Shown here: positions 1 through 52,076 of the stretch, one piece after another
How the letters are laid out: each line of letters starts with the position of its first letter
How positions within the stretch are numbered: position 1 is the first letter of the stretch
Origin: Myxococcales bacterium
GTDB taxonomy: Bacteria; Myxococcota_A; Polyangia; Polyangiales; Houyiibacteriaceae
Length of the DNA stretch: 52,076 nucleotides
Direction of reading: 5' to 3'
NCBI GenBank assembly: GCA_019637115.1
Contig: JAHBWH010000039.1
Span: forward strand, 1-52,076
Made by a program: the position numbers and the translations under genes
The notes under the pieces: generated by a model
What the model was told of the DNA's origin: nothing
The model's database searches: none
What the model saw: the letters and a program-made list of their open reading frames with translations, nothing else

Positions 1-481
1 CGCCCGGCTGCTCGCGCAGCAGCTCGCGCGGCGTGGCGTGCGGCTCGACTCGAGCGAGGGCCCTACCCGGTCGCCGCTCTTCCGGCCCTCCATCGTCGCG
101 CAGAAGCGGCGTCTCGTGGCCGAGCAGTCGTTCCGCGCGGGGAGGACACACCTCGAAGGGGGCCGCTTCGAGGTCGCCGCGAAGGCGTTCGAGCGCGCGC
201 GCGGGCTGGAGGACGACCCGGAGATCGAGCTCCACCACCTCTTCGCGCGGTGGAGAGCCGGCGAGGCCGCGCTCGGTGAGACGCTCGATCGCAAGGCGAA
301 GGAGCACCTGCGCCGCGATCCACAGAGCGCGTTCGTTCCCTACGTGATCGCGCATCGCATGCTCGACGCGGGGGACGAAGAGCGCGCACTCAAGGCCTTT
401 CGTCGCGCCGCTCAGCTCGACCCGACGCTCCGCGACGCGGAGCGGCACGCCCGCTTGTTGGCGATGCGCCTCGAGAAGTGA
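1..481 (+). CDS. C-terminal part of a TPR-containing protein (5' truncated by window edge)
   Basis: The reading frame is open from base 2 to a TGA at 479-481, so the gene begins outside the window; an internal GTG at 38 is not evidence of a start. About 160 residues are visible. They contain two or three degenerate helix-turn-helix pairs of tetratricopeptide type, with patterns such as GRFEVAAKAFERAR and GDEERALKAFRRAAQLDP. TPRs mediate protein-protein contact, so this is the tail of a larger scaffold or sensor protein. In myxobacteria such tails often follow DnaJ, PilZ or DUF4388 domains, but nothing here decides which. No signal or membrane segment lies in the visible part. Confidence 0.7.
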   Translation, partial: ARLLAQQLARRGVRLDSSEGPTRSPLFRPSIVAQKRRLVAEQSFRAGRTHLEGGRFEVAAKAFERARGLEDDPEIELHHLFARWRAGEAALGETLDRKAKEHLRRDPQSAFVPYVIAHRMLDAGDEERALKAFRRAAQLDPTLRDAERHARLLAMRLEK

Positions 482-562
482 GTCGTCGCTCTCCGATGGG
501 ATGAAGCGCAATTCACGGTCGCGGGTCACGAGCGCGTGTACGATGGCGCCGGGAGGGTGCTG

Positions 563-1501
563 ATGAGGAAGAGCATCGTATGGAGCGTCTCGGTGTCCGT
601 GCTCGTCGCCTGTGGGGGCACGAGCGAGGACGCCGACGCAGGGTTGGACGCGGCGCACGACACGGGCTCCGACACGGGCTCCGACACGGGGTCGCCCTCC
701 GGGCGGTGCCCGGCGGAGCGCCCCGGGCCCACCGAGAGCTGCGAGCACGAGGGGCTCGTCTGCGAGTACGGCGCGCGCTCGTGTCTCTCCTTCGCCGAGT
801 GCGTGGACGGCAACTGGCTGGTCGCGGTGCCGAGGTGTCCGCCGATGCCGCCAGACGGCTGCCCGAGCACGCGCGCCGAAGCCCAGGGCGAGGCGTGCGC
901 GGGCGCGGAGGGATCCGTCTGCGACGTCGAGGGCGATCTCCTCTGCCGATGCACGAGCTGCCCGAGCCCGTCTCCGATCTGCGTGCCCGTCGACCCGCCC
1001 GTGTGGGCCTGTGAGGCGCCGAACATGGAGCCAGGGTGTCCAGCCGCGCAGCCACGGCTCGGGACCGCGTGCGCCCCCGAGGGGCAGGTCTGCGACTACG
1101 GCTGCGAGGACGGAGCGCGGCGGGTCTGCGTCGACGGTGGCTGGACGAGGTCGAGCATGCCGGGCGGCTGCCCGGTGTCGACCCAACAGGCGAAGCGCGA
1201 CATCGAGTACCTCGACGCCGCCGCGGTCGAGGCGCTCGCGACGGCGGTCGAGACGACGCGGCTCGCCACCTACGAGTACACCGATCCTGCGCGATCCGGG
1301 CGCCGTCGTCTCGGCTTCATCTTGGAGGATCAGGCCGGCTCGTTCGCGGTCGATCCAGAGCAGAGTCAGGTCGACCTCTACGGATACACCAGCATGCTGG
1401 TTGCCGCCGTGCAGGCGCAGTCGCGGCGAATCGAGGAGCTCGAGCGGGAGCTCGCGGCCATACGCGACGCGCGGCCGCCGACTCGTCGACGCGCGCGGTG
1501 A
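563..1501 (+). CDS. Lipoprotein with C-terminal S74-type intramolecular chaperone-like domain
   Basis: The ATG at 563 follows a GGGAGG ribosome site at 551-556, and gives a 312-residue protein starting MRKSIVWSVSVSVLVACGG. The LVAC lipobox predicts a lipid-anchored exported protein. An Asp/Gly/Thr linker (DTGSDTGSDTG) and a Cys-rich region of about 150 residues follow, containing two related CEY/CDYG modules. The last 110 residues resemble the S74 chaperone domain of phage tail spikes. STQQAKRDI (about 206-214) matches the S-D-R-x-x-K-x-D-I self-cleavage site, with Ser206 and Lys211 as the expected dyad. A central VDLYGYTSMLVAAVQ segment and a C-terminal coiled coil (RRIEELERELAAI) follow. 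In S74 proteins this domain trimerises and releases itself by autocleavage. That it does so here is inference. Confidence 0.75.
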   Translation: MRKSIVWSVSVSVLVACGGTSEDADAGLDAAHDTGSDTGSDTGSPSGRCPAERPGPTESCEHEGLVCEYGARSCLSFAECVDGNWLVAVPRCPPMPPDGCPSTRAEAQGEACAGAEGSVCDVEGDLLCRCTSCPSPSPICVPVDPPVWACEAPNMEPGCPAAQPRLGTACAPEGQVCDYGCEDGARRVCVDGGWTRSSMPGGCPVSTQQAKRDIEYLDAAAVEALATAVETTRLATYEYTDPARSGRRRLGFILEDQAGSFAVDPEQSQVDLYGYTSMLVAAVQAQSRRIEELERELAAIRDARPPTRRRAR

Positions 1502-1556
1502 GGCAGGTCGAGCGGGAGCGAGAGCTCGAGCCGACGTGCGACGCGCGGCCACCGAC

Positions 1557-1665
1557 GCGGACTCGGAGCCGCACACGGACACGGACGCAGACCCGGACGC
1601 AGACCCGGACGCAGACCCGGACACGGACACGGACACGGACGCGGACCCAGACCCGGACGCGAACC
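1557..1665. repeat. GGACGC/GGACAC hexanucleotide tandem array
   Basis: This is a run of about 17 near-identical 6-bp units (GGACAC, GGACGC, AGACCC) between the stop of the S74-type lipoprotein gene and the end of uvrC. One frame would read a poly Asp-Thr/Asp-Pro peptide, like the linkers of lipoproteins in this region, but no start or stop structure supports a gene. The whole 1502-1709 spacer holds nothing else recognisable. Confidence 0.8.
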
Positions 1666-1709
1666 AAGGACCACCGACGCCCGTCGCTCGATGGTCCAGG
1701 GAAGGGGAA

Positions 1710-3968
1710 TCACGGGTCTTGGTCGTCGAGCGTGTCGAAGGCGTGATCGACGGAGGCGTCCTCGTCCCCGTCGTCCCCCTCCCCGTCGCCCTCGCCCTCG
1801 CGGCTCAACGCGCGCGCGAGCGCGGCGGCGGGGTCGTCGTCGTGGTGCTGGAGCCCCTCCTCGTCCGCGCGCGTCGGCGCCGTGTCTCGGTGGAGCGCTG
1901 CGTGAATGGCCGCGGCCTGCTTCGCGCTCGCTCCGGCGGCGATCAACGCTTCGACGCTGGCCAGCCGGATCGCCTCGAGCGAGCCGAGCCGCGAGAGGAG
2001 CTTCTGGCGCGTCCGCGCGCCGACGCCCGGGACGTCGTCTAGCGCGCTGTGGAAGCGTCGTTTGGTCCCGCCGCGCGCCCGCACGGCGTTGCTGAAGCGG
2101 TGGGCCTCGTCGCGCGCGTGCGCGAGCATCTGCAAGGCCGGGCTCGAGCTCACGGGGATGGCGTTCTTCGCGCCCGGTAGGTAGACGCGGTCGACGAGCC
2201 GACCCGCGAGCGCAGCGGCATCGCTCGTGGTGTCGGAGAGCGCGGCGTCATCGAGCGCGGCGGCATCGCTCGTGGTGTCGGAGAGCGCGGCGTCATCGAG
2301 CGCGGCGTCATCGAGCGCGGCGCCATCGAGCGCAGCCTCGGCCGGCGTGATGGGCCCGGCGTCCTGCGCGCCATGTTGTGTGGGCGTCGCGGCGGAAGGG
2401 ACCTTCGCGTTGCGCGTCGCGCGCGTCCGCCGTGCGCGCGACACCTCGCGCTCTTTCGCGAGCCCGACCACCGGCAGCGGGCCACCGTCCGCCGTTCGCA
2501 CGCCGAGATCCCGCAGCACCGCGAGCGCGACGTTCAGCTGGCCCTTGCCGCCGTCGACCACGAAGAGGTCGGGGAGCTCCCAGCCGACCTCGCCGTCGCG
2601 CCCCCGCCGGAAGCGTCGCGAGAGCACCTCGTACATCGCGCCATAGTCGTCGCCCGCCTTCGCGCGCCGGACGCGGAACGATCGATAGCCTTTCTTGTCG
2701 GGCGCCCCGTCGCGCAGCGTGACTACGGCCGCCACCGCGTCGTCGCCACCATGGTGCGAGACGTCGATGCACTCGATCCGACGCGGAAGGCTCGGCAGCC
2801 GGAGGCGACGCTGCACCTGCGCGAGGCGCGCCTCGATGTCGTCCTCGGCCAGCCGCTTCTCACGGAAAGCGTGGGCGGCGTTGTCCATCGCCATCTCGAC
2901 GAGCTTGCGCTTGGCCTGCCGGTTCGGGACGACCACGCGCGGCGGCTTCTGGCCGCGCGCCGCGCGCGACTCGCCCAGCACCTCGGCGAGCCCGTCCATC
3001 GCCTCGACGGGCAGCGGCAGGATGATCTCGTCGGGCACGGGCGAGCGCGCGTACCACTGGACGAGGAAGCTCGCGACGAGCTCGTCGTCCGGCAGGGCCA
3101 CGCGCTTGAGGTCGTAGGTCCGCACGCCGACGAGCCGCCCGCCGCGCACCAAGAGCACCGCGACCTCGGCCTGATCGGCCTGCCGGAAGTAGCCGATCAC
3201 GTCTTGGTCGACGTCCTTGACCGCGGTGACGCGCTGATCCTCGCGGACGCGCTCCACGGCGCGGAGCTGGTCGCGGTAGAGCGCGGCTCGCTCGAACTCG
3301 AGCGAGGCGGAGGCGTCCTTCATGCGTTGCTCGAGCTCCTCGACGAGCTCGTCGTGTCGTCCGCCGAGGAAACGGGCGACGCTGCGCACCTGCAGCGCGT
3401 ACTCCTCGCGGTCGACGGGGTGCACGCAGGGGCCAGGGCAACGCTTGATTTGGTACTGAAGACAAGCGCGCGCCCGGTTCTTCAGCTCGGCGTCCGTGCA
3501 GGTGCGGAGCTGGAAGTGCCGGTTCACCAGCCGCAGCGTCTGCCGCGCGGACGAAGCCGAGTGGTAGGGCCCGAAGTAGTGCGCGCCGTCAGGGCGCGGG
3601 CGCCGCACGACCTCGAGCCGCGGCCACTCCGCCTTGGGGCTCAGCCGGAGCGAGAGGAACTCCTTGTCGTCCCGGAGCTTGACGTTGTAGCGAGGCTGAT
3701 GCGCCTTGATGAGCTGGTTCTCGAGGAGCGCGGCCTCCTTCTCGGTGGCCGTGACGAAGGTCTCGATGTCCGCGAGCTCGGCCTCGAGGCGAGCGACGAA
3801 GGCGCGCACGTCCGAAGAACCGGGCTGGAAGTACGAGCGCACGCGGGAGCGCAAGGAGCGCGCCTTGCCGACGTAGAGGACCTCGTTCGAGGCGCTCCGG
3901 AAGACGTAGACCCCCGGCTGCGTGGGCAGGGTCTCGAGCTTCCGTTCGACGGCCTCGGCGAAGGGCAT
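1710..3968 (-). CDS. uvrC: UvrABC excinuclease subunit C
   Basis: UvrC makes both incisions around a lesion in nucleotide excision repair, working with UvrA and UvrB. The ATG at 3968 gives MPFAEAVERKLETLPTQPGVY, the usual UvrC N-terminus; an in-frame start 31 codons upstream would add Arg-rich sequence and was rejected. Visible in order are the GIY-YIG nuclease (PGVYVF...LYVGKA), the Cys-rich segment (ACLQYQIKRCPGPC), the UVR/UvrB-contact helix, the RNase H-like nuclease (ECIDVSHHGG, DLFVVDGGKGQ, DEAHRF) and a C-terminal helix-hairpin-helix (DVPGVGARTRQKLL). The protein is 752 residues, longer than the usual 600-650. The excess is an Ala/Asp-rich repeat insert inside the RNase H-like half plus an acidic tail. 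It ends close to the previous gene, tail to tail. Confidence 0.96.
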   Translation of the reverse strand: MPFAEAVERKLETLPTQPGVYVFRSASNEVLYVGKARSLRSRVRSYFQPGSSDVRAFVARLEAELADIETFVTATEKEAALLENQLIKAHQPRYNVKLRDDKEFLSLRLSPKAEWPRLEVVRRPRPDGAHYFGPYHSASSARQTLRLVNRHFQLRTCTDAELKNRARACLQYQIKRCPGPCVHPVDREEYALQVRSVARFLGGRHDELVEELEQRMKDASASLEFERAALYRDQLRAVERVREDQRVTAVKDVDQDVIGYFRQADQAEVAVLLVRGGRLVGVRTYDLKRVALPDDELVASFLVQWYARSPVPDEIILPLPVEAMDGLAEVLGESRAARGQKPPRVVVPNRQAKRKLVEMAMDNAAHAFREKRLAEDDIEARLAQVQRRLRLPSLPRRIECIDVSHHGGDDAVAAVVTLRDGAPDKKGYRSFRVRRAKAGDDYGAMYEVLSRRFRRGRDGEVGWELPDLFVVDGGKGQLNVALAVLRDLGVRTADGGPLPVVGLAKEREVSRARRTRATRNAKVPSAATPTQHGAQDAGPITPAEAALDGAALDDAALDDAALSDTTSDAAALDDAALSDTTSDAAALAGRLVDRVYLPGAKNAIPVSSSPALQMLAHARDEAHRFSNAVRARGGTKRRFHSALDDVPGVGARTRQKLLSRLGSLEAIRLASVEALIAAGASAKQAAAIHAALHRDTAPTRADEEGLQHHDDDPAAALARALSREGEGDGEGDDGDEDASVDHAFDTLDDQDP
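2210..2337 (-). repeat. In-frame 45/15-bp tandem repeat inside uvrC
   Basis: Two copies of a 45-bp unit, then about four copies of a 15-bp unit (GCGTCATCGAGCGCG, plus strand). They encode tandem ALDDA and SDTTSDAAALDDA blocks between the DGGKGQ and DEAHRF parts of the endonuclease domain. The repeat keeps frame and is bounded by normal UvrC sequence, so it is probably a tolerated surface-loop expansion. Confidence 0.85.
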
Positions 3969-3970
3969 CG

Positions 3971-4108
3971 TCAGAGGATGTGGCCATCCGTCCCGGGAGC
4001 AAGCGCGACCATGACGAAGTGAGCCCCCGAGTCGTCGGGCTCGACGAGCAGATCGCAGCATTCGACCGGAAGTCGTTCACGAGCAGGCCAGGGCACGAAC
4101 CGCACCAC
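3971..4108 (-). CDS. Candidate 45-residue small protein directly upstream of uvrC
   Basis: This short frame ends two bases before the uvrC ATG, an arrangement that could couple the two. Possible GTG starts lie at 4108, 4105 and 4096; an in-frame stop at 4136-4138 limits the 5' end. The C-terminal peptide reads DLLVEPDDSGAHFVMVALAP then GTDGHIL. An inverted copy of the same DNA at 5038-5136 reads DLLVELDAGAHFIIVALAHSTDGHIP and also stops. Differences between the copies are largely conservative at protein level, which argues for past or present coding. It could instead be a repeat element with a fortuitous frame. No function is known to me. Confidence 0.4.
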   Translation of the reverse strand: MVRFVPWPARERLPVECCDLLVEPDDSGAHFVMVALAPGTDGHIL

Positions 4109-4147
4109 GACGGACCGCAGCGCAGAGGCGGACAGTCACCGCCATCG
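3971..4147. repeat. Dispersed repeat, two segments with relatives at 5030-5136 and 6240-6312
   Basis: Bases 3971-4080 match 5030-5136 in inverted orientation, sharing GGATGTGGCCATCCGT and GAAGTGAGCCCC. Bases 4083-4147 match 6246-6312 in direct orientation, sharing GCACGAACCGCACCACGACG and GACAGTCACCGCC. A second GACGGTCACCGCC...TCGCCGAGCACCG follows at 4172-4205. The spacers on both sides of the 4.3-5.8 kb genes therefore carry pieces of one repeat family. Confidence 0.8.
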
Positions 4148-4273
4148 CCGAGCACCGACGTTGGCAGAGCCTGACGGTCACCGCCGTCGCGATCGCCGAG
4201 CACCGGCGAGGGCTTCCGGAGCCGCGTTGAGCGTACGATGTTCACTCGCGCACCTTCGATGTACCCTCACTCC

Positions 4274-4876
4274 ATGGCCGAGAAGTTGCGGTTCCAGTGC
4301 GACGTCGGGTGGAGGAACATGACGCCCCTGCCGGGCGGGCGACGCCACTGCGGGCGCTGCGACCACGCGGTGCACGACCTCACCCGCTTCACTCACCGCG
4401 AGGCGCTCGCGTTCCGCAAGTCCCACCCTGATGCGTGCATCCACGTGATGGCCGACGCCGAGACCGGCGAGCTGGTCTTCGCGAGCGAGCGACGCCGCCT
4501 GCCCGTGCATGGCGCGGCGATCGCGGCGATGCTGACGCTCGGCTGTGGCGACGACCCCGCCTCTTCCGAGGCGAGCCTGGCGCCACCCACCGTCGAGGCC
4601 CTCGTCGAGAGGGGGACCGCGCACGTCGCGGCAGACGAGCAACCGGCGGAAGCCGCGCACCCCGTGGCAGACGAGACCAGGGAGGCCGAACCCGACGAGA
4701 CCCCGAGCGCATCCGAGTTCGATGCGCTCCCACAGGATGCCTCCTCGGGTGAAGCGCCGCCCGAGGACGTCGCGGCTCGTCCACCACGTCGCCACCGAGC
4801 GGCAGCGGCAGGGGACGACGCTCCGCCGAGCACCATGGGGCGACGGCTCGTGGAGGTCGACGGCTTCGTGTTCTGA
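4274..4876 (+). CDS. Hypothetical protein with N-terminal Cys/His motif and membrane segment
   Basis: I chose the ATG at 4274 (MAEKLRFQCDVGW) because the motif starts at once; ATGs at 4238 and 4259 are also in frame. The N-terminal 65 residues carry C-x3-W, then HCGRC, HAVHDLTRFT and DACIHV. This looks like a small metal-binding or disulfide module ending in a Cys-His pair. A short hydrophobic stretch (GAAIAAMLTLGCG) follows, then a long acidic Glu/Ala/Pro-rich region and a basic patch. The 200-residue protein may be membrane-anchored with a disordered outer part. I do not recognise a named family. It stands alone between two repeat-rich spacers. Confidence 0.65.
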   Translation: MAEKLRFQCDVGWRNMTPLPGGRRHCGRCDHAVHDLTRFTHREALAFRKSHPDACIHVMADAETGELVFASERRRLPVHGAAIAAMLTLGCGDDPASSEASLAPPTVEALVERGTAHVAADEQPAEAAHPVADETREAEPDETPSASEFDALPQDASSGEAPPEDVAARPPRRHRAAAAGDDAPPSTMGRRLVEVDGFVF

Positions 4877-5027
4877 GCGGCCCGGCTCGCTCTCTGTTTG
4901 ACGTGCTGAGCGGTCCGGCTCACGGCTCGCAGCGCTCTCGGGTCATGTCCTGAGCGGACCGGCCCGCAGCGTTCTCGGTTCATGTCCTGAGCGGCCCGGC
5001 TCGAAACGCTCTGGGTCCGCTTTGTGG
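4871..5027. repeat. Tandem array of a ~37-44-bp unit (TGAGCGGNCCGGCTC...)
   Basis: Four imperfect copies begin with TGAGCGGCCCGG or a variant at about 4874, 4907, 4951 and 4988. Two of them end with CATGTCC. The CATGTCCTGAGCGGAC junction recurs, inverted, at about 6235-6250. The array begins at the stop codon of the upstream gene, whose TGA forms part of the first copy. Confidence 0.75.
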
Positions 5028-5029
5028 AT

Positions 5030-5136
5030 GATCTCCGGACGACTCCCGCGCCCGCGATCTCCTCGTCGAGCTCGACGCAGGGGCTCACTTCATCATCGTG
5101 GCGCTTGCTCACAGCACGGATGGCCACATCCCCTGA
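5030..5136 (+). repeat. Inverted copy of the uvrC-upstream repeat (gene fragment)
   Basis: On the plus strand this reads an open stretch ending AHFIIVALAHSTDGHIP then TGA at 5134-5136. It closely parallels the 3971-4108 small protein, but an in-frame stop sits just upstream at 5029-5031 and there is no start codon. It is best described as a degraded, inverted second copy. Confidence 0.6.
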
Positions 5137-5160
5137 CGGTCGAGGACCACGATCAACCAG

Positions 5161-5838
5161 TCAAGATTCGTGTGGCGACGTCTTCGCCTCGCGGCGGCGC
5201 GGCCGCTCTGGAGGACCGTAGTGCTCACTCAGGACGCGGCGCAGATCGGTGTAGAACATCCCGTACGTGCGGCTACCGAAGTCATAGAATATTCGATCCA
5301 TCTGACAGCCGTTCACGTAGCCGCGGAGGAGGGCGCGCACGACGGCGCGACCACGCCCGTCGTCGTTTACATGCACATCCCACGCGATGCTCTCCCGCGA
5401 CTGGGGTGTGTACCACATGGACTCGGCGTATGACTCTCTGACGGCGATCAGTTTCGGAGCGGTGCGGATGACCGGGGACTCCGTCACGAGCTCGTAGCCT
5501 TGGGTTCGGAGCGTGATCATCACCGCGGATCGAACCTCATCCGAGGTGTAGCGGCTGAAGGAGCGGTGCCCCAGCGTCTCCGCATCGCCGGTGGTCAACG
5601 AGCGTCGGTTCGCGTGGCGATCATGTCCGCAGCCCCCGTGGGCGATCGCCATGGCGGCCAGCCCGAGGATGGCCGCCCGGGCGCTCGATCCGGGTTCTCG
5701 CGGTCGCGGGCGTGCCTCTCGTGTCGCTGAGCCGCCGGTCCTCTGGCGGCCCGGTGAGCGACCTCCGGGCCGATCGTCCCCAGCGTTCTGGCCGGAGCTC
5801 GTCGGGTGGTGCTCGCGCGCGGTTGCTTCTCTCCCCAT
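5161..5838 (-). CDS. Probable membrane-anchored or lipoprotein hypothetical protein
   Basis: The frame runs 225 residues from an ATG at 5838, which is preceded by AGAAAGGCG. Residues 1-50 are hydrophilic and Arg/Pro-rich. A hydrophobic segment at about 52-70 (AAILGLAAMAIAHGGCG) ends in a GGC that could be a lipobox, which would imply an unusually long cytoplasmic leader. No ATG, GTG or TTG lies nearer that segment, so a shorter start is not obvious. The remaining 150 residues look like a compact alpha/beta domain with a repeated Tyr-rich C-terminus (RIFYDFGSRTYGMFYTDLRR). No family recognised. Confidence 0.6.
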   Translation of the reverse strand: MGREATAREHHPTSSGQNAGDDRPGGRSPGRQRTGGSATREARPRPREPGSSARAAILGLAAMAIAHGGCGHDRHANRRSLTTGDAETLGHRSFSRYTSDEVRSAVMITLRTQGYELVTESPVIRTAPKLIAVRESYAESMWYTPQSRESIAWDVHVNDDGRGRAVVRALLRGYVNGCQMDRIFYDFGSRTYGMFYTDLRRVLSEHYGPPERPRRREAKTSPHES

Positions 5839-5927
5839 CTGACGGCGCCTTTCTGTTCAGTTCAGACCACCCAGACCCTGAGCGCTCGGACCTCCTGCGT
5901 CAATTGACCCGGCCACGATCCACGAGA

Positions 5928-5954
5928 AGCATATTTCGGTCGATTTCGTCGCAA
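5928..5954 (-). promoter_or_regulatory. Possible promoter of the 5161-5838 gene
   Basis: The only AT-rich island of the 5839-6350 spacer contains, on the minus strand, TTGCGA (5954-5949) and TATGCT (5933-5928) separated by 15 bases. It lies about 90 bases upstream of the ATG. The spacing is short for sigma-70, so this is tentative. The rest of 5839-6240 shows only a short direct repeat TTCACCAACC at about 5994-6014. Confidence 0.25.
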
Positions 5955-6239
5955 TTTCGTACGATCCGAGGACACTCGGACCGTTGCTCTTCACCAACCT
6001 TCACCAACCTTCACGAGACGCCGTTGGGGGTCGCTCCACCGTGAGTCGGCCGTCCCATTCACCCGGTCGGTGGGTTGAAACGGAGCCAAGATGCGGCGCA
6101 GGAGGTGACCCACACGACGAGGTGGTGGAGGGAAGTGGCCACCTCGTGGCTCGCTCTGGAGTGGTCGCGTCATCCACCCGGACCCCGAGCATCGGCGTTG
6201 CGCTCGCCCTCAGCAGCCAAATCCGAGAGCGCCACGAAC

Positions 6240-6312
6240 TCGTCCGCTCAGGACATGGACCAGAGCACGAACCGCACCACGACGGAGCGCGGCACAGAGG
6301 CTGACAGTCACC
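6240..6312. repeat. Direct copy of the 4083-4147 dispersed repeat
   Basis: About 65 bases match 4083-4147 with few differences, sharing GCACGAACCGCACCACGACG and GACAGTCACCGCC. The left edge (GCTCAGGACATG) is the complement of the unit junction of the 4.9-kb tandem array. No gene is seen in the surrounding 5839-6350 spacer. Confidence 0.8.
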
Positions 6313-6350
6313 GCCCTCGCTATCGTCGAGCCGCGCGCTGCTCTCGGCGC

Positions 6351-6536
6351 TCAGCTCGCCCCGAGCGCCGCCTTCAGCGTGGCAGCGTTCGTGCCTGCTC
6401 GGCCAGGTGCGATGGTCTCAGTGCCGTTCACGCTCGGCCTGAGCCTCTGGTAGTGGTCGCAGGGGGCCGCGCCGGCGACATAGGGACCGCCAATGGGAAA
6501 GCCTGCGTAGCGGTCGGCCGTTTGCGCCGTCATCAT
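6351..6536 (-). CDS. Possible small protein or gene remnant divergent from the DUF58 gene
   Basis: A 61-codon frame starts at ATG 6536 or 6533 on the minus strand, interlocked with the plus-strand ATG at 6535. The peptide (MTAQTADRYAGFPIGGPYVA onward) is Gly/Ala/Thr-rich and ends LKAALGAS. Third-position GC is high but lower than in the neighbours, about 80 percent by eye. It could be a real small protein, the 3' remnant of a larger gene, or chance. No homology recognised. Confidence 0.3.
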   Translation of the reverse strand: MMTAQTADRYAGFPIGGPYVAGAAPCDHYQRLRPSVNGTETIAPGRAGTNAATLKAALGAS

Positions 6537-7689
6537 GGACGCCTCGATGGACGGGTCCCCCCCCACCGACCCCCCGAAGGCGCGGGCGCCCGCGCCCTCG
6601 CCGAAGACGTCCGCGCCCGCGGGGGCGCCGAAGGGGTCGAAGCGCGCGAAGCAGAAGCGAAGACGGCGGCTGCCGGCGCGGACCTTCCAGTTCACCCGGC
6701 AGGGCAAGCTCTTCTTGCTCGTGACCTTCGGCGTCGGCCTCGCGGCCGTGAACACCGGCAACAACCTGCTCTACCTGGTGCTCGGCCTGATGCTCAGCCT
6801 CCTGCTGGTCAGCGGGACGCTCTCGGACGTCGCGCTCTGGCGCGTGAAGATCCGCCGGACGCTCCCCAAGCGGGCCTTCGTCGGGCAGCCGATGGTGGTG
6901 GAGCTCCTGCTCGAGAACGGCAAGGGGGTGCCGGCCTACGCGGTCGAGGTCGAGGACCTGGCCGCGGACGAGGTCCGCGCCGAACGGCGCTGCTTCTTCC
7001 TCAAGGTCGACCCCCGCGTGACCCGGCCCGCGACGTACCGCCGGACCCCGGCGCGGCGGGGCTGGCTGCGCTTCGAGCGCATCATGACGCGGACACGATA
7101 CCCCTTCGGGCTCATCGAGAAGGGGCGCCGGGTGACGGCGCCGGGGGAGCTCCTCGTCTACCCGCGGCTCGTGCCCGTCGACCTCCGCGCCGTGCTCGCG
7201 GGCGCAACGGGCCACGGCGCTCCCGACCGCAAGCGCGGGCGCGGCGAGGTCGATGGGCTGCGCGATCACCGCGACGGTGACGAGGCCCGCTCCATCCACT
7301 GGCTCCGCACGGCCGCGCTCGATCGCGTCGTCGTGCGCGAGCGCAGCGCGGAGGCCCGCGCCCGGCTCGCCGTCGTCCTCGACGACGCGCGCCCGCCCCT
7401 GAGCGACGCGGACGCCGCGCTCTGGGACGAGGGCTTCGAGGCCGCGGTCTCGGAGGCGGCCTCGATCGCGCACGCCGCGCACGGCGCGGGCGTCGCCGTC
7501 GAGGTGCACACGCGCAGCGGCGGGACCTCGCTCGTCCAGCCGGGCGAGCCGCTCACCCCCGTCCTCCGCTTCTTGGCGCTCGTCACCCCAGCCGCGACGA
7601 CCGCTCCGCTGCCGAGCCCGCGCGGCGCGCACGTCCACCGGGTCGCGGTCGCGCTCGCCGACGCGCCTCCTACGGAGGTGGCCGCTTGA
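6535..7689 (+). CDS. DUF58 domain-containing protein
   Basis: The protein has 384 residues. It has an Ala/Pro/Lys-rich N-terminus, a pair of membrane segments (about 60-100: LFLLVTFGVGLAAVN and LLYLVLGLMLSLLLV), then a beta-rich region and the DUF58 signature GEVDGLRDHRDGDEARSIHW, followed by an alpha/beta (vWA-like) segment. DUF58 proteins are usually encoded in MoxR-DUF58-(vWA)-TgpA clusters and are thought to assemble or regulate membrane complexes. Here the TgpA-type transglutaminase follows directly, but no MoxR AAA+ gene lies upstream in the window. The stop codon overlaps a TTG start (TTGA), and this junction is duplicated 110 bases further on. Confidence 0.88.
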   Translation: MDASMDGSPPTDPPKARAPAPSPKTSAPAGAPKGSKRAKQKRRRRLPARTFQFTRQGKLFLLVTFGVGLAAVNTGNNLLYLVLGLMLSLLLVSGTLSDVALWRVKIRRTLPKRAFVGQPMVVELLLENGKGVPAYAVEVEDLAADEVRAERRCFFLKVDPRVTRPATYRRTPARRGWLRFERIMTRTRYPFGLIEKGRRVTAPGELLVYPRLVPVDLRAVLAGATGHGAPDRKRGRGEVDGLRDHRDGDEARSIHWLRTAALDRVVVRERSAEARARLAVVLDDARPPLSDADAALWDEGFEAAVSEAASIAHAAHGAGVAVEVHTRSGGTSLVQPGEPLTPVLRFLALVTPAATTAPLPSPRGAHVHRVAVALADAPPTEVAA

Positions 7690-7830
7690 GCTTCGGCGCG
7701 CTGCACGTCCTGGTGAGCTTCGACGCCCGCGGTGGCGCGCGCGTCCACCGCGTCGCGGTCACGCTCGCCGACGCGCCTCCTACCGAGGTGGCCGCTTGAG
7801 CTTCGGCGCGCTGCATATCCTGGTCAGCTA
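7624..7830 (+). repeat. 110-bp tandem duplication across the DUF58/TgpA gene junction
   Basis: Bases 7624-7720 and 7734-7830 are about 90 percent identical at an offset of 110. Each copy contains the last 20 codons of the DUF58 gene, its TGA, the overlapping TTG and the first codons of the transglutaminase gene. Because 110 is not a multiple of three, the first copy is left as a 37-codon chimeric ORF (7686-7799). It starts like the transglutaminase and ends like DUF58. Confidence 0.9.
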
Positions 7831-9979
7831 CCTCCTCGCCAGCGTGGGCTTCGTCGCGCTCTCGCTCGGCGCCGAGCTCGGCCCGCTCAGCCTCGGCTTC
7901 TTCGCGCTGGGGACCCTCGGCAGCCTCGCCGTCCCGCGCGGGCTGCGCGCCAAGCCGGGCTACCAGCAGCTCTTCAGCGCGGTGCTCGTCGGCTACCTCG
8001 CCTTCGGCGGCCTGCGCCTCTTCTTCGGCGAGTCGCTCCTGACGCTCGGCATCGAGCTCGCGGGCACCCTGCAGGTCATCAAGCTCTTCCAGCGCCACCG
8101 CGCCAAGGACTTCCAGCAGATCCAGGTGCTCGCCTTCCTGCACCTCATCGCGGCGACGATCCTCAGCACGGGCCTCGAGTACGCGCTCGTCTTCTTCGCC
8201 TACGTCTTCCTCGTGCCGTGGATGTTCGCGCTCACGCACCTGCGCACGGAGATCGAGCAGCACTACGTCGCCGAGCGAGACGAGGGCGCCCCCGACGAGA
8301 GCGCCGTCGCGCGGGTGCTCGCGTCGCGCCGCATCGCAGGCTGGCGCTTCCTCTTCGCGACCGCCTCGCTCGCGATCCCGCTCTTCCTCGCGACGGCCGC
8401 GTTCTTCCTGCTCTTCCCGCGGGTCGGCATGGGCTTCCTCTCGTTCGGCGAGGGCGTCGGCCGGCAGGTCGCCGGCTTCTCGGGCGAGGTCGAGCTCGGC
8501 GGCTTCGGCGTCATCCGCACCGACCCCACCGTCGTCGTCCGCGTGCTCCCCGACGATCTCCCCGCGGACCCACCGCCGCGTCGCAACTTTCGCCTGCGCG
8601 GCACGAGCTTCGACCACTACGAGGGCGGGCGGTGGACGCGCACGAGCGACCGCGCGCGCCGCGTGCCGAGCGACTTCGGCGTCTTCTCGCTGCGCGGCTC
8701 GCCGCGCGGCCGCGAGCGACGGATCCAGATCGTGCTCGATCCGCTCGAGCCCCCGGTGCTCTTCCTGCCCACGGGCACCGTCGCGCTCGAGCTCTCTCCG
8801 CGCGTCGAGGGCGGCACCGACGTCCAACGCCAGATCACGCTCGGGGAAGGGCTCGACGTGCGCTACGGCGACGGGGACGGATTGCAGCAGCGCTACGTCG
8901 CGATCGTCGACTCGGCCGAGGCGGACGACGCGCCCGCGCGCCCGGCCGGGCCGGAGCCCGAGCGCGAGGAGCCGCTGACGGACGACGCGCGCGCCCGCTA
9001 CCTGCAGCTCGCCGCCGAGGTCTCGCCCCGCCTGCGCGAGCTCGCGGCGCAGATCTCGGGCGAAGGCCCCGACGTCGTGCGCGCGCGCCGCGTCGAGGCG
9101 TGGCTGCGCAGCGACGCCTTCACCTACAGCCTCGCGTTGCCCGACACGCGGGGACGCGATCCGCTCGAGGTCTTCCTCTTCGAGGCGCGCAGCGGCCACT
9201 GCGAGTATTTCTCGACGGCGCTCGCGATCATGCTGCGCAGCGTCGACATCCCGGCCCGCAACGTGACCGGCTTCGTGGGCGGCGCGTTCAACCCCTACGG
9301 CCGCTACTACGCGGTGCAGCAGGGCGACGCGCACAGCTGGGTCGAGGCGCACGTCGGCGGCCGTTGGCAGACCTTCGACCCGACGCCTCCGGCGCGTGGT
9401 CAGATGGCGCCGCCGAACGAGGGCCTCTGGGCGCAGCTGAACGCGGTCCTGGACGCGCTGCGGACCCGTTGGGACGAGGACGTGGTCGGCTACGATCTGC
9501 GCCGACAGGTCGACGCGCTCCGCGGTGTCTTCCGCTGGTTCCGCGGCTTCCGGCGCGATCGCGAGTCTCCGAGCGAGCGCCCGGACGAGCAAGGCGCGCG
9601 CGCCGAGCCGAGCCGCCTGCCGTGGGGGTGGCAGGGGGCGCTGTCGGTGGCGCTCGTGCTCGTGGGGCTCTGGCGGCTGCGGCGACGACCGAAGGGCCCG
9701 CGCCGCGCCGCCCGCGTCCCCGCGACGCGCCTCTACGAGCGCCTCGAGCGCGCGCTCGGGAAGCGCGGGCTCGCCCGTCCGCGTGGCCGCACCCCGGCAG
9801 AGCACGTCGAGGCCCTGCGCGCGATGGGCTACGCGGGCGCGGACGCCGTCGCCGAGATCACGGGCGCCTACCTGCGCGCGCGCTGGGGCGAAGCGACGCT
9901 CGAGCGCGAGGAGGCCAAGCGGCTCGGAGGGTTGATCCGGACGCTGCCGACGCACGAAGCGACCCGCGACGCCGCCTGA
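7796..9979 (+). CDS. TgpA-family membrane transglutaminase-like protein
   Basis: The TTG at 7796 starts MSFGALHILVSYLLASVG, which is the first membrane helix, so it is preferred over internal starts. The 727-residue protein has about five or six N-terminal membrane helices (1-215), then a long extracytoplasmic region. The transglutaminase core carries Cys469 (SGHCEYFS), His513 (GDAHSWVE) and Asp528 (TFDPTPP), the full papain-like triad. One more helix at about 610-630 and a C-terminal DUF4129-like cytoplasmic domain (ERLERALGKRGLARPRGRTP) complete the usual TgpA layout. Related proteins are linked to cell-envelope peptide modification; the substrate is unknown. It is coupled to the DUF58 gene upstream. 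Confidence 0.92.
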   Translation: MSFGALHILVSYLLASVGFVALSLGAELGPLSLGFFALGTLGSLAVPRGLRAKPGYQQLFSAVLVGYLAFGGLRLFFGESLLTLGIELAGTLQVIKLFQRHRAKDFQQIQVLAFLHLIAATILSTGLEYALVFFAYVFLVPWMFALTHLRTEIEQHYVAERDEGAPDESAVARVLASRRIAGWRFLFATASLAIPLFLATAAFFLLFPRVGMGFLSFGEGVGRQVAGFSGEVELGGFGVIRTDPTVVVRVLPDDLPADPPPRRNFRLRGTSFDHYEGGRWTRTSDRARRVPSDFGVFSLRGSPRGRERRIQIVLDPLEPPVLFLPTGTVALELSPRVEGGTDVQRQITLGEGLDVRYGDGDGLQQRYVAIVDSAEADDAPARPAGPEPEREEPLTDDARARYLQLAAEVSPRLRELAAQISGEGPDVVRARRVEAWLRSDAFTYSLALPDTRGRDPLEVFLFEARSGHCEYFSTALAIMLRSVDIPARNVTGFVGGAFNPYGRYYAVQQGDAHSWVEAHVGGRWQTFDPTPPARGQMAPPNEGLWAQLNAVLDALRTRWDEDVVGYDLRRQVDALRGVFRWFRGFRRDRESPSERPDEQGARAEPSRLPWGWQGALSVALVLVGLWRLRRRPKGPRRAARVPATRLYERLERALGKRGLARPRGRTPAEHVEALRAMGYAGADAVAEITGAYLRARWGEATLEREEAKRLGGLIRTLPTHEATRDAA

Positions 9980-10088
9980 GGTGCGGCTCTGCGTGGGGGT
10001 CTGAGCGGTGACCGCGACCCTTCGGTCGACAGCCTCCTCGACGCTGCAAGATCGGCGCGGGCCGCCTCCAACTCCTTGGCAGACAGGG

Positions 10089-10117
10089 CCGGCTCTCGAC
10101 GCCACGTCGAGAGCCGG
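10089..10117 (+). promoter_or_regulatory. Perfect 12-bp hairpin ahead of the crystallin-like gene
   Basis: CCGGCTCTCGAC (10089-10100) and GTCGAGAGCCGG (10106-10117) pair perfectly around a 5-base loop. No T-run follows, so it is not a classical intrinsic terminator. It ends 12 bases before the AGGAG ribosome site of the next gene. It could be an mRNA leader structure, an operator, or a U-less terminator after the transglutaminase gene. Confidence 0.5.
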
Positions 10118-10140
10118 GCTCCCATGACCAGGAGAGCATC

Positions 10141-11331
10141 ATGCGAGAGAGTCCTTGGAGTGAGCAGGGCGCCGCGGCGGCGATGCTCGCGGCGAGCGAT
10201 CGGGCGCGGTCAGGAGTCGCGGCGGCGCGATGGGTGCGAGGATGGGTAGCTTGCGTCGCTGCCTTGGCGCCGCTCGTGATCAGCGGCCAGGCCTCGGCGG
10301 ACCACTGCGCGTTCTTCGCGAACGACAACTTCAGCGGTCCCAACGCGACCTACGACATCCCGAACTCCGGGAGCCACAGTGGGTACAGCTGGGGCCCGAC
10401 CGGAGTTCGCCGCGTCGGAAGTCACCTCAACTCATCGGGGAACCCCATCTACGACAACCTCGAATCGGTCGAGATCAGGGCACAGGATTCGGACGTCTCC
10501 CTGTACGTCTTCGAGGGAGCCCACATGGACGGGGTGTTCCAGGCGGTCCGGTGTCGGCAGGGGAATACGTGCCGATGGCGATTCGGGTCGATGAAAAACA
10601 AGACGAAGTCGTTCATCTGTCAGCGAGACGATTTCGTGGACACGTCGAACGCACTTGGCGCAGTCGCGGCGGTGATGAGTAACTCGTTGATCCCGAGCTA
10701 CCTCCTTGCAGATCCGATGACGGCGGTCATCCATGAGGGCGTTCGCACCCAGAGGACTCGATTCTACGGGAACGAGATCGACCTGCGGCGCGGCCGAATG
10801 AGCTGGAGCACGTCGTATAATCTCTGTCGGATCATCAACTGCGCGAGCCTAGGCGATGACGAGTTCCGACGCCGATACCGTGACTACCTACAGTATTCAT
10901 ACCGTGCCCGGGGTAGGCTGAAGGCTGACGCGAGGAACTATGACATGGACATCGATCTATGGCTGCAGCCTCGCCTCGTTTCTGGGCAGCTCTCTTTCCA
11001 GGAGCGCGGGTGGCGAGTTCGCGTCAGCAGTGGAATTTGGTCGAACTTCATCCGTGATCAGATTGCGGACCAGGTCCGAGAGCAGTACCAGGGGCTCGGC
11101 GCGCGGATCACGAACGATGTCACGTCCATGGTGCGGGGTCTGCTCGGGACGAACGTTGGCAACACGATCCTGCGCAACAACACGCGGCTCGTGTTCAGCC
11201 ACCCGTGCCAATACTTTCTGCAGCGTGTCGGGAACCCAGATCACACGTACACGAGCTTTCAGATCGAGAACATCTGTGGAGGAACGACCCCGTCGGTGGT
11301 CGCTTCCCCGGGCCTTCGACTGCTGAAGTAG
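10141..11331 (+). CDS. Secreted protein with beta/gamma-crystallin-like N-terminal domain
   Basis: The ATG at 10141 follows AGGAGAG at 10130-10136. A long leader ends in a signal sequence (VACVAALAPLVISGQASA) with a likely cut before DHCAFF. Residues 55-160 resemble the Greek-key fold of beta/gamma-crystallins or peptidase-inhibitor family I36, with paired blocks CAFFANDNFSGP...VGSHLN and VSLYVFEGAHMDGVFQ...RWRFGSMKNK, each closed by a Cys. The remaining 230 residues are unrecognised. They contain no further hydrophobic helix and include YGNEIDLRRGRMSWS and a Cys pair (LCRIINC). Base composition is less GC-biased than in the neighbours (codons such as TCA, AAT, TTT), suggesting a recent arrival. 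Confidence 0.75.
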   Translation: MRESPWSEQGAAAAMLAASDRARSGVAAARWVRGWVACVAALAPLVISGQASADHCAFFANDNFSGPNATYDIPNSGSHSGYSWGPTGVRRVGSHLNSSGNPIYDNLESVEIRAQDSDVSLYVFEGAHMDGVFQAVRCRQGNTCRWRFGSMKNKTKSFICQRDDFVDTSNALGAVAAVMSNSLIPSYLLADPMTAVIHEGVRTQRTRFYGNEIDLRRGRMSWSTSYNLCRIINCASLGDDEFRRRYRDYLQYSYRARGRLKADARNYDMDIDLWLQPRLVSGQLSFQERGWRVRVSSGIWSNFIRDQIADQVREQYQGLGARITNDVTSMVRGLLGTNVGNTILRNNTRLVFSHPCQYFLQRVGNPDHTYTSFQIENICGGTTPSVVASPGLRLLK

Positions 11332-11508
11332 GTGCCAGCGACGTTCGACGGCAGCGCTCGGCTCTCAGCGAAGCTGGAGGTCCAGCCCCCACGACGCGCA
11401 CGCGATCGTCGTCGACCCACTCGAGGAAGGTCGTCGCGCGTCGCGGGGGAGGTCGTTCCGGAAGCCGAGCGCCTGGCGGCCAAAAACCAGAATCATGGGA
11501 GCTGAGCG

Positions 11509-12051
11509 ATGCGTACGAAATCGAGATGGACGATGGTGACCGTCGTCGGTGTTGGCGGGGCGATCCTTGCGCTGTCACTGCTCGGGAGCGAGCCACGAGA
11601 GTCGGGCCTCGCCGCGACGGACGAAGCACCGGCGGCACCTTCGGCGCCACGAGGGGTCTTCGCCTACATGGGCTCGACGGCCCTGGGGGTGGCCCCGAGC
11701 GCAACCTCGACCGAGCTGGTCGACCTCGCCGAGCACGGCGCTCTCGACGGCTTGGGATGGGGAGACTCGACACCCATCGTGGAGGAGACGGGCGGCGACA
11801 CCTACGACGACGGCGAGACGCAGGAGCTCGCCGACGAGGAGGTGGCGGCCCTCGAGGGAACGCCCATCCCCGAGGAGCGCCTTCCGTTGGACTACGAGGC
11901 GCTCGGCTATCCGGACGAGGCGGCGATGCACCGCGAGGTCCGCGCGCGGCTCGCCATCCCCGAGGACCAAGCGATCGCGCTCTATGGCGAAGTGGTCGAC
12001 GGCGAAGAAGTCGTCACGCTCGCGGTGGGGATGCTCGCCGAAGGCGAGTGA
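11509..12051 (+). CDS. Exported acidic hypothetical protein
   Basis: The ATG at 11509 follows GGGAG and gives 180 residues. An N-terminal helix (MVTVVGVGGAILALSLLG) acts as signal or anchor. The rest is acidic and rich in Ala, Glu and Gly, with a Pro/Ala stretch just after the helix. No Cys suggests a lipobox. The C-terminal half may form one small domain (LDYEALGYPDEAAMHREVRA...LYGEVVDGEEVVTLAVG). No family recognised. Confidence 0.65.
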   Translation: MRTKSRWTMVTVVGVGGAILALSLLGSEPRESGLAATDEAPAAPSAPRGVFAYMGSTALGVAPSATSTELVDLAEHGALDGLGWGDSTPIVEETGGDTYDDGETQELADEEVAALEGTPIPEERLPLDYEALGYPDEAAMHREVRARLAIPEDQAIALYGEVVDGEEVVTLAVGMLAEGE

Positions 12052-12167
12052 GGAGTCGGAGCTGTCGGCGCCGAGCGACGCGCGTCGGGGACACCGACGT
12101 CGTCGCCCGCGTCGACCGGCCCGTCTGGTCTTCCCCTCGGCCCGAGCCCTGCTACGCTCGGCGGGCC

Positions 12168-12389
12168 ATGGAATCCTCCTCGTTCTTCGATATGGCGCTC
12201 TCCGCCCTCTGTCTCTTCGTTCAGATCGGCGTGACGGGGCTCGGGCTCCTGCTCATGTTGACGTTCTTCGCCGTCGGACGGGGCGTCGAGCCGGCGGCCC
12301 GCAAGCCGTGGACGATCGCGCTCGGCATCACGACCGCGATCGTCGCGCTCGGCTGGCTCGGCGTTGGGCTCGTCTTCCTGTTGGTTTGA
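12168..12389 (+). CDS. Small two-helix membrane protein
   Basis: A 73-residue protein starts MESSSFFDMALSALCLFVQI. Two membrane helices span about 8-37 and 49-72, joined by a short basic loop (GRGVEPAARKPW). Codon use is strongly GC3-biased, like the neighbours. A TACGCT hexamer at 12152-12157 sits about 10 bases before the ATG and could be a -10 element of a nearly leaderless transcript. The function is unknown. Confidence 0.6.
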   Translation: MESSSFFDMALSALCLFVQIGVTGLGLLLMLTFFAVGRGVEPAARKPWTIALGITTAIVALGWLGVGLVFLLV

Positions 12390-12468
12390 CCGACCTGGTG
12401 TGACCGACCTGGTGTGACGCGACCTGGTGTGACGCGACCTGGTGTGACGCGACCTGGTGTGACGCGAC
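12390..12468. repeat. 15-bp tandem array (CGCGACCTGGTGTGA)
   Basis: Five copies, the first two shortened to 14 bases with a CC start, directly follow the stop of the small membrane protein gene. A degenerate copy (GCGACCTGGCATGAG) follows at about 12489. Nothing else is seen in the 12390-12718 spacer. Confidence 0.85.
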
Positions 12469-12718
12469 ACGCAGAGCGTCACGCCTCGGGCGACCTGGCA
12501 TGAGGCGAGCCAATGTGCGTGACGTGGGGGGCGGCGGTGCGCGATCGCCTTCGTGGTCCTTCGACCACCTCGACCTCGACTTCCTCGTCCTTCGACCTCG
12601 TCGACCGGCAGCAGAGCGGCGTACGCGGCTGGTCGTGGCCTGCATGCGTTGAATAGCCGAGCCGGATCCGCGGTCCGAACCTCCGACGCACGCTCGCGTC
12701 GCGAAAGGACCCGAAGCC

Positions 12719-13408
12719 ATGCTCCGAGCCCTCACTCTCTCGCTCCTGCTCTCGATCGGCGTCGGCACGAGCCTCGCCGTGCAGGCGGACGCCCCCGCGG
12801 CCGTCGCCGTCCGACCGGCCGACGCGCGCACCGTCGCCGCGCAGGTGCAGGCCTTCTACGACCAGACGCGCACGATCGAGGCGCGCTTCGTCCAGACCTA
12901 CCACCACGAGGTCTACGCGCGCACGCAGCGCTCGAATGGTCGCCTGGTGATCGACAAGCCCGGCCGCCTGCGCTTCGACTACGACGCCCCGAACGGCAAG
13001 GTCTTCGTCAGCGATGGGCGCTACTTCACCGCCTTCGAGCCGGGCGATCCCGGAGAGCCCGGTCAGTTCGTGAAGACCGAGGTCGGCGCCGACGCCGTGC
13101 CGGGGGCCTTCGCCTTCCTCACCGGCCAGGCGCGCGTCGCCGACTACCGCACGCGCCTCCTCGACGCGAGCCGGCTCGGCTGGAGCGGCGCGGTGCTCGA
13201 GCTCGTCCCGCGCCGCAACGACCCGCAGGTGCGGCGCCTGATCCTCTTCGTCGACCCGCAGGTGCCCGGCGTCGTCCACCGCCTGCGCATCGAGGACCAC
13301 GAGAGCAACACGAACCAGTTCGACCTGCGCGACGTGCGCTACGACCGCGAGGTCGACGCGGGACGCTTCCGCTTCTCGCCACCCGCGGGCGCGCGGCGCG
13401 TGGGCTGA
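12719..13408 (+). CDS. lolA: LolA-family outer-membrane lipoprotein carrier protein
   Basis: LolA ferries lipoproteins across the periplasm from the LolCDE transporter to the outer membrane. The ATG at 12719 gives 229 residues with a signal peptide (ALTLSLLLSIGVGTSLAVQA). The LolA half-barrel pattern follows: an amphipathic helix (VAAQVQAFYDQTRTIEARFVQ), then strands with GRLVIDKPGRLRFDYDAPNG and KVFVSDGRYFTAFEPGD, and a lid-like helix segment. The usual LolA length is about 180-210. It is not in an operon with LolB or FtsK, and may serve a dedicated export route. Some LolA relatives act in polyketide-lipid systems instead. Confidence 0.85.
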   Translation: MLRALTLSLLLSIGVGTSLAVQADAPAAVAVRPADARTVAAQVQAFYDQTRTIEARFVQTYHHEVYARTQRSNGRLVIDKPGRLRFDYDAPNGKVFVSDGRYFTAFEPGDPGEPGQFVKTEVGADAVPGAFAFLTGQARVADYRTRLLDASRLGWSGAVLELVPRRNDPQVRRLILFVDPQVPGVVHRLRIEDHESNTNQFDLRDVRYDREVDAGRFRFSPPAGARRVG

Positions 13409-13477
13409 CACCCGCCCTCGGCTCCGTGTCCGACTCCGCGACTTTGCGGGTACACGTGGACGTGCACGTAGGTGCCC

Positions 13478-13572
13478 GTCCACGTCCGCGTTCCACGCCC
13501 GTCCACGTCCACGTCCCCGTCCACGTCCACGTCCCCGTCCCCGTCCACGTCCACGTGCGCGTGCGCGTGCGA
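13478..13572. repeat. Hexanucleotide tandem array CGTCCA/CGTCCC
   Basis: About 13 six-base units, ending in CGTGCG repeats, lie in the 13409-13832 spacer. The rest of that spacer has no ORF with a start and ribosome site, and no terminator. Confidence 0.8.
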
Positions 13573-13832
13573 GATCAGCGGAGTCCAAGAGGTCCCACCG
13601 GTCTCTTCCCACGAATCGGTTTTGCGGTTCTGCGCCCTACGCTGATGTGACTCCCACGTGGCGCGGACCCTGCGACCTGCGAGGAGGGGGGAAGCCCGAT
13701 GCGCGCCGACGCGAAAGGCGACACACTCCTTCGTCGAGTGCCCCCTCCGACCGCTCTCGACCTTCCGCGGCGTCTCTTACCTCAGCGACGTACGCCGCTC
13801 GCGGGCTCTGCTCAGGAGCGGACGGAGTGACC

Positions 13833-14336
13833 ATGGCGAACGACGACGACCTCGAGCCGCTCGTCGACCGGATCGCGCGCGCGCTGCGCGGGATGTGGCG
13901 CGCCCGCCCCGAAGACGCGACCGGGCTCGTCGTGAACGTCTCGCTCAGCGGCGCGAGTTACGTCTACGCGCGCTACCTGGTCCGCGAGCGCGAGCCGCTT
14001 CCTCCTCACGACGCGAGAGAGGTCGGCCCGCTCGACCTCGAGCGTCGGCGTCGCGGGGAGACGATCGATCCATGGCTCGCCGCGGTCGCGCGCGACTCGA
14101 CGGATGCCTTCGGGGAGGTGGTCGAAGCGCTGAGCGCCTACGCCGCGCGCCACCGCACGTGGTGGCACGCGCGGGCGCCGGTCGAGCTGGCGCTCTTGCG
14201 GCTGCGCGCCGAGGGCGTCTTCGACGCGGCGGGTCCTCCCGCGCTGCTCGCGATCTGGGCCTCACGCGCGGATGAGGCGCTGGCCGCGTGCAACCGAGGC
14301 CTCAACCCGGATTGGACCGACGAGTCGCTCGGCTGA
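13833..14336 (+). CDS. Hypothetical cytoplasmic protein
   Basis: The ATG at 13833 follows GGAG at 13824-13827; frames extending further upstream would be Arg/Ser-rich spacer translation. The 167-residue product starts MANDDDLEPLVDRIARALRG. It is mixed alpha/beta with no signal or membrane helix, and has a central SGASYVYARYLVRERE strand pair and a C-terminal AWWxHxR-type helical part (RTWWHARAPVELALLRLRAE). It is convergent with the next gene. No family recognised. Confidence 0.65.
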   Translation: MANDDDLEPLVDRIARALRGMWRARPEDATGLVVNVSLSGASYVYARYLVREREPLPPHDAREVGPLDLERRRRGETIDPWLAAVARDSTDAFGEVVEALSAYAARHRTWWHARAPVELALLRLRAEGVFDAAGPPALLAIWASRADEALAACNRGLNPDWTDESLG

Positions 14337-14348
14337 GCGAGCACGACC

Positions 14349-15056
14349 TCAGGGCGAGGGCGCAACGGCTTCGTGCTCCTCGTACGAGACGCCGTAGATC
14401 GAGTGCCGCACCAGGTAGCCGTAGATCACCACGATCTCGGGAGCGACCGCGAGGTAACGAGCGATCCAATAGTAGGGCGCGCGGTCGACGTGTTGGACGA
14501 ACGCCACCTCGGCCGCGACGCCGGGCGCCGCGATCAGCATGAAGAGCACCGTGGTGAGGGCGAGGCTTCCGAGCGCGCCTCCGATCGATCCCCCGAAGGG
14601 GAGCGCTTTCCCGACGGCGCGCCACGACCGTCGCTCGACGGTGCGGAAGCGGAGCTCCTCCATCTCGACGTACACGAAGGGCCCGAGGAGGAGCACCACG
14701 CCAAAGGCGCAGCTCACCGCGAGCGTGTGGTAGGTCGCGATGTCGTAGATCGTCACGGCGAGTCCGTCGCCGAAGATCAAGGCGCCCGCGATCGGGGCCA
14801 CGAACGCGCTCGCGAGGAAGCCCGCTTGTCGAAGCTTGGGGGGCCGCTCGGAGCGGACGTCGACGAACATCGACCATAGGGCGAGCGAGAAGGCCCAAGT
14901 GAAGACGATCCCTCGCCCCCACACCGGAAACTCCCGGATGGAGACCGGGCCCGAGGAGAAGAGGAGGATCAGGACGATGAGCGGCTGGAAGGCCATCACG
15001 ACGAGGTTCAGCAACATCAGTCGCTGCATCCCGTAGCTCGTCTCCGGCCGCGTCAC
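14349..15056 (-). CDS. Multi-pass membrane protein of unknown function
   Basis: There are 235 residues and about six hydrophobic helices (about 13-34, 48-66, 80-100, 110-132, 158-180, 198-215). The second and third helices are separated by a basic loop (RSERPPKLRQAG). No transporter or enzyme motif is visible. The promoter region upstream is occupied by a 15-bp tandem array. Confidence 0.7.
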   Translation of the reverse strand: MTRPETSYGMQRLMLLNLVVMAFQPLIVLILLFSSGPVSIREFPVWGRGIVFTWAFSLALWSMFVDVRSERPPKLRQAGFLASAFVAPIAGALIFGDGLAVTIYDIATYHTLAVSCAFGVVLLLGPFVYVEMEELRFRTVERRSWRAVGKALPFGGSIGGALGSLALTTVLFMLIAAPGVAAEVAFVQHVDRAPYYWIARYLAVAPEIVVIYGYLVRHSIYGVSYEEHEAVAPSP

Positions 15057-15063
15057 GCGGCGA

Positions 15064-15245
15064 GCATACCTCGGTCGGGCCTACCTCGGTCAGATCTACC
15101 TCGGTCGGGCCTACCTCCGTCGGGCCTACCTCCGTCGGGCCTACCTCGGTCGAGTCCACCTCGGTCGAGTCCACCTCGGTCGAGTCCACCTCGGTCGAGT
15201 CCACCTCGGTCGAGTCCACCTCGGTCGAGTCCACCTCGGTCGAGC
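15064..15245. repeat. 15-bp tandem array (GTCGAGTCCACCTCG)
   Basis: About twelve 15-bp units in two subtypes: GTCGGGCCTACCTCC near the membrane-protein gene and GTCGAGTCCACCTCG further out. The array fills the spacer between two minus-strand genes, starting eight bases from the membrane protein's ATG. That gene's promoter must lie within it, beyond it, or in the upstream gene. Confidence 0.92.
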
Positions 15246-15266
15246 CTGCGCGCTCTGCGCATCACG

Positions 15267-16124
15267 TCACGAGAGCGCGTTGCGTCGTCGCTGCCACGCC
15301 CTCTCGGCCGCCAAGCCCACCGCCTCGAGTCCGGGCACGATCACCTCGCGGACGGTCTCGTAGAAGAGCGCGCGGGTCTGCTGGTTGTCGCAGACGCCGA
15401 CCGAGAGCGCCTCGCGCCGCAGACCCTCCGAGGGAGGGGTCACGTCGGGGACCTCGAGCATCTCCTCTCGCTCCAGGTAAGCGAAAGCCAACCTCAGCCA
15501 GCGCGAGGTCCGGTCGCGCGCCTCGGTCGAGAGCTCGGGGGCGACCTCCTTGACGAAGGCCCAGCCGAAGCGCGCATGGAGCACCTCGTCGGCGCTGATC
15601 TGACCGATCACCGCGCGCACCCACGGGTGCTCCGTCTGCTCGCGCTCCTCGGTCGTGAACGCCACCGCGATCGTCTCGGCCAGGCAGCTCACGAAGAGCA
15701 CGTTGCGGAACGTGCCCTCGAGCGGGTCGGCGTCCTCGTGCTCCGGCAGCGGGCGGGTCGCCACGGTGGGCGGCGTGGGCGCGTCGCCGCCGAACGCCTC
15801 CACCACGCTCTTGCAGAGCGCGCCGTGATGGAGCTCGTCGGCCGCCATCCGCATCGCCGTGGTCTGGAAGTCGAGCGGCGCGCCGCACGCCATCAGCTGT
15901 GGCAAGAGGCGCGCGAAGACCGCCGCCGACTGGTGCTCGTGGATCATTCGCGTGCCCCAGATCCGGCGCGCGGCTCGCGATACGCGCGGATCGACGTCCT
16001 CGAGGTCCACCGGGATGGGCCCCGCAGCGAGGAGCTCGCGCGCGTCACCCCGTCGCAGGAAGGACAGGACGTGGTCGTGCTCGGCCCGCATCGGCCCCCC
16101 GCTGAGGTGGAAGGGGCTCCTCAT
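15267..16124 (-). CDS. Ferritin-like diiron-type protein
   Basis: A 285-residue, mostly helical protein. The spaced acidic/His set expected of a ferritin-like four-helix bundle is present: RMIHEHQSAA, ADELHH (ExxH), CLAETIAVAF, and ADEVLHARFGW (ExxH). This supports a carboxylate-bridged diiron site and an oxidase, oxygenase or iron-storage role; the substrate is unknown. An ATG further in (MRAEHDHV, codon 12) is an alternative start. Its ATG overlaps the stop of the upstream lipoprotein gene by 4 bp (ATGA), so the two are translated together. Confidence 0.8.
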   Translation of the reverse strand: MRSPFHLSGGPMRAEHDHVLSFLRRGDARELLAAGPIPVDLEDVDPRVSRAARRIWGTRMIHEHQSAAVFARLLPQLMACGAPLDFQTTAMRMAADELHHGALCKSVVEAFGGDAPTPPTVATRPLPEHEDADPLEGTFRNVLFVSCLAETIAVAFTTEEREQTEHPWVRAVIGQISADEVLHARFGWAFVKEVAPELSTEARDRTSRWLRLAFAYLEREEMLEVPDVTPPSEGLRREALSVGVCDNQQTRALFYETVREVIVPGLEAVGLAAERAWQRRRNALS

Positions 16125-16504
16125 GCGCGTCCGCTCCGACTCGGCGGCATGCCAGCGCCGGGCGGTACGTAGGGGCCCCAGGCAATGCAGCCGGCCTCGA
16201 AGTCCCAGCCCTGAGCGTCGCAGCAGGCCTCCCAGTCGGGACCGAAGCCCGGAAAGGCTTCGCCACAGTGCACCCCTGCGTCCGCGAGGGCGCCCGCATC
16301 ACCATGGTCCGAGTCGGCGCGGTCCAGGTCGGCGTCGAGCAGCGCCGCGTCGCTCCGGTCCGTGGGCGCCTCGTGAGAAGCGGAGCACCCGGCGAGGGCT
16401 AGCCCCAGGGTCACGACGCGCGCCGCGCGGAGCGCCCGCCGCCGCGCGAGCCTCGGATCCCTCGCGTCGCGCGGCTGTGTTTGGTCGGTGTGATCGTCGC
16501 TCAT
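16121..16504 (-). CDS. Small Cys-rich lipoprotein coupled to the ferritin-like gene
   Basis: The product is 127 residues. A basic leader (RRRALRAARVV) precedes a short hydrophobic stretch with the lipobox LAGC, then an Asp/Ala-rich linker and a compact Cys module (CGEAFPGFGPDWEACCDAQG...GCIAWGPYVPPG). The four Cys and aromatic residues suggest a small disulfide-bonded domain. Its stop overlaps the ATG of the ferritin-like gene, so the exported lipoprotein and the diiron protein are likely partners in one pathway, though the latter has no signal peptide. Confidence 0.75.
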   Translation of the reverse strand: MSDDHTDQTQPRDARDPRLARRRALRAARVVTLGLALAGCSASHEAPTDRSDAALLDADLDRADSDHGDAGALADAGVHCGEAFPGFGPDWEACCDAQGWDFEAGCIAWGPYVPPGAGMPPSRSGRA

Positions 16505-16709
16505 CCTCCGTGGTCCCTTCTGTCGGGCTCCTCCGACGTCTCTCAGGTTGGCGACGATCGTCCATCAAGTCGAACGACGTTCTCTTGGTGCACGAGCAAG
16601 GAAAACTGAACGATCGTCCAAGCGCAGGGGCGGTCGCTTGCCCGAGCGCCCTTTCGAGGTCGCATCGGGTGGGCGCTCGAGTCGCCCTCGGGGTTACGCT
16701 GAAGGCACG

Positions 16710-18050
16710 ATGCGCCCGCTCGCCCCTGCCGATCGCGCCTGGCTCCGGATGGAGCGCCCGGACAACCTCATGGTGATCACTGGCGTGCTCACCTTCGACG
16801 AGCCGCTCGATCTCGCCCGGCTCCGCGCGCTCATCGACGAGCGCCTGCGCTACTTCCCGCGCTTTCGGCAGCGCGTCGAGGGCGACCACTGGCAAGACGA
16901 TCCCGCCTTCACGCTGAGCGCGCACCTGGAGCACGAGTGGCTGCCGCTGCCGGCCGATCGCGAGACCGCTCGCCGCCGCATCGGCGAGATCATGAGCACG
17001 CCGCTCGACCGAGACCGTCCGCTCTGGCGCATGCACCTGCTCGAGAACCCGAACGACGGCCGGAGCATCCTCGTCTGCCGGCTCCACCACTGCCTCGCCG
17101 ACGGCTTCGCGCTCCTGCACGTGATGCTCTCGCTCACCGACGACGCCGCCGACGCGCCGCTCGTCCGCCCGCTGAAGGAGGCGCGCTCGCAGCCGCACCT
17201 CGACCTCCAGCGACTCGCCGGCGACGCGCTGGCGCTCGGTCGGCGCGTCGCCGACACGCTGCGCACGACGCCGCTCCGCGACACGGGCGCGCGCGGCGCG
17301 GAGGTCGCAGGCGACCTCTGGCGGCTCGCCACGCTCCCCTCTCAGCCCCGCTCGCGTCTCCGCGGCGCGCTCGGTCGAGAGAAGCGCGCCGCGTGGTCGA
17401 AGCCCATCCCGCTCGACGCCGTCCGCGCGCTCGCGCAGGTCTACGGCGGCACGATCAACGACGTGCTCCTCTCGGCCGTCGCGGGGGCGCTGCGGACCTA
17501 CCTCACCGCGCGTGGCGAGGACGTGCGCGACTTCGATCTCCGCACCGTGATCCCCTTCAACCTGCGCGGGCCGAACGAGCACGACGTGCTCGGGAACCGC
17601 TTCGGGCTGGTCTTCCTCGAGCTGCCGCTCGGCGAGCCCGATCCGCGCCGCCGCGTCACCAGGGTCCGCGCGGCGATGGCTCGGCTCAAGCGCTCCCCCG
17701 AGCCGCTCGTGCTCTGGCGGCTCATCCAGCTCGCGGGCGCCGGCCCCGCGTGGCTCGAGGCGATCATCGTGCGCATCCTCGGCGCGAAGACGACGGCGGT
17801 CATGACCAACGTCCCCGGCCCACGCGCGCCACGCTACCTGGCGGGCCACCGCATCCGCACCGTGATGTTCTGGGTGCCGCAGTCGGGCCGCGTCGGCCTC
17901 GGCGTCAGCATCTTCAGCTACGCGGGCGAGGTGCGCCTCGGCGTCTCGGCCGACGCGGGCCTCGTCCCCGACCCCGAGGCCATCCTCGAGGCCTTCGAGG
18001 ACGAGCTCATGGCCCTCGGCGGCCACACGAGCGTGCAGATCGAGGCCTGA
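16710..18050 (+). CDS. Wax ester synthase/diacylglycerol acyltransferase (WS/DGAT) family
   Basis: WS/DGAT enzymes transfer acyl groups from acyl-CoA to fatty alcohols or diacylglycerol, forming storage lipid. The ATG at 16710 follows GAAGG. It is preferred over the upstream in-frame ATG at 16548, which would add Arg/Ser-rich sequence. The 446-residue protein carries the catalytic HHxxxDG motif at residues 126-132 (HHCLADG), the family's ND motif (GGTINDVLLSAVAGALR), and the C-terminal domain motif TNVPGPRAPRYLAG. The length is normal for the family. A TACGCT hexamer 10 bases before the ATG may be a -10 element. Confidence 0.92.
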   Translation: MRPLAPADRAWLRMERPDNLMVITGVLTFDEPLDLARLRALIDERLRYFPRFRQRVEGDHWQDDPAFTLSAHLEHEWLPLPADRETARRRIGEIMSTPLDRDRPLWRMHLLENPNDGRSILVCRLHHCLADGFALLHVMLSLTDDAADAPLVRPLKEARSQPHLDLQRLAGDALALGRRVADTLRTTPLRDTGARGAEVAGDLWRLATLPSQPRSRLRGALGREKRAAWSKPIPLDAVRALAQVYGGTINDVLLSAVAGALRTYLTARGEDVRDFDLRTVIPFNLRGPNEHDVLGNRFGLVFLELPLGEPDPRRRVTRVRAAMARLKRSPEPLVLWRLIQLAGAGPAWLEAIIVRILGAKTTAVMTNVPGPRAPRYLAGHRIRTVMFWVPQSGRVGLGVSIFSYAGEVRLGVSADAGLVPDPEAILEAFEDELMALGGHTSVQIEA

Positions 18051-18057
18051 CCCGGAG

Positions 18058-18381
18058 CTACGACGGGCCGCAGACACCGAAGGAGCCACCGACCCGCTGA
18101 CAGCGGCTGCCGGCAGCACGCTCCGGGCATGCGGTGCAGCAGTAGATCGCTTCCGCGCCAGAGCGACAACGCCCTTCGCGGCAGGCGAGCCCGGGGAAGC
18201 GACAATCGCAGGCCGTGACACAAGCCGCGCCGACGGCCTCCTCGATCACTTCGCCGCACGGACGGGGAGGTTCGCCGCAGCAGGGTTGCGTGCTGCACTC
18301 GGTCGGCGCGGCCGGGGTCGAGCTCTGCGGGTCGCAAGCCAACCCGGCGAGCAGGAGCCAGGTCACGCGGAGGGAGCGCAT
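18058..18381 (-). CDS. Cys-rich lipoprotein
   Basis: A 107-residue protein, MRSLRVTWLLLAGLACDPQS, with lipobox LAGLAC giving Cys16 as the lipidated residue. The mature part has about a dozen Cys in closely spaced pairs (QPCCGEPPRPC, ACVTACDCRFPGLAC, YCCTAC), so it is a disulfide-stabilised surface protein. It converges with the WS/DGAT gene with a 7-base gap. No named family. Confidence 0.75.
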   Translation of the reverse strand: MRSLRVTWLLLAGLACDPQSSTPAAPTECSTQPCCGEPPRPCGEVIEEAVGAACVTACDCRFPGLACREGRCRSGAEAIYCCTACPERAAGSRCQRVGGSFGVCGPS

Positions 18382-18697
18382 CGTCGCAGTGTGACGCGGC
18401 CGAGCCGCGTGGTGCTCGGCGATTCGCTCGCGGAAGGCGAGCGGGCTGAGCGGGCGGGGATGTCCTACGTGCTGTGTAAGTGGGAGGGATCAAAGGAGTT
18501 TGTAGGATGCAGCGCCGTTATCGTTGCCGACACGGTCCGAGGCACTAGCCTCACGAATCGCTCGAGACCCGATCCGACGCTGCCCGAGAACACGAAGAGT
18601 TCGTGGGGCTCTCCTGAGCCATGACCGGGGTGAGCGGCGGTCCGCGTCGAGCCCGGCCCGGAGTGGCATCGATCGCGATACGCGAATGGAATTCACG

Positions 18698-20230
18698 ATG
18701 AACCTACGATCCTACCTCCACTGTGTCTCCGTCGCGGTTTGGTTCGCCTTCCTGGCATGTACGAGTGCGACGGGGGGATCGGAGGATTCCGCCGTGGCCT
18801 CACGGGACGGTGGGCCCTCCGACGACGTCAGTGCTTCTGACGGGGGCCGACCCGACGTTCCGACCAGCGGATGCCGTGCCGCGAGCGATTGCGACGAGGG
18901 CCAGGCTTGCCGTTCGGGTGTGTGCCGCGCGGAGTGCACGCCCGACTGTCCGACGGGCTTCGACTGTGTTGCCGGAGCGTGCACCCCGGCGTGCACGCCG
19001 AGCTGCGGCGCGCGGGCCTGTGGCGCGGATGGCTGCGGGGGGACGTGCGGCGAGGGGTGTACCGATGGGGAGATCTGCACCGCCGAGGGACGATGTATCG
19101 AGCGAGAGTGCGCCCCGGATTGCACGGATCGGGAGTGCGGCGTGGATCTCGTCTGCGGACTCCGCTGTGGAGAGTGCGGTGCAGGTCGCGACTGTGGGGA
19201 GAACGGTCGATGCGGCGGGTGTGTCCCGAGCTGCGCGGCGCGCGAGTGTGGAGACGATGGGTGTGGGGGCTCGTGCGGATCGTGCGCGGGCTCTCGAACC
19301 TGCGGACCCGAGGGTCGATGTGGCGAGAGCCTGCGACCGTGGGACGGCCCGTCCGCCAGCCTTCGCTTCATCAACGGCGACGTCTTCGCCTCGAGCTCGA
19401 GCCGCACGCTCTGCGTCTATGGCCCCGACGACGAGCGTCCGTATGCCGTACTCTCCCAACCGACCCTCATGCCGGGTGAGGTCCGCACGGTGCGGGCGAC
19501 CTACGTTCCCGTTCCGGCCCTCGTTCCGCTGCGTGTCTCACACCACTTTCGCGTCGGCAGCGACCCCGCGGATCCTGCAGACTGCGACCCGCGAGATGCG
19601 GTCGTGATCGGATCTCCGACGGTGAATCGTCTCCTCGAGGATGCAGCTTACACGCTCGTGGTGCGAACTTTCGACCGATTCTTCACGGATTGTGCGGCCG
19701 GTGAAGCTCCGGAGTGCGGGTTGTTTCCTCGAAGTGGCAGTGGCGACGCCGTAGCGGATTGCACGTCCGAGGCTCCAGTCCTCTTCACGGACGGCTTTCG
19801 GAGCGGCCTGACAGGCGAGCCCATCGCCTACGCGCGCTTGGTCAACCTGACGACGAACGCGTCGCGCCTCAACGCCGCGTCATCCCCCGGGAGCGCGTCC
19901 AGCTTGCCCAACCGAGCGGGAGAGGGCCTCGTGCTGGGCTACGGTCCCCCGTTGGATTCGGCCACGCTGGTGCTTTGCCCGGGCTACCTGGGCTGCTCTG
20001 GCCGTCTGAGTGCGGCAGAGGCATCGGAAGCGAACAGAAGGTGTTGGCGCGGAGGCAGCGAACTCGAGCTCGCGAACGTCGAGAACGCTCGGCTGACCAG
20101 CTCGGTGCATGCCACGAGCGTCTACGTGTTCGGGTCGGCTGGGAGGCTCGATGCGACGGGCGGGTCGTTGGGCGGGAACCGTGTCGCCATCGTGGTCGCC
20201 CACGATGAGTCCGACGGCCCGCTCTTCTGA
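18698..20230 (+). CDS. Large Cys-rich modular lipoprotein
   Basis: The ATG at 18698 (MNLRSYLHCVSVAVWFAFLACTS) gives a signal peptide with lipobox FLAC; an ATG at 18686 is an alternative. After an Asp/Gly/Ser linker come four or five Cys-dense modules of the form CxPxC...RxCGxDGCGGxCGxC (about 60-210), of the type common in myxobacterial surface proteins. The last 300 residues are Cys-poor. They begin ASLRFINGDVFASSSSRTLC, which resembles a DUF4397-like beta sandwich, though this is not certain. The 18382-18697 spacer upstream holds only short inverted repeats such as CACGAAgagTTCGTG. Confidence 0.75.
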   Translation: MNLRSYLHCVSVAVWFAFLACTSATGGSEDSAVASRDGGPSDDVSASDGGRPDVPTSGCRAASDCDEGQACRSGVCRAECTPDCPTGFDCVAGACTPACTPSCGARACGADGCGGTCGEGCTDGEICTAEGRCIERECAPDCTDRECGVDLVCGLRCGECGAGRDCGENGRCGGCVPSCAARECGDDGCGGSCGSCAGSRTCGPEGRCGESLRPWDGPSASLRFINGDVFASSSSRTLCVYGPDDERPYAVLSQPTLMPGEVRTVRATYVPVPALVPLRVSHHFRVGSDPADPADCDPRDAVVIGSPTVNRLLEDAAYTLVVRTFDRFFTDCAAGEAPECGLFPRSGSGDAVADCTSEAPVLFTDGFRSGLTGEPIAYARLVNLTTNASRLNAASSPGSASSLPNRAGEGLVLGYGPPLDSATLVLCPGYLGCSGRLSAAEASEANRRCWRGGSELELANVENARLTSSVHATSVYVFGSAGRLDATGGSLGGNRVAIVVAHDESDGPLF

Positions 20231-20335
20231 CGTGCGGTGCGTGGTCGGTCGAAACGGCCTCCCGCGATGGCGGGCGACGGTGGCGCGAAGGAGGTCGAGC
20301 CATCGCTCGCTCGCGCGTACACGACACTCGAGGTC

Positions 20336-23005
20336 CTACGCGAGGTGCGGTCGGGCCTCGTACCATCGGACGTGGCCCACCACTCGAAATACTCCGTGGT
20401 CGCAGGCGATTGGGAGCCCCAACCGACGCAAGGTGGAGCACCCGTTGTGGACGCGGTGCATCGTCCGTCTGGGTGCGAGGACCTCGTCCGGCCAGACGCG
20501 GGCGAGGAGCGCCGCGCCAGAGAGGCCGGCTTCACCCGCGGTCGCGAGCACCTGAAGGAACCGCGCGACCGTGGGACGCGTCTGCAGGTCGATCAGCTGC
20601 CCGCTCACGAGGGCCTCGCCACCATCACGGCGAATCGCGAGGAAGTCGAGCCGGGTGGGCGCAAAGCGCCGAACGATCGCCAGCGCGGCGCGCGTCATGG
20701 CCGAGCGGTCCGCGCGGCGCAGGCTCGCGATCTGCCCCGCCGGATCCCCGGCGGTGGCGTACAGCATCGAGAGGATGACGGCGCACCGCTCGTCGAGCGT
20801 GACGGGGTTCGCGTAGGCGTCGATGGGCTCGGCCGAAGCCGCCTCCGCGGCCTCGGCGTAGCGCAGCGTCGATGAGGCGCGCACGAGCGCAGCCAACAGC
20901 GAAGACGGGGGGCCCAAGCGCTTCGCTTCGTCGACGAGCACGCATGCGCGGCCGGGCGCTTCGACCATGACGCAGAGCGCGTGCTCGAGGTGGGCGCGCG
21001 CGGCGGCGTGTCGCTCCCCATGGTCGAGCGCGGTCTCGCCTGCGAGCGCGAACATCCGGCTGGCCTCCGCGTGCTCGCCAACCGCAAACGCGAGCCAGCC
21101 CTTCAATCGTTCGACGTAGGAGCGGAAGCCGGCGTCGGACGTGAACACCTCCGAGGCTTCCGCGAGCTCGATCGCGGTGCGCGCCGCGCCGAGGTCGCCG
21201 ACTTCGAGGTCGAGTCGCGCCAGGTTCGCGCACGCGATCGCGCGCCCACGGGTGTCGACCGCGAGCGCCAACGCGCGCTCCGCGGCACGCCGGGCCTCGT
21301 CGACCTCGCCGAGGTCGCCGAGGACGTTCGCGAGGTTCGTGGAGATCACCCCTTGCAGTGACCCGAGGTCGTCGCGTGTCGCGAGCACCTCGGCTTCTCG
21401 CAGCCGCGAGCGCGCCTCCCGTACGCTGCCGCCGAGGTAGATCGTCGCGCCGAGCTCGGAGAGCGCGCGCGCGCGTAGGTCGTCCGCGAGGTCGTGCTCG
21501 AGCATGTCCGTGAGGACGCGACTCGCGTCGTCGAGTCGCCCGCGTCGACGCAGCACGTAGGCCGACTGGAGCGATCGCTCGGCCTTCGCCCGGGGCTCGA
21601 GAGGGTCCGTGGTCGCCGAGTGGGCGAGAAGGTCTTCCGCCCGAGAGAGCGCGCCTTCGAAGACGGTGAGCTCGACCTCGATCGTCGTCTCGAGCGGAAC
21701 GCCCGCGGCCTGAAGCCTTCGCAGGGGGGCGACGTGTCGCGACCGAATCGCCCATGGAGGGATCGCGCGGAGGGGTCGCGCAGGGGCGACGAACCCTCGC
21801 TCCAGAACGCCCACCAGCTCGTCGACGTCCGCGGGCTCGATCCGTTCGCGATGCGCAGCGAGCGCTTCGACGATCAGCGCGTCTGCTCGTCGGCGAGCGG
21901 TGTCTCGCGAGTCGTAGGCGTCGACGCTCGGTGTCCCCGATGGCTGCGACTCGGCGACGAGCCGGACGGGCTCTGGGATTCGGTACCGGAGCTCGATTCG
22001 CGTGACGAGTGACCACTCGCAGAGCGCGCCGAGCATTTGGTGGGTTGAGGCCACGGTGCGCCCCAGCACGTGGGCCGCATCTCGAAGGCTGAACACACCT
22101 CGGACCGTCGAAAGCGCGAGCAACGTCTCGCGGACGGCGACTGGGAGCTCGTCGAGGGCATTCCGAACTGCGGCATCGGGGAGCGCGCGCGGTGGATGGG
22201 ACGAGCCCCGAGAAGCCGGCGGATGCTCGCCGAGCACGTCGCGAATCGCTTCGGGGGCGCGGAGGATGGCGTGGGTGAGGGCACGAACGTCGTAGTGGGG
22301 GTCGACCGCCAGGACGCGGCCCGCGCTCTCGAGCCAGGGCAGGTAGCCAGCGAGCTCGCGCGCGAGGGCCGCGTGATTCGCGAGCGGCGCCGACGGCGCG
22401 ATGGAGCGCAAGAGCAGCAAGCTCTCGTCGTACGCCAGGTAGGTCACCGGGACGGTGGAGAGGCCCTCCACGGCGCCGAGGTCGCGTCTCGTGGTCACGA
22501 GCAAGCGTGCGCTGGAGGTCTCGAGGCGCGGCGCGAGCGACTCGGTGAGCTCCCGAGGATCGAGGACGTCGTCCGCAACGACGACGCCGTGGTGACGCTC
22601 GATCGCGGAATGGAGGTCGACCGATGTGGGCCGACGGAGCACGAGGCGTTCACCAAACCCTCGAGCGGTGAGGTGGGCCAGGGAGGTCTTTCCAGCGCCC
22701 GGAGGTCCTACCAAGACCGCGCCGCGTCGCGTGCTCAAGAGGTTGGTCAGCGTCTCCAGCAACGCCTCCCGCGAAACCGGGAAGGCGGCGAGCGCTGACA
22801 CACCCTCTTCGAGCCCTCGGGCGGCGGCGAAGCGCGCGACGGCTGCCCGCGCGTATCGTCGGTAGCCGTTGCGCGCGTCTCGAAGCGCGGGGAGGGTCCC
22901 GTCTCGGTCCCAACGGCGAAGCGTCTTGGTGCTCACCCCGAGGATCTTCGCCACGTCGGCCACGAGCAGCTCTCCGAGCAAGCTAGCTTTGGGTGAGCCT
23001 CGCAT
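20336..23005 (-). CDS. MerR-type HTH / P-loop NTPase / TPR / winged-helix regulator
   Basis: An 889-residue one-protein regulator. Residues 12-60 form a MerR-type helix-turn-helix (LLVADVAKILGVSTKTLRRW...GYRRY). A P-loop NTPase follows with Walker A GPPGAGKTS (100-108) and Walker B VVVADD (141-146), then LLVTTRR, which fits the STAND/AAA class. A winged-helix-like stretch lies near 290-340. Residues 450-750 are helical repeats of TPR type (ERSLQSAYVLRRRGRLDDAS, NLANVLGDLGEVDEARRAAE). The C-terminal 90 residues look like an OmpR-like winged helix (PTVARFLQVLATAG...LLARVWPDEV). Such proteins bind DNA after nucleotide-dependent, ligand-triggered opening. Flanking genes encode Cys-rich lipoproteins, possible targets; this is inference. 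Confidence 0.85.
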   Translation of the reverse strand: MRGSPKASLLGELLVADVAKILGVSTKTLRRWDRDGTLPALRDARNGYRRYARAAVARFAAARGLEEGVSALAAFPVSREALLETLTNLLSTRRGAVLVGPPGAGKTSLAHLTARGFGERLVLRRPTSVDLHSAIERHHGVVVADDVLDPRELTESLAPRLETSSARLLVTTRRDLGAVEGLSTVPVTYLAYDESLLLLRSIAPSAPLANHAALARELAGYLPWLESAGRVLAVDPHYDVRALTHAILRAPEAIRDVLGEHPPASRGSSHPPRALPDAAVRNALDELPVAVRETLLALSTVRGVFSLRDAAHVLGRTVASTHQMLGALCEWSLVTRIELRYRIPEPVRLVAESQPSGTPSVDAYDSRDTARRRADALIVEALAAHRERIEPADVDELVGVLERGFVAPARPLRAIPPWAIRSRHVAPLRRLQAAGVPLETTIEVELTVFEGALSRAEDLLAHSATTDPLEPRAKAERSLQSAYVLRRRGRLDDASRVLTDMLEHDLADDLRARALSELGATIYLGGSVREARSRLREAEVLATRDDLGSLQGVISTNLANVLGDLGEVDEARRAAERALALAVDTRGRAIACANLARLDLEVGDLGAARTAIELAEASEVFTSDAGFRSYVERLKGWLAFAVGEHAEASRMFALAGETALDHGERHAAARAHLEHALCVMVEAPGRACVLVDEAKRLGPPSSLLAALVRASSTLRYAEAAEAASAEPIDAYANPVTLDERCAVILSMLYATAGDPAGQIASLRRADRSAMTRAALAIVRRFAPTRLDFLAIRRDGGEALVSGQLIDLQTRPTVARFLQVLATAGEAGLSGAALLARVWPDEVLAPRRTMHRVHNGCSTLRRLGLPIACDHGVFRVVGHVRWYEARPHLA

Positions 23006-23137
23006 TCCCGTGCAGAAGAGCAGACGTCCTTGCTGACGACAACGAACGACGCCTGCGACGTCTGGCGGCTGCCGTTCGTCGCTGGCGAAGGACTCGCGTG
23101 TCCGGGACGCCCGGTGCTTTTGGGGGTTCGGGACTGC

Positions 23138-23800
23138 TCACTCCGTAGCGCCAGGGATCCCGCAACGTCGCCCCTCGCTCGTGGCGAGGCAGCGATACGA
23201 GAACGCCGACGAGGGGTCGTAGCCGCAACAATCGGAGTCGCGCTCGCAGGGGTCGTCGTCGTCGAAGGCGATGCAGCAGGTGCTGTTCGAGCAGGAGCCC
23301 GCGCAGCATCGTGCTCCGCCGACACTACACGCGCCGCCGAGATCGACGCAGCGGCTCTGACAACGACCGCTCCGGCACTCGGCCGAGGCGCCGCAAGCTC
23401 GACGTTCGGTGCACGTCACCACGGTGTTGCCATCGCAGCGCGGCGTCGGATCGCAGGCAGGCCCGCCATCGGGGTTCTCTCTCATGGGCGGGGGCTCGGG
23501 GGGGCCGTCGCAGAGGTCCATGAGCGACGCGGCGCCGTCGATGTCTGAGCACGAGGCCGCCTCGAGGCACGACAGATGGCGCTCGAACTCCGAGCCGCAA
23601 AGGGCATCGCAGACCTCCGCGACCTCCACGGCCGTGCCGCCGCACCTGCCGATGATGGGCGGGCATCGGTCCGCGCAGGAGGCCGACGGTGTCGGCGGCG
23701 TCGAAGCGTCGTCTCCGATCGAGGGAGAAACGGGCCCCTCGGGGGTCGATTCCGCGGCGCATGCCAGAACGAAGAATATGAAGAATGTGGTGAGCTTCAT
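23138..23800 (-). CDS. Cys-rich lipoprotein
   Basis: 220 residues, MKLTTFFIFFVLACAAES, lipobox VLAC. The mature part has about 24 Cys in disulfide-like clusters (CADRCPPIIGRCGG, CCAGSCSNSTCC, DCCGYDPSS) separated by Pro/Ser-rich linkers. It lies upstream of the MerR-NTPase regulator on the same strand, separated by a 132-base gap. No named family. Confidence 0.75.
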   Translation of the reverse strand: MKLTTFFIFFVLACAAESTPEGPVSPSIGDDASTPPTPSASCADRCPPIIGRCGGTAVEVAEVCDALCGSEFERHLSCLEAASCSDIDGAASLMDLCDGPPEPPPMRENPDGGPACDPTPRCDGNTVVTCTERRACGASAECRSGRCQSRCVDLGGACSVGGARCCAGSCSNSTCCIAFDDDDPCERDSDCCGYDPSSAFSYRCLATSEGRRCGIPGATE

Positions 23801-24002
23801 AGTGGACTAACCCGCACGTCGGGAATCGACGTCATTCACGTGGAAGACCCACGTTCGCGCGAAGGACGAAAGTAGTGTCTCGTCCGAGAGTGGCAACGAT
23901 AACGGCGTGCCATGGCGCAAAATCTCGTGATTGCGCGCGATTGCGCGACACGTTGGACAGGTAGGCGGTCGACCCAACGGTCAAGCCAGGGGGGCGTGCG
24001 GT

Positions 24003-24083
24003 CGCAGGGGACCCGATCGGGTCCTCGAGGCGCGCGGCGCTCTCCTGGTGGCGCGCGTCGGTCACGTCGCCTCACGTCGCCGC
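24003..24083 (-). repeat. Intergenic copy of an ~80-bp dispersed element
   Basis: Within the otherwise empty 23801-24176 spacer, these bases match 29793-29873, inside the giant gene, at roughly 80 percent identity in the same orientation. Shared blocks include GTGACCGACGCGCG, GGAGAGCGCCGCGCGC and CCGATCGGG. On the minus strand both can be read as (V/M)TDAR..ESAAR..DPIG. Confidence 0.8.
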
Positions 24084-24176
24084 CCACCCGAGTCGCAAAC
24101 CGCGCGGTGTTCATGGGCTGCCGCCACGCGCGGATCGCGGCAGCTGCGGGGAGGGCGATTCGTCGGTTCAGGAAGC

Positions 24177-24605
24177 TCAGAACGCGACGACGACGAGCTG
24201 CACGGCGAGCGCGAGCATGATCCCGAGCCCGAGCACGTAGGCGCGGTTTCGGAGCGGCTGCGTGGGGCGGAGGTACGCGAGCGTGTGGACCACGCGCGTG
24301 GCCACGAAGGCGAGGCCGTACGCGAGCACGTGGGTCGGCCGCCCGTCGACGTGCGCGAACGCCAGCAGCAACGCGAGGAAGAGTGGGACGTTCTCGCCGT
24401 CGTTGCGGAGCACGTTCTGAGCCCGCTCCACGAGGACGTGCTCACGCTCGAGCGCGGCTACGCCCTTGCCGAAGAACGCAGCGTCCTCCGGACGAACGAA
24501 CGCACGATGACGCAGTCGGACGACCCCCTGCACGCCCGTCGTGGCGACGAGCTTGAGGAGGAGTGCGGCGACGACGAGACCAAAGGCTTCGAAGGGCGTG
24601 GACAT
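24177..24605 (-). CDS. MAPEG-family membrane protein
   Basis: The ATG at 24605 (MSTPFEAFGLVVAALLLKLV) gives 142 residues with four hydrophobic helices; longer frames upstream run into spacer. The pattern ERxxNVLRNDGENVPLFLALLLAFAHVDG matches the conserved polar segment of MAPEG proteins (membrane-associated glutathione/eicosanoid enzymes). Bacterial members are mostly of unknown substrate. It stands alone. Confidence 0.8.
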   Translation of the reverse strand: MSTPFEAFGLVVAALLLKLVATTGVQGVVRLRHRAFVRPEDAAFFGKGVAALEREHVLVERAQNVLRNDGENVPLFLALLLAFAHVDGRPTHVLAYGLAFVATRVVHTLAYLRPTQPLRNRAYVLGLGIMLALAVQLVVVAF

Positions 24606-25126
24606 GGGATTCACCTCGAACGAGAACGTGCTCGCTCGGGCCCCTCGGCGCTTGAACGGACTTGCGCTCGCCCGCTCGTCTGAGGCGTTCACGTCGAGGG
24701 GCGCCCTCGCGGGCATGTGGCACACTGCGATCGTGGGGTACGGGATAGGGGCTGCCAACGTACGCGGCGAGCAGATTGCCTCCAGCGCGCTCCTGCGTCT
24801 GGAGAACCACCCGCGCCGCCCGCTTCGCGATCTGCAACAGCTCGCGCACGCGTGGTTTGCGATGGGCTCCTGCCTCCACCGTTTCGTGCCCTCGGCGGAG
24901 CCAACGCTCGAGGGGCTCACGCTCGTCTCGCGGCTGGCAGGCGGCTCGCCGACCCGGAACGCTGGTCGAGCGTCGAGGTTGGCGACGGTGGCTGGTTCGA
25001 CTTCATGCGCGCCGCCCGCGCCTGCGTCCAAGCAGGCGTAACGCTGATCCCGCCACCCGGCTCGATGCACCACCGTCCTGCGTCGACGCCCGGGGCCTGA
25101 GGAGTCGAGCGCGCCGCGGTCGGGCA
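24606..25126. other. Intergenic region with a possible gene remnant
   Basis: No ORF with a credible start is present. On the plus strand one frame reads GDGGWFDFMRAARACVQAG then VTLIPPP at about 24981-25065. Another, earlier frame reads LRDLQQLAHAWFAMGSCLHR at about 24825-24890. Both look more protein-like than random GC-rich translation. They may be pieces of one frameshifted gene, but I cannot name a family. Confidence 0.25.
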
Positions 25127-25864
25127 TCACCGAAGGAGCACGACGCCGTCCGCGCGGTGGAAGTAGCTGGGTGGCTGTCCCATGAAGCGGCGCGCGGTTC
25201 GCGTGTAGTGGGCCTGGTCGGCGAACCCGGCGAGCGACGCCGCCGTCGCGATCGAGGCGCCCTCGCTCTGCGCGGCGTACGCGGCCAAGAGCTTGCGCCA
25301 GAGCGCGTACGTCTTCGGCGGGAGCCCGGTGACCTCGGCGAAGACGCGCGAGGCGTGCCACGGCGAGAGGCCGACGGCGCGCGCGAGCTCGGCCAGCTCG
25401 AAGGATGGGTCGCCGTCGAGGCGCTCGCGCATCACACGAACGCGGCGGTCTTCGCGCCGGCGCGACGCCTGGTCGTCGACCAGGCGCCGCGAGAGCTCGC
25501 GCTGGACGTCGCGCGCGTCGCGCGCGAGCGTGTCGAGCCCGCCGCGGGCGATGGCGCGGAGATCCTCGGCCACGCGACCCTCGATCGGGCCGCTCCGCGG
25601 TAGGCTCGCCAGCAGGCGACCGTCCGCCGCGCGAGGGTCGAAGAAGAACGTCACGCAGGGGCCCTCGCAGCCGGCGACGTTGGGCTCGTCGGGGACGACC
25701 CAGAACGGCGCGCGCGTGCGCTCGAGCGCCCTCTCGTGCGGGCCGACGTCGACGAAGCCGTCGAGCGGGATGAGCAGCTTCGCCGCGTGGTGCGCGTGTC
25801 GGCTCGTTCGAGCGAGGGCGGCGACGTGCACCCCGCCACCCTCGGCGAGCAGGACGGTGGTCAC
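25127..25864 (-). CDS. AraC-family transcriptional regulator
   Basis: The GTG at 25864 overlaps the TGA of the giant gene (GTGA, 4 bp). This fixes the start and makes the gene the third member of the HSP90-like operon. The 245-residue protein has an N-terminal beta-rich sensing domain (HAHHAAKLLIPLDGFVDVGP) and a C-terminal AraC double helix-turn-helix: FELAELARAVGLSPWHASRVF, then IATAASLAGFADQAHYTRTA ending RFMGQPPSYF. It may autoregulate the operon or respond to a ligand; the position is consistent with either. Confidence 0.9.
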   Translation of the reverse strand: MTTVLLAEGGGVHVAALARTSRHAHHAAKLLIPLDGFVDVGPHERALERTRAPFWVVPDEPNVAGCEGPCVTFFFDPRAADGRLLASLPRSGPIEGRVAEDLRAIARGGLDTLARDARDVQRELSRRLVDDQASRRREDRRVRVMRERLDGDPSFELAELARAVGLSPWHASRVFAEVTGLPPKTYALWRKLLAAYAAQSEGASIATAASLAGFADQAHYTRTARRFMGQPPSYFHRADGVVLLR

Positions 25865-28800
25865 TCGGCGCTCATGAGGCGCGCGTAGGTGCCCATCTGC
25901 GTCGCCTCCGTGACGTGCGCGCACGCGCGATCGAGGACGCCCACGACGTGGGCGACGAGCACGCGGACGCCGCGCTCGGCGTCGCCGGTCTTCGCGAGGC
26001 GCGCCGCCTGCAACGCGATGAGCGCGGGGTGCTTGCCGCCGAGCACGAGCTCGCTCGTCGCCGCCTCGTAGCGCGCGAGGCCGCGGTAGCGGTCGTCGAA
26101 GCGCGCGCGCACGATGCGTTCGGGCAGCCCGAGCGCGCCGAGCATGGCGAGCAGGTGGTCGCCGAGGGGGTCGAGCGCGTGGGGCTTGGCCGCGGGGGGC
26201 TCGGGTCTCGCGCGCTGGCGCAGCTCGTCGAGCTTGGCGCGCACGGCGCTCGGCTCGTCCTTCGGCTCGGCGCCTGATCTGCCCCCCGATTCGCCGCCCG
26301 ACTTGGTGCCCGATTGAGCGCTCGACGTCGGAGTCGTGCCGCCCGCCGCCGCGACGGCGTCGGACATCTCCATCAGCCCGCGCATGAACGCCTCGGCGTC
26401 CTCGGGCGTGAGCGCGCGGCTGTCGTGACCCTCGTGCTCGGCCTCGACGCCAGCGTCGGTGACGATCGGCGTCGGGGCCGCGCGGCGCGCGCGGGGCCCG
26501 AGCGCGAGCTCGATCTGCCCCGCGGTGCGCGAGCCGTCGAGGAGCAGCGCCATGAGCTTCCTCGGGAGCTGCTTCTTCTCGCTCGCGTCGCGCACCGGGA
26601 CGGCGTGGCTCTCGTGGAGGAGCACCTCCGCGACGTCGCCGAGGCTCCGCGGGCGCGGGTGGAAGCACGGCACGTCGAGCTTCGCCGCCTCGTCCTTCGG
26701 CTGCCAGAGGCGTGTGGTGATCGCGTAGACGAGGTGCGCGATCGCGAGGTCGCGGCGCGCCTCGGGGACTCGCCCGTCGACGAGGCGTCGCGCGAGGAGC
26801 TCGCAGGCGTCGGCGTACGCGAGCCGGAGCGCCTCGTCGACGCGCTGCAAGGGGTGGCCGCTGCGCGCGATCGCGACGACGACGCCGCCGGCGATCGGCA
26901 AGGGACGCGGCACCAAGAAGCCCGCGACCTCCACGCTCGGCTCGTGCTCGTCGACGAAGCTCCCGAAGTCGACGCGCAGGCGTCCGCCCGCGAGGTCGTC
27001 GCGCAGCCAGAGCTGGCCCCGGATGGCGCCGGGGCCGCGGAGGACCTTCGAGTGGCGCGCGTCGAGGAGCGCGCGCGCGAGCGCGTCGGCGGGTGCGGGC
27101 GCGAGCGCTTCGACGCGCCCCTTCAGGGCCGCCTCGGCGGCCTTCTCGACCGCCTTGCGCACGCGGCGGAGGTTGTGGTCGTCGACCACGTCGTCGTAGA
27201 CGTCGTTGGGCGTCAGCCGCGGGTCCTCCACGACTGCGACCACCGGCCAGTCGAAGCCCGTGGACCGCACGCCGAGCGGCACGCCCTCGCGGTGTACGCG
27301 CAGCCCCTCGAGGTCGCTCGGCGTCGCGAGGAGGCCGACGACGCCCTTCGGCTGCTTCGCGGCGAGCGTCGTCTCGGCCATGAGGTGTGGGCGCGCCGAG
27401 GGCGGCAAGAGCAGGTTCTTCACGCGGGGCTTGGCGAGGTTCACACGCGCCTGGTCCTCGCGGATCAGCTTGTCGGCGGCGTCGTAGAGCGTGAGGTGCG
27501 CGCCGAGCGCTTGCGCCTCGGCGGACACGAGTCGCAGGGCGAAGCGCTCGGCGGCGAGCGGCTCGCGCCGGCGGTCGAGCGCCCCCTGCGCGCTCGTGTA
27601 CCAGACCTCGCCGAAGCGCTTCTCCTGCGCGCGGACCTGCTCGAGCGTGAGCCAGCGCTCGCTCGTCGTCTCGAAGAGCGCGTGTCCGCGCACCTCGGCC
27701 TCGTCGAGCAGGCCCGACGCGAACGCCTGGCGCACGCCGTCGCGCACGAAGCGCGGGTGACGGTCGAGGTTCGGGAGGACCTTCTCGCGCAAGAGCGCGG
27801 CGGTGAGCTTGCGGAGCGGCTCCGTGAGCCGCTGGCCCGTCGTGGCGGGGCTCTTGCGCGCCTCGTCCTCGAGCGCGGGCGCCTCCATCACGACACGCAC
27901 GGAGGGGCGGATGTCGAGCGGCAGCCAGCCGACGAGCGCGCCCGAAGCGAAGACGCCCACCTGCGATCGGGTCTCGTCGACGAGCGCGACCTCGCCGGGG
28001 CCGAGCAGGCTCGGCATTCGCTGCTTCCCGAGGAGCCGCCGGATGGTCTCCTTCCGCTCATTGGGCACCTCGGGCAGCGTCGGCGCGGAGACCATCCCGT
28101 GCCGCACGCGACGCTCTGCCTGGAGCGTGCGGGCCGCGCGCGTGAAGTCGAGCAGCGAGCGCGGGGCGGCGAGCGCTTCGATCACAGCGCGCAGCTTCGC
28201 GTTCGCGCGCAAGGAGAGCACCGGCCGGTCGAGGGTGTGCGGGTCTTCGTCGTCGGCTGGCCCGAGCCACGCGCCCTCGTGGTCGGCGACGCGGACGCGG
28301 CTCTGGGTCGAGGCGTCGTCGATCGAGACGTGTTGCCCCTGGATGCTCGGGAACGCCGCGGCGCGGCAGAGCGCGGCGGCGACGCGGCTGCCCTTGCGGG
28401 CGTGCTTGCCCGCCCAATGCTCGAGCAGGCCGAGCACCGCGGCGTCGGTGAGCAGGCGCTCCGGGCTCGACTCTGCGATCGCGACGAGCAAGGGCCCGAT
28501 GGCGCGATTGGCCGCGCGCTCGAGCGAGGTGCGCGCGTCGGGGGTGAGCCCCTCGAGATCGGGGCCGAGCGCGTCGAGCGGCAGGTCGACGACGAGCTCG
28601 AGCGGCGCCTCGGTGCGGAGCTCGAGCCGCTCGTAGGGGTGGCCGTCGACCCGCACCTGGACGGTCGTCACGGGGCGCCAGCCGCTCGCGAGCCGGGCGA
28701 CGCCAGAGACGTCGCCGAGCTTCACCTCGCCCGGCTGGACGGGCGGCAGGGGCTCGGGGGGCCAGCGGCGGAGCTGCGCCTCGCGCCGCGCGCGCTCGAG

Positions 28801-31800
28801 GGCCCGGCGGCGACGCGCGAGCTCTTCGCGCCCGTCGGTGATCTTGCGGCCGAGGATGCGCCCGAGCGCGGTGGCGACGTGCAATGGGAGCTGCACGGGC
28901 GCCCAGTCGAGGTCGCCGACGGCGAGCTGCGGCTCCACGAAGACGAGCGCGCCGCGCTCTTCGCGGAGCTCTTCGAGGGTGGCGAAGCTGCCGTCGGCGA
29001 GGGGCACGAGCGGGAAGGCGCGCGCCTTGGCGCGCCTGGCCGTGTCGAGGCTCGAGAGCGGGGCCTCGGCCAAGGCGACGAGGATCGCGTCACGCACCCA
29101 AGGGAAACGCTCGATGGTGGTCGGGCCGCCGAGGAGCGCCGTCGGCGCGCCGCCGAGCGCGTCGACGAGCGCGTCGAGCAGCGCGCGCTCGAGCTTCGGC
29201 ACCTCGAGCGGAATCGGCGACTCGAAGGCGACCCCGGTCGCGCTGCCGGTGGCGTTCGTCTCGGGCACCAGCCGGTCGTCGTCAATCGCGATCACGCAGC
29301 GGAGCAGGCGGAGCCGCAGGTTGCGCGTGACGTTGCCGCCGTGGTTCGAGCTCGGGTGCGGGAGCGGGACACGCTCGACGCGCTCGCCACGGTGGAAGCG
29401 CAGCAGCTCGGGGTCGCGCTGGGTCAGCGCGACGACACAGCGACGACCTGCCTCTGCGTCGTCGATCGCGAGCGCGAGGTCGCCCGCGCTCACGACCCGG
29501 CGCGCGAGCTGCGCCGAGGCGAGCGGCTCGCCCCGGCGCGGGTCGTAGTCCACCCATTGCATCTGCGGGAGCACGCTCTCGAGGGCGGCGCGGTCGAGGG
29601 CCTCGGCGTGGAGCGCGGCGGGGCGCGGGAGCGGCGCGCCGAGCGTGTCGAAGGCGACGCGGAGCGCGCGGGGATCGCTCTTGGACTCCGCGCGGAGCGC
29701 GCGGGGTAGATCGCGGAGCGGGCGCCACGCGAGCTGCCCGTCCTCGCTGGCGGTCGGCCAGACGGGCAAGCGACCGAGCGCGTGCCGTCGCAGCGAGGGC
29801 CCGATCGGATCGTCGGTGCGCGCGGCGCTCTCCCGACGACGCGCGTCGGTCACGTGGCCTCGCATCGCCTGCCGGAACGCGGCGCGCCAGGCGTCCGAGA
29901 GGGCGTCGATCGGGGGGACCCCGAGCGCGCGCATCCGCTTCGGGAGATCGTCGCCCGGTCGGTCGAGGTGGTGCGCGAGGCGCTCGACCGCCTCCCGCTC
30001 GGCGGCGGCCAGCGCGCGCATCACGGCCTGGAAGACGGCGTCCTGTCGAGGGCTGCGGTAGTCGGAGGCCGGGGTGAGGCGCGCCGAGACGACGGCCACC
30101 CAAGGCCACGACGCCTCGGCGTCGACCGCGCCGATCACGCGCCCATCGACCAAGAGCGTGACCTGGCCGCTGCGGCGGCGCTTTAGGCCGAGGCCCTGCG
30201 GGTCGAGCAAGACCAGCTCGCCGCGCAGGTCGAGCTTGGCGTCCTCGAGCGTGAGGGCGAAGACCTGTCCGGGCGCGGGATCGACGACCGGTTCGCGTTG
30301 CTCGTGGCGGAGCCACGCCTCGCGCAGCGCGAGCTGGCGCCGCGCGTCCTCGATGGAGCGCTTGGCGTTCGGCACCTTCGCGTCGCCGAGCAGGAGCGCC
30401 GCGGGGTCGCCGGGGGGCACCCAGAGCACGTCGCCGAGCCAATCCGCGAGGGCGGCCTCGACCGGCTCGCGCCCGACGTGGACGATCGGCTGCGGCGTGA
30501 GGTCGCCCGGAGCGCGGACGCGCCCGAGCGCGTCGAGGACGAGCGGCGTGTCGCGCAGCGGCGCGAGCGCCGAAGGCAGGGCGGCCTGCGCGCCCACCCA
30601 GTCGCTCCCCGCGACGGCGGCGGCGTAGAGCCGCAGCGCCGCGAGTCGAATGGGCGCGACGTCATCGAGGTGAAGAAGTCCCCCTGCCCCAGAAGCGGAC
30701 TCGGACCCCGACGCGGTGTCATCGGGACGAGAAGGTCCCCCTGCCCGTGCCCCTGCCCGTGCCCCTGCCCCGGAACCAGACTCGGACCCAGACTCGGACC
30801 CAGACTCGGACCCAGACTCGGACCCAGACCCAGTCTCAGACGCCGACCCGGACCCTGCCCCAGAAGCGGCCTCGGAAGCGGACCCGGACCCAGACCCGGT
30901 CTCGGAACCGGAAGCAGACCCAGCCCCGGACGCAGACCCCGACCCGGCCTCGGACCCAGCCCCCAAAGCCACCCGAAGCGGCTCCACCAGCGCCTCCACC
31001 AGCGCCGGCAGCCGCTCCAGCGCGCGCTCGATCGCCCGCCGCACCGGCGCGTCGCCCTCGCGAACCGCAGAGCGCGCGGCGTTCGTGGGCAGCCGCGGCG
31101 CGTCGAAGTACACCCGCAGCGGCAACCCCGCGACCGGCGCGGGCAGCGCGGGCAGCGCCATCGTCATCCGCGCCAGCACCGCGCCCCGCTCCGCCAGCTC
31201 GACCAGGATTCCGTCGCGCCGCCCGCCATCGCGGGTCACGGCCACGAAGCCGTCGAGCCCATCGCCGAGCGGCAGCCGCAGGACGTCGTCGCCGACGCTC
31301 GCGTCGCCGCGACCGCCCACACGCTGCCCCGACACCACCACGGGTACGCGCGCGTCGCGTGTCGCCTCGAGCAAGAGCGCGAGCTCGCTCGCCTGCCTGC
31401 CGCTCATGAAGCGCCCGATCACGTCGAAGCCGAAGCTCCGGCGCACCTGGAACGCCCCGCCCGACGAGAGCGGTCCGCCGGTCTCGGTCACGAGCCGGGC
31501 GGCGAGCTCGGGCGGCAGCCGCGCCGCCTCGGGTGCCAGCGCGCGCAGCCGCTCGCCGTCGTCGAGCAGCCGCGGCGTGTAGCGCACGCGCATCGCGTCG
31601 CCCTCCGCGGGCACGGTCCAGACGTCGACGAAGCGCGGGTCGATGCCGAGCGCCGTGTTCACGCCGATCGCCGCGAGGCGCGCCCAGCGCCGATCGCCGC
31701 GCGTCTGCGGGCTCACCAGCACGTCGAGCAGGCGCGCGAGCTCCTCGGCGTCGGGGCTCGGGCCGCGCCACCCGAGCCAGACGTCGTCGGCGTCACCCCA

Positions 31801-31953
31801 GGCCTCCACGTGCGTCGCGCCGAGCGCCACCGCGGCGCGGAAGCACTCGAGCACCCACGCGAGCGGATCCGGGAGCTGGTAGTCCCGCAGCTTCGCGACC
31901 GCGCGGGCCGCGTCGACGCGGAGGTGGCCGCCTCCGATGCGCTTGCCCTTCAC
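25861..31953 (-). CDS. Giant HSP90-like (degenerate GHKL) multi-module protein
   Basis: 2030 residues, starting at a GTG (31953) that overlaps the stop of the HSP90-like gene (GTGA). The first 330 residues align with that neighbour. ECFRAAVALG (36-45) replaces ELVQNAIDAG, losing the Mg-binding Asn. WRGPSPD replaces the DxGxGM loop. ARLAAIGVNTALGIDP replaces the glycine lid. A Gly/Ser/Glu linker follows. Downstream, related modules recur at about 590-650, 1085-1165, 1330-1400, 1545-1620 and 1645-1725. Each has a beta hairpin with a DG or xxG turn, a strand ending in a P-L/LTP motif, then a long Ala/Leu helix. Another acidic Gly/Ser linker lies near 1880-1910, before a His-containing helical C-terminus. 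It is presumably an inactive scaffold or client-binding partner of the ATPase; that is inference. Confidence 0.85.
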   Translation of the reverse strand: MKGKRIGGGHLRVDAARAVAKLRDYQLPDPLAWVLECFRAAVALGATHVEAWGDADDVWLGWRGPSPDAEELARLLDVLVSPQTRGDRRWARLAAIGVNTALGIDPRFVDVWTVPAEGDAMRVRYTPRLLDDGERLRALAPEAARLPPELAARLVTETGGPLSSGGAFQVRRSFGFDVIGRFMSGRQASELALLLEATRDARVPVVVSGQRVGGRGDASVGDDVLRLPLGDGLDGFVAVTRDGGRRDGILVELAERGAVLARMTMALPALPAPVAGLPLRVYFDAPRLPTNAARSAVREGDAPVRRAIERALERLPALVEALVEPLRVALGAGSEAGSGSASGAGSASGSETGSGSGSASEAASGAGSGSASETGSGSESGSESGSESGSESGSGAGARAGARAGGPSRPDDTASGSESASGAGGLLHLDDVAPIRLAALRLYAAAVAGSDWVGAQAALPSALAPLRDTPLVLDALGRVRAPGDLTPQPIVHVGREPVEAALADWLGDVLWVPPGDPAALLLGDAKVPNAKRSIEDARRQLALREAWLRHEQREPVVDPAPGQVFALTLEDAKLDLRGELVLLDPQGLGLKRRRSGQVTLLVDGRVIGAVDAEASWPWVAVVSARLTPASDYRSPRQDAVFQAVMRALAAAEREAVERLAHHLDRPGDDLPKRMRALGVPPIDALSDAWRAAFRQAMRGHVTDARRRESAARTDDPIGPSLRRHALGRLPVWPTASEDGQLAWRPLRDLPRALRAESKSDPRALRVAFDTLGAPLPRPAALHAEALDRAALESVLPQMQWVDYDPRRGEPLASAQLARRVVSAGDLALAIDDAEAGRRCVVALTQRDPELLRFHRGERVERVPLPHPSSNHGGNVTRNLRLRLLRCVIAIDDDRLVPETNATGSATGVAFESPIPLEVPKLERALLDALVDALGGAPTALLGGPTTIERFPWVRDAILVALAEAPLSSLDTARRAKARAFPLVPLADGSFATLEELREERGALVFVEPQLAVGDLDWAPVQLPLHVATALGRILGRKITDGREELARRRRALERARREAQLRRWPPEPLPPVQPGEVKLGDVSGVARLASGWRPVTTVQVRVDGHPYERLELRTEAPLELVVDLPLDALGPDLEGLTPDARTSLERAANRAIGPLLVAIAESSPERLLTDAAVLGLLEHWAGKHARKGSRVAAALCRAAAFPSIQGQHVSIDDASTQSRVRVADHEGAWLGPADDEDPHTLDRPVLSLRANAKLRAVIEALAAPRSLLDFTRAARTLQAERRVRHGMVSAPTLPEVPNERKETIRRLLGKQRMPSLLGPGEVALVDETRSQVGVFASGALVGWLPLDIRPSVRVVMEAPALEDEARKSPATTGQRLTEPLRKLTAALLREKVLPNLDRHPRFVRDGVRQAFASGLLDEAEVRGHALFETTSERWLTLEQVRAQEKRFGEVWYTSAQGALDRRREPLAAERFALRLVSAEAQALGAHLTLYDAADKLIREDQARVNLAKPRVKNLLLPPSARPHLMAETTLAAKQPKGVVGLLATPSDLEGLRVHREGVPLGVRSTGFDWPVVAVVEDPRLTPNDVYDDVVDDHNLRRVRKAVEKAAEAALKGRVEALAPAPADALARALLDARHSKVLRGPGAIRGQLWLRDDLAGGRLRVDFGSFVDEHEPSVEVAGFLVPRPLPIAGGVVVAIARSGHPLQRVDEALRLAYADACELLARRLVDGRVPEARRDLAIAHLVYAITTRLWQPKDEAAKLDVPCFHPRPRSLGDVAEVLLHESHAVPVRDASEKKQLPRKLMALLLDGSRTAGQIELALGPRARRAAPTPIVTDAGVEAEHEGHDSRALTPEDAEAFMRGLMEMSDAVAAAGGTTPTSSAQSGTKSGGESGGRSGAEPKDEPSAVRAKLDELRQRARPEPPAAKPHALDPLGDHLLAMLGALGLPERIVRARFDDRYRGLARYEAATSELVLGGKHPALIALQAARLAKTGDAERGVRVLVAHVVGVLDRACAHVTEATQMGTYARLMSAE
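29793..29873 (-). repeat. In-frame copy of the ~80-bp dispersed element inside the giant gene
   Basis: It matches the intergenic copy at 24003-24083 and encodes HVTDARRRESAARTDDPIGP (about residues 695-720), between a helical stretch and the next beta segment. It is a likely insertion of a repeat into coding sequence without loss of frame. Confidence 0.75.
30670..30965 (-). repeat. Gly-Ser-Glu low-complexity linker array
   Basis: Repeated 6- and 12-bp units (plus strand TCGGACCCAGAC and TCGGACCCGGAC-like) encode alternating SGSESGSE and GSGSAS blocks, residues about 330-428 of the giant protein. The array separates the degenerate GHKL domain from the modular region. Confidence 0.9.
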
Positions 31954-33557
31954 GACGCGGCCCCCGGCAGGATGGTGCCGAGCGACGCCTCGGCGAGCGC
32001 GCGGCAGGCGCCGTCGTCGAGGCGCCCGTGCTCCAGCAAGATCGCGCGGGCGAGGAGCTGCGCGGCGAGCTCCGGATCCGTCGGCGCGAACGCGCGCGCT
32101 CGCTGCACCAGCGGGGCCTCGGCCCGGAGCAAGAGCGCGGGCGGTCGTCGCAGGAGCCGGAAGGGGTCGCCGTCGAGCGACTCGCGCACGAGCGCGGTCG
32201 GGCTCGGGAGCGGGCCGCCGAAGGCGACGCGCGCGGGGCGCTTGCCCTCGACCGCGACGAGCGCGAGGTGCTTCGGGCAGCGCGCGGCGACCTCGAGGAG
32301 CGCGCGGAGCCGATCGAGCATCGCGCCCTCGGCCGGCGTCGCGTCGCGGACCTGCAGGAGCGTGGCGTGGTCGCTCGCGTGCACGAGCTCGAAGCGCTCG
32401 CGGAAGAGGTCGGCGCCGCCGCGCGCCTCGCGGGCGATCGAGAGATCGACCACCGGCACGCCCGCGGCCGCGAGCGCTTCGGTCAGCGGGCTGGCGCGAT
32501 GCGCGCAGAGGGGCTCCTTGCCGAGCGCGCGCCGTGGCCGCGCGCGTTGCCCGTCGAGCGGGTGCAAGAGCGGGAGCGGCACGTCGCGCAGCGGGACGAC
32601 CCCGCGATCTCCGTGGGCGCGGGCGAAGAGCGCGCCGAAGCGGGCGGCGTCGTCGCCGAGCACGGCGGCCTCGAAGGACGCGATCACCTCGGCGTGCATC
32701 CGCTCGGCGACCTGACGCACCGCGCGGAGCGCGCGCTCGAAGGCGGCGTCGCGGCGGACGTCGTCGCGGCTGAGGGTGTGGGAGAGGCGCGCGTCGAGCA
32801 CCTTCACCGTCAAGCCAGGCAAGGGTGAGGGCATCTCGGCGAGCGTCAGGCCGTGGTTGAAGAACGCCGCGCGGCCGACCTCGTCGCTCGTGACGGCGAC
32901 CACGACGTCCGTCTCGCCCACCTGGGCGCGGAGCGTGACGAGCGCGCCGTCGACCACCTCGAAGGGGCGGTCGATGCGCTCGCCCTCACCGCTCACGTGG
33001 AGCCAGATCGGGACTCGCGCGTGGCGGCACCATTGCTCGAGCGCGGCGCGGCTGCGTCGGGCGACGTCGGGGAGCTTCTTGCCGCGGACCTCGAGGCTCA
33101 CGGTGGTGCCGGCCGCGCCGCCGCCGAGCGTCTCGAAGAGCTCGTAGGAGTGGTCCGCCATCAGGTGCAGCGTCCACGAGCGGCCCGTGCCCTTCGAGGT
33201 CGTGACCGTGACGCGCTCGGGCGAGAGCGCGAGCACGCTGATGAAGCCGACGCCGAACTTGCCGATCTTCCCCTCCATCCCCTCCTTGCCGGAGCGGAAG
33301 AGCACGAGGAGCTTGTTCTCGATGACGTCGGGGTCCATGCCCTCGCCGTGGTCCTGCACGGAGACGCGGACGGCGTCGCCGTGGGCGTCGAGGCGGACGT
33401 CGATGCGCGGGGTGCCAGCGTCGATGGCGTTCTGGACGAGCTCGCGGAGGAAGGCGTAGGGGTCGGCGAATTGCTTGACCAGATCGTCGACGAGGCCGTC
33501 GTTCTCGACGGGCTGTCCGTCGCTCTGGACCGTGGAGCCTCGGTAGGGCGTCGCCAT
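31950..33557 (-). CDS. HSP90-like GHKL ATPase
   Basis: The ATG at 33557 (MATPYRGSTVQSDG) gives 535 residues; a start 12 codons upstream is less likely. The N-terminal domain has the complete GHKL set: E39 and N43 in RELVQNAIDAG, the D69-H-G-E-G-M loop, the glycine lid GKIGKFGVGFIS (96-107), and GTTV near 150. A middle domain follows with SHTLSRDDVRRDAAF, as in HSP90/HtpG-type proteins. The C-terminal 200 residues are Ala/Leu/Arg-rich, without a canonical HtpG dimerisation domain. It is shorter than HtpG (about 620) and lacks its MEEVD-like end. First gene of the operon, coupled to the giant paralog-containing gene by a GTGA overlap. An ATP-driven conformational role is expected; the client is unknown. 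Confidence 0.88.
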   Translation of the reverse strand: MATPYRGSTVQSDGQPVENDGLVDDLVKQFADPYAFLRELVQNAIDAGTPRIDVRLDAHGDAVRVSVQDHGEGMDPDVIENKLLVLFRSGKEGMEGKIGKFGVGFISVLALSPERVTVTTSKGTGRSWTLHLMADHSYELFETLGGGAAGTTVSLEVRGKKLPDVARRSRAALEQWCRHARVPIWLHVSGEGERIDRPFEVVDGALVTLRAQVGETDVVVAVTSDEVGRAAFFNHGLTLAEMPSPLPGLTVKVLDARLSHTLSRDDVRRDAAFERALRAVRQVAERMHAEVIASFEAAVLGDDAARFGALFARAHGDRGVVPLRDVPLPLLHPLDGQRARPRRALGKEPLCAHRASPLTEALAAAGVPVVDLSIAREARGGADLFRERFELVHASDHATLLQVRDATPAEGAMLDRLRALLEVAARCPKHLALVAVEGKRPARVAFGGPLPSPTALVRESLDGDPFRLLRRPPALLLRAEAPLVQRARAFAPTDPELAAQLLARAILLEHGRLDDGACRALAEASLGTILPGAAS

Positions 33558-33678
33558 GCGCGCGATGGTCGCGAGGGGTGGGGACGAGCGCAATGGGGAA
33601 AGGGACGTTCGGCGGCGTGGCGCGCTGTCACTGGGTCGTGTGTGTTGCGTTCGCGGCGCCCATGGTACTCACGGCGCC

Positions 33679-33948
33679 ATGCAAGATTCTCGATGGAAAT
33701 GGGCCGCGCTCGTCGCGATGGGAATGGTGGCAGGCCTCGCGCTCGCGCAGCTCCTCACGGTTCAGAGCGTGAATGCTCAGCCGCGTCAGTGGCGAGAGTG
33801 TTTCGCCAGCTCGGTCTGGGACATCTCGGGCCGAAACCTCAACGCGGGCCAGCTCCCCCAGCTCGTCAACATCCCGCCCGGATGGACGCCGGTCGGCGGA
33901 CTCACGTTGGGCCAGGGCAACTACGCGGGCGTGGTCCTCTGTCGGTGA
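33679..33948 (+). CDS. Small exported or membrane-anchored protein
   Basis: The ATG at 33679 gives 89 residues, MQDSRWKWAALVAMGMVAGL. A hydrophobic helix ends at LLTVQSVNAQP, a likely signal-peptidase site. The mature part (about 55 residues) has two Cys (REC...VVLC) that could pair. It is divergent from the HSP90-like gene, 121 bases away. Function unknown. Confidence 0.55.
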   Translation: MQDSRWKWAALVAMGMVAGLALAQLLTVQSVNAQPRQWRECFASSVWDISGRNLNAGQLPQLVNIPPGWTPVGGLTLGQGNYAGVVLCR

Positions 33949-34108
33949 TGCGTCGAGACCCTGGCGCGATCCTCCGTTCGGGACGCGCGGGGACGCTGGC
34001 GTGAGCTCTCGGTGAAGCACGCCAGCGCCTTGCGGACGGCGTTCGCGCAGGTGCACGCTTCCTCGTGTCGTTGGGCATCGAGGAGGCAGACGCGATGAGG
34101 AAGACGCG

Positions 34109-34564
34109 ATGAAGAAGATCTGGGTGCTGGCGTTGGCGCTCACGGCCACGTCGGCGCCGATGACGGCGCAAGAGAGCCCGCAGACCGTGCTCGGGCCTGG
34201 CCTCTATGTCTTTCAGACGCGGATCGACCATGCGACCTGCGGCGATGGTGAGCGCACGGGGTACGTGTCGTCGTATTTCGCGGCGGTCGACGGGATCCCT
34301 GGCAGCCGCACGATGCAGATGAACCTGCTGAACTCGAGCTATTGGCCCTCGTGGACGCTGACGGTGTCGCCGTCGAACGCGGTGATCGGCGAGGCGCGCA
34401 TGCGCGGGCAGACGGGGCCGAGCGCCGGGGAGTCGCGCTTCGAGCTGACCTTCGACCGCAACAAGTTCACCGGCCAAGGCACCCGCAGCTACGACGCGAC
34501 CGTCAACGGCCAGCGGCAGCGCTGCCGCATCGGCTACGACGCGCTCCTGCGCAAGCTCGACTGA
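34109..34564 (+). CDS. Secreted hypothetical protein
   Basis: The ATG at 34109 gives 151 residues with a clear signal peptide (MKKIWVLALALTATSAPMTA, then QES). The mature protein is beta-rich, with two Cys (ATCGDG, RCRIGY) and a Tyr/Ser pattern (TGYVSSYFAAVDG). No lipobox and no family recognised. Confidence 0.65.
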   Translation: MKKIWVLALALTATSAPMTAQESPQTVLGPGLYVFQTRIDHATCGDGERTGYVSSYFAAVDGIPGSRTMQMNLLNSSYWPSWTLTVSPSNAVIGEARMRGQTGPSAGESRFELTFDRNKFTGQGTRSYDATVNGQRQRCRIGYDALLRKLD

Positions 34565-34673
34565 GCTCGAGGGCGCGCGCCATGGAGCGGCGACGACCGA
34601 CCACGCTGCGCTCGACGGTGAAATGGCCGAACATGGCGTGGCCGAGAGGGGCTTTGCCGAGGAGGGGCGGGCG

Positions 34674-35861
34674 ATGACATCGACGACTGCAGGGGATTAT
34701 GAGCTGACGACGCTCCGCCGGATGGCGGAGGAGCGGAGCCCAGAGGAGATCTTGGCCGAGCGGGATCTCGTGCTGCGAAACTACCTCATCACGCTGCGCT
34801 ACCACCTGCTCACGCACCGCATGCGCGCACACATCCCGCAGGAGCTCAGCTGGGTGGCGTTCGCGACGTGGGCGTCCGCGCAGGCCGGTCGGTACATCCG
34901 GCTCGAGGCGCTCCCGCTCCCGCGAAACGGCCCGCTCGGCGCCGGCGCGTACATCACCGAGCAGGTCTCGCTGGGGAACTACATCATCTTCGAGGAGATC
35001 GCGTCGCTCTTCGATCGTTTCGCGGCGTGGGTCGAGGGCGCCGAGCCCGAGGAGCGTGCGGCGTGGGAGGCGCTGGTGCGCGCGGGCGACCACCAGGCCG
35101 TGCGCGCGATCCTCACCGAGGTGCTCTCGCTCGACCCCGCGCCGATGGACCCCGCGACCGGCCAGGGTCAGCGGCTCTTGCTCCTCGCGTTCGAGCAATA
35201 CCTCTTCGCGATGTACGACGACGACGCCGACCAGCGGGCCGAGCGGGTCTTCGCGGCGAACGGCGCGATCGGTCTTCACGAACAGTTTCGGGTCCAGGAG
35301 GTGCTCGAGCGGCTCCTCGCCCCGCGCTCGATCCAGGCGCCGCTCTACGCGCTCATGACGCCCGCGCGCGGCCTGCGACGCTGGACCAGGCCGGCGCGCC
35401 ACGCCGTCGGCCGGAAGCTCGCGCCTCACGTCGAAGCGGGGCTCGGGCCCGACCGGATGGAGGCGCTGATGACCCAGGTGACGATGGCGCGGCTCTACGC
35501 CGACCACGTCCTCGGGGGGACGGTCTCGGAGATCGTCGGCACCCTGCTGCTCCGGCTCTCGCTCCCCGACGAGGAGCTCCGACTCTCGCGCGACGTGCCT
35601 TGGAAGCGGCCGAAGGGCAAAATGTTCCCGGATTATCTCGCCACGATAGACACCGTCGATCCTGAGCTGCGCGCGCTCTTCGACGAGCTCTTCCGGTGGG
35701 ACAGGAGCCCTGACGACGTGCGCGGTAGCGCCACGCTGAGCTGGGCGCGGCTCGACGAGCGCGTGAACTTCCTCCTGGACCTCTTCCGGACCCGCCAAAC
35801 CAAGTGGATCTTGCTGAGCGATCCGATCGAGGACGAGCGGCGGCGTCGCCGCCGAGCGTGA
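34674..35861 (+). CDS. Conserved hypothetical helical protein
   Basis: The ATG at 34674 is set by a GGAGGGG ribosome site at 34661-34667; an ATG at 34623 is in frame but has none. The 395-residue protein is mostly helical, with LAERDLVLRNYLITLRYHLL and SWVAFATWASAQAGRYIRLE near the N-terminus. I associate this combination with an uncharacterised family seen in actinobacteria and myxobacteria. A basic C-terminus (EDERRRRRRA) ends the protein. No signal peptide; a few mildly hydrophobic helices could be buried rather than membrane-spanning. Confidence 0.75.
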   Translation: MTSTTAGDYELTTLRRMAEERSPEEILAERDLVLRNYLITLRYHLLTHRMRAHIPQELSWVAFATWASAQAGRYIRLEALPLPRNGPLGAGAYITEQVSLGNYIIFEEIASLFDRFAAWVEGAEPEERAAWEALVRAGDHQAVRAILTEVLSLDPAPMDPATGQGQRLLLLAFEQYLFAMYDDDADQRAERVFAANGAIGLHEQFRVQEVLERLLAPRSIQAPLYALMTPARGLRRWTRPARHAVGRKLAPHVEAGLGPDRMEALMTQVTMARLYADHVLGGTVSEIVGTLLLRLSLPDEELRLSRDVPWKRPKGKMFPDYLATIDTVDPELRALFDELFRWDRSPDDVRGSATLSWARLDERVNFLLDLFRTRQTKWILLSDPIEDERRRRRRA

Positions 35862-35880
35862 GGAGCGGGGCTGTGCTCCC

Positions 35881-36229
35881 CCCTACGACAGCGGCGTGGC
35901 CGCGGATCGGCTACGGCGTGACGAGCTCGCGCTCGAGTGCTTCGAGCGCTTCCTCGCCGACGTGCCCGAGCACTCGCGCAGGCGCGACGTGCTCGCCCGG
36001 GTCGAGGTGCTCCGCGAGGCGGTCGCCCGAGGCGCGCCGCGCTTGAGTCCGAGCTGCCGAGCCCGGGGGTCGAGGTCGAGACAGAGGCCGAAGGCCCTGC
36101 GGTGGTGCCGGAGGCTTCGCGGATGGAGTCGCGACTCGTCGAGCGAGCGCACGACGGCGAGGCGAGGCGACCGTTCGCGGACCGTTCGCGGACTGAGCGC
36201 GACTCGTCGAGCGAGTGGCGGCGCGCGCT
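35881..36229 (+). pseudogene. Degraded TPR-protein 3' fragment
   Basis: A plus-strand frame reads PYDSGVAADRLRRDELALEC then FERFLADVPEH, a clear TPR helix pair without a start codon, up to about 36045. A different frame then reads ESELPSPGVEVETEAEGPAV, which looks like the acidic tail of the same protein. A frameshift near 36040 and the missing 5' part suggest a remnant. The end holds duplicated GCGACTCGTCGAGCGAG (about 36129 and 36198). It fills the 35862-36229 gap. Confidence 0.4.
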
Positions 36230-37255
36230 TCACGGCGAGGTCGTGAGCTGCAGGTCGAAGGCGATCCGTTGGACGCCGCGCGGGAGCTCGTCGAGGTCGC
36301 GCGGCGCGTCGGGCAGCGCGCTTTCGGGCGCGAGCACGAAGAGCAAGCGCGCGGGCCCGGCCTCCGAGAGTGGTGGCTCGCCCGTCGGGACACGGAAGAT
36401 CAGCGCGCCGCCGTCGACGCGCTCCGGCGTGACGTCGAGCCGCTCGAGCGCGCGTTCGCGCACGAGCCACGCGCGGGCGTCCACCGGCGCCTCGACGCGG
36501 GTCGCGGGCCGCAGGAGCACCTCGAGCTCGCGCCCCAGCGCGTACGCGCGAGGGCCCGGGCTCGGCGGGTCGACCGTGTCGTCGCGATGCGTCGCGTCGG
36601 GAGTCGGGGCGACGAGCGCGTAGGTGGGGAGCTCGGTCCTCGTCGCGCGGGGCAAGATCCAGAGCGTCGCCGCGGCGGCCGCCGCGAGGGTGACCGCGAC
36701 GGCGGTCCACCGGCGAATGATCTTCGGACGCGGAGACGCGCCGTGCGTCGGAGCGTCGGAGCGGCGCGTCGCGCGCGCGTCGGGCTCCTCGGGGCGTAGC
36801 GGGACGACCACGGCGCCAGGCGACGCGCCTGTCGTGAGCTCGGCGTCGCGCGCGTCGCCGCGGGTCGAGCCTGTCGCGGCGACCGGGGCGCCGTGTGCAG
36901 GTACGTCGTCGCTCGAGGAACTTGTCGCGGCGACCAGGGCGCCGCGCGCGGGCGCGTCGTCGCTCGTGGAACCGGTCGTGGCGACCGCGCGCGCGGGCGC
37001 GCCGTCGCTCGTGGAACCGGTCGCGGCGACCCCGCGCGTGGGCGCGTCGTCGCTCGTGGAGCCTGCCGCGAGCTCGTCGCCATGTGTGGCGGGGTCGGAG
37101 ATCCCGAGGCGGCCCAGGATGCTCTCCGTCAGTCGCGCTTGCTCCTCGGCGCGCAAGGGGCCGAGCGTGTCCGAGGCGTCCGGGTCCATGGCCTCCTCCT
37201 CTTCTCGCAGGTGTCGACCGAGCGCGTTCAAGAGGTCGTCGTCGCGGGCGCTCAT
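36230..37255 (-). CDS. Anti-sigma-factor-like membrane protein with tandem repeats
   Basis: 341 residues. The N-terminal 60 residues are acidic and helical (DDLLNALGRHLREEEEAMDP), suitable for sigma binding. Then comes a linker of about five 15-residue repeats (TGSTSDDAPARG variants; about 36870-37080 in DNA). A single membrane helix (AVAVTLAAAAAATLWIL, about 185-202) and a 130-residue extracytoplasmic beta-rich domain follow. The ATG overlaps the stop of the ECF sigma gene (ATGA), the usual sigma/anti-sigma layout. It would hold the sigma factor at the membrane until an envelope signal arrives; no zinc-binding HxxxCxxC motif is seen. Confidence 0.75.
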   Translation of the reverse strand: MSARDDDLLNALGRHLREEEEAMDPDASDTLGPLRAEEQARLTESILGRLGISDPATHGDELAAGSTSDDAPTRGVAATGSTSDGAPARAVATTGSTSDDAPARGALVAATSSSSDDVPAHGAPVAATGSTRGDARDAELTTGASPGAVVVPLRPEEPDARATRRSDAPTHGASPRPKIIRRWTAVAVTLAAAAAATLWILPRATRTELPTYALVAPTPDATHRDDTVDPPSPGPRAYALGRELEVLLRPATRVEAPVDARAWLVRERALERLDVTPERVDGGALIFRVPTGEPPLSEAGPARLLFVLAPESALPDAPRDLDELPRGVQRIAFDLQLTTSP

Positions 37256-37884
37256 GCGATCTCTCCGGTGTGCAGCGACGAAGGGGCGAGCTCGCTCCGA
37301 ATCGCCGCGACCTCGCGGCGCAAGCGCGTGCGGAAGGTATAGAGCGCGTTCGGCGACATGGCGAAGTCCGCCGCGATCGCCTCGACGTCTTGCTCCTGCA
37401 CGTAGAGCGCGTGAAAGAGCGCGAAGCCGCGCGGGCTCAAGCGCTCGCGCAGGCGCTCGACGAGGCGCTCGAGCAGCTGGCGCGCGCCGAGCTGCCGCTC
37501 GGAGTCGACGTCGCCGCCGACGCTCGACGCGAGGAAGGCGTCATCGGTCGGCGCCTCCGCCCAGCCGCTCCGCCGGCCGCTGCGCAGGAACGCGCCAGCC
37601 TCGCGCTCCGCGACCAGGCCGACGAAGTTCGCGAGCGAGAGGCCGCGCGAGGGCTCCCAGCTCCGCAGCACGCGCCCGTCGCGGTCGAGGAGCAGCACGA
37701 AGATCTCCTGGATCAAGTCCAGGACCTCGTGCCGCTCCACCGGTCGCCCGCGCCGCGCCGCGTGGGCGGCGAGGACACGGGCGACCCGATGACGGATCAC
37801 CGGGGTCAGCCGCGTGATGAACGCGCGGCAGGCCTCGGGGTCGCGCGCGAGCACCGCGTCGACGAGGTCATGGTCACCAGTCAT
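37252..37884 (-). CDS. ECF-type RNA polymerase sigma factor
   Basis: The ATG at 37884 follows AGGAG. The 210-residue protein has a region-2-like part (HEVLDLIQEIFVLLLDRDGR...WEPSRGLSLANFVGLVA) and a region-4 helix-turn-helix (ERLSPRGFALFHALYVQEQD then IAADFAMSPNALYTFRTRLR). It lacks region 1 and 3, as expected for ECF sigmas. It is the first gene of a coupled pair with the anti-sigma protein. Confidence 0.88.
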   Translation of the reverse strand: MTGDHDLVDAVLARDPEACRAFITRLTPVIRHRVARVLAAHAARRGRPVERHEVLDLIQEIFVLLLDRDGRVLRSWEPSRGLSLANFVGLVAEREAGAFLRSGRRSGWAEAPTDDAFLASSVGGDVDSERQLGARQLLERLVERLRERLSPRGFALFHALYVQEQDVEAIAADFAMSPNALYTFRTRLRREVAAIRSELAPSSLHTGEIA

Positions 37885-37910
37885 CGCGAGCTCCTCGCGA
37901 GCCCCAATCG

Positions 37911-38657
37911 TCAGGGCGCGACCTCCACGCAGGTCCCACCGCCGGCCGGGCAGAACATCCAGCGGCCGATCGGGTAGGGCCCCGTCTCGAAGTCGTTCGT
38001 GAAGAACATGTAGAGGTCCTGGTTGAAGTCGACCGTGCCGGTCGCGGACTTCATCGTCTCGTCGCCCTCGGCGGCGAGGTCGACGTACGTGCGCGGCACG
38101 CCGTCGCCGTTCGCCGCCATCGCGTTGAGCGAGGGGAAGTCCTTCACCACGTAGGCCGAGGTGCCGTTGCTGATGAGGATCCGGCTCGCGAGCTGCAGCT
38201 CGAGCTGGAAGACGCTCGAGAACGCGCCGTCGCGCTCGCACGTCGGGCACGAGGGGATGCCGTTCGGGAGCGGGCACGGCTCGCCCGCGGTGATGTCGCG
38301 GATCGCAGACGAACGCGTGGGGTTGCTCCCCGTGGTCGTGATGGAGCCTGCCGAGGCGAGCTGTCGCGCCGTGGTCTGCGTGATCACGGTGGGGCCCGTC
38401 GGCGTGGTCGGACGCGTCGGGGTCGTGGGCGCCGTCGCTTGGCAGCGGGGGGTCGCGCAGGTCTGATCGCCCACGACCCACCAACACGACGGGAGCGGCG
38501 TGGACGGAGGGTCGGGATCGTAGGTGGGCGCCGCGAGGTCACCCGCGGCCGAGAGCGCGTACTGCCCTCCCGTCACGGAGTCTCCCTGCTCCATCACGCA
38601 CCCACCGAGGACACCCAACACGCACACGAGAGCGCGGCCGCGAGCATCGAGAGTCAT
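37911..38657 (-). CDS. Lipoprotein hypothetical
   Basis: The ATG at 38657 is preceded by GGAGG, spacing five. 248 residues; signal MTLDARGRALVCVLGVLGGC with lipobox LGGC. A Thr/Pro linker (TTPTRPTTPTGPT) separates a small N-terminal part from a domain with four Cys (EPCPLPNG, CPTCERDG, FCPAGGGTC). It lies 26 bases upstream of the sigma gene on the same strand and may share its transcript. No family recognised. Confidence 0.7.
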   Translation of the reverse strand: MTLDARGRALVCVLGVLGGCVMEQGDSVTGGQYALSAAGDLAAPTYDPDPPSTPLPSCWWVVGDQTCATPRCQATAPTTPTRPTTPTGPTVITQTTARQLASAGSITTTGSNPTRSSAIRDITAGEPCPLPNGIPSCPTCERDGAFSSVFQLELQLASRILISNGTSAYVVKDFPSLNAMAANGDGVPRTYVDLAAEGDETMKSATGTVDFNQDLYMFFTNDFETGPYPIGRWMFCPAGGGTCVEVAP

Positions 38658-38789
38658 TCCATCCTCCAGTCAGCTGATGAGCACGCGCGATCCGGAGCGC
38701 GGGATCGGCAGGCTCGACGAGGCGTTGGTCGCGAGCCCGGCAAACCTTTCACGCAACCCGCAAAAAAATCCGCGCGACCCTCGGCGTCG

Positions 38790-41700
38790 TCATGGGACGA
38801 GGAGCACGAAGGCGCTCCAGTCCAATCCTCGTTCGTCGAGATCCACGACGGCCCGGAACAGGCGACCGGCGGGATCGTTCCCCTCGCCCCCGTGGTAGGC
38901 GCGACTGAAGGCCGCGGCAAGGCGATCCTCGATCCGCTCGAGTGTCGCCACCACGTGGTCGGCGCCCGCGACGACGAACGCCTGCGCGAGCCCGACCGTC
39001 GCCACGTGGCGCGCGGGCCGGGCGCGCGCCGTGCCGCAGCCGACCAGGATCACCTCCGCGGGCACGGCGCGCGCGGCGAGCACGTCGCTGATGGTGAGCG
39101 TCGAGCGCCCCGCGAGCGAGAGGCCGCTCTCCCACCACGCCTCGCCCTCGTAGACCGCGTGGCCAGCGTAGTGCAGCAGCCTCGCGTCGCCGAGCGCGGC
39201 GAGCACCGCCTCGCGCGTGGCGCCGTGTCCGAGCAACCACGTGTCGCGTGCGGTCGTCGGCGCGCGTTCGCGGAGCCAGCGCGCCTCCTCCCGCGCGCCA
39301 CCGAGGTCGCCGCGCGGGTCGAGGACGAAGAGCCGTCCCTCTTCGCGGCGGCGCGAGGTCGCGCGGGGCAGGTCGACCACGTACGCGATCGGCTTCGTCA
39401 GGCCGAGCGGCCTTCCGCCGAGCGCCACGCGGTGCAGCTGGGCGGCGGGGCCGCCGGACGGGGCGATCACGGAGAGTCGGTCGGCCGCCGCGATCGTGTC
39501 CGCGAAGGGGCCGAGCAGCGCTTCGAGCGAAGCCGCGGCGAATTGATGCTCGGCGGGCTGCTGGTGTGCGGGCTGCTGGTGTGTGGGCTGCTGGTGTGTG
39601 GGTTGCCGGTGCGCGGGCTGCTGGTGTGCGGGCTGCTGGTGTGCGGGCTGCTGGTGTGCGGGCTGCTGGCGTGCGGGCTGGTGTGCGGGCTGCGGGTGCG
39701 CGGGCTGGTGCTCGACCTGCAGGCCGTCCGCGCCGAGCGCGAAGAGGTAGAGTTCGTCGCCGAGGGGAAAGACGCCCAAGACGAGCTCGCCCGGGCGAGG
39801 CTCGAGCGGCGCCGGAGGTTGGCGGATCGCGGGAAAGAGCGCCTCGAGCAGCGCCTCGAGGCGGCGGCGGTGCGCGCGGTGCAGCTCCTCGGCGGCGGCG
39901 AGCTCGTCCTCGGGCCGCGTCCAGGCGTCTTTCGCCGCGGCGTCCATCTCGTGGCGGAGCTCCGTGTAGGACGCGATCAGCCTCTCGCGCGCGCGCCGCT
40001 CTGCCGGGGAGAGCTCGGCGAAGGTCGAGGCGACGTGCGGGAGCGACCAGAGCAGGCGCGCCCGCGCGCGGCGGGCCGCGAGGAAGGCCTCGTCCACGCG
40101 GCCTTGCGCGACGAGCGCGCGCACGAGCAACGCGGCGCTCTCCTCGCGACCGAGCGAGAGCGAGTCCCGCCCCATGCCGAGGGAGACGGTCGCGAGCTGC
40201 AGATCGAGCTCGTCCTCGCTCTCGCGCAACGCCTCGATCGCCTCGTCCGTGCGGCCCAGCGCGAGCAGCGCCTTGGCGCGTCCAAGCGCGCCGATGGGCA
40301 GGCGCTCTCCGGCGGCGCGGAGGCGCGCGCTCAGGGTCTCGTAGACGCGGAGGGCGCTCGCGGCGTCCCCCGCGTCGAGGTGCACGCGCCCGCGCACGTC
40401 GAGGAGCGCGACCTCGAGCGCGCCGTCGCCCGCGGGGGCATCGTCGCTCGCGCGTCGGAGGAGCGCCTCGGCGCTTTGGAGGGCGCCTTGAGAGATCTCG
40501 AGGCGCGCCAGGTTGATCAGCGCGTGGGCGCGTTTGACGGGGTCGGGGCAGTCGCCGTCGAAGAGCGCCAGCGCCGCCACCAACGGGGCGCGCGCGTCGT
40601 CGGCGTGGGCGCGCCCCGCCTCGAGCGCGAGCACGCGTTGCCAGCCGAGGTTCGTCAGCACGGTCGCACGATCGCAGGGCGCGTCCGAGGGCGCGTACGC
40701 GAGCGCTTCGTCGGCCGAGGACGCCGCGTGGTCGTGGCGCCCGAGCAGGCTCAACACCCAGCTCCGGAGCTGCAGCGCGCTCGAGCGCAGATCGGCGAGG
40801 TCGAGGCGGAGGGCGCGGGCCTCGGCCTCGTCGAGCTGCCGCAGCGCGGCGCCGAGCTCCCCGAGCCGCATCGAGAGCAGCGCGCGCTGGTAGACGAGCC
40901 AGGCCGCTCCCCAAGCGTAGGGGCCGGCGTGCGGCTCGAGCTCGTCGAGGACGGCGCGCGCGCCTGCGAAGTCGCGGAGCCGTTCGCTCCGGTTGAAGGC
41001 GCGGGCGAGCCCGTCGTCGATGGCCTCGGAGAGGCGCCCGCAGGCGAGCAGCGCGGGGATCGAGGCGCCGTAGAGGGTGTCGACGTCGGCGGGCTCGTTG
41101 CGAGAGAACGCGAGCCGCGCGCGCATGCCGAGGAGGCGCGCGCCGTCGCAGGGGTCCGCGGAGGGATCGAGCGTGGCCTCCCACTCGTCGAGCGCGGCGG
41201 CGAGCGCGTCGAGCGCTCCACTTCGGCGCAGCGCGTGGAGCTCGCCGAGCCGAGGCGGCACACGTGGCGTGCTTAGCGCCAAGCGACCGAGCCCGCCGGT
41301 CGTTCGGATCTCGAGCGCCTCGGATCCGGCGGGGACGCGGACCCGAAGACGAAGGCCCCCTTCGAGCTCGACCGACGCGTGGGGCTCGAGCGCGGCGCCG
41401 TCGGCCCTCACCTCGGCCTCACGGATCGGCACGAAGAGCGTGAGCTCGCGGGCGTCGGGCTCGAGCTCGCAGACTCCCTCGCTCGGCACGCGCGCGCAGC
41501 CGGCGTGCTCGAACGCGAGCGGTGCAGCGGGGGGCGCGGCTTCGTCGCAGCCGCGCGCGCACCCGAAGAGGAGCAGTGAGAGCGCCGCGCTGCAGGCGAC
41601 GTGAGGCGACGCTCGCCGGGGGGACGCCCACGCGTTGGCAACGAGGGACCCGGTGTCTTCGGCGGGGGTCGCGGAGCGCGGCGCGCCATGGACGGACGGC

Positions 41701-41891
41701 TGTGTGCCGGGGGCGGGGTGTCGAGGGGAGGGCGCGCGACGCGAGGGTCGACGGGTGGACGGCGGCGCGACGAGGGCGACGGGGGCGCGTCGGGCGGAGG
41801 GCGCGCCACGCGAGGGTCGACGACGGAGCGCCGAGCGGCGCCCCGTCGTCGCGCAGCGCGAGAGGAGTCGCGCGTGGCCCCGCCCCTTCAC
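38790..41891 (-). CDS. Exported TPR-CHAT (caspase-like) protein
   Basis: The conserved protein begins near 41630: a hydrophobic stretch with lipobox-like LLLFGCARGC, then a beta domain, about ten TPR-type helical repeats (about 200-620 of the full frame), a His/Gln/Pro repeat and a C-terminal CHAT domain with LLHYAGHAVYEG (catalytic His) and VILVGCGTARA (catalytic Cys). CHAT proteins are caspase-like proteases or protease relatives. The start is unclear. The frame extends to a GTG at 41891 through Arg/Pro-rich low-complexity sequence, and no ATG, GTG or TTG lies in frame near the signal. A TTG at 41641 lies in another frame, just before a six-C run. A frameshift or sequencing indel there would restore a normal leader. 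It precedes the lipoprotein, sigma and anti-sigma genes on the same strand. Confidence 0.8.
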   Translation of the reverse strand: MKGRGHARLLSRCATTGRRSALRRRPSRGAPSARRAPVALVAPPSTRRPSRRAPSPRHPAPGTQPSVHGAPRSATPAEDTGSLVANAWASPRRASPHVACSAALSLLLFGCARGCDEAAPPAAPLAFEHAGCARVPSEGVCELEPDARELTLFVPIREAEVRADGAALEPHASVELEGGLRLRVRVPAGSEALEIRTTGGLGRLALSTPRVPPRLGELHALRRSGALDALAAALDEWEATLDPSADPCDGARLLGMRARLAFSRNEPADVDTLYGASIPALLACGRLSEAIDDGLARAFNRSERLRDFAGARAVLDELEPHAGPYAWGAAWLVYQRALLSMRLGELGAALRQLDEAEARALRLDLADLRSSALQLRSWVLSLLGRHDHAASSADEALAYAPSDAPCDRATVLTNLGWQRVLALEAGRAHADDARAPLVAALALFDGDCPDPVKRAHALINLARLEISQGALQSAEALLRRASDDAPAGDGALEVALLDVRGRVHLDAGDAASALRVYETLSARLRAAGERLPIGALGRAKALLALGRTDEAIEALRESEDELDLQLATVSLGMGRDSLSLGREESAALLVRALVAQGRVDEAFLAARRARARLLWSLPHVASTFAELSPAERRARERLIASYTELRHEMDAAAKDAWTRPEDELAAAEELHRAHRRRLEALLEALFPAIRQPPAPLEPRPGELVLGVFPLGDELYLFALGADGLQVEHQPAHPQPAHQPARQQPAHQQPAHQQPAHQQPAHRQPTHQQPTHQQPAHQQPAEHQFAAASLEALLGPFADTIAAADRLSVIAPSGGPAAQLHRVALGGRPLGLTKPIAYVVDLPRATSRRREEGRLFVLDPRGDLGGAREEARWLRERAPTTARDTWLLGHGATREAVLAALGDARLLHYAGHAVYEGEAWWESGLSLAGRSTLTISDVLAARAVPAEVILVGCGTARARPARHVATVGLAQAFVVAGADHVVATLERIEDRLAAAFSRAYHGGEGNDPAGRLFRAVVDLDERGLDWSAFVLLVP
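39541..39720 (-). repeat. 15-bp tandem array encoding PAHQQ repeats
   Basis: Eleven or twelve 15-bp units (plus strand GTGTGCGGGCTGCTG) encode repeated QPAHQ pentapeptides in the CHAT protein, between the TPR region and the CHAT domain. His-rich and proline-spaced, it is likely a flexible and possibly metal-binding linker. Confidence 0.92.
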
Positions 41892-42012
41892 CCGCCACTC
41901 TTAGAGCGGCGGGCGAGGGGGCTCAAGCGGCGGCGTTGGGTTCAGCGCGAGCGGCGGTCGGGCACCAACACCCGACACCCCGTGCGGTGCGTCGTGTCGT
42001 GGCGCGGGCGGC

Positions 42013-42810
42013 TCACTTCGTGCCCTTGCAGCTGAAGTAGAGCTGGTGCTGCTGGTGGTTGTTCAGGACCTCGAAGCGACGCCACCGGCGCGCGAGGAAG
42101 TAGGCGTTCGCCATCTGGACCAGCTGGCCCTGCGGCACGAACTCGTGACGGTGGGTGTGCCAGCCGGAGATGGTCTTGTAGCGCATCCGCACGGTGACCC
42201 CGCCGCCCTTCGCGTAGACCACGCCCTCCATCGTCAGGCCGCGCGCCTCGCACCAAGCGTTGCCGATGCTCGGGAAGCAGTAGAGGAAGTCTTGGTTCGG
42301 TGCGCAGTAGGTGTTCGAGAATTGATTGTAGGTGAGCGCCGAGCTCGTGGACGCGACCTCGGCGTGACCCGAGAACGAGGACGTCGGCTGGGGCTCCTCC
42401 AGGGCGTGGAGCTCGGCGAGCGGATCGGCGAAGGCCGCGAGCTCGGCGCCCAGCGCCTGGGCGCGCAGCTCGGCGTCGACGAGGGCTGCGGGGGCCGGCT
42501 CGCCGGTCAGCCGCTCGTAGAACGTGGCGACGGACTCCGCACTCTCGCGGAGCACCGCAGCGGCGGCGACCTCGACGGATGGGTGCCGCGTGACGATCAC
42601 GATCTCGCCTTCCTCGAGCTCGATGAACTCGTAGTGAGAGCCGTCGGGCGAGCGCACCTCGGCGAGCGTGAGCGCGGCGCCGTCGGAGGTCACCTCGTCC
42701 GCGTCGTCGCCGTCGAGGGAGGCCACACAACCTGCGGCGGACACCGAGAGCGCCGCCGCGAGGGGCAGCGAGATCCCACGGAGCTTCCTGATCGTTCGCA
42801 TCGTTCGCAT
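42013..42810 (-). CDS. Lipoprotein hypothetical
   Basis: The ATG at 42810 lies downstream of AAGGGACGGGA; a second ATG at 42801 is possible. 265 residues; signal LRGISLPLAAALSVSAAGC with lipobox SAAGC. The mature N-terminus is acidic (SLDGDDADEVTSDG). The C-terminal 100 residues hold four Cys (YCAPNQDFLYCFPSIGNAWC...SCKGTK) and many aromatic residues, likely one disulfide-bonded domain. No family recognised. Confidence 0.7.
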   Translation of the reverse strand: MRTMRTIRKLRGISLPLAAALSVSAAGCVASLDGDDADEVTSDGAALTLAEVRSPDGSHYEFIELEEGEIVIVTRHPSVEVAAAAVLRESAESVATFYERLTGEPAPAALVDAELRAQALGAELAAFADPLAELHALEEPQPTSSFSGHAEVASTSSALTYNQFSNTYCAPNQDFLYCFPSIGNAWCEARGLTMEGVVYAKGGGVTVRMRYKTISGWHTHRHEFVPQGQLVQMANAYFLARRWRRFEVLNNHQQHQLYFSCKGTK

Positions 42811-43006
42811 CGTTCCCGTCCCTTTCTTGGTCCGAGGGCGCGACGGCGACGCGATGAGGGGCACTCACCGTTCGCGCGTGCCCCTCGGCTGCGAGGAGGG
42901 GTTGTTCGCGAGCCGTCGGGATCTTTCACCGGGCCGGCCCTTTGCGAACTTCATTCGTCGAACATCGTGCATCCAACGGGAGCACGTCTGTGCCAATCGC
43001 TCGCCC

Positions 43007-43424
43007 ATGACGGCGACGCGCAGGCGCGCAGACGCTCGCGACGCGCTCGCGGGACTGCTCACGTGGCTCCTCGTGCTCCTGAGCGCGGCTTGCGCGTCGA
43101 GCCCGCACGCGAGCTCGGTCGAGGCCCCGATCGTGGAGAGCTCAATGAGGTCGACGAGGAGGGGACGGCGCGTGCGACCCGAGCGAAGAGGAGAGCCGCG
43201 AGGAGGATTGCGGCCCGCCGCGCGCGTGGGACGGCGGGCGCCCGACACCGGAGCCCAGCAGGGATGGCGGCGTCGCTGATGCGGGGGCGGCCGACCCCGC
43301 GATCGAGCCGGCGGCGCCGAGCGGGGCTGTGGGTGTCGACTCGCGGGGCCGCGACATTGGGGCAGCGTCGCGAGCGACCAGGATCGAGCGACTGGATCCG
43401 AACGCCCGCCGGGTCATGCTCGGC
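43007..43424 (+). pseudogene. Frameshifted lipoprotein gene
   Basis: A start at ATG 43007 gives MTATRRRADARDALAGLLTW then LLVLLSAACASS, a convincing lipoprotein leader. After VEAPIVE (about 43138) the frame turns Arg-rich. Other frames then carry lipoprotein-like acidic sequence: ELNEVDEEGTA, then CDPSEEESREEDCGPPRAWD and GGVADAGAAD up to about 43400. Two indels would explain this. It is either a decaying gene or two sequencing errors. Directly upstream of the DTW gene. Confidence 0.45.
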
Positions 43425-43426
43425 GC

Positions 43427-44035
43427 ATGGACGAGGTCGAGCTGCGCGCGGCGCACGTGCGCTGCAGCACCTGCGGGCTGCCCACCGAGAGCTGCTTCTG
43501 CGCGTCGCTGCCGGTGCTGGCGAATCGCACCCGCGTGATGATCGTCCTGCACCACAGCGAGCTGGCCAAGACGACGAACACTGGCGTGCTGGCGGCGCGA
43601 ATGCACGCGGAGGTGCGCGTCCGAGGCGTGTGGGGCGAGCCCCCGAGCGTCGTGCCCGACGAGCTCGCGACCACGAGGCGGTTGCTCGTCTTCCCGAGGC
43701 CAGGCGCCCGCGTGCTCACGCCGGACGACGCCGCGAAAGGCGGGCCGACGACGCTGATCGTGCCCGATGGGAGCTGGCCGCAAGCCCGCCGAGCCGCGCG
43801 GCGCGACCCGCTCGCGCGAGACGCCGAGCCCGTCACCCTGCCGCCGGGACCCCCGTCGCGGTATCGGCTGCGTCGCAGCCCCCGCGCCGACGGCCTCTGC
43901 ACGCTCGAGGCGATCGCGCGAGCCCTCGGGGTGCTCGAGGGTGAGGCGATCGAGGAGGCGCTCCTCGCGGCGCTGGAGACGTTCGTCGCGCGCCATCGGG
44001 AGATCGGGCGGCGGCCGATCGACCTCGAGGGGTGA
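43427..44035 (+). CDS. DTW-domain protein (tRNA-uridine aminocarboxypropyltransferase-like)
   Basis: DTW proteins such as E. coli TapT attach a 3-amino-3-carboxypropyl group from S-adenosylmethionine to uridine 47 of tRNAs. The 202-residue protein has the N-terminal Cys cluster (RCSTCGLPTESCFC), then VMIVLHHSELAKTTNTGVLA, and DGSWPQARRAARRDP, which is the D-x-T/S-W signature. RYRLRRSPRADGLCTLEAIA gives the final conserved S-x...TLEA motif. The length is normal. The 3' end is tandemly duplicated downstream. Confidence 0.88.
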   Translation: MDEVELRAAHVRCSTCGLPTESCFCASLPVLANRTRVMIVLHHSELAKTTNTGVLAARMHAEVRVRGVWGEPPSVVPDELATTRRLLVFPRPGARVLTPDDAAKGGPTTLIVPDGSWPQARRAARRDPLARDAEPVTLPPGPPSRYRLRRSPRADGLCTLEAIARALGVLEGEAIEEALLAALETFVARHREIGRRPIDLEG

Positions 44036-44281
44036 CGAGAGCGTTGGCGAGCGCGGACCCGAAGAGGCGCTCCTCGCGGCGCTCGAGACGTTCGTCCGCG
44101 CCATCGGGAGAACCGGGGGGCGGTCGACCCTGAGGGGTGATGAGAGCGTTGACGAGCGCGCGCCCGAGGAGGCGCTCCTCGCGGCGCGCTCGAGCGGTTC
44201 GTCGTCGCGTGCGATCGGGCGATCGGGGGGCGGCCGATCGACTCGAGGGGTGATGAGAGCGTTGACGAGCGCGCGTCCGAT
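43955..44281 (+). repeat. ~105-bp tandem triplication of the DTW gene 3' end
   Basis: Three copies begin GAGGCGCTCCTCGCGG at 43955, 44064 and 44169 (offsets 109 and 105). Each runs through GAGACGTTCGTC-like, ATCGGG and GAGGGGTGA, then GAGAGCGTTG(A/G)CGAGCGCG. The first copy is the last 27 codons of the DTW gene plus its downstream sequence; the other two are non-coding. The remaining 44282-44404 spacer shows nothing. Confidence 0.9.
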
Positions 44282-44404
44282 GGTCATACCGAGAGGGCCG
44301 CGCGGCCCGCGGCGACGATGACGACGCCCTGACGAGAACACCCTCCCCCGCTCCGACCGCTCCGTGAGGTGGCGCCGCGGAGCTTCGTGTCTCGCGAGGT
44401 GCGC

Positions 44405-46033
<1,629 letters not shown>

Positions 46034-46090
46034 GGAGTGGTCTACTGCGAGGGCGGAGGAGCGTCGTCCTGTCCGGGGGTCGTGCCGTGT

Positions 46091-47359
46091 TCAGCGCGCT
46101 CGCCCCGCACTCGCGAAGAGGCGGTCGAGACAACCTGGCTCGTGCCGCGCGCGTACACGCTCGACCTCTCCGTCGAGCCGTTCGATCGTCCGACGTAGCT
46201 CGTCGGCGTTCTGCGAGGCTTCGGCCCGCGTGCGCTGCATGTTGCGTCGCTCCGCGGCGGTGTAGGGGCTGGGATTGCGCCGCAGCGCGATGTCGATGTC
46301 CCCGACGCGCCGCAGCTGGACGTTGAGCTGGTCCCACGCCGGTCGGCGCTCGTCCATCAACGCGAAGACCTCGGTCGAGGTGATGGACGCGCAGGCCCTC
46401 CGCTCGTCGCGGGGCTCACTTCGCAACGGTCGCTGAAGGTTCCGCCGCGCCAGCGCGAGCTCCTCGGCGTTCGGCGTCGCAACGTGCAGCGCTCCGAAGT
46501 ACCGCTCCCATTCGCCGGCCGACCCTGGTGCGGTTCGCCAGACGTCCATGCCGGAGATTTGCCGCGGCCGTTGGGCGAAGTCGATTGCGTAACGCCACGC
46601 CTCGACCTCGTCCACGCTGTCCGATCCTCCACTGAGCTTGACGAGCAAGCGCTCCTGCGCGCCCGGTGAGTAGGAGAGTCCGAAGGGGACCACGTCGATC
46701 GCGGGGCGCCCGCGAGTGCTTGGACCGCTCAACGTCACGCTCGTGGCGCCAGCGATCCGTCCATCGCGCAGCTCGATCATCTGCGCCTCACGTGCGTCCA
46801 CCGAGACGTCGACCCGCAGCCACGTGAGGTAGCCCGCCGGGTGCGCGTAGGTGACCCCCACGCGGTTGCGAGGGTCCACGATCCACGCCTGGCCGCCTCC
46901 GAGAAGGGGCACCTCGAGCAGCGAGAACTCGCGGCGATCGAGGGTCGTGCCGTTCGAACGGAGCTCGATCGCGTACTGCCCCGCCGAGGGCGCGTCGAGC
47001 GGCCATGAGCAGGGAGAGTCGGTGGCACGGGTCGGGCCGAGCGAGGGGCCCATGCCCGAAAAGCTCAGCCGCGAGCAGGAGCCGCTCGCTCCCGCGACCG
47101 GGACGTCGATACGAACGTCGATCCCCGGTCCGTGAAGGACAGCTTGCAGGTCCATGTCGGGCTGCATCCCGTCGTACCAAATCGTCGCGTGGAGGCGACC
47201 GTCGTCGAACTCTAGCTCCGGGAGCAGCACCACCGCGCGCGTAGATGTGGCCTGGTCGTCGCGTGGCTCGGCTGGTGATGAGCGAGGCGTGAACAGCGAG
47301 CAGCCAGTGGCCAGCGCCACGGTCAGCAGGGGCAGGAACGCGGAAAGTTGGCGGGACAT
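46091..47359 (-). CDS. Lipoprotein hypothetical with N-terminal export signal
   Basis: The ATG at 47359 is preceded by GAGG. 422 residues; signal MSRQLSAFLPLLTVALATGC with lipobox ATGC. The central region is beta-rich, with repeated short strands. The last 110 residues form helices with an Arg/Glu-rich coiled-coil-like pattern (RRNMQRTRAEASQNADELRR). No family recognised. It converges with the ABC-F gene. Confidence 0.7.
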   Translation of the reverse strand: MSRQLSAFLPLLTVALATGCSLFTPRSSPAEPRDDQATSTRAVVLLPELEFDDGRLHATIWYDGMQPDMDLQAVLHGPGIDVRIDVPVAGASGSCSRLSFSGMGPSLGPTRATDSPCSWPLDAPSAGQYAIELRSNGTTLDRREFSLLEVPLLGGGQAWIVDPRNRVGVTYAHPAGYLTWLRVDVSVDAREAQMIELRDGRIAGATSVTLSGPSTRGRPAIDVVPFGLSYSPGAQERLLVKLSGGSDSVDEVEAWRYAIDFAQRPRQISGMDVWRTAPGSAGEWERYFGALHVATPNAEELALARRNLQRPLRSEPRDERRACASITSTEVFALMDERRPAWDQLNVQLRRVGDIDIALRRNPSPYTAAERRNMQRTRAEASQNADELRRTIERLDGEVERVRARHEPGCLDRLFASAGRAR

Positions 47360-47638
47360 GAAGACCTCGACGCCGCCGTCCAGACTGACGGGGCGCGGAC
47401 AGGGGTCGCGCGACACGACGAGGCGGGTCGCGCGACGCCGCGTTTCACCTCCCTACGTGATGAGTTTTGCTGACCTCCTCGCAGTGGCGCGAAGCGACGT
47501 CGGCGTGGCGTGATCCGTCGTCCGCGCCCAGTTCGTACTGCTCAGCGCCCAGCTCGTACCGCGTGATCGCGCATCGCGGGGCGCCACAAGACCGAGCATG
47601 CGTGTAGCGGCGCCAGGGCTTCCCTTGCGAGGAGCGCC

Positions 47639-47713
47639 TGGCGGCCGCCACCCCTGATCTGGCGGACCCGCCAGGGGCACGGCCTGCGCCGCCAGATCCG
47701 CCACACTTGGCGG
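47639..47713. repeat. Cluster of REP-like palindromes (TGGCGG/CCGCCA)
   Basis: TGGCGG and CCGCCA pair in TGGCGGCCGCCA (47639-47650), TGGCGG-AC-CCGCCA (47660-47673) and CCGCCA-CACT-TGGCGG (47698-47713). GATCTGGCGG (47656-47665) also pairs with CCGCCAGATC (47689-47698). They lie just before the RAYT-like transposase, the known setting of REP elements. The rest of the 47360-47797 spacer holds a 21-bp tandem duplication (GCGCCCAG.TCGTAC) at about 47526-47567. Confidence 0.7.
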
Positions 47714-47797
47714 CGCGATTCTTCGAGAGAAACGCGGCCTCCGCCAGTGTCCGCCGCCGCTCGCGACGGGCACGCGCCGTGCATTCTCCGGCCGACC

Positions 47798-48412
47798 GTG
47801 GCTCATCCGAGGTTCGTCACGCGCGGCGCGATGGTCGGCATCACGCGCCGCGCCACGTTGCGCAAGGCGTTCCTCGCGCCATGGCACGAGCTCGTTGGGC
47901 AGACGTGGGCGTACCTCCTGGCGTATGCGCAGCAGCAGACGGGCGTCGAGCTCCACCATGCGTCGCTCGTCGCGAACCACCAGCACATGGGCGCGACCGC
48001 GAACGACTACTTGCTCGACCTCGCGACCTGGTACCTACACCGCGACTTCGCGTGCGTGCTCAACAACCTCCTCGAGGCCGAAGGCTACGACTCGCCGGGC
48101 AACGTCTTCGACGCGCGGCGCCCGAGCTGGACCACGTGCGTCGACGCGGAAGCCGAGGAGAAGCGCATCCTCTACGACTCGATGAACGCCGTCGCGGCCG
48201 GGTTCGTCGAGCGCCCCGAGCAGATGCCCTTCGGGCACCACTTCGGCATCGAGCACTGGCTCCAGGGACCGCTCACCATCGAGTGTCCCGACGTCCGGTA
48301 CCTCCACAAGCGCCCGAAGAGGCTCCCGCTCACGTTCACGCCGCCCGCCAAGCTCTACCGCGCCGAGAAGGGCGACATGGTGTTGCCGCGCAGGCTGAAC
48401 GATGGAGCGTGA
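47798..48412 (+). CDS. RAYT/IS200-like (Y1) transposase homolog
   Basis: The GTG at 47798 (MAHPRFVTRGAMVGITRRAT) is preferred; a GTG at 47747 is in frame, but its extra 17 residues look like spacer. The order HPRFVTRGAMVGITRRATLR, WAYLLAYAQQQTGVELHHAS, then LVANHQHMGATAND resembles the tyrosine-transposase fold of REP-associated proteins. HQH stands at the HUH position, and Tyr residues follow in TWYLHRDF. The 204-residue protein ends in a Pro/Lys-rich tail and may be shortened. Q in the middle of HUH is atypical. Confidence 0.65.
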   Translation: MAHPRFVTRGAMVGITRRATLRKAFLAPWHELVGQTWAYLLAYAQQQTGVELHHASLVANHQHMGATANDYLLDLATWYLHRDFACVLNNLLEAEGYDSPGNVFDARRPSWTTCVDAEAEEKRILYDSMNAVAAGFVERPEQMPFGHHFGIEHWLQGPLTIECPDVRYLHKRPKRLPLTFTPPAKLYRAEKGDMVLPRRLNDGA

Positions 48413-48454
48413 AGCAGGCTGCGTGGTGGGCCTGAGAGTGACGATCCGCGCAGG

Positions 48455-48660
48455 TGCGTGATGGGCATCGCGGGGCGCGTCGACCGGTGCACACGTGATG
48501 GGCATCGCCGGGGCGCACCGACCGGTACAGCACGGGATGGGCACCGCCGTTGCACGCGGACGCGCAGGATCAAGATGCCCACCGCGCGGGTGCACGAGAC
48601 GCAGTGCTGGATGGCCACCGCCGAGACGCGCGGAGGCGCGGCTCGGCGATGGCCATCCAG
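48455..48660. repeat. Array of ~37-bp imperfect repeats (GATGGGCATCGC...)
   Basis: Five degenerate units centre on GATGGGCATCGC, GATGGGCATCGC, GATGGGCACCGC, GATGCCCACCGC and GATGGCCACCGC (about 48462 to 48620). Three are followed by GGCGC or GCGCG and CGACCGG or GACGCG. The array fills the spacer between the RAYT-like gene and the last gene of the transposition unit. Multiple transposase-binding sites at one end are typical of Tn7/Mu-type elements. That this is such an end is inference. Confidence 0.65.
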
Positions 48661-48669
48661 CTCGAGAGT

Positions 48670-48924
48670 TCAGAAGGGCAGGGTTTCGTCCGGCTCGCGG
48701 TGCACGTCGATGGCGCGGTAGCACTGCACGGCGGCGATGAGGCGGTCGGCGAGGCCGACGATGTGGAGGACTGTATCGCCTTCGACGGGGGCGTCGTGGT
48801 CGATGCGATCCATGGAGTGCTCTGGGTAGAGGGTGAGCGCGGCCAGGATGGCGGCCTCTGCCGCGGCGGCGAGGGAGGCGAAGGCGGCCGTCGTAGCGGC
48901 CTCGCGGAGGTACTCGTCGGTCAT
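48670..48924 (-). CDS. Small accessory protein of the transposition unit
   Basis: 84 residues, MTDEYLREAATTAAFASLAA. It is mostly helical and ends PDETLPF, with a central DRIDHDAPVEGDT. No motif recognised. Its ATG overlaps the stop of the AAA gene (ATGA), so it belongs to the transposon operon. It could be a target selector, an inhibitor or a folding partner. Confidence 0.6.
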   Translation of the reverse strand: MTDEYLREAATTAAFASLAAAAEAAILAALTLYPEHSMDRIDHDAPVEGDTVLHIVGLADRLIAAVQCYRAIDVHREPDETLPF

Positions 48925-49733
48925 CGCCCACCCTCCGCGGCGACGTGCTGGACGAGTTCGCGATCCACGCGCTTGAGCTTGCGGCGCGCGGCGGCCTTGA
49001 GCGCCATGGTCGCGAGGCGGTCGATGCTGCGTAGGTGTCCGTCGGAGGCCTCGTGCAGCATCGCGAGCGCGTCGGAGCTGAAGAGGTCGACATCGCCGCC
49101 GGCGCGTTTGAGGCGGTACTGGACGTACTCGACGGTGTCCTCGGGGAGCGCGTCCGCGAGGGCGAGGCGGACATGCAGACGGGTCCAGAAGGAGCGGTTG
49201 CGGCGGAGCTGGAGGCGATCGCGCAGGTCGGGGAGGCCGACGAGTACGAGGCTCAAGAGAGGCGCGCGATCCCACTCGTAGTTCGTGACGATGTGCAGAT
49301 GGTCGAGCACGTCCTGGTGGAGGAGGTGGGCCTCATCGAGGAGGAAGACGGGGTGCACCTGCTCGCGCGCGAGCTCCTGCACGTGCGTCGAGACCGCGTA
49401 GAAGACAGCCGCCGCGGTGGCCTTGGGCGACAGTCCGATGGCCAAGCAGAGCTGACGGTAGAAGTCACGGCGACCGAGGGTCGCGTTGTGGCAATAGGTC
49501 AGGCGGAAGCCCTGCTGGAGGCAATGACGGACGGCGCGCAGGACGCACGTCTTGCCGATGCCGGGCTCGCCGGTCAGCAGCACGTGCTGACGCTCCTGCA
49601 CGGCTTCGACGAGCTGGTCGACGACGTGCTGGCGCGAAGAGGGCATCCAGAGGGCGTCGTCGTCGATGGACTTGTCGAAAGGAGGCTCGGTGAAGCGAAA
49701 GTGACCAAGCCAGCGCGGGGTGTTCGGGCTCAT
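48921..49733 (-). CDS. AAA+ ATPase of ExeA/TniB/TnsC-like transposition type
   Basis: The ATG at 49733 overlaps the DDE transposase stop (ATGA). 270 residues: an N-terminal FTEPPFDKSIDDDALWMPSS segment typical of ExeA-like ATPases, Walker A GEPGIGKT, Walker B VFLLDEAHLL, sensor-1 LSLVLVGLPDLR, and RSFWTRL, the arginine-finger region. Such proteins regulate DDE transposases and target choice. The order DDE-AAA matches TniA-TniB of Tn5090-like and IS481-associated units. Confidence 0.85.
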   Translation of the reverse strand: MSPNTPRWLGHFRFTEPPFDKSIDDDALWMPSSRQHVVDQLVEAVQERQHVLLTGEPGIGKTCVLRAVRHCLQQGFRLTYCHNATLGRRDFYRQLCLAIGLSPKATAAAVFYAVSTHVQELAREQVHPVFLLDEAHLLHQDVLDHLHIVTNYEWDRAPLLSLVLVGLPDLRDRLQLRRNRSFWTRLHVRLALADALPEDTVEYVQYRLKRAGGDVDLFSSDALAMLHEASDGHLRSIDRLATMALKAAARRKLKRVDRELVQHVAAEGGR

Positions 49734-51154
49734 CGCTCGTCCTCCTCGCGGCCGTGACGCGGGCTCCGTCCGGTCGCCTCGTCGAGGAGTGCGTCGGCCG
49801 GACGGAAGGGGACGTCGATGCCGCGCGGCTCGGCGTCCAGCCGTGGTCGACGCTGCTTGCCGTTGCGCTTGGCGTCGACGGGCCGGAGCGCGAGCGTACG
49901 ACCCTCGTGCTCGACCCACGGCGCCCGCTGCGAGTCGAGGAGCGAGCGGCCCACGGTGACGAGCTTGCCAGCGAGGTAGCCCTGCTCGAGCTCCCACTCG
50001 ACGCCGCCCACGCTCAGCGTGCCGTCCTTGCGCACGCGCCGCCGCCCACGCAGCGTCAGCGCTCGGTCGAGGCTCTGCTCGGTCGCGACGTGCGGCTCGG
50101 GGCGGTCGCGCTCGAAGACCTCGAGCGGGCTCTTGCCCATCAGCCCGCCGTGGGGCGCGCGGTGGTAGTGGCGATCGAGCCACGCCAAGAGGCGCACCTG
50201 CACTTCGTGCAGCGAGCTCTTGGGGCCGAGGTGGTCGAGGCACTGGCTGCGCATCGTGCGCCAGAAGCGCTCCATCTTGCCCCGCGCCTCTGGGTCGTGC
50301 GGCGTCGCGTGCCAGAGGCCGACCTCGAGCCGCCCGCACATCGTCGCGAGCGCGTCGCCCACGTAGGTCGGGCCATTGTCGAGATAGAGCGCGCCCGGTT
50401 TGCCGAAGCGGCGCATGGCTTCGACGAGCAGCGCGAGCATTTCGGACTCGCGCTCGGTGTGAACCGCGCGCAGCGCCACCACGTATCGACTGGCGTCGTC
50501 GAGGATTGCGTGGATGCGCAACGGCAGGCGGCGCTCCCCCACTCGTAGCGCAGGACCGTGGCAGACGTCGGCGTGCCAGAGCGCCATCGGATGCGCCGCT
50601 TCCCAGCGGCGCCGCTCGCGGCCGTGCCGGCCCGTCGGCGCCCGGTCGAGGCCGTGTTCCCTGTAGAAGCGACTCACCGTCGACGGCGAGATGGCCCCCT
50701 TCTCGAGGCGACCGTCGGTCTCCAGCGTGCGCACGATGAGCGCGACGCTCGCCCTCGGGTACTCGCGGCGAATGTCGATCAGCAACTCGCGCTGCTCCTC
50801 GCTCAGCCCGCGACCGTGGCCGCGGTCCGAGCGACCGACAGGTCGCAGGGCGTCCAGGCCGCCGTGCTTGTAGGCGTAGAACCAACGCTCCAGCGTCGTC
50901 ACCGAGTAGCTGCGCGCCCACGTCGCGCCGGGCGCTCGCACCTTCATGCCGGATAGCTGACGCAGTACCGCCTTGAGCTGGCCGCGCCGCTCAAAGTCGC
51001 ACTGGATCACCGGGCCGATCAGCTGCATCCGGAACAGCGCGATGGCCTCACCGTGGTCCCGCGGCCGGAGCCGCTCGAGCTCCTCGATTGTCGGCTTTGT
51101 CGGCTCGGACTCGGACGGCTGCGACTGCCGCTCAACGTGTTCGTCGTCTCGCAT
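49730..51154 (-). CDS. DDE-type (rve/IS481-like) transposase
   Basis: 474 residues. A helix-turn-helix N-terminus (YSVTTLERWFYAYKHGGLDA) precedes the integrase-type catalytic core: D in LWHADVCHGP, D in ALYLDNGPTYVG, E in EARGKMERFWRT, the DDE triad. HGGLMGKSPLEVF and a beta-rich C-terminal Mu-transposase-like domain (RRVRKDGTLSVGGVEWELEQ) follow. The length and domain order fit a full, intact enzyme. It is encoded immediately upstream of the AAA gene; the DUF6431-like gene lies 117 bases further upstream. Confidence 0.88.
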   Translation of the reverse strand: MRDDEHVERQSQPSESEPTKPTIEELERLRPRDHGEAIALFRMQLIGPVIQCDFERRGQLKAVLRQLSGMKVRAPGATWARSYSVTTLERWFYAYKHGGLDALRPVGRSDRGHGRGLSEEQRELLIDIRREYPRASVALIVRTLETDGRLEKGAISPSTVSRFYREHGLDRAPTGRHGRERRRWEAAHPMALWHADVCHGPALRVGERRLPLRIHAILDDASRYVVALRAVHTERESEMLALLVEAMRRFGKPGALYLDNGPTYVGDALATMCGRLEVGLWHATPHDPEARGKMERFWRTMRSQCLDHLGPKSSLHEVQVRLLAWLDRHYHRAPHGGLMGKSPLEVFERDRPEPHVATEQSLDRALTLRGRRRVRKDGTLSVGGVEWELEQGYLAGKLVTVGRSLLDSQRAPWVEHEGRTLALRPVDAKRNGKQRRPRLDAEPRGIDVPFRPADALLDEATGRSPRHGREEDER

Positions 51155-51271
51155 ACATACCTCCGCGGACGCCGCACACGAGGCGTCCGTGGCGGTCGAG
51201 ATGACGTGACGTCCAGCGCTGCGGGATGGACCAAGCTGGTGGGACCAGACGTGACTCCCTTCTCGGATCGC

Positions 51272-51895
51272 TCACCCTCGTCGAGCGTGCTTCGCCCCGA
51301 AGAACGCCCGCGCCGCCTTCGAGCCCACCTCGGGGTCCGGCGCGAAGCCCGCCAGCGTCGCCGCGATCCGTCCGGCGTGCTGGCGGTAGGTACTGCCCTG
51401 CACGTGCATGCAGAGCCCCGGCCACAGCGCGCCGCTCACGGCGTCCGCGGTCCAGCGACGCAAGGAGCGCCATCCCTGCACCTCCACCGTCGGCGACAGC
51501 GGATAGACGCCCACCCGCTCGAACACCTTCGGCTCCGGCATGCCGGTCAGCGCCCAGAGCGCGAGCGCCAGCCCGATGGCCGCGCCCGAATAGCGCTTGC
51601 GGGGCGCGAGCCCCCGCGGCCCCACGACCAGCACCGAGCAACAGCGTACGCACACGTACCGACGCAGCTGGACCGCTTCGCGAGACGCTTCTCGCCACGG
51701 CGCCATCGGCCCCCACTGCACACGTCTTCGCAGCCCGTGCCCGTGCACCTGAAGCCCGTGCCGCGCGTCCCGGCTCGCCACCCCGCACATCGGACACCGC
51801 GCCGGACGAGCAGCGTCCACCGCCGGCGGCCCGCGTTGCAGCCAGAGCTTGACGTCCCAGGAAAACTCGACGAAACGATCCTTGCTCAGGTTCAA
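51272..51895 (-). CDS. DUF6431-like zinc-ribbon protein of the transposition unit
   Basis: 207 residues from a TTG at 51895; the frame stays open upstream and has no ATG, so the start is uncertain. CPMCGVASRDARHG and YVCVRCCSVLVV form two Cys pairs expected to bind zinc. RRRVQWGPM and LRRYVCVRC match the family's V/L-R-R-Y-x-C pattern. GLAPRKRYSGAAIGLALALW follows. Such proteins occur beside IS481-type transposases and may help recognise DNA. Confidence 0.7.
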   Translation of the reverse strand: MNLSKDRFVEFSWDVKLWLQRGPPAVDAARPARCPMCGVASRDARHGLQVHGHGLRRRVQWGPMAPWREASREAVQLRRYVCVRCCSVLVVGPRGLAPRKRYSGAAIGLALALWALTGMPEPKVFERVGVYPLSPTVEVQGWRSLRRWTADAVSGALWPGLCMHVQGSTYRQHAGRIAATLAGFAPDPEVGSKAARAFFGAKHARRG

Positions 51896-51910
51896 GACAA
51901 GCCGAGCATC

Positions 51911-51944
51911 GCGGAGCGGGCATGGTGTCCGCTCCGCTTTTTTT
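51911..51944 (+). terminator. Intrinsic-type terminator hairpin
   Basis: GCGGAGCGG (51911-51919) pairs with CCGCTCCGC (51929-51937) around a 9-base loop and is followed by seven T on the plus strand. It is the only textbook U-tract hairpin I found in the window. No plus-strand gene ends nearby, so it may insulate the transposition unit from outside transcription, or be part of its end. Confidence 0.7.
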
Positions 51945-52037
51945 CGGCAGCCTACGCGGTGGTGTTCGGCGGCTTCGCCCTCACCCAGCCTGCGCCACTT
52001 GGGCTCCTGCGCCCTCAGACAACCTGGGCCCTAACAC

Positions 52038-52076
52038 ATGGAGGCGCTCGTCGCGCGCCTGCGGGCGCGGCAGGAC
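52038..52076 (+). CDS. Possible gene start running off the window edge
   Basis: An ATG at 52038 opens MEALVARLRARQD, still open at base 52076. No clear ribosome site is visible. It may be the first codons of a gene just outside the transposition unit, or chance. Confidence 0.2.
   Translation, partial: MEALVARLRARQD

Follow-up and report, generated by a model that had tools for sequence, protein, structure and literature searches.

The junction between a DUF58-family gene and the overlapping TgpA-type transglutaminase gene downstream of it is present twice in the genome of the uncultured Myxococcales bacterium analysed here, the two copies lying head to tail, with a chimeric micro-ORF bridging the genes. 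We consider it fairly likely that this reflects a near-neutral duplication which spared both genes, in which a ribosome relay through the micro-ORF arose as a by-product alongside some independent initiation of TgpA, and in which the encoded peptide probably has no function. The window (the whole stretch of DNA that was analysed) is an entire contig of 52,076 bp from a draft genome of 8.9 Mb in 434 contigs, and the features concerned are these:

6535..7689, + strand: DUF58-family gene (ORF; Pfam DUF58; relatives have orthologues immediately before TgpA)
7624..7719, + strand: copy A of the duplicated junction (repeat search, TRF)
7674..7680, + strand: Shine-Dalgarno GGAGGTG, preceding the start of the micro-ORF (predicted pairing with the 16S tail, -14.2 kcal/mol)
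7686..7799, + strand: chimeric micro-ORF of 37 codons (ORF with TgpA-like start and DUF58-like end)
7720..7733, + strand: 14-nt stretch between the recognisable copies (local alignment with 7611-7623)
7734..7829, + strand: copy B, 93% identical to copy A (repeat search, TRF)
7784..7790, + strand: weaker Shine-Dalgarno CGAGGTG, before the TgpA start (predicted -10.6 kcal/mol)
7796..9979, + strand: TgpA-type transglutaminase gene (ORF; TgpA_N, Transglut_core, DUF4129)

A repeat search of the window showed that positions 7734-7829 repeat 7624-7719 over 96 nt, 93% identical and at a spacing of 110; TRF reported an array at 7616-7829 with period 110, 2.0 copies and a score of 363. The copies align ungapped with 7 substitutions, and their likeness stops at 7719 and 7829, respectively. 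The unit takes in the 4-nt TTGA at which the two genes overlap: its left portion is the 3′ end of the DUF58 gene (from about 7611/7624), giving the final 21 codons and the stop, and it continues through the opening 11 TgpA-type codons. Self-match at this junction is far above chance, the best ungapped score being 75, against 14 or less in 96 of the 97 junctions of relatives. The preliminary description of this DNA had reported a 110-bp duplication of the junction. That there are two copies is borne out by the repeat search, TRF and the ORFs, and 110 holds as spacing and period, but the recognisable copied block is 96 nt long and the other 14 nt are only partly alike. These 14 nt (7720-7733) partly resemble 7611-7623 (CGAcGCCCGCG / CGA-GCCCGCG, in a local alignment whose score is reached by ~2% of random local pairs) and probably represent the left edge of copy B after divergence. 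The two stretches can be aligned, partly by eye, by placing either a pair of 1-nt gaps or a single gap the size of a codon; because both placements fit, neither the original unit (107-110 nt) nor its original frame can be fixed.

Both flanking genes read as complete. The DUF58 assignment rests on a Pfam match with E 7.6e-05 and 22.4 bits, slightly below the 23.4 cut-off; in the TgpA frame the first available ATG, GTG or TTG is at 7796, and 106 nt now separate the TgpA start from the DUF58 stop. Within this gap the micro-ORF (MSFGALHVLVSFDARGGARVHRVAVTLADAPPTEVAA; 37 aa, TTG start) begins like TgpA and ends like DUF58, just as had been claimed for it, and shares a TTGA with each of its neighbours. 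The stop/start overlap therefore does occur twice, at 7686-7689 and 7796-7799, and at both places it has the length (1 or 4 nt) that characterises gene pairs coupled by termination-reinitiation.

The junction was compared with that of relatives, as the preliminary description had proposed, using genomes from this genome's genus, family and order plus Gemmatimonadota, the nearest being Sandaracinus-like and other Myxococcota genomes. None of the 97 distinct DUF58-TgpA junctions from these genomes carried the duplication, and most showed one overlap between DUF58 stop and TgpA start, usually of 4 nt (ATGA, GTGA or TTGA); a few relatives instead overlapped by 1 nt, left a gap of at most about 32 nt, or had the start displaced. 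As judged from these sequences, the duplication is specific to this lineage among the genomes compared. A conserved micro-gene was ruled out, since the micro-ORF is absent from the 97 junctions and has no match in Pfam. The one relative's junction with a higher self-match (score 52) is that of the only same-genus genome, whose DUF58 tail holds a 6-bp GTCCAC microsatellite. This genome is 63% identical in TgpA, so that the event can neither be dated nor tested for selection.

Two side observations were made among these loci. The GTCCAC expansion of the same-genus genome (L010:1333-1474) lies just ahead of the TgpA start, and CGTCCA arrays also occur at 13477-13556 in the window and in L139, L147 and L150 of the genome studied here. 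In another relative (G003; L043:2380-2530) the conserved TgpA start position has no canonical start codon and the 4-nt overlap lies ~28 codons ahead of it, so that TgpA appears N-terminally extended; a repeated 11-mer was looked for around that overlap and none was found.

Among the Polyangiales-type genomes sampled, comparable duplications with a period of 50-300 are frequent. In this genome we found 36 such tandem arrays in 838 kb (4.3 per 100 kb) and 16 in a further 400 kb, the survey taking in L139-L178 and L239-L258, about 1.24 of its 8.9 Mb; elsewhere the rates per 100 kb were 1.9 (G001), 8.0 (G006) and 2.5 (G043, a single-contig, 10.3-Mb relative). This bears on whether the draft assembly simply joined two strain variants of one junction end to end. 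The assembly is indeed fragmented, as noted above, and the differences between the copies could be those of strain alleles; however, the join has no gap of N, and similar diverged tandem duplications are found in several genomes and elsewhere in the window. We regard such an artefact as very unlikely, because similar duplications are present in the single-contig genome too.

Placement of the arrays was judged with a simple gene finder, based on codons and written for this analysis. Most are intergenic, within long or repetitive genes, or at gene 3′ ends; only 7616-7829 contains one gene's stop together with the start of the next co-directional gene. Two others in this genome, L242:15425-15655 and L248:11323-11590, each touch the stops of two convergent genes. 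In the window, a DTW-domain gene (43427-44035) has its 3′ end tripled in diverged copies at 43951-44280 (period about 105); its TGA stop is overlapped by a GTG, giving short ORFs at 44032-44133 and 44137-44253 with no coupled gene downstream. The 4-nt overlap itself is ordinary in this genome, as 105 of 555 predicted co-directional neighbour pairs in our sample have it. A mobile or interspersed element was ruled out as the source of the unit, as no second full copy exists in the genome; a whole-genome match returned only the unit itself and short partial matches of 26-54 bp.

We propose that a lineage-specific local tandem duplication of ~107-110 bp copied the DUF58/tgpA overlap; the copies are head to tail, consist of flanking sequence and are absent in relatives, as such an event predicts. 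Copy A would then supply the complete DUF58 3′ end, and copy B the complete TgpA 5′ end. The length of a junction-spanning duplication varies only the frame that is entered at the first start codon, and the event may well have survived because a copy of this kind leaves both genes complete at any length. Here the spacing is 2 mod 3, so that reading from the TTG at 7686 reaches the second DUF58 stop in frame, and the resulting ORF of 37 codons bridges the gap, overlapping by 4 nt on either side. In simulations that duplicated 60-200 bp across a single junction, 31-35% of cases produced this relay geometry, in which an ORF links the first start to the second stop and overlaps by 4 nt. The chimeric ORF thus needs no selection to explain it, since about a third of junction-spanning duplications yield the relay frame. 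The arrangement is probably close to neutral, a probable accidental product of a lineage rich in small tandem duplications, and the micro-ORF peptide is probably without function of its own. The copies have lasted some time, given that 7 of 96 nt differ, and their persistence would also be compatible with selection for a relay.

How TgpA is translated from this arrangement can be predicted in part. In E. coli and Haloferax, gaps of about 20 nt leave hardly any reinitiation (PMC10666635), so at 106 nt direct DUF58-TgpA coupling is not expected to survive unless the micro-ORF mediates it. Ribosomes finishing DUF58, or binding GGAGGTG, would translate the micro-ORF and then reinitiate at TTG 7796, where some independent initiation would be added. 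A ribosome relay of this kind, which the preliminary description had also proposed, is plausible. Independent initiation is possible because the TgpA start keeps a fair Shine-Dalgarno site: GAGGTG in copy B, at -10.6 kcal/mol, is better than most relatives' sites (mean -8.1 kcal/mol at 23 loci) and than ~95% of random positions (mean -5.0). The only same-genus genome has GGAGG ahead of its TgpA start, as in copy A, which suggests from this single outgroup that the G-to-C at 7784 in copy B is the derived change. A regulatory hairpin at these sites (CCTCC-TAC-GGAGG) was considered and rejected, folding being no better than that of shuffles (z -0.56 to 1.03).

The strength of the copy B site could mean that the micro-ORF is not meaningfully translated and that TgpA starts alone from there. 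This seems to us quite unlikely: the site of the micro-ORF is stronger still (-14.2 kcal/mol), and the overlap between micro-ORF start and DUF58 stop is of the kind that favours reinitiation. Conversely, the relay might be under selection, the added termination-reinitiation step setting the DUF58:TgpA ratio. Retention of the 4-nt overlap in both Myxococcota and Gemmatimonadota suggests that coupling matters; none of the 7 substitutions has broken the relay frame or either TTGA overlap; and the stronger Shine-Dalgarno stands before the micro-ORF. Yet there is one instance, a third of random duplications would give the same geometry, and 4 of the 7 changes fall at third positions, about as chance would have it, 96 nt with 7 changes lacking the power to detect constraint. 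We therefore hold selection on the relay to be unlikely. A mixed mode of predicted relay plus independent initiation is the most likely.

The case illustrates how existing genes can give rise to a short coupled ORF in a single step: a duplication across the junction spares both proteins and, in a third of cases, the chain of overlaps stays unbroken. Provided that such relays are translated, some of the short ORFs observed within operons may not be genes but by-products of duplication. The bolder proposal, that duplicated overlapping junctions are a birth route of functional relay micro-ORFs in operons and that this one was selected for the DUF58:TgpA ratio, we think rather improbable.

Our literature search found no published tandem duplication of overlapping gene junctions. 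The closest precedent, unrelated to this unit, is that of the mycobacterial MIRU relay ORFs. MIRUs are short repeats whose ORF couples to the adjacent gene at -4 spacing, which probably lessens the insertion's effect on expression, and short ORFs delivering ribosomes are known more generally (reviewed in PMC12548453). As in MIRUs (e.g. senX3-regX3), the end of a small ORF (7686-7799) overlaps the downstream start (TTG 7796) by 4 nt; in contrast, MIRUs are interspersed at many genome sites, apparently mobile and of their own sequence, whereas the unit here consists of the flanking genes only and has nothing beyond partial matches elsewhere. With ribosome-delivering uORFs and synthetic bicistronic designs (PMC12548453) it shares a short cistron that holds the second Shine-Dalgarno and whose stop overlaps the next start, but it follows a full-length gene within an operon and was born by duplication. 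Both ends of the micro-ORF carry the standard TTGA of termination-reinitiation at 4-nt overlaps (NTGA), with the difference that here a single junction has been turned into two consecutive ones, separated by a chimeric ORF.

Follow-up and report, generated by a model that had tools for sequence, protein, structure and literature searches.

A predicted exported TPR-CHAT protein encoded beside an ECF-like sigma factor and a transmembrane anti-sigma-like protein in Myxococcota

The CHAT gene of the window (the whole stretch of 52,076 nucleotides that was analysed) encodes a protein of β-sandwich–TPR–CHAT architecture that is predicted to be exported (Table 1). The protein matches the Pfam CHAT family (PF12770) with 68.8 bits against a cut-off of 24, and the same family is matched by all 36 members of the CHAT-family alignment at E up to 0.001. 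Its His/Cys dyad is intact, and both catalytic residues are kept in 69/69 distinct relatives that cover these columns, out of 71. The structure predicted from the window protein and 37 relatives (mean pLDDT 86.4, pTM 0.84) consists of a signal helix (residues 9-22), a β-sandwich (approximately 41-120), the array of TPR helices and the CHAT domain (615-946). A conserved pair of cysteines, residues 45 and 54 of the translation from 41630, is located behind the lipobox Cys, and the first member of the pair is kept in 62 of the 71 distinct relatives. The protein is a predicted caspase-like protease.

Table 1. Coordinates of the genes and features discussed, with the loci in which the two proteins are fused
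Feature	Position	Strand	Details
CHAT protein, open frame	38790..41891	-	1033 aa; GTG 41891 is the only upstream in-frame start
Hydrophobic signal segment with lipobox-like LFGC end	41559..41615	-	Cys codon 41561-41559
N-terminal β-sandwich domain with conserved Cys pair	41271..41525	-	alignment of relatives and predicted structure
TPR helical array	39837..41255	-	helices 126-598 of the predicted structure; Pfam TPR matches
CHAT domain	38793..39797	-	His codon 39161-39159; Cys codon 39038-39036
15-bp tandem repeat (HQQPA-like)	39553..39707	-	disordered loop within the CHAT domain
Small predicted lipoprotein gene, between CHAT and sigma	37911..38657	-	open frame
ECF-like sigma factor	37252..37884	-	TIGR02937; relatives
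Anti-sigma-like protein	36230..37255	-	N-terminal helices, one TM helix (177-200), Ig-like periplasmic domain (208-341)
Fused loci	L092, L094, L095, L097, L098, L101, L102		one open frame each

The His-rich 15-bp repeat had been described beforehand as a linker. The repeat is present, but it does not separate two domains: in the predicted structure it forms a low-confidence loop (approximately residues 645-694) after the third strand of the CHAT domain itself. L025, the nearest relative (58% identity), has no such repeat, and the loop is not conserved.

A hydrophobic stretch ending in LLLFGC precedes the TPRs, as the preliminary description had stated, and its Cys is shared by many relatives. 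The N-termini of 71 distinct family members (89 before duplicate removal) were classed by script. A Cys at the lipobox position is found in 46 of them, two of which (L085 and L103) are doubtful, resembling membrane anchors by eye. A further 14 have a hydrophobic stretch without the Cys. Four have no such stretch, namely L079, which is lipobox-like by eye, the fusions L092 and L101, and the ambiguous L164. The profile match begins late in the remaining seven, which are five fusions together with L087 and L125, partial or clipped by contig ends. Even distant relatives have the lipobox Cys at the corresponding position, followed by a second conserved element, the Cys pair, and this goes beyond chance. 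The general view that CHAT-TPR proteins are usually cytoplasmic, from which the preliminary description set out, does not hold for a sample of 20 other myxococcal CHAT proteins, the best-scoring matches in 57 genomes of the phylum. Judged by eye, a signal peptide or lipobox is present in 18 of the 19 with a readable N-terminus; L215 has no export signal, and L206 runs off its contig, so that its N-terminus is not readable. Exported CHAT-TPR proteins therefore appear to be common in Myxococcota.

Between GTG 41891 and the lipobox of the window gene, no in-frame ATG, GTG or TTG occurs across 110 codons. Codon potential in the lipobox frame is positive from position 41665 or so onwards, with a slight drop at 41620-41576, and the real start probably lies nearer 41650 than 41891. 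A canonical start is located nearby in most distant relatives with a lipobox; some relatives with a lipobox are without one. A one-base error had been proposed to explain the missing start and was rejected, because codon usage over 41665-41621 favours the lipobox frame (+3.9) over the frame that carries ATG and TTG (-7.4). No clear indel is seen where the upstream DNA of the window is aligned with L025.

The sigma factor of the window matches TIGR02937 with 31.4 bits (E 1.3e-7), which is below the curated cut-off of 42.9; among 24 relatives, Sigma70_r2 is matched in 10 and region 4 in one, at E up to 0.001. The sigma and anti-sigma-like genes overlap by 4 bp and share the strand of the CHAT gene. 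The pair announced in the preliminary description is therefore present, but it does not follow the CHAT gene directly, the small lipoprotein gene lying in between. A relative of this small lipoprotein was found only in L025 (39% identity) among 11 loci searched. Its homology to the N-terminal domain of the subtilases discussed below was considered and rejected on comparison.

With a helical N-terminus, a single TM helix, a periplasmic domain and a position adjacent to sigma, the anti-sigma-like protein fits the layout of a transmembrane anti-sigma factor, and it would hold the sigma factor through its N-terminal helices. Among the matches of 31 members of its family no Pfam anti-sigma family occurs at E up to 0.01, and no conserved Cys or His was seen in the family alignment. 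The periplasmic domain has Ig-like structural matches (Z about 8 to 10), which indicate a common fold only; its homology to the N-terminal domain of the CHAT protein was rejected (hhalign probability 0.1%). An Arg in a loop of the anti-sigma-like protein is invariant (31/31), and by eye the fused protein of L102 is without it. The disordered cytoplasmic part of the gene contains imperfect tandem repeats of 45/51 bp (36870-37060), so that in the source genome both the CHAT and the anti-sigma-like protein carry repeats in disordered stretches. Elsewhere on the minus strand of the window, a gene for an HSP90-like ATPase (31950-33557; HATPase_c_3, weak match to sacsin) overlaps the end of a 2030-aa frame (25861-31953), with which it possibly forms one operon.

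A sigma relative is present in 42 of the 50 loci found with the CHAT protein as seed, usually together with a one-TM anti-sigma-like gene, which directly follows sigma. Seven of the eight sigma-less loci are short-flanked (L035, L084, L087, L088, L099, L100 and L103), and the eighth, L026, has no linked sigma. Where at least 2.5 kb is available on each side, an ECF-like sigma factor is found in 42/43 distinct CHAT-seeded loci, and in 58/59 once sigma-seeded loci are added, the latter count being biased; duplicates were removed from these counts, and near-identical species are still included. The reverse search of named genomes with the sigma alignment led to 61 loci, including those of Sorangium cellulosum So ce26 and So0157-2, Polyangium, Sandaracinus NAT131 and Acidobacteriota bins, and a CHAT protein of the family is present in 39 of them within the stretches examined. 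Some of the other 22 loci reach contig edges; others are full-flanked, including L107 (Sorangium cellulosum So ce26) and L120, and at these two the sigma and anti-sigma-like genes occur together without CHAT, meaning that the pair can exist on its own. Across the order, CHAT is present in 37 and sigma in 40 of 183 genomes, both in 35. Sigma is thus found in 35/37 genomes with CHAT and in 5/146 others, a comparison whose significance is inflated by kinship, as the genomes are not independent.

The source genome contains a second, diverged copy (G000:C312; L035 895-3567 and 3805-5691) with an anti-sigma-like gene, a lipobox CHAT gene and a subtilase gene; its sigma gene probably falls beyond the contig end, and a partial sigma gene is located on another contig (G000:C25). 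At L157 a frame of 225 aa (5413-6090) upstream of sigma is similar to the CHAT family only in the lipobox and the N-terminal domain with the Cys pair; it may be a CHAT gene that was truncated or has decayed. Enrichment of 7-mers upstream of sigma and CHAT gave nothing informative, a PADLOC scan returned only weak BovA matches, and a profile scan of the genome contigs with family alignment A2 detected no relative.

A survey of 209 neighbouring genes from 29 named loci, grouped by clustering, revealed one large family of neighbours, present in 15 loci. These are subtilases: Peptidase_S8 is matched in 5/5 scanned, and the consensus (n=14) keeps the Asp, His, oxyanion Asn and Ser, the roles of these residues being our own assignment. 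Several of them open with a lipobox or signal peptide, as judged by eye. Among 59 distinct loci whose flanks are long enough, the subtilase model finds a match in 33. The match mostly shares the strand of CHAT and lies 52-390 bases downstream of it; in the Sorangium-like fusions this distance is about 3.2 kb. The window locus has no subtilase; L035, where the source genome carries its other CHAT gene, does have one. The N-terminal domain of the subtilases is also shared (hhalign 96.6%) by small lipoproteins at L113 (6302-6943), L119 (3579-4301), L135 (3282-4058), L144 (3425-4231) and L153 (3236-4096).

In seven Polyangiales loci, an anti-sigma-like N-terminus, a TM helix, a periplasmic domain, TPRs and CHAT follow one another in a single open frame. 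An HMM built from unfused anti-sigma sequences only matches six of these seven fusions at E up to 1e-3, L101 being the exception, and a model that included fused rows finds the anti-sigma part in all seven. Codon potential is unbroken across the joint in 4/4 fusions checked. A quick tree of 68 rows allows a single origin of the fusion within the split family (support 70). The fusions indicate that the anti-sigma-like and CHAT proteins are probably functionally linked. Moreover, since the TM helix of the anti-sigma part precedes the Ig-like domain, the CHAT part of the fusions sits after a membrane helix. Together with the conserved lipobox, this supports the earlier placement of the CHAT dyad outside the cytoplasm, and the proposed link to envelope signalling is borne out by the conserved sigma and anti-sigma-like neighbours and by the single-frame fusions. 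The set that is conserved at the level of sequence comprises a sigma factor, a one-TM anti-sigma-like protein, a predicted exported TPR-CHAT protein with its dyad and, often, a nearby subtilase that is likewise predicted to be exported, plus the fusions.

The first Foldseek entries for the CHAT model are DdvA (8rw5, 8rot), followed by the TPR-CHAT protein of Craspase and by separase. Structural alignment with VIA-align gives Z values of 24.1 for Craspase, 22.0 for separase, 21.4 for DdvA and 19.8 for gingipain K, where rows within 1 are tied. When the CHAT profile is compared with PDB sequences, DdvA is the best CHAT match (8.6e-12), and Craspase CHAT and separase are also found; with the anti-sigma-like profile, no DdvA chain is listed at E up to 10. 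Of the systems already described, DdvS/DdvA of Myxococcus xanthus comes nearest, ahead of Craspase/Csx30/CASP-σ. The cytoplasmic domain of DdvA is of the zinc type. DdvS/DdvA shares with the window an ECF sigma factor, a transmembrane anti-sigma factor and a TPR-CHAT part, and the seven fused relatives have the general layout of DdvA, with anti-sigma and TPR-CHAT in one transmembrane chain. By contrast, in the window these are separate genes, the CHAT protein has its own lipobox, and a subtilase is often located near modules of the present kind. The window module is regarded here as a split, predicted exported variant of the DdvS/DdvA kind. In the sampled text of PMC4374960, DdvA is the anti-sigma factor of DdvS.

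The other exported TPR-CHAT proteins of Myxococcota also combine a signal peptide or lipobox with TPRs and CHAT; they differ in that no sigma relative occurs in the 20 stretches around them, mostly one-sided. In RseA/DegS/RpoE, the sigma factor is held by a single-pass anti-sigma factor with a periplasmic domain. The one-TM anti-sigma-like protein would have the same arrangement, whereas the candidate first protease here would be a CHAT cysteine protease instead of DegS. An excerpt of PMC10028731 names proteolysis of the RseA/DegS/RpoE type as a parallel to CASP, and describes Csx29 as a TPR-CHAT protease that cleaves a sigma inhibitor. The type III-E CRISPR system Craspase/CASP therein resembles the window module in its TPR-CHAT protein with a His/Cys dyad, its ECF-like sigma factor and its sigma inhibitor. 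However, Craspase is RNA-guided (PMC10028731, same excerpt), and the window CHAT protein is predicted to be exported. Within the open full-text literature, no published module of split sigma, anti-sigma and exported CHAT was recognised, which is weak evidence of absence, as subscription articles and the primary DdvA papers fall outside that scope.

An excerpt of PMC9729208 equates D2151 of separase, at the S1 position, with K670 in the CHAT domain of Craspase. The equivalent of the separase S1 aspartate is not conserved in the CHAT family, and consequently no substrate preference can be read from it. Arg-specific cleavage through an S1 aspartate was considered and rejected, the invariant Asp902 aligning by hand count four residues before the position given in that excerpt. 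With this reading set aside, the invariant Arg of the anti-sigma loop stays only a candidate site.

The favoured interpretation, to which a probability of about one half is given, is a split, envelope-facing switch of TPR-CHAT, anti-sigma and sigma, in which CHAT would act on the anti-sigma-like protein as a protease. With its N-terminal helices, the anti-sigma-like protein would hold the sigma factor to the inner membrane, and in the periplasm its Ig-like domain would be in contact with the lipid-anchored TPR-CHAT protein. A signal received by the TPR or N-terminal domain would open the CHAT active site, and a cut in the periplasmic part of the anti-sigma-like protein would lead to its degradation and free the sigma factor. 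The nearby subtilase could be a second protease of the same response, either upstream or downstream. In favour of this reading are the linkage, the co-occurrence across genomes, the fusions, the topology, the invariant dyad, the fold and the precedent of Csx29. As a predicted lipoprotein, the CHAT protein may end up in the outer membrane, at a distance from the anti-sigma-like protein in the inner one, which counts against such a switch. So do the lack of a Pfam anti-sigma match, the sigma score below the curated cut-offs, the sigma/anti-sigma pairs without CHAT, the CHAT gene of L026 without linked sigma and the S1 position that is not conserved.

ECF sigma factors often drive neighbouring genes. 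The CHAT protein, and the subtilase where present, might accordingly be exported proteases that act as effectors in the sigma regulon and not as regulators of sigma. The location of CHAT on the strand opposite to sigma in 13 of the 58 distinct loci with sigma, the sigma/anti-sigma pairs without CHAT and the control of an antiphage island by DdvS of M. xanthus (stated in an excerpt of a review) all agree with this, but the seven fusions favour regulatory contact, and the effector role is rather doubtful. It is unlikely that the TPR-CHAT protein serves as a non-cutting sensor or scaffold, bound to the periplasmic domain of the anti-sigma-like protein while another protease makes the cut: the fusions and the linkage fit this equally well and a subtilase is often nearby, yet the invariance of the His/Cys dyad (69/69) is unexpected if catalysis is not needed. 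A cytoplasmic CHAT protein, with the hydrophobic stretch upstream of the real start, agrees with the window's lack of a canonical start close to the signal but is highly improbable: distant relatives conserve the lipobox and mostly have a start close by, the Cys pair behind the lipobox is conserved, and the fusions put CHAT after a TM helix.

It was already known that a caspase- or separase-like CHAT protein can target a sigma inhibitor intracellularly (Craspase) or be built into a transmembrane anti-sigma factor (DdvA). In the present module these components are encoded by individual genes, with predicted export, across many Myxococcota and some Acidobacteriota, and both split and fused forms occur; dozens of relatives of the soil-type source bacterium keep the gene set. 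These arrangements are genetically distinct and include named Sorangium and Polyangium strains, so that a periplasmic CHAT protein as the first cut in sigma release becomes directly testable, with the subtilase as an added candidate partner protease. Tentatively, the family may represent a new extracytoplasmic protease relay of Myxococcota and Acidobacteriota, in which an exported TPR-CHAT protein of caspase-like type, often together with an exported subtilase, would cleave a one-TM anti-sigma factor on its periplasmic side and release an ECF sigma factor; it would then be the periplasmic counterpart of Craspase/CASP-σ, and DdvA-like single chains would have arisen from this relay by fusion.
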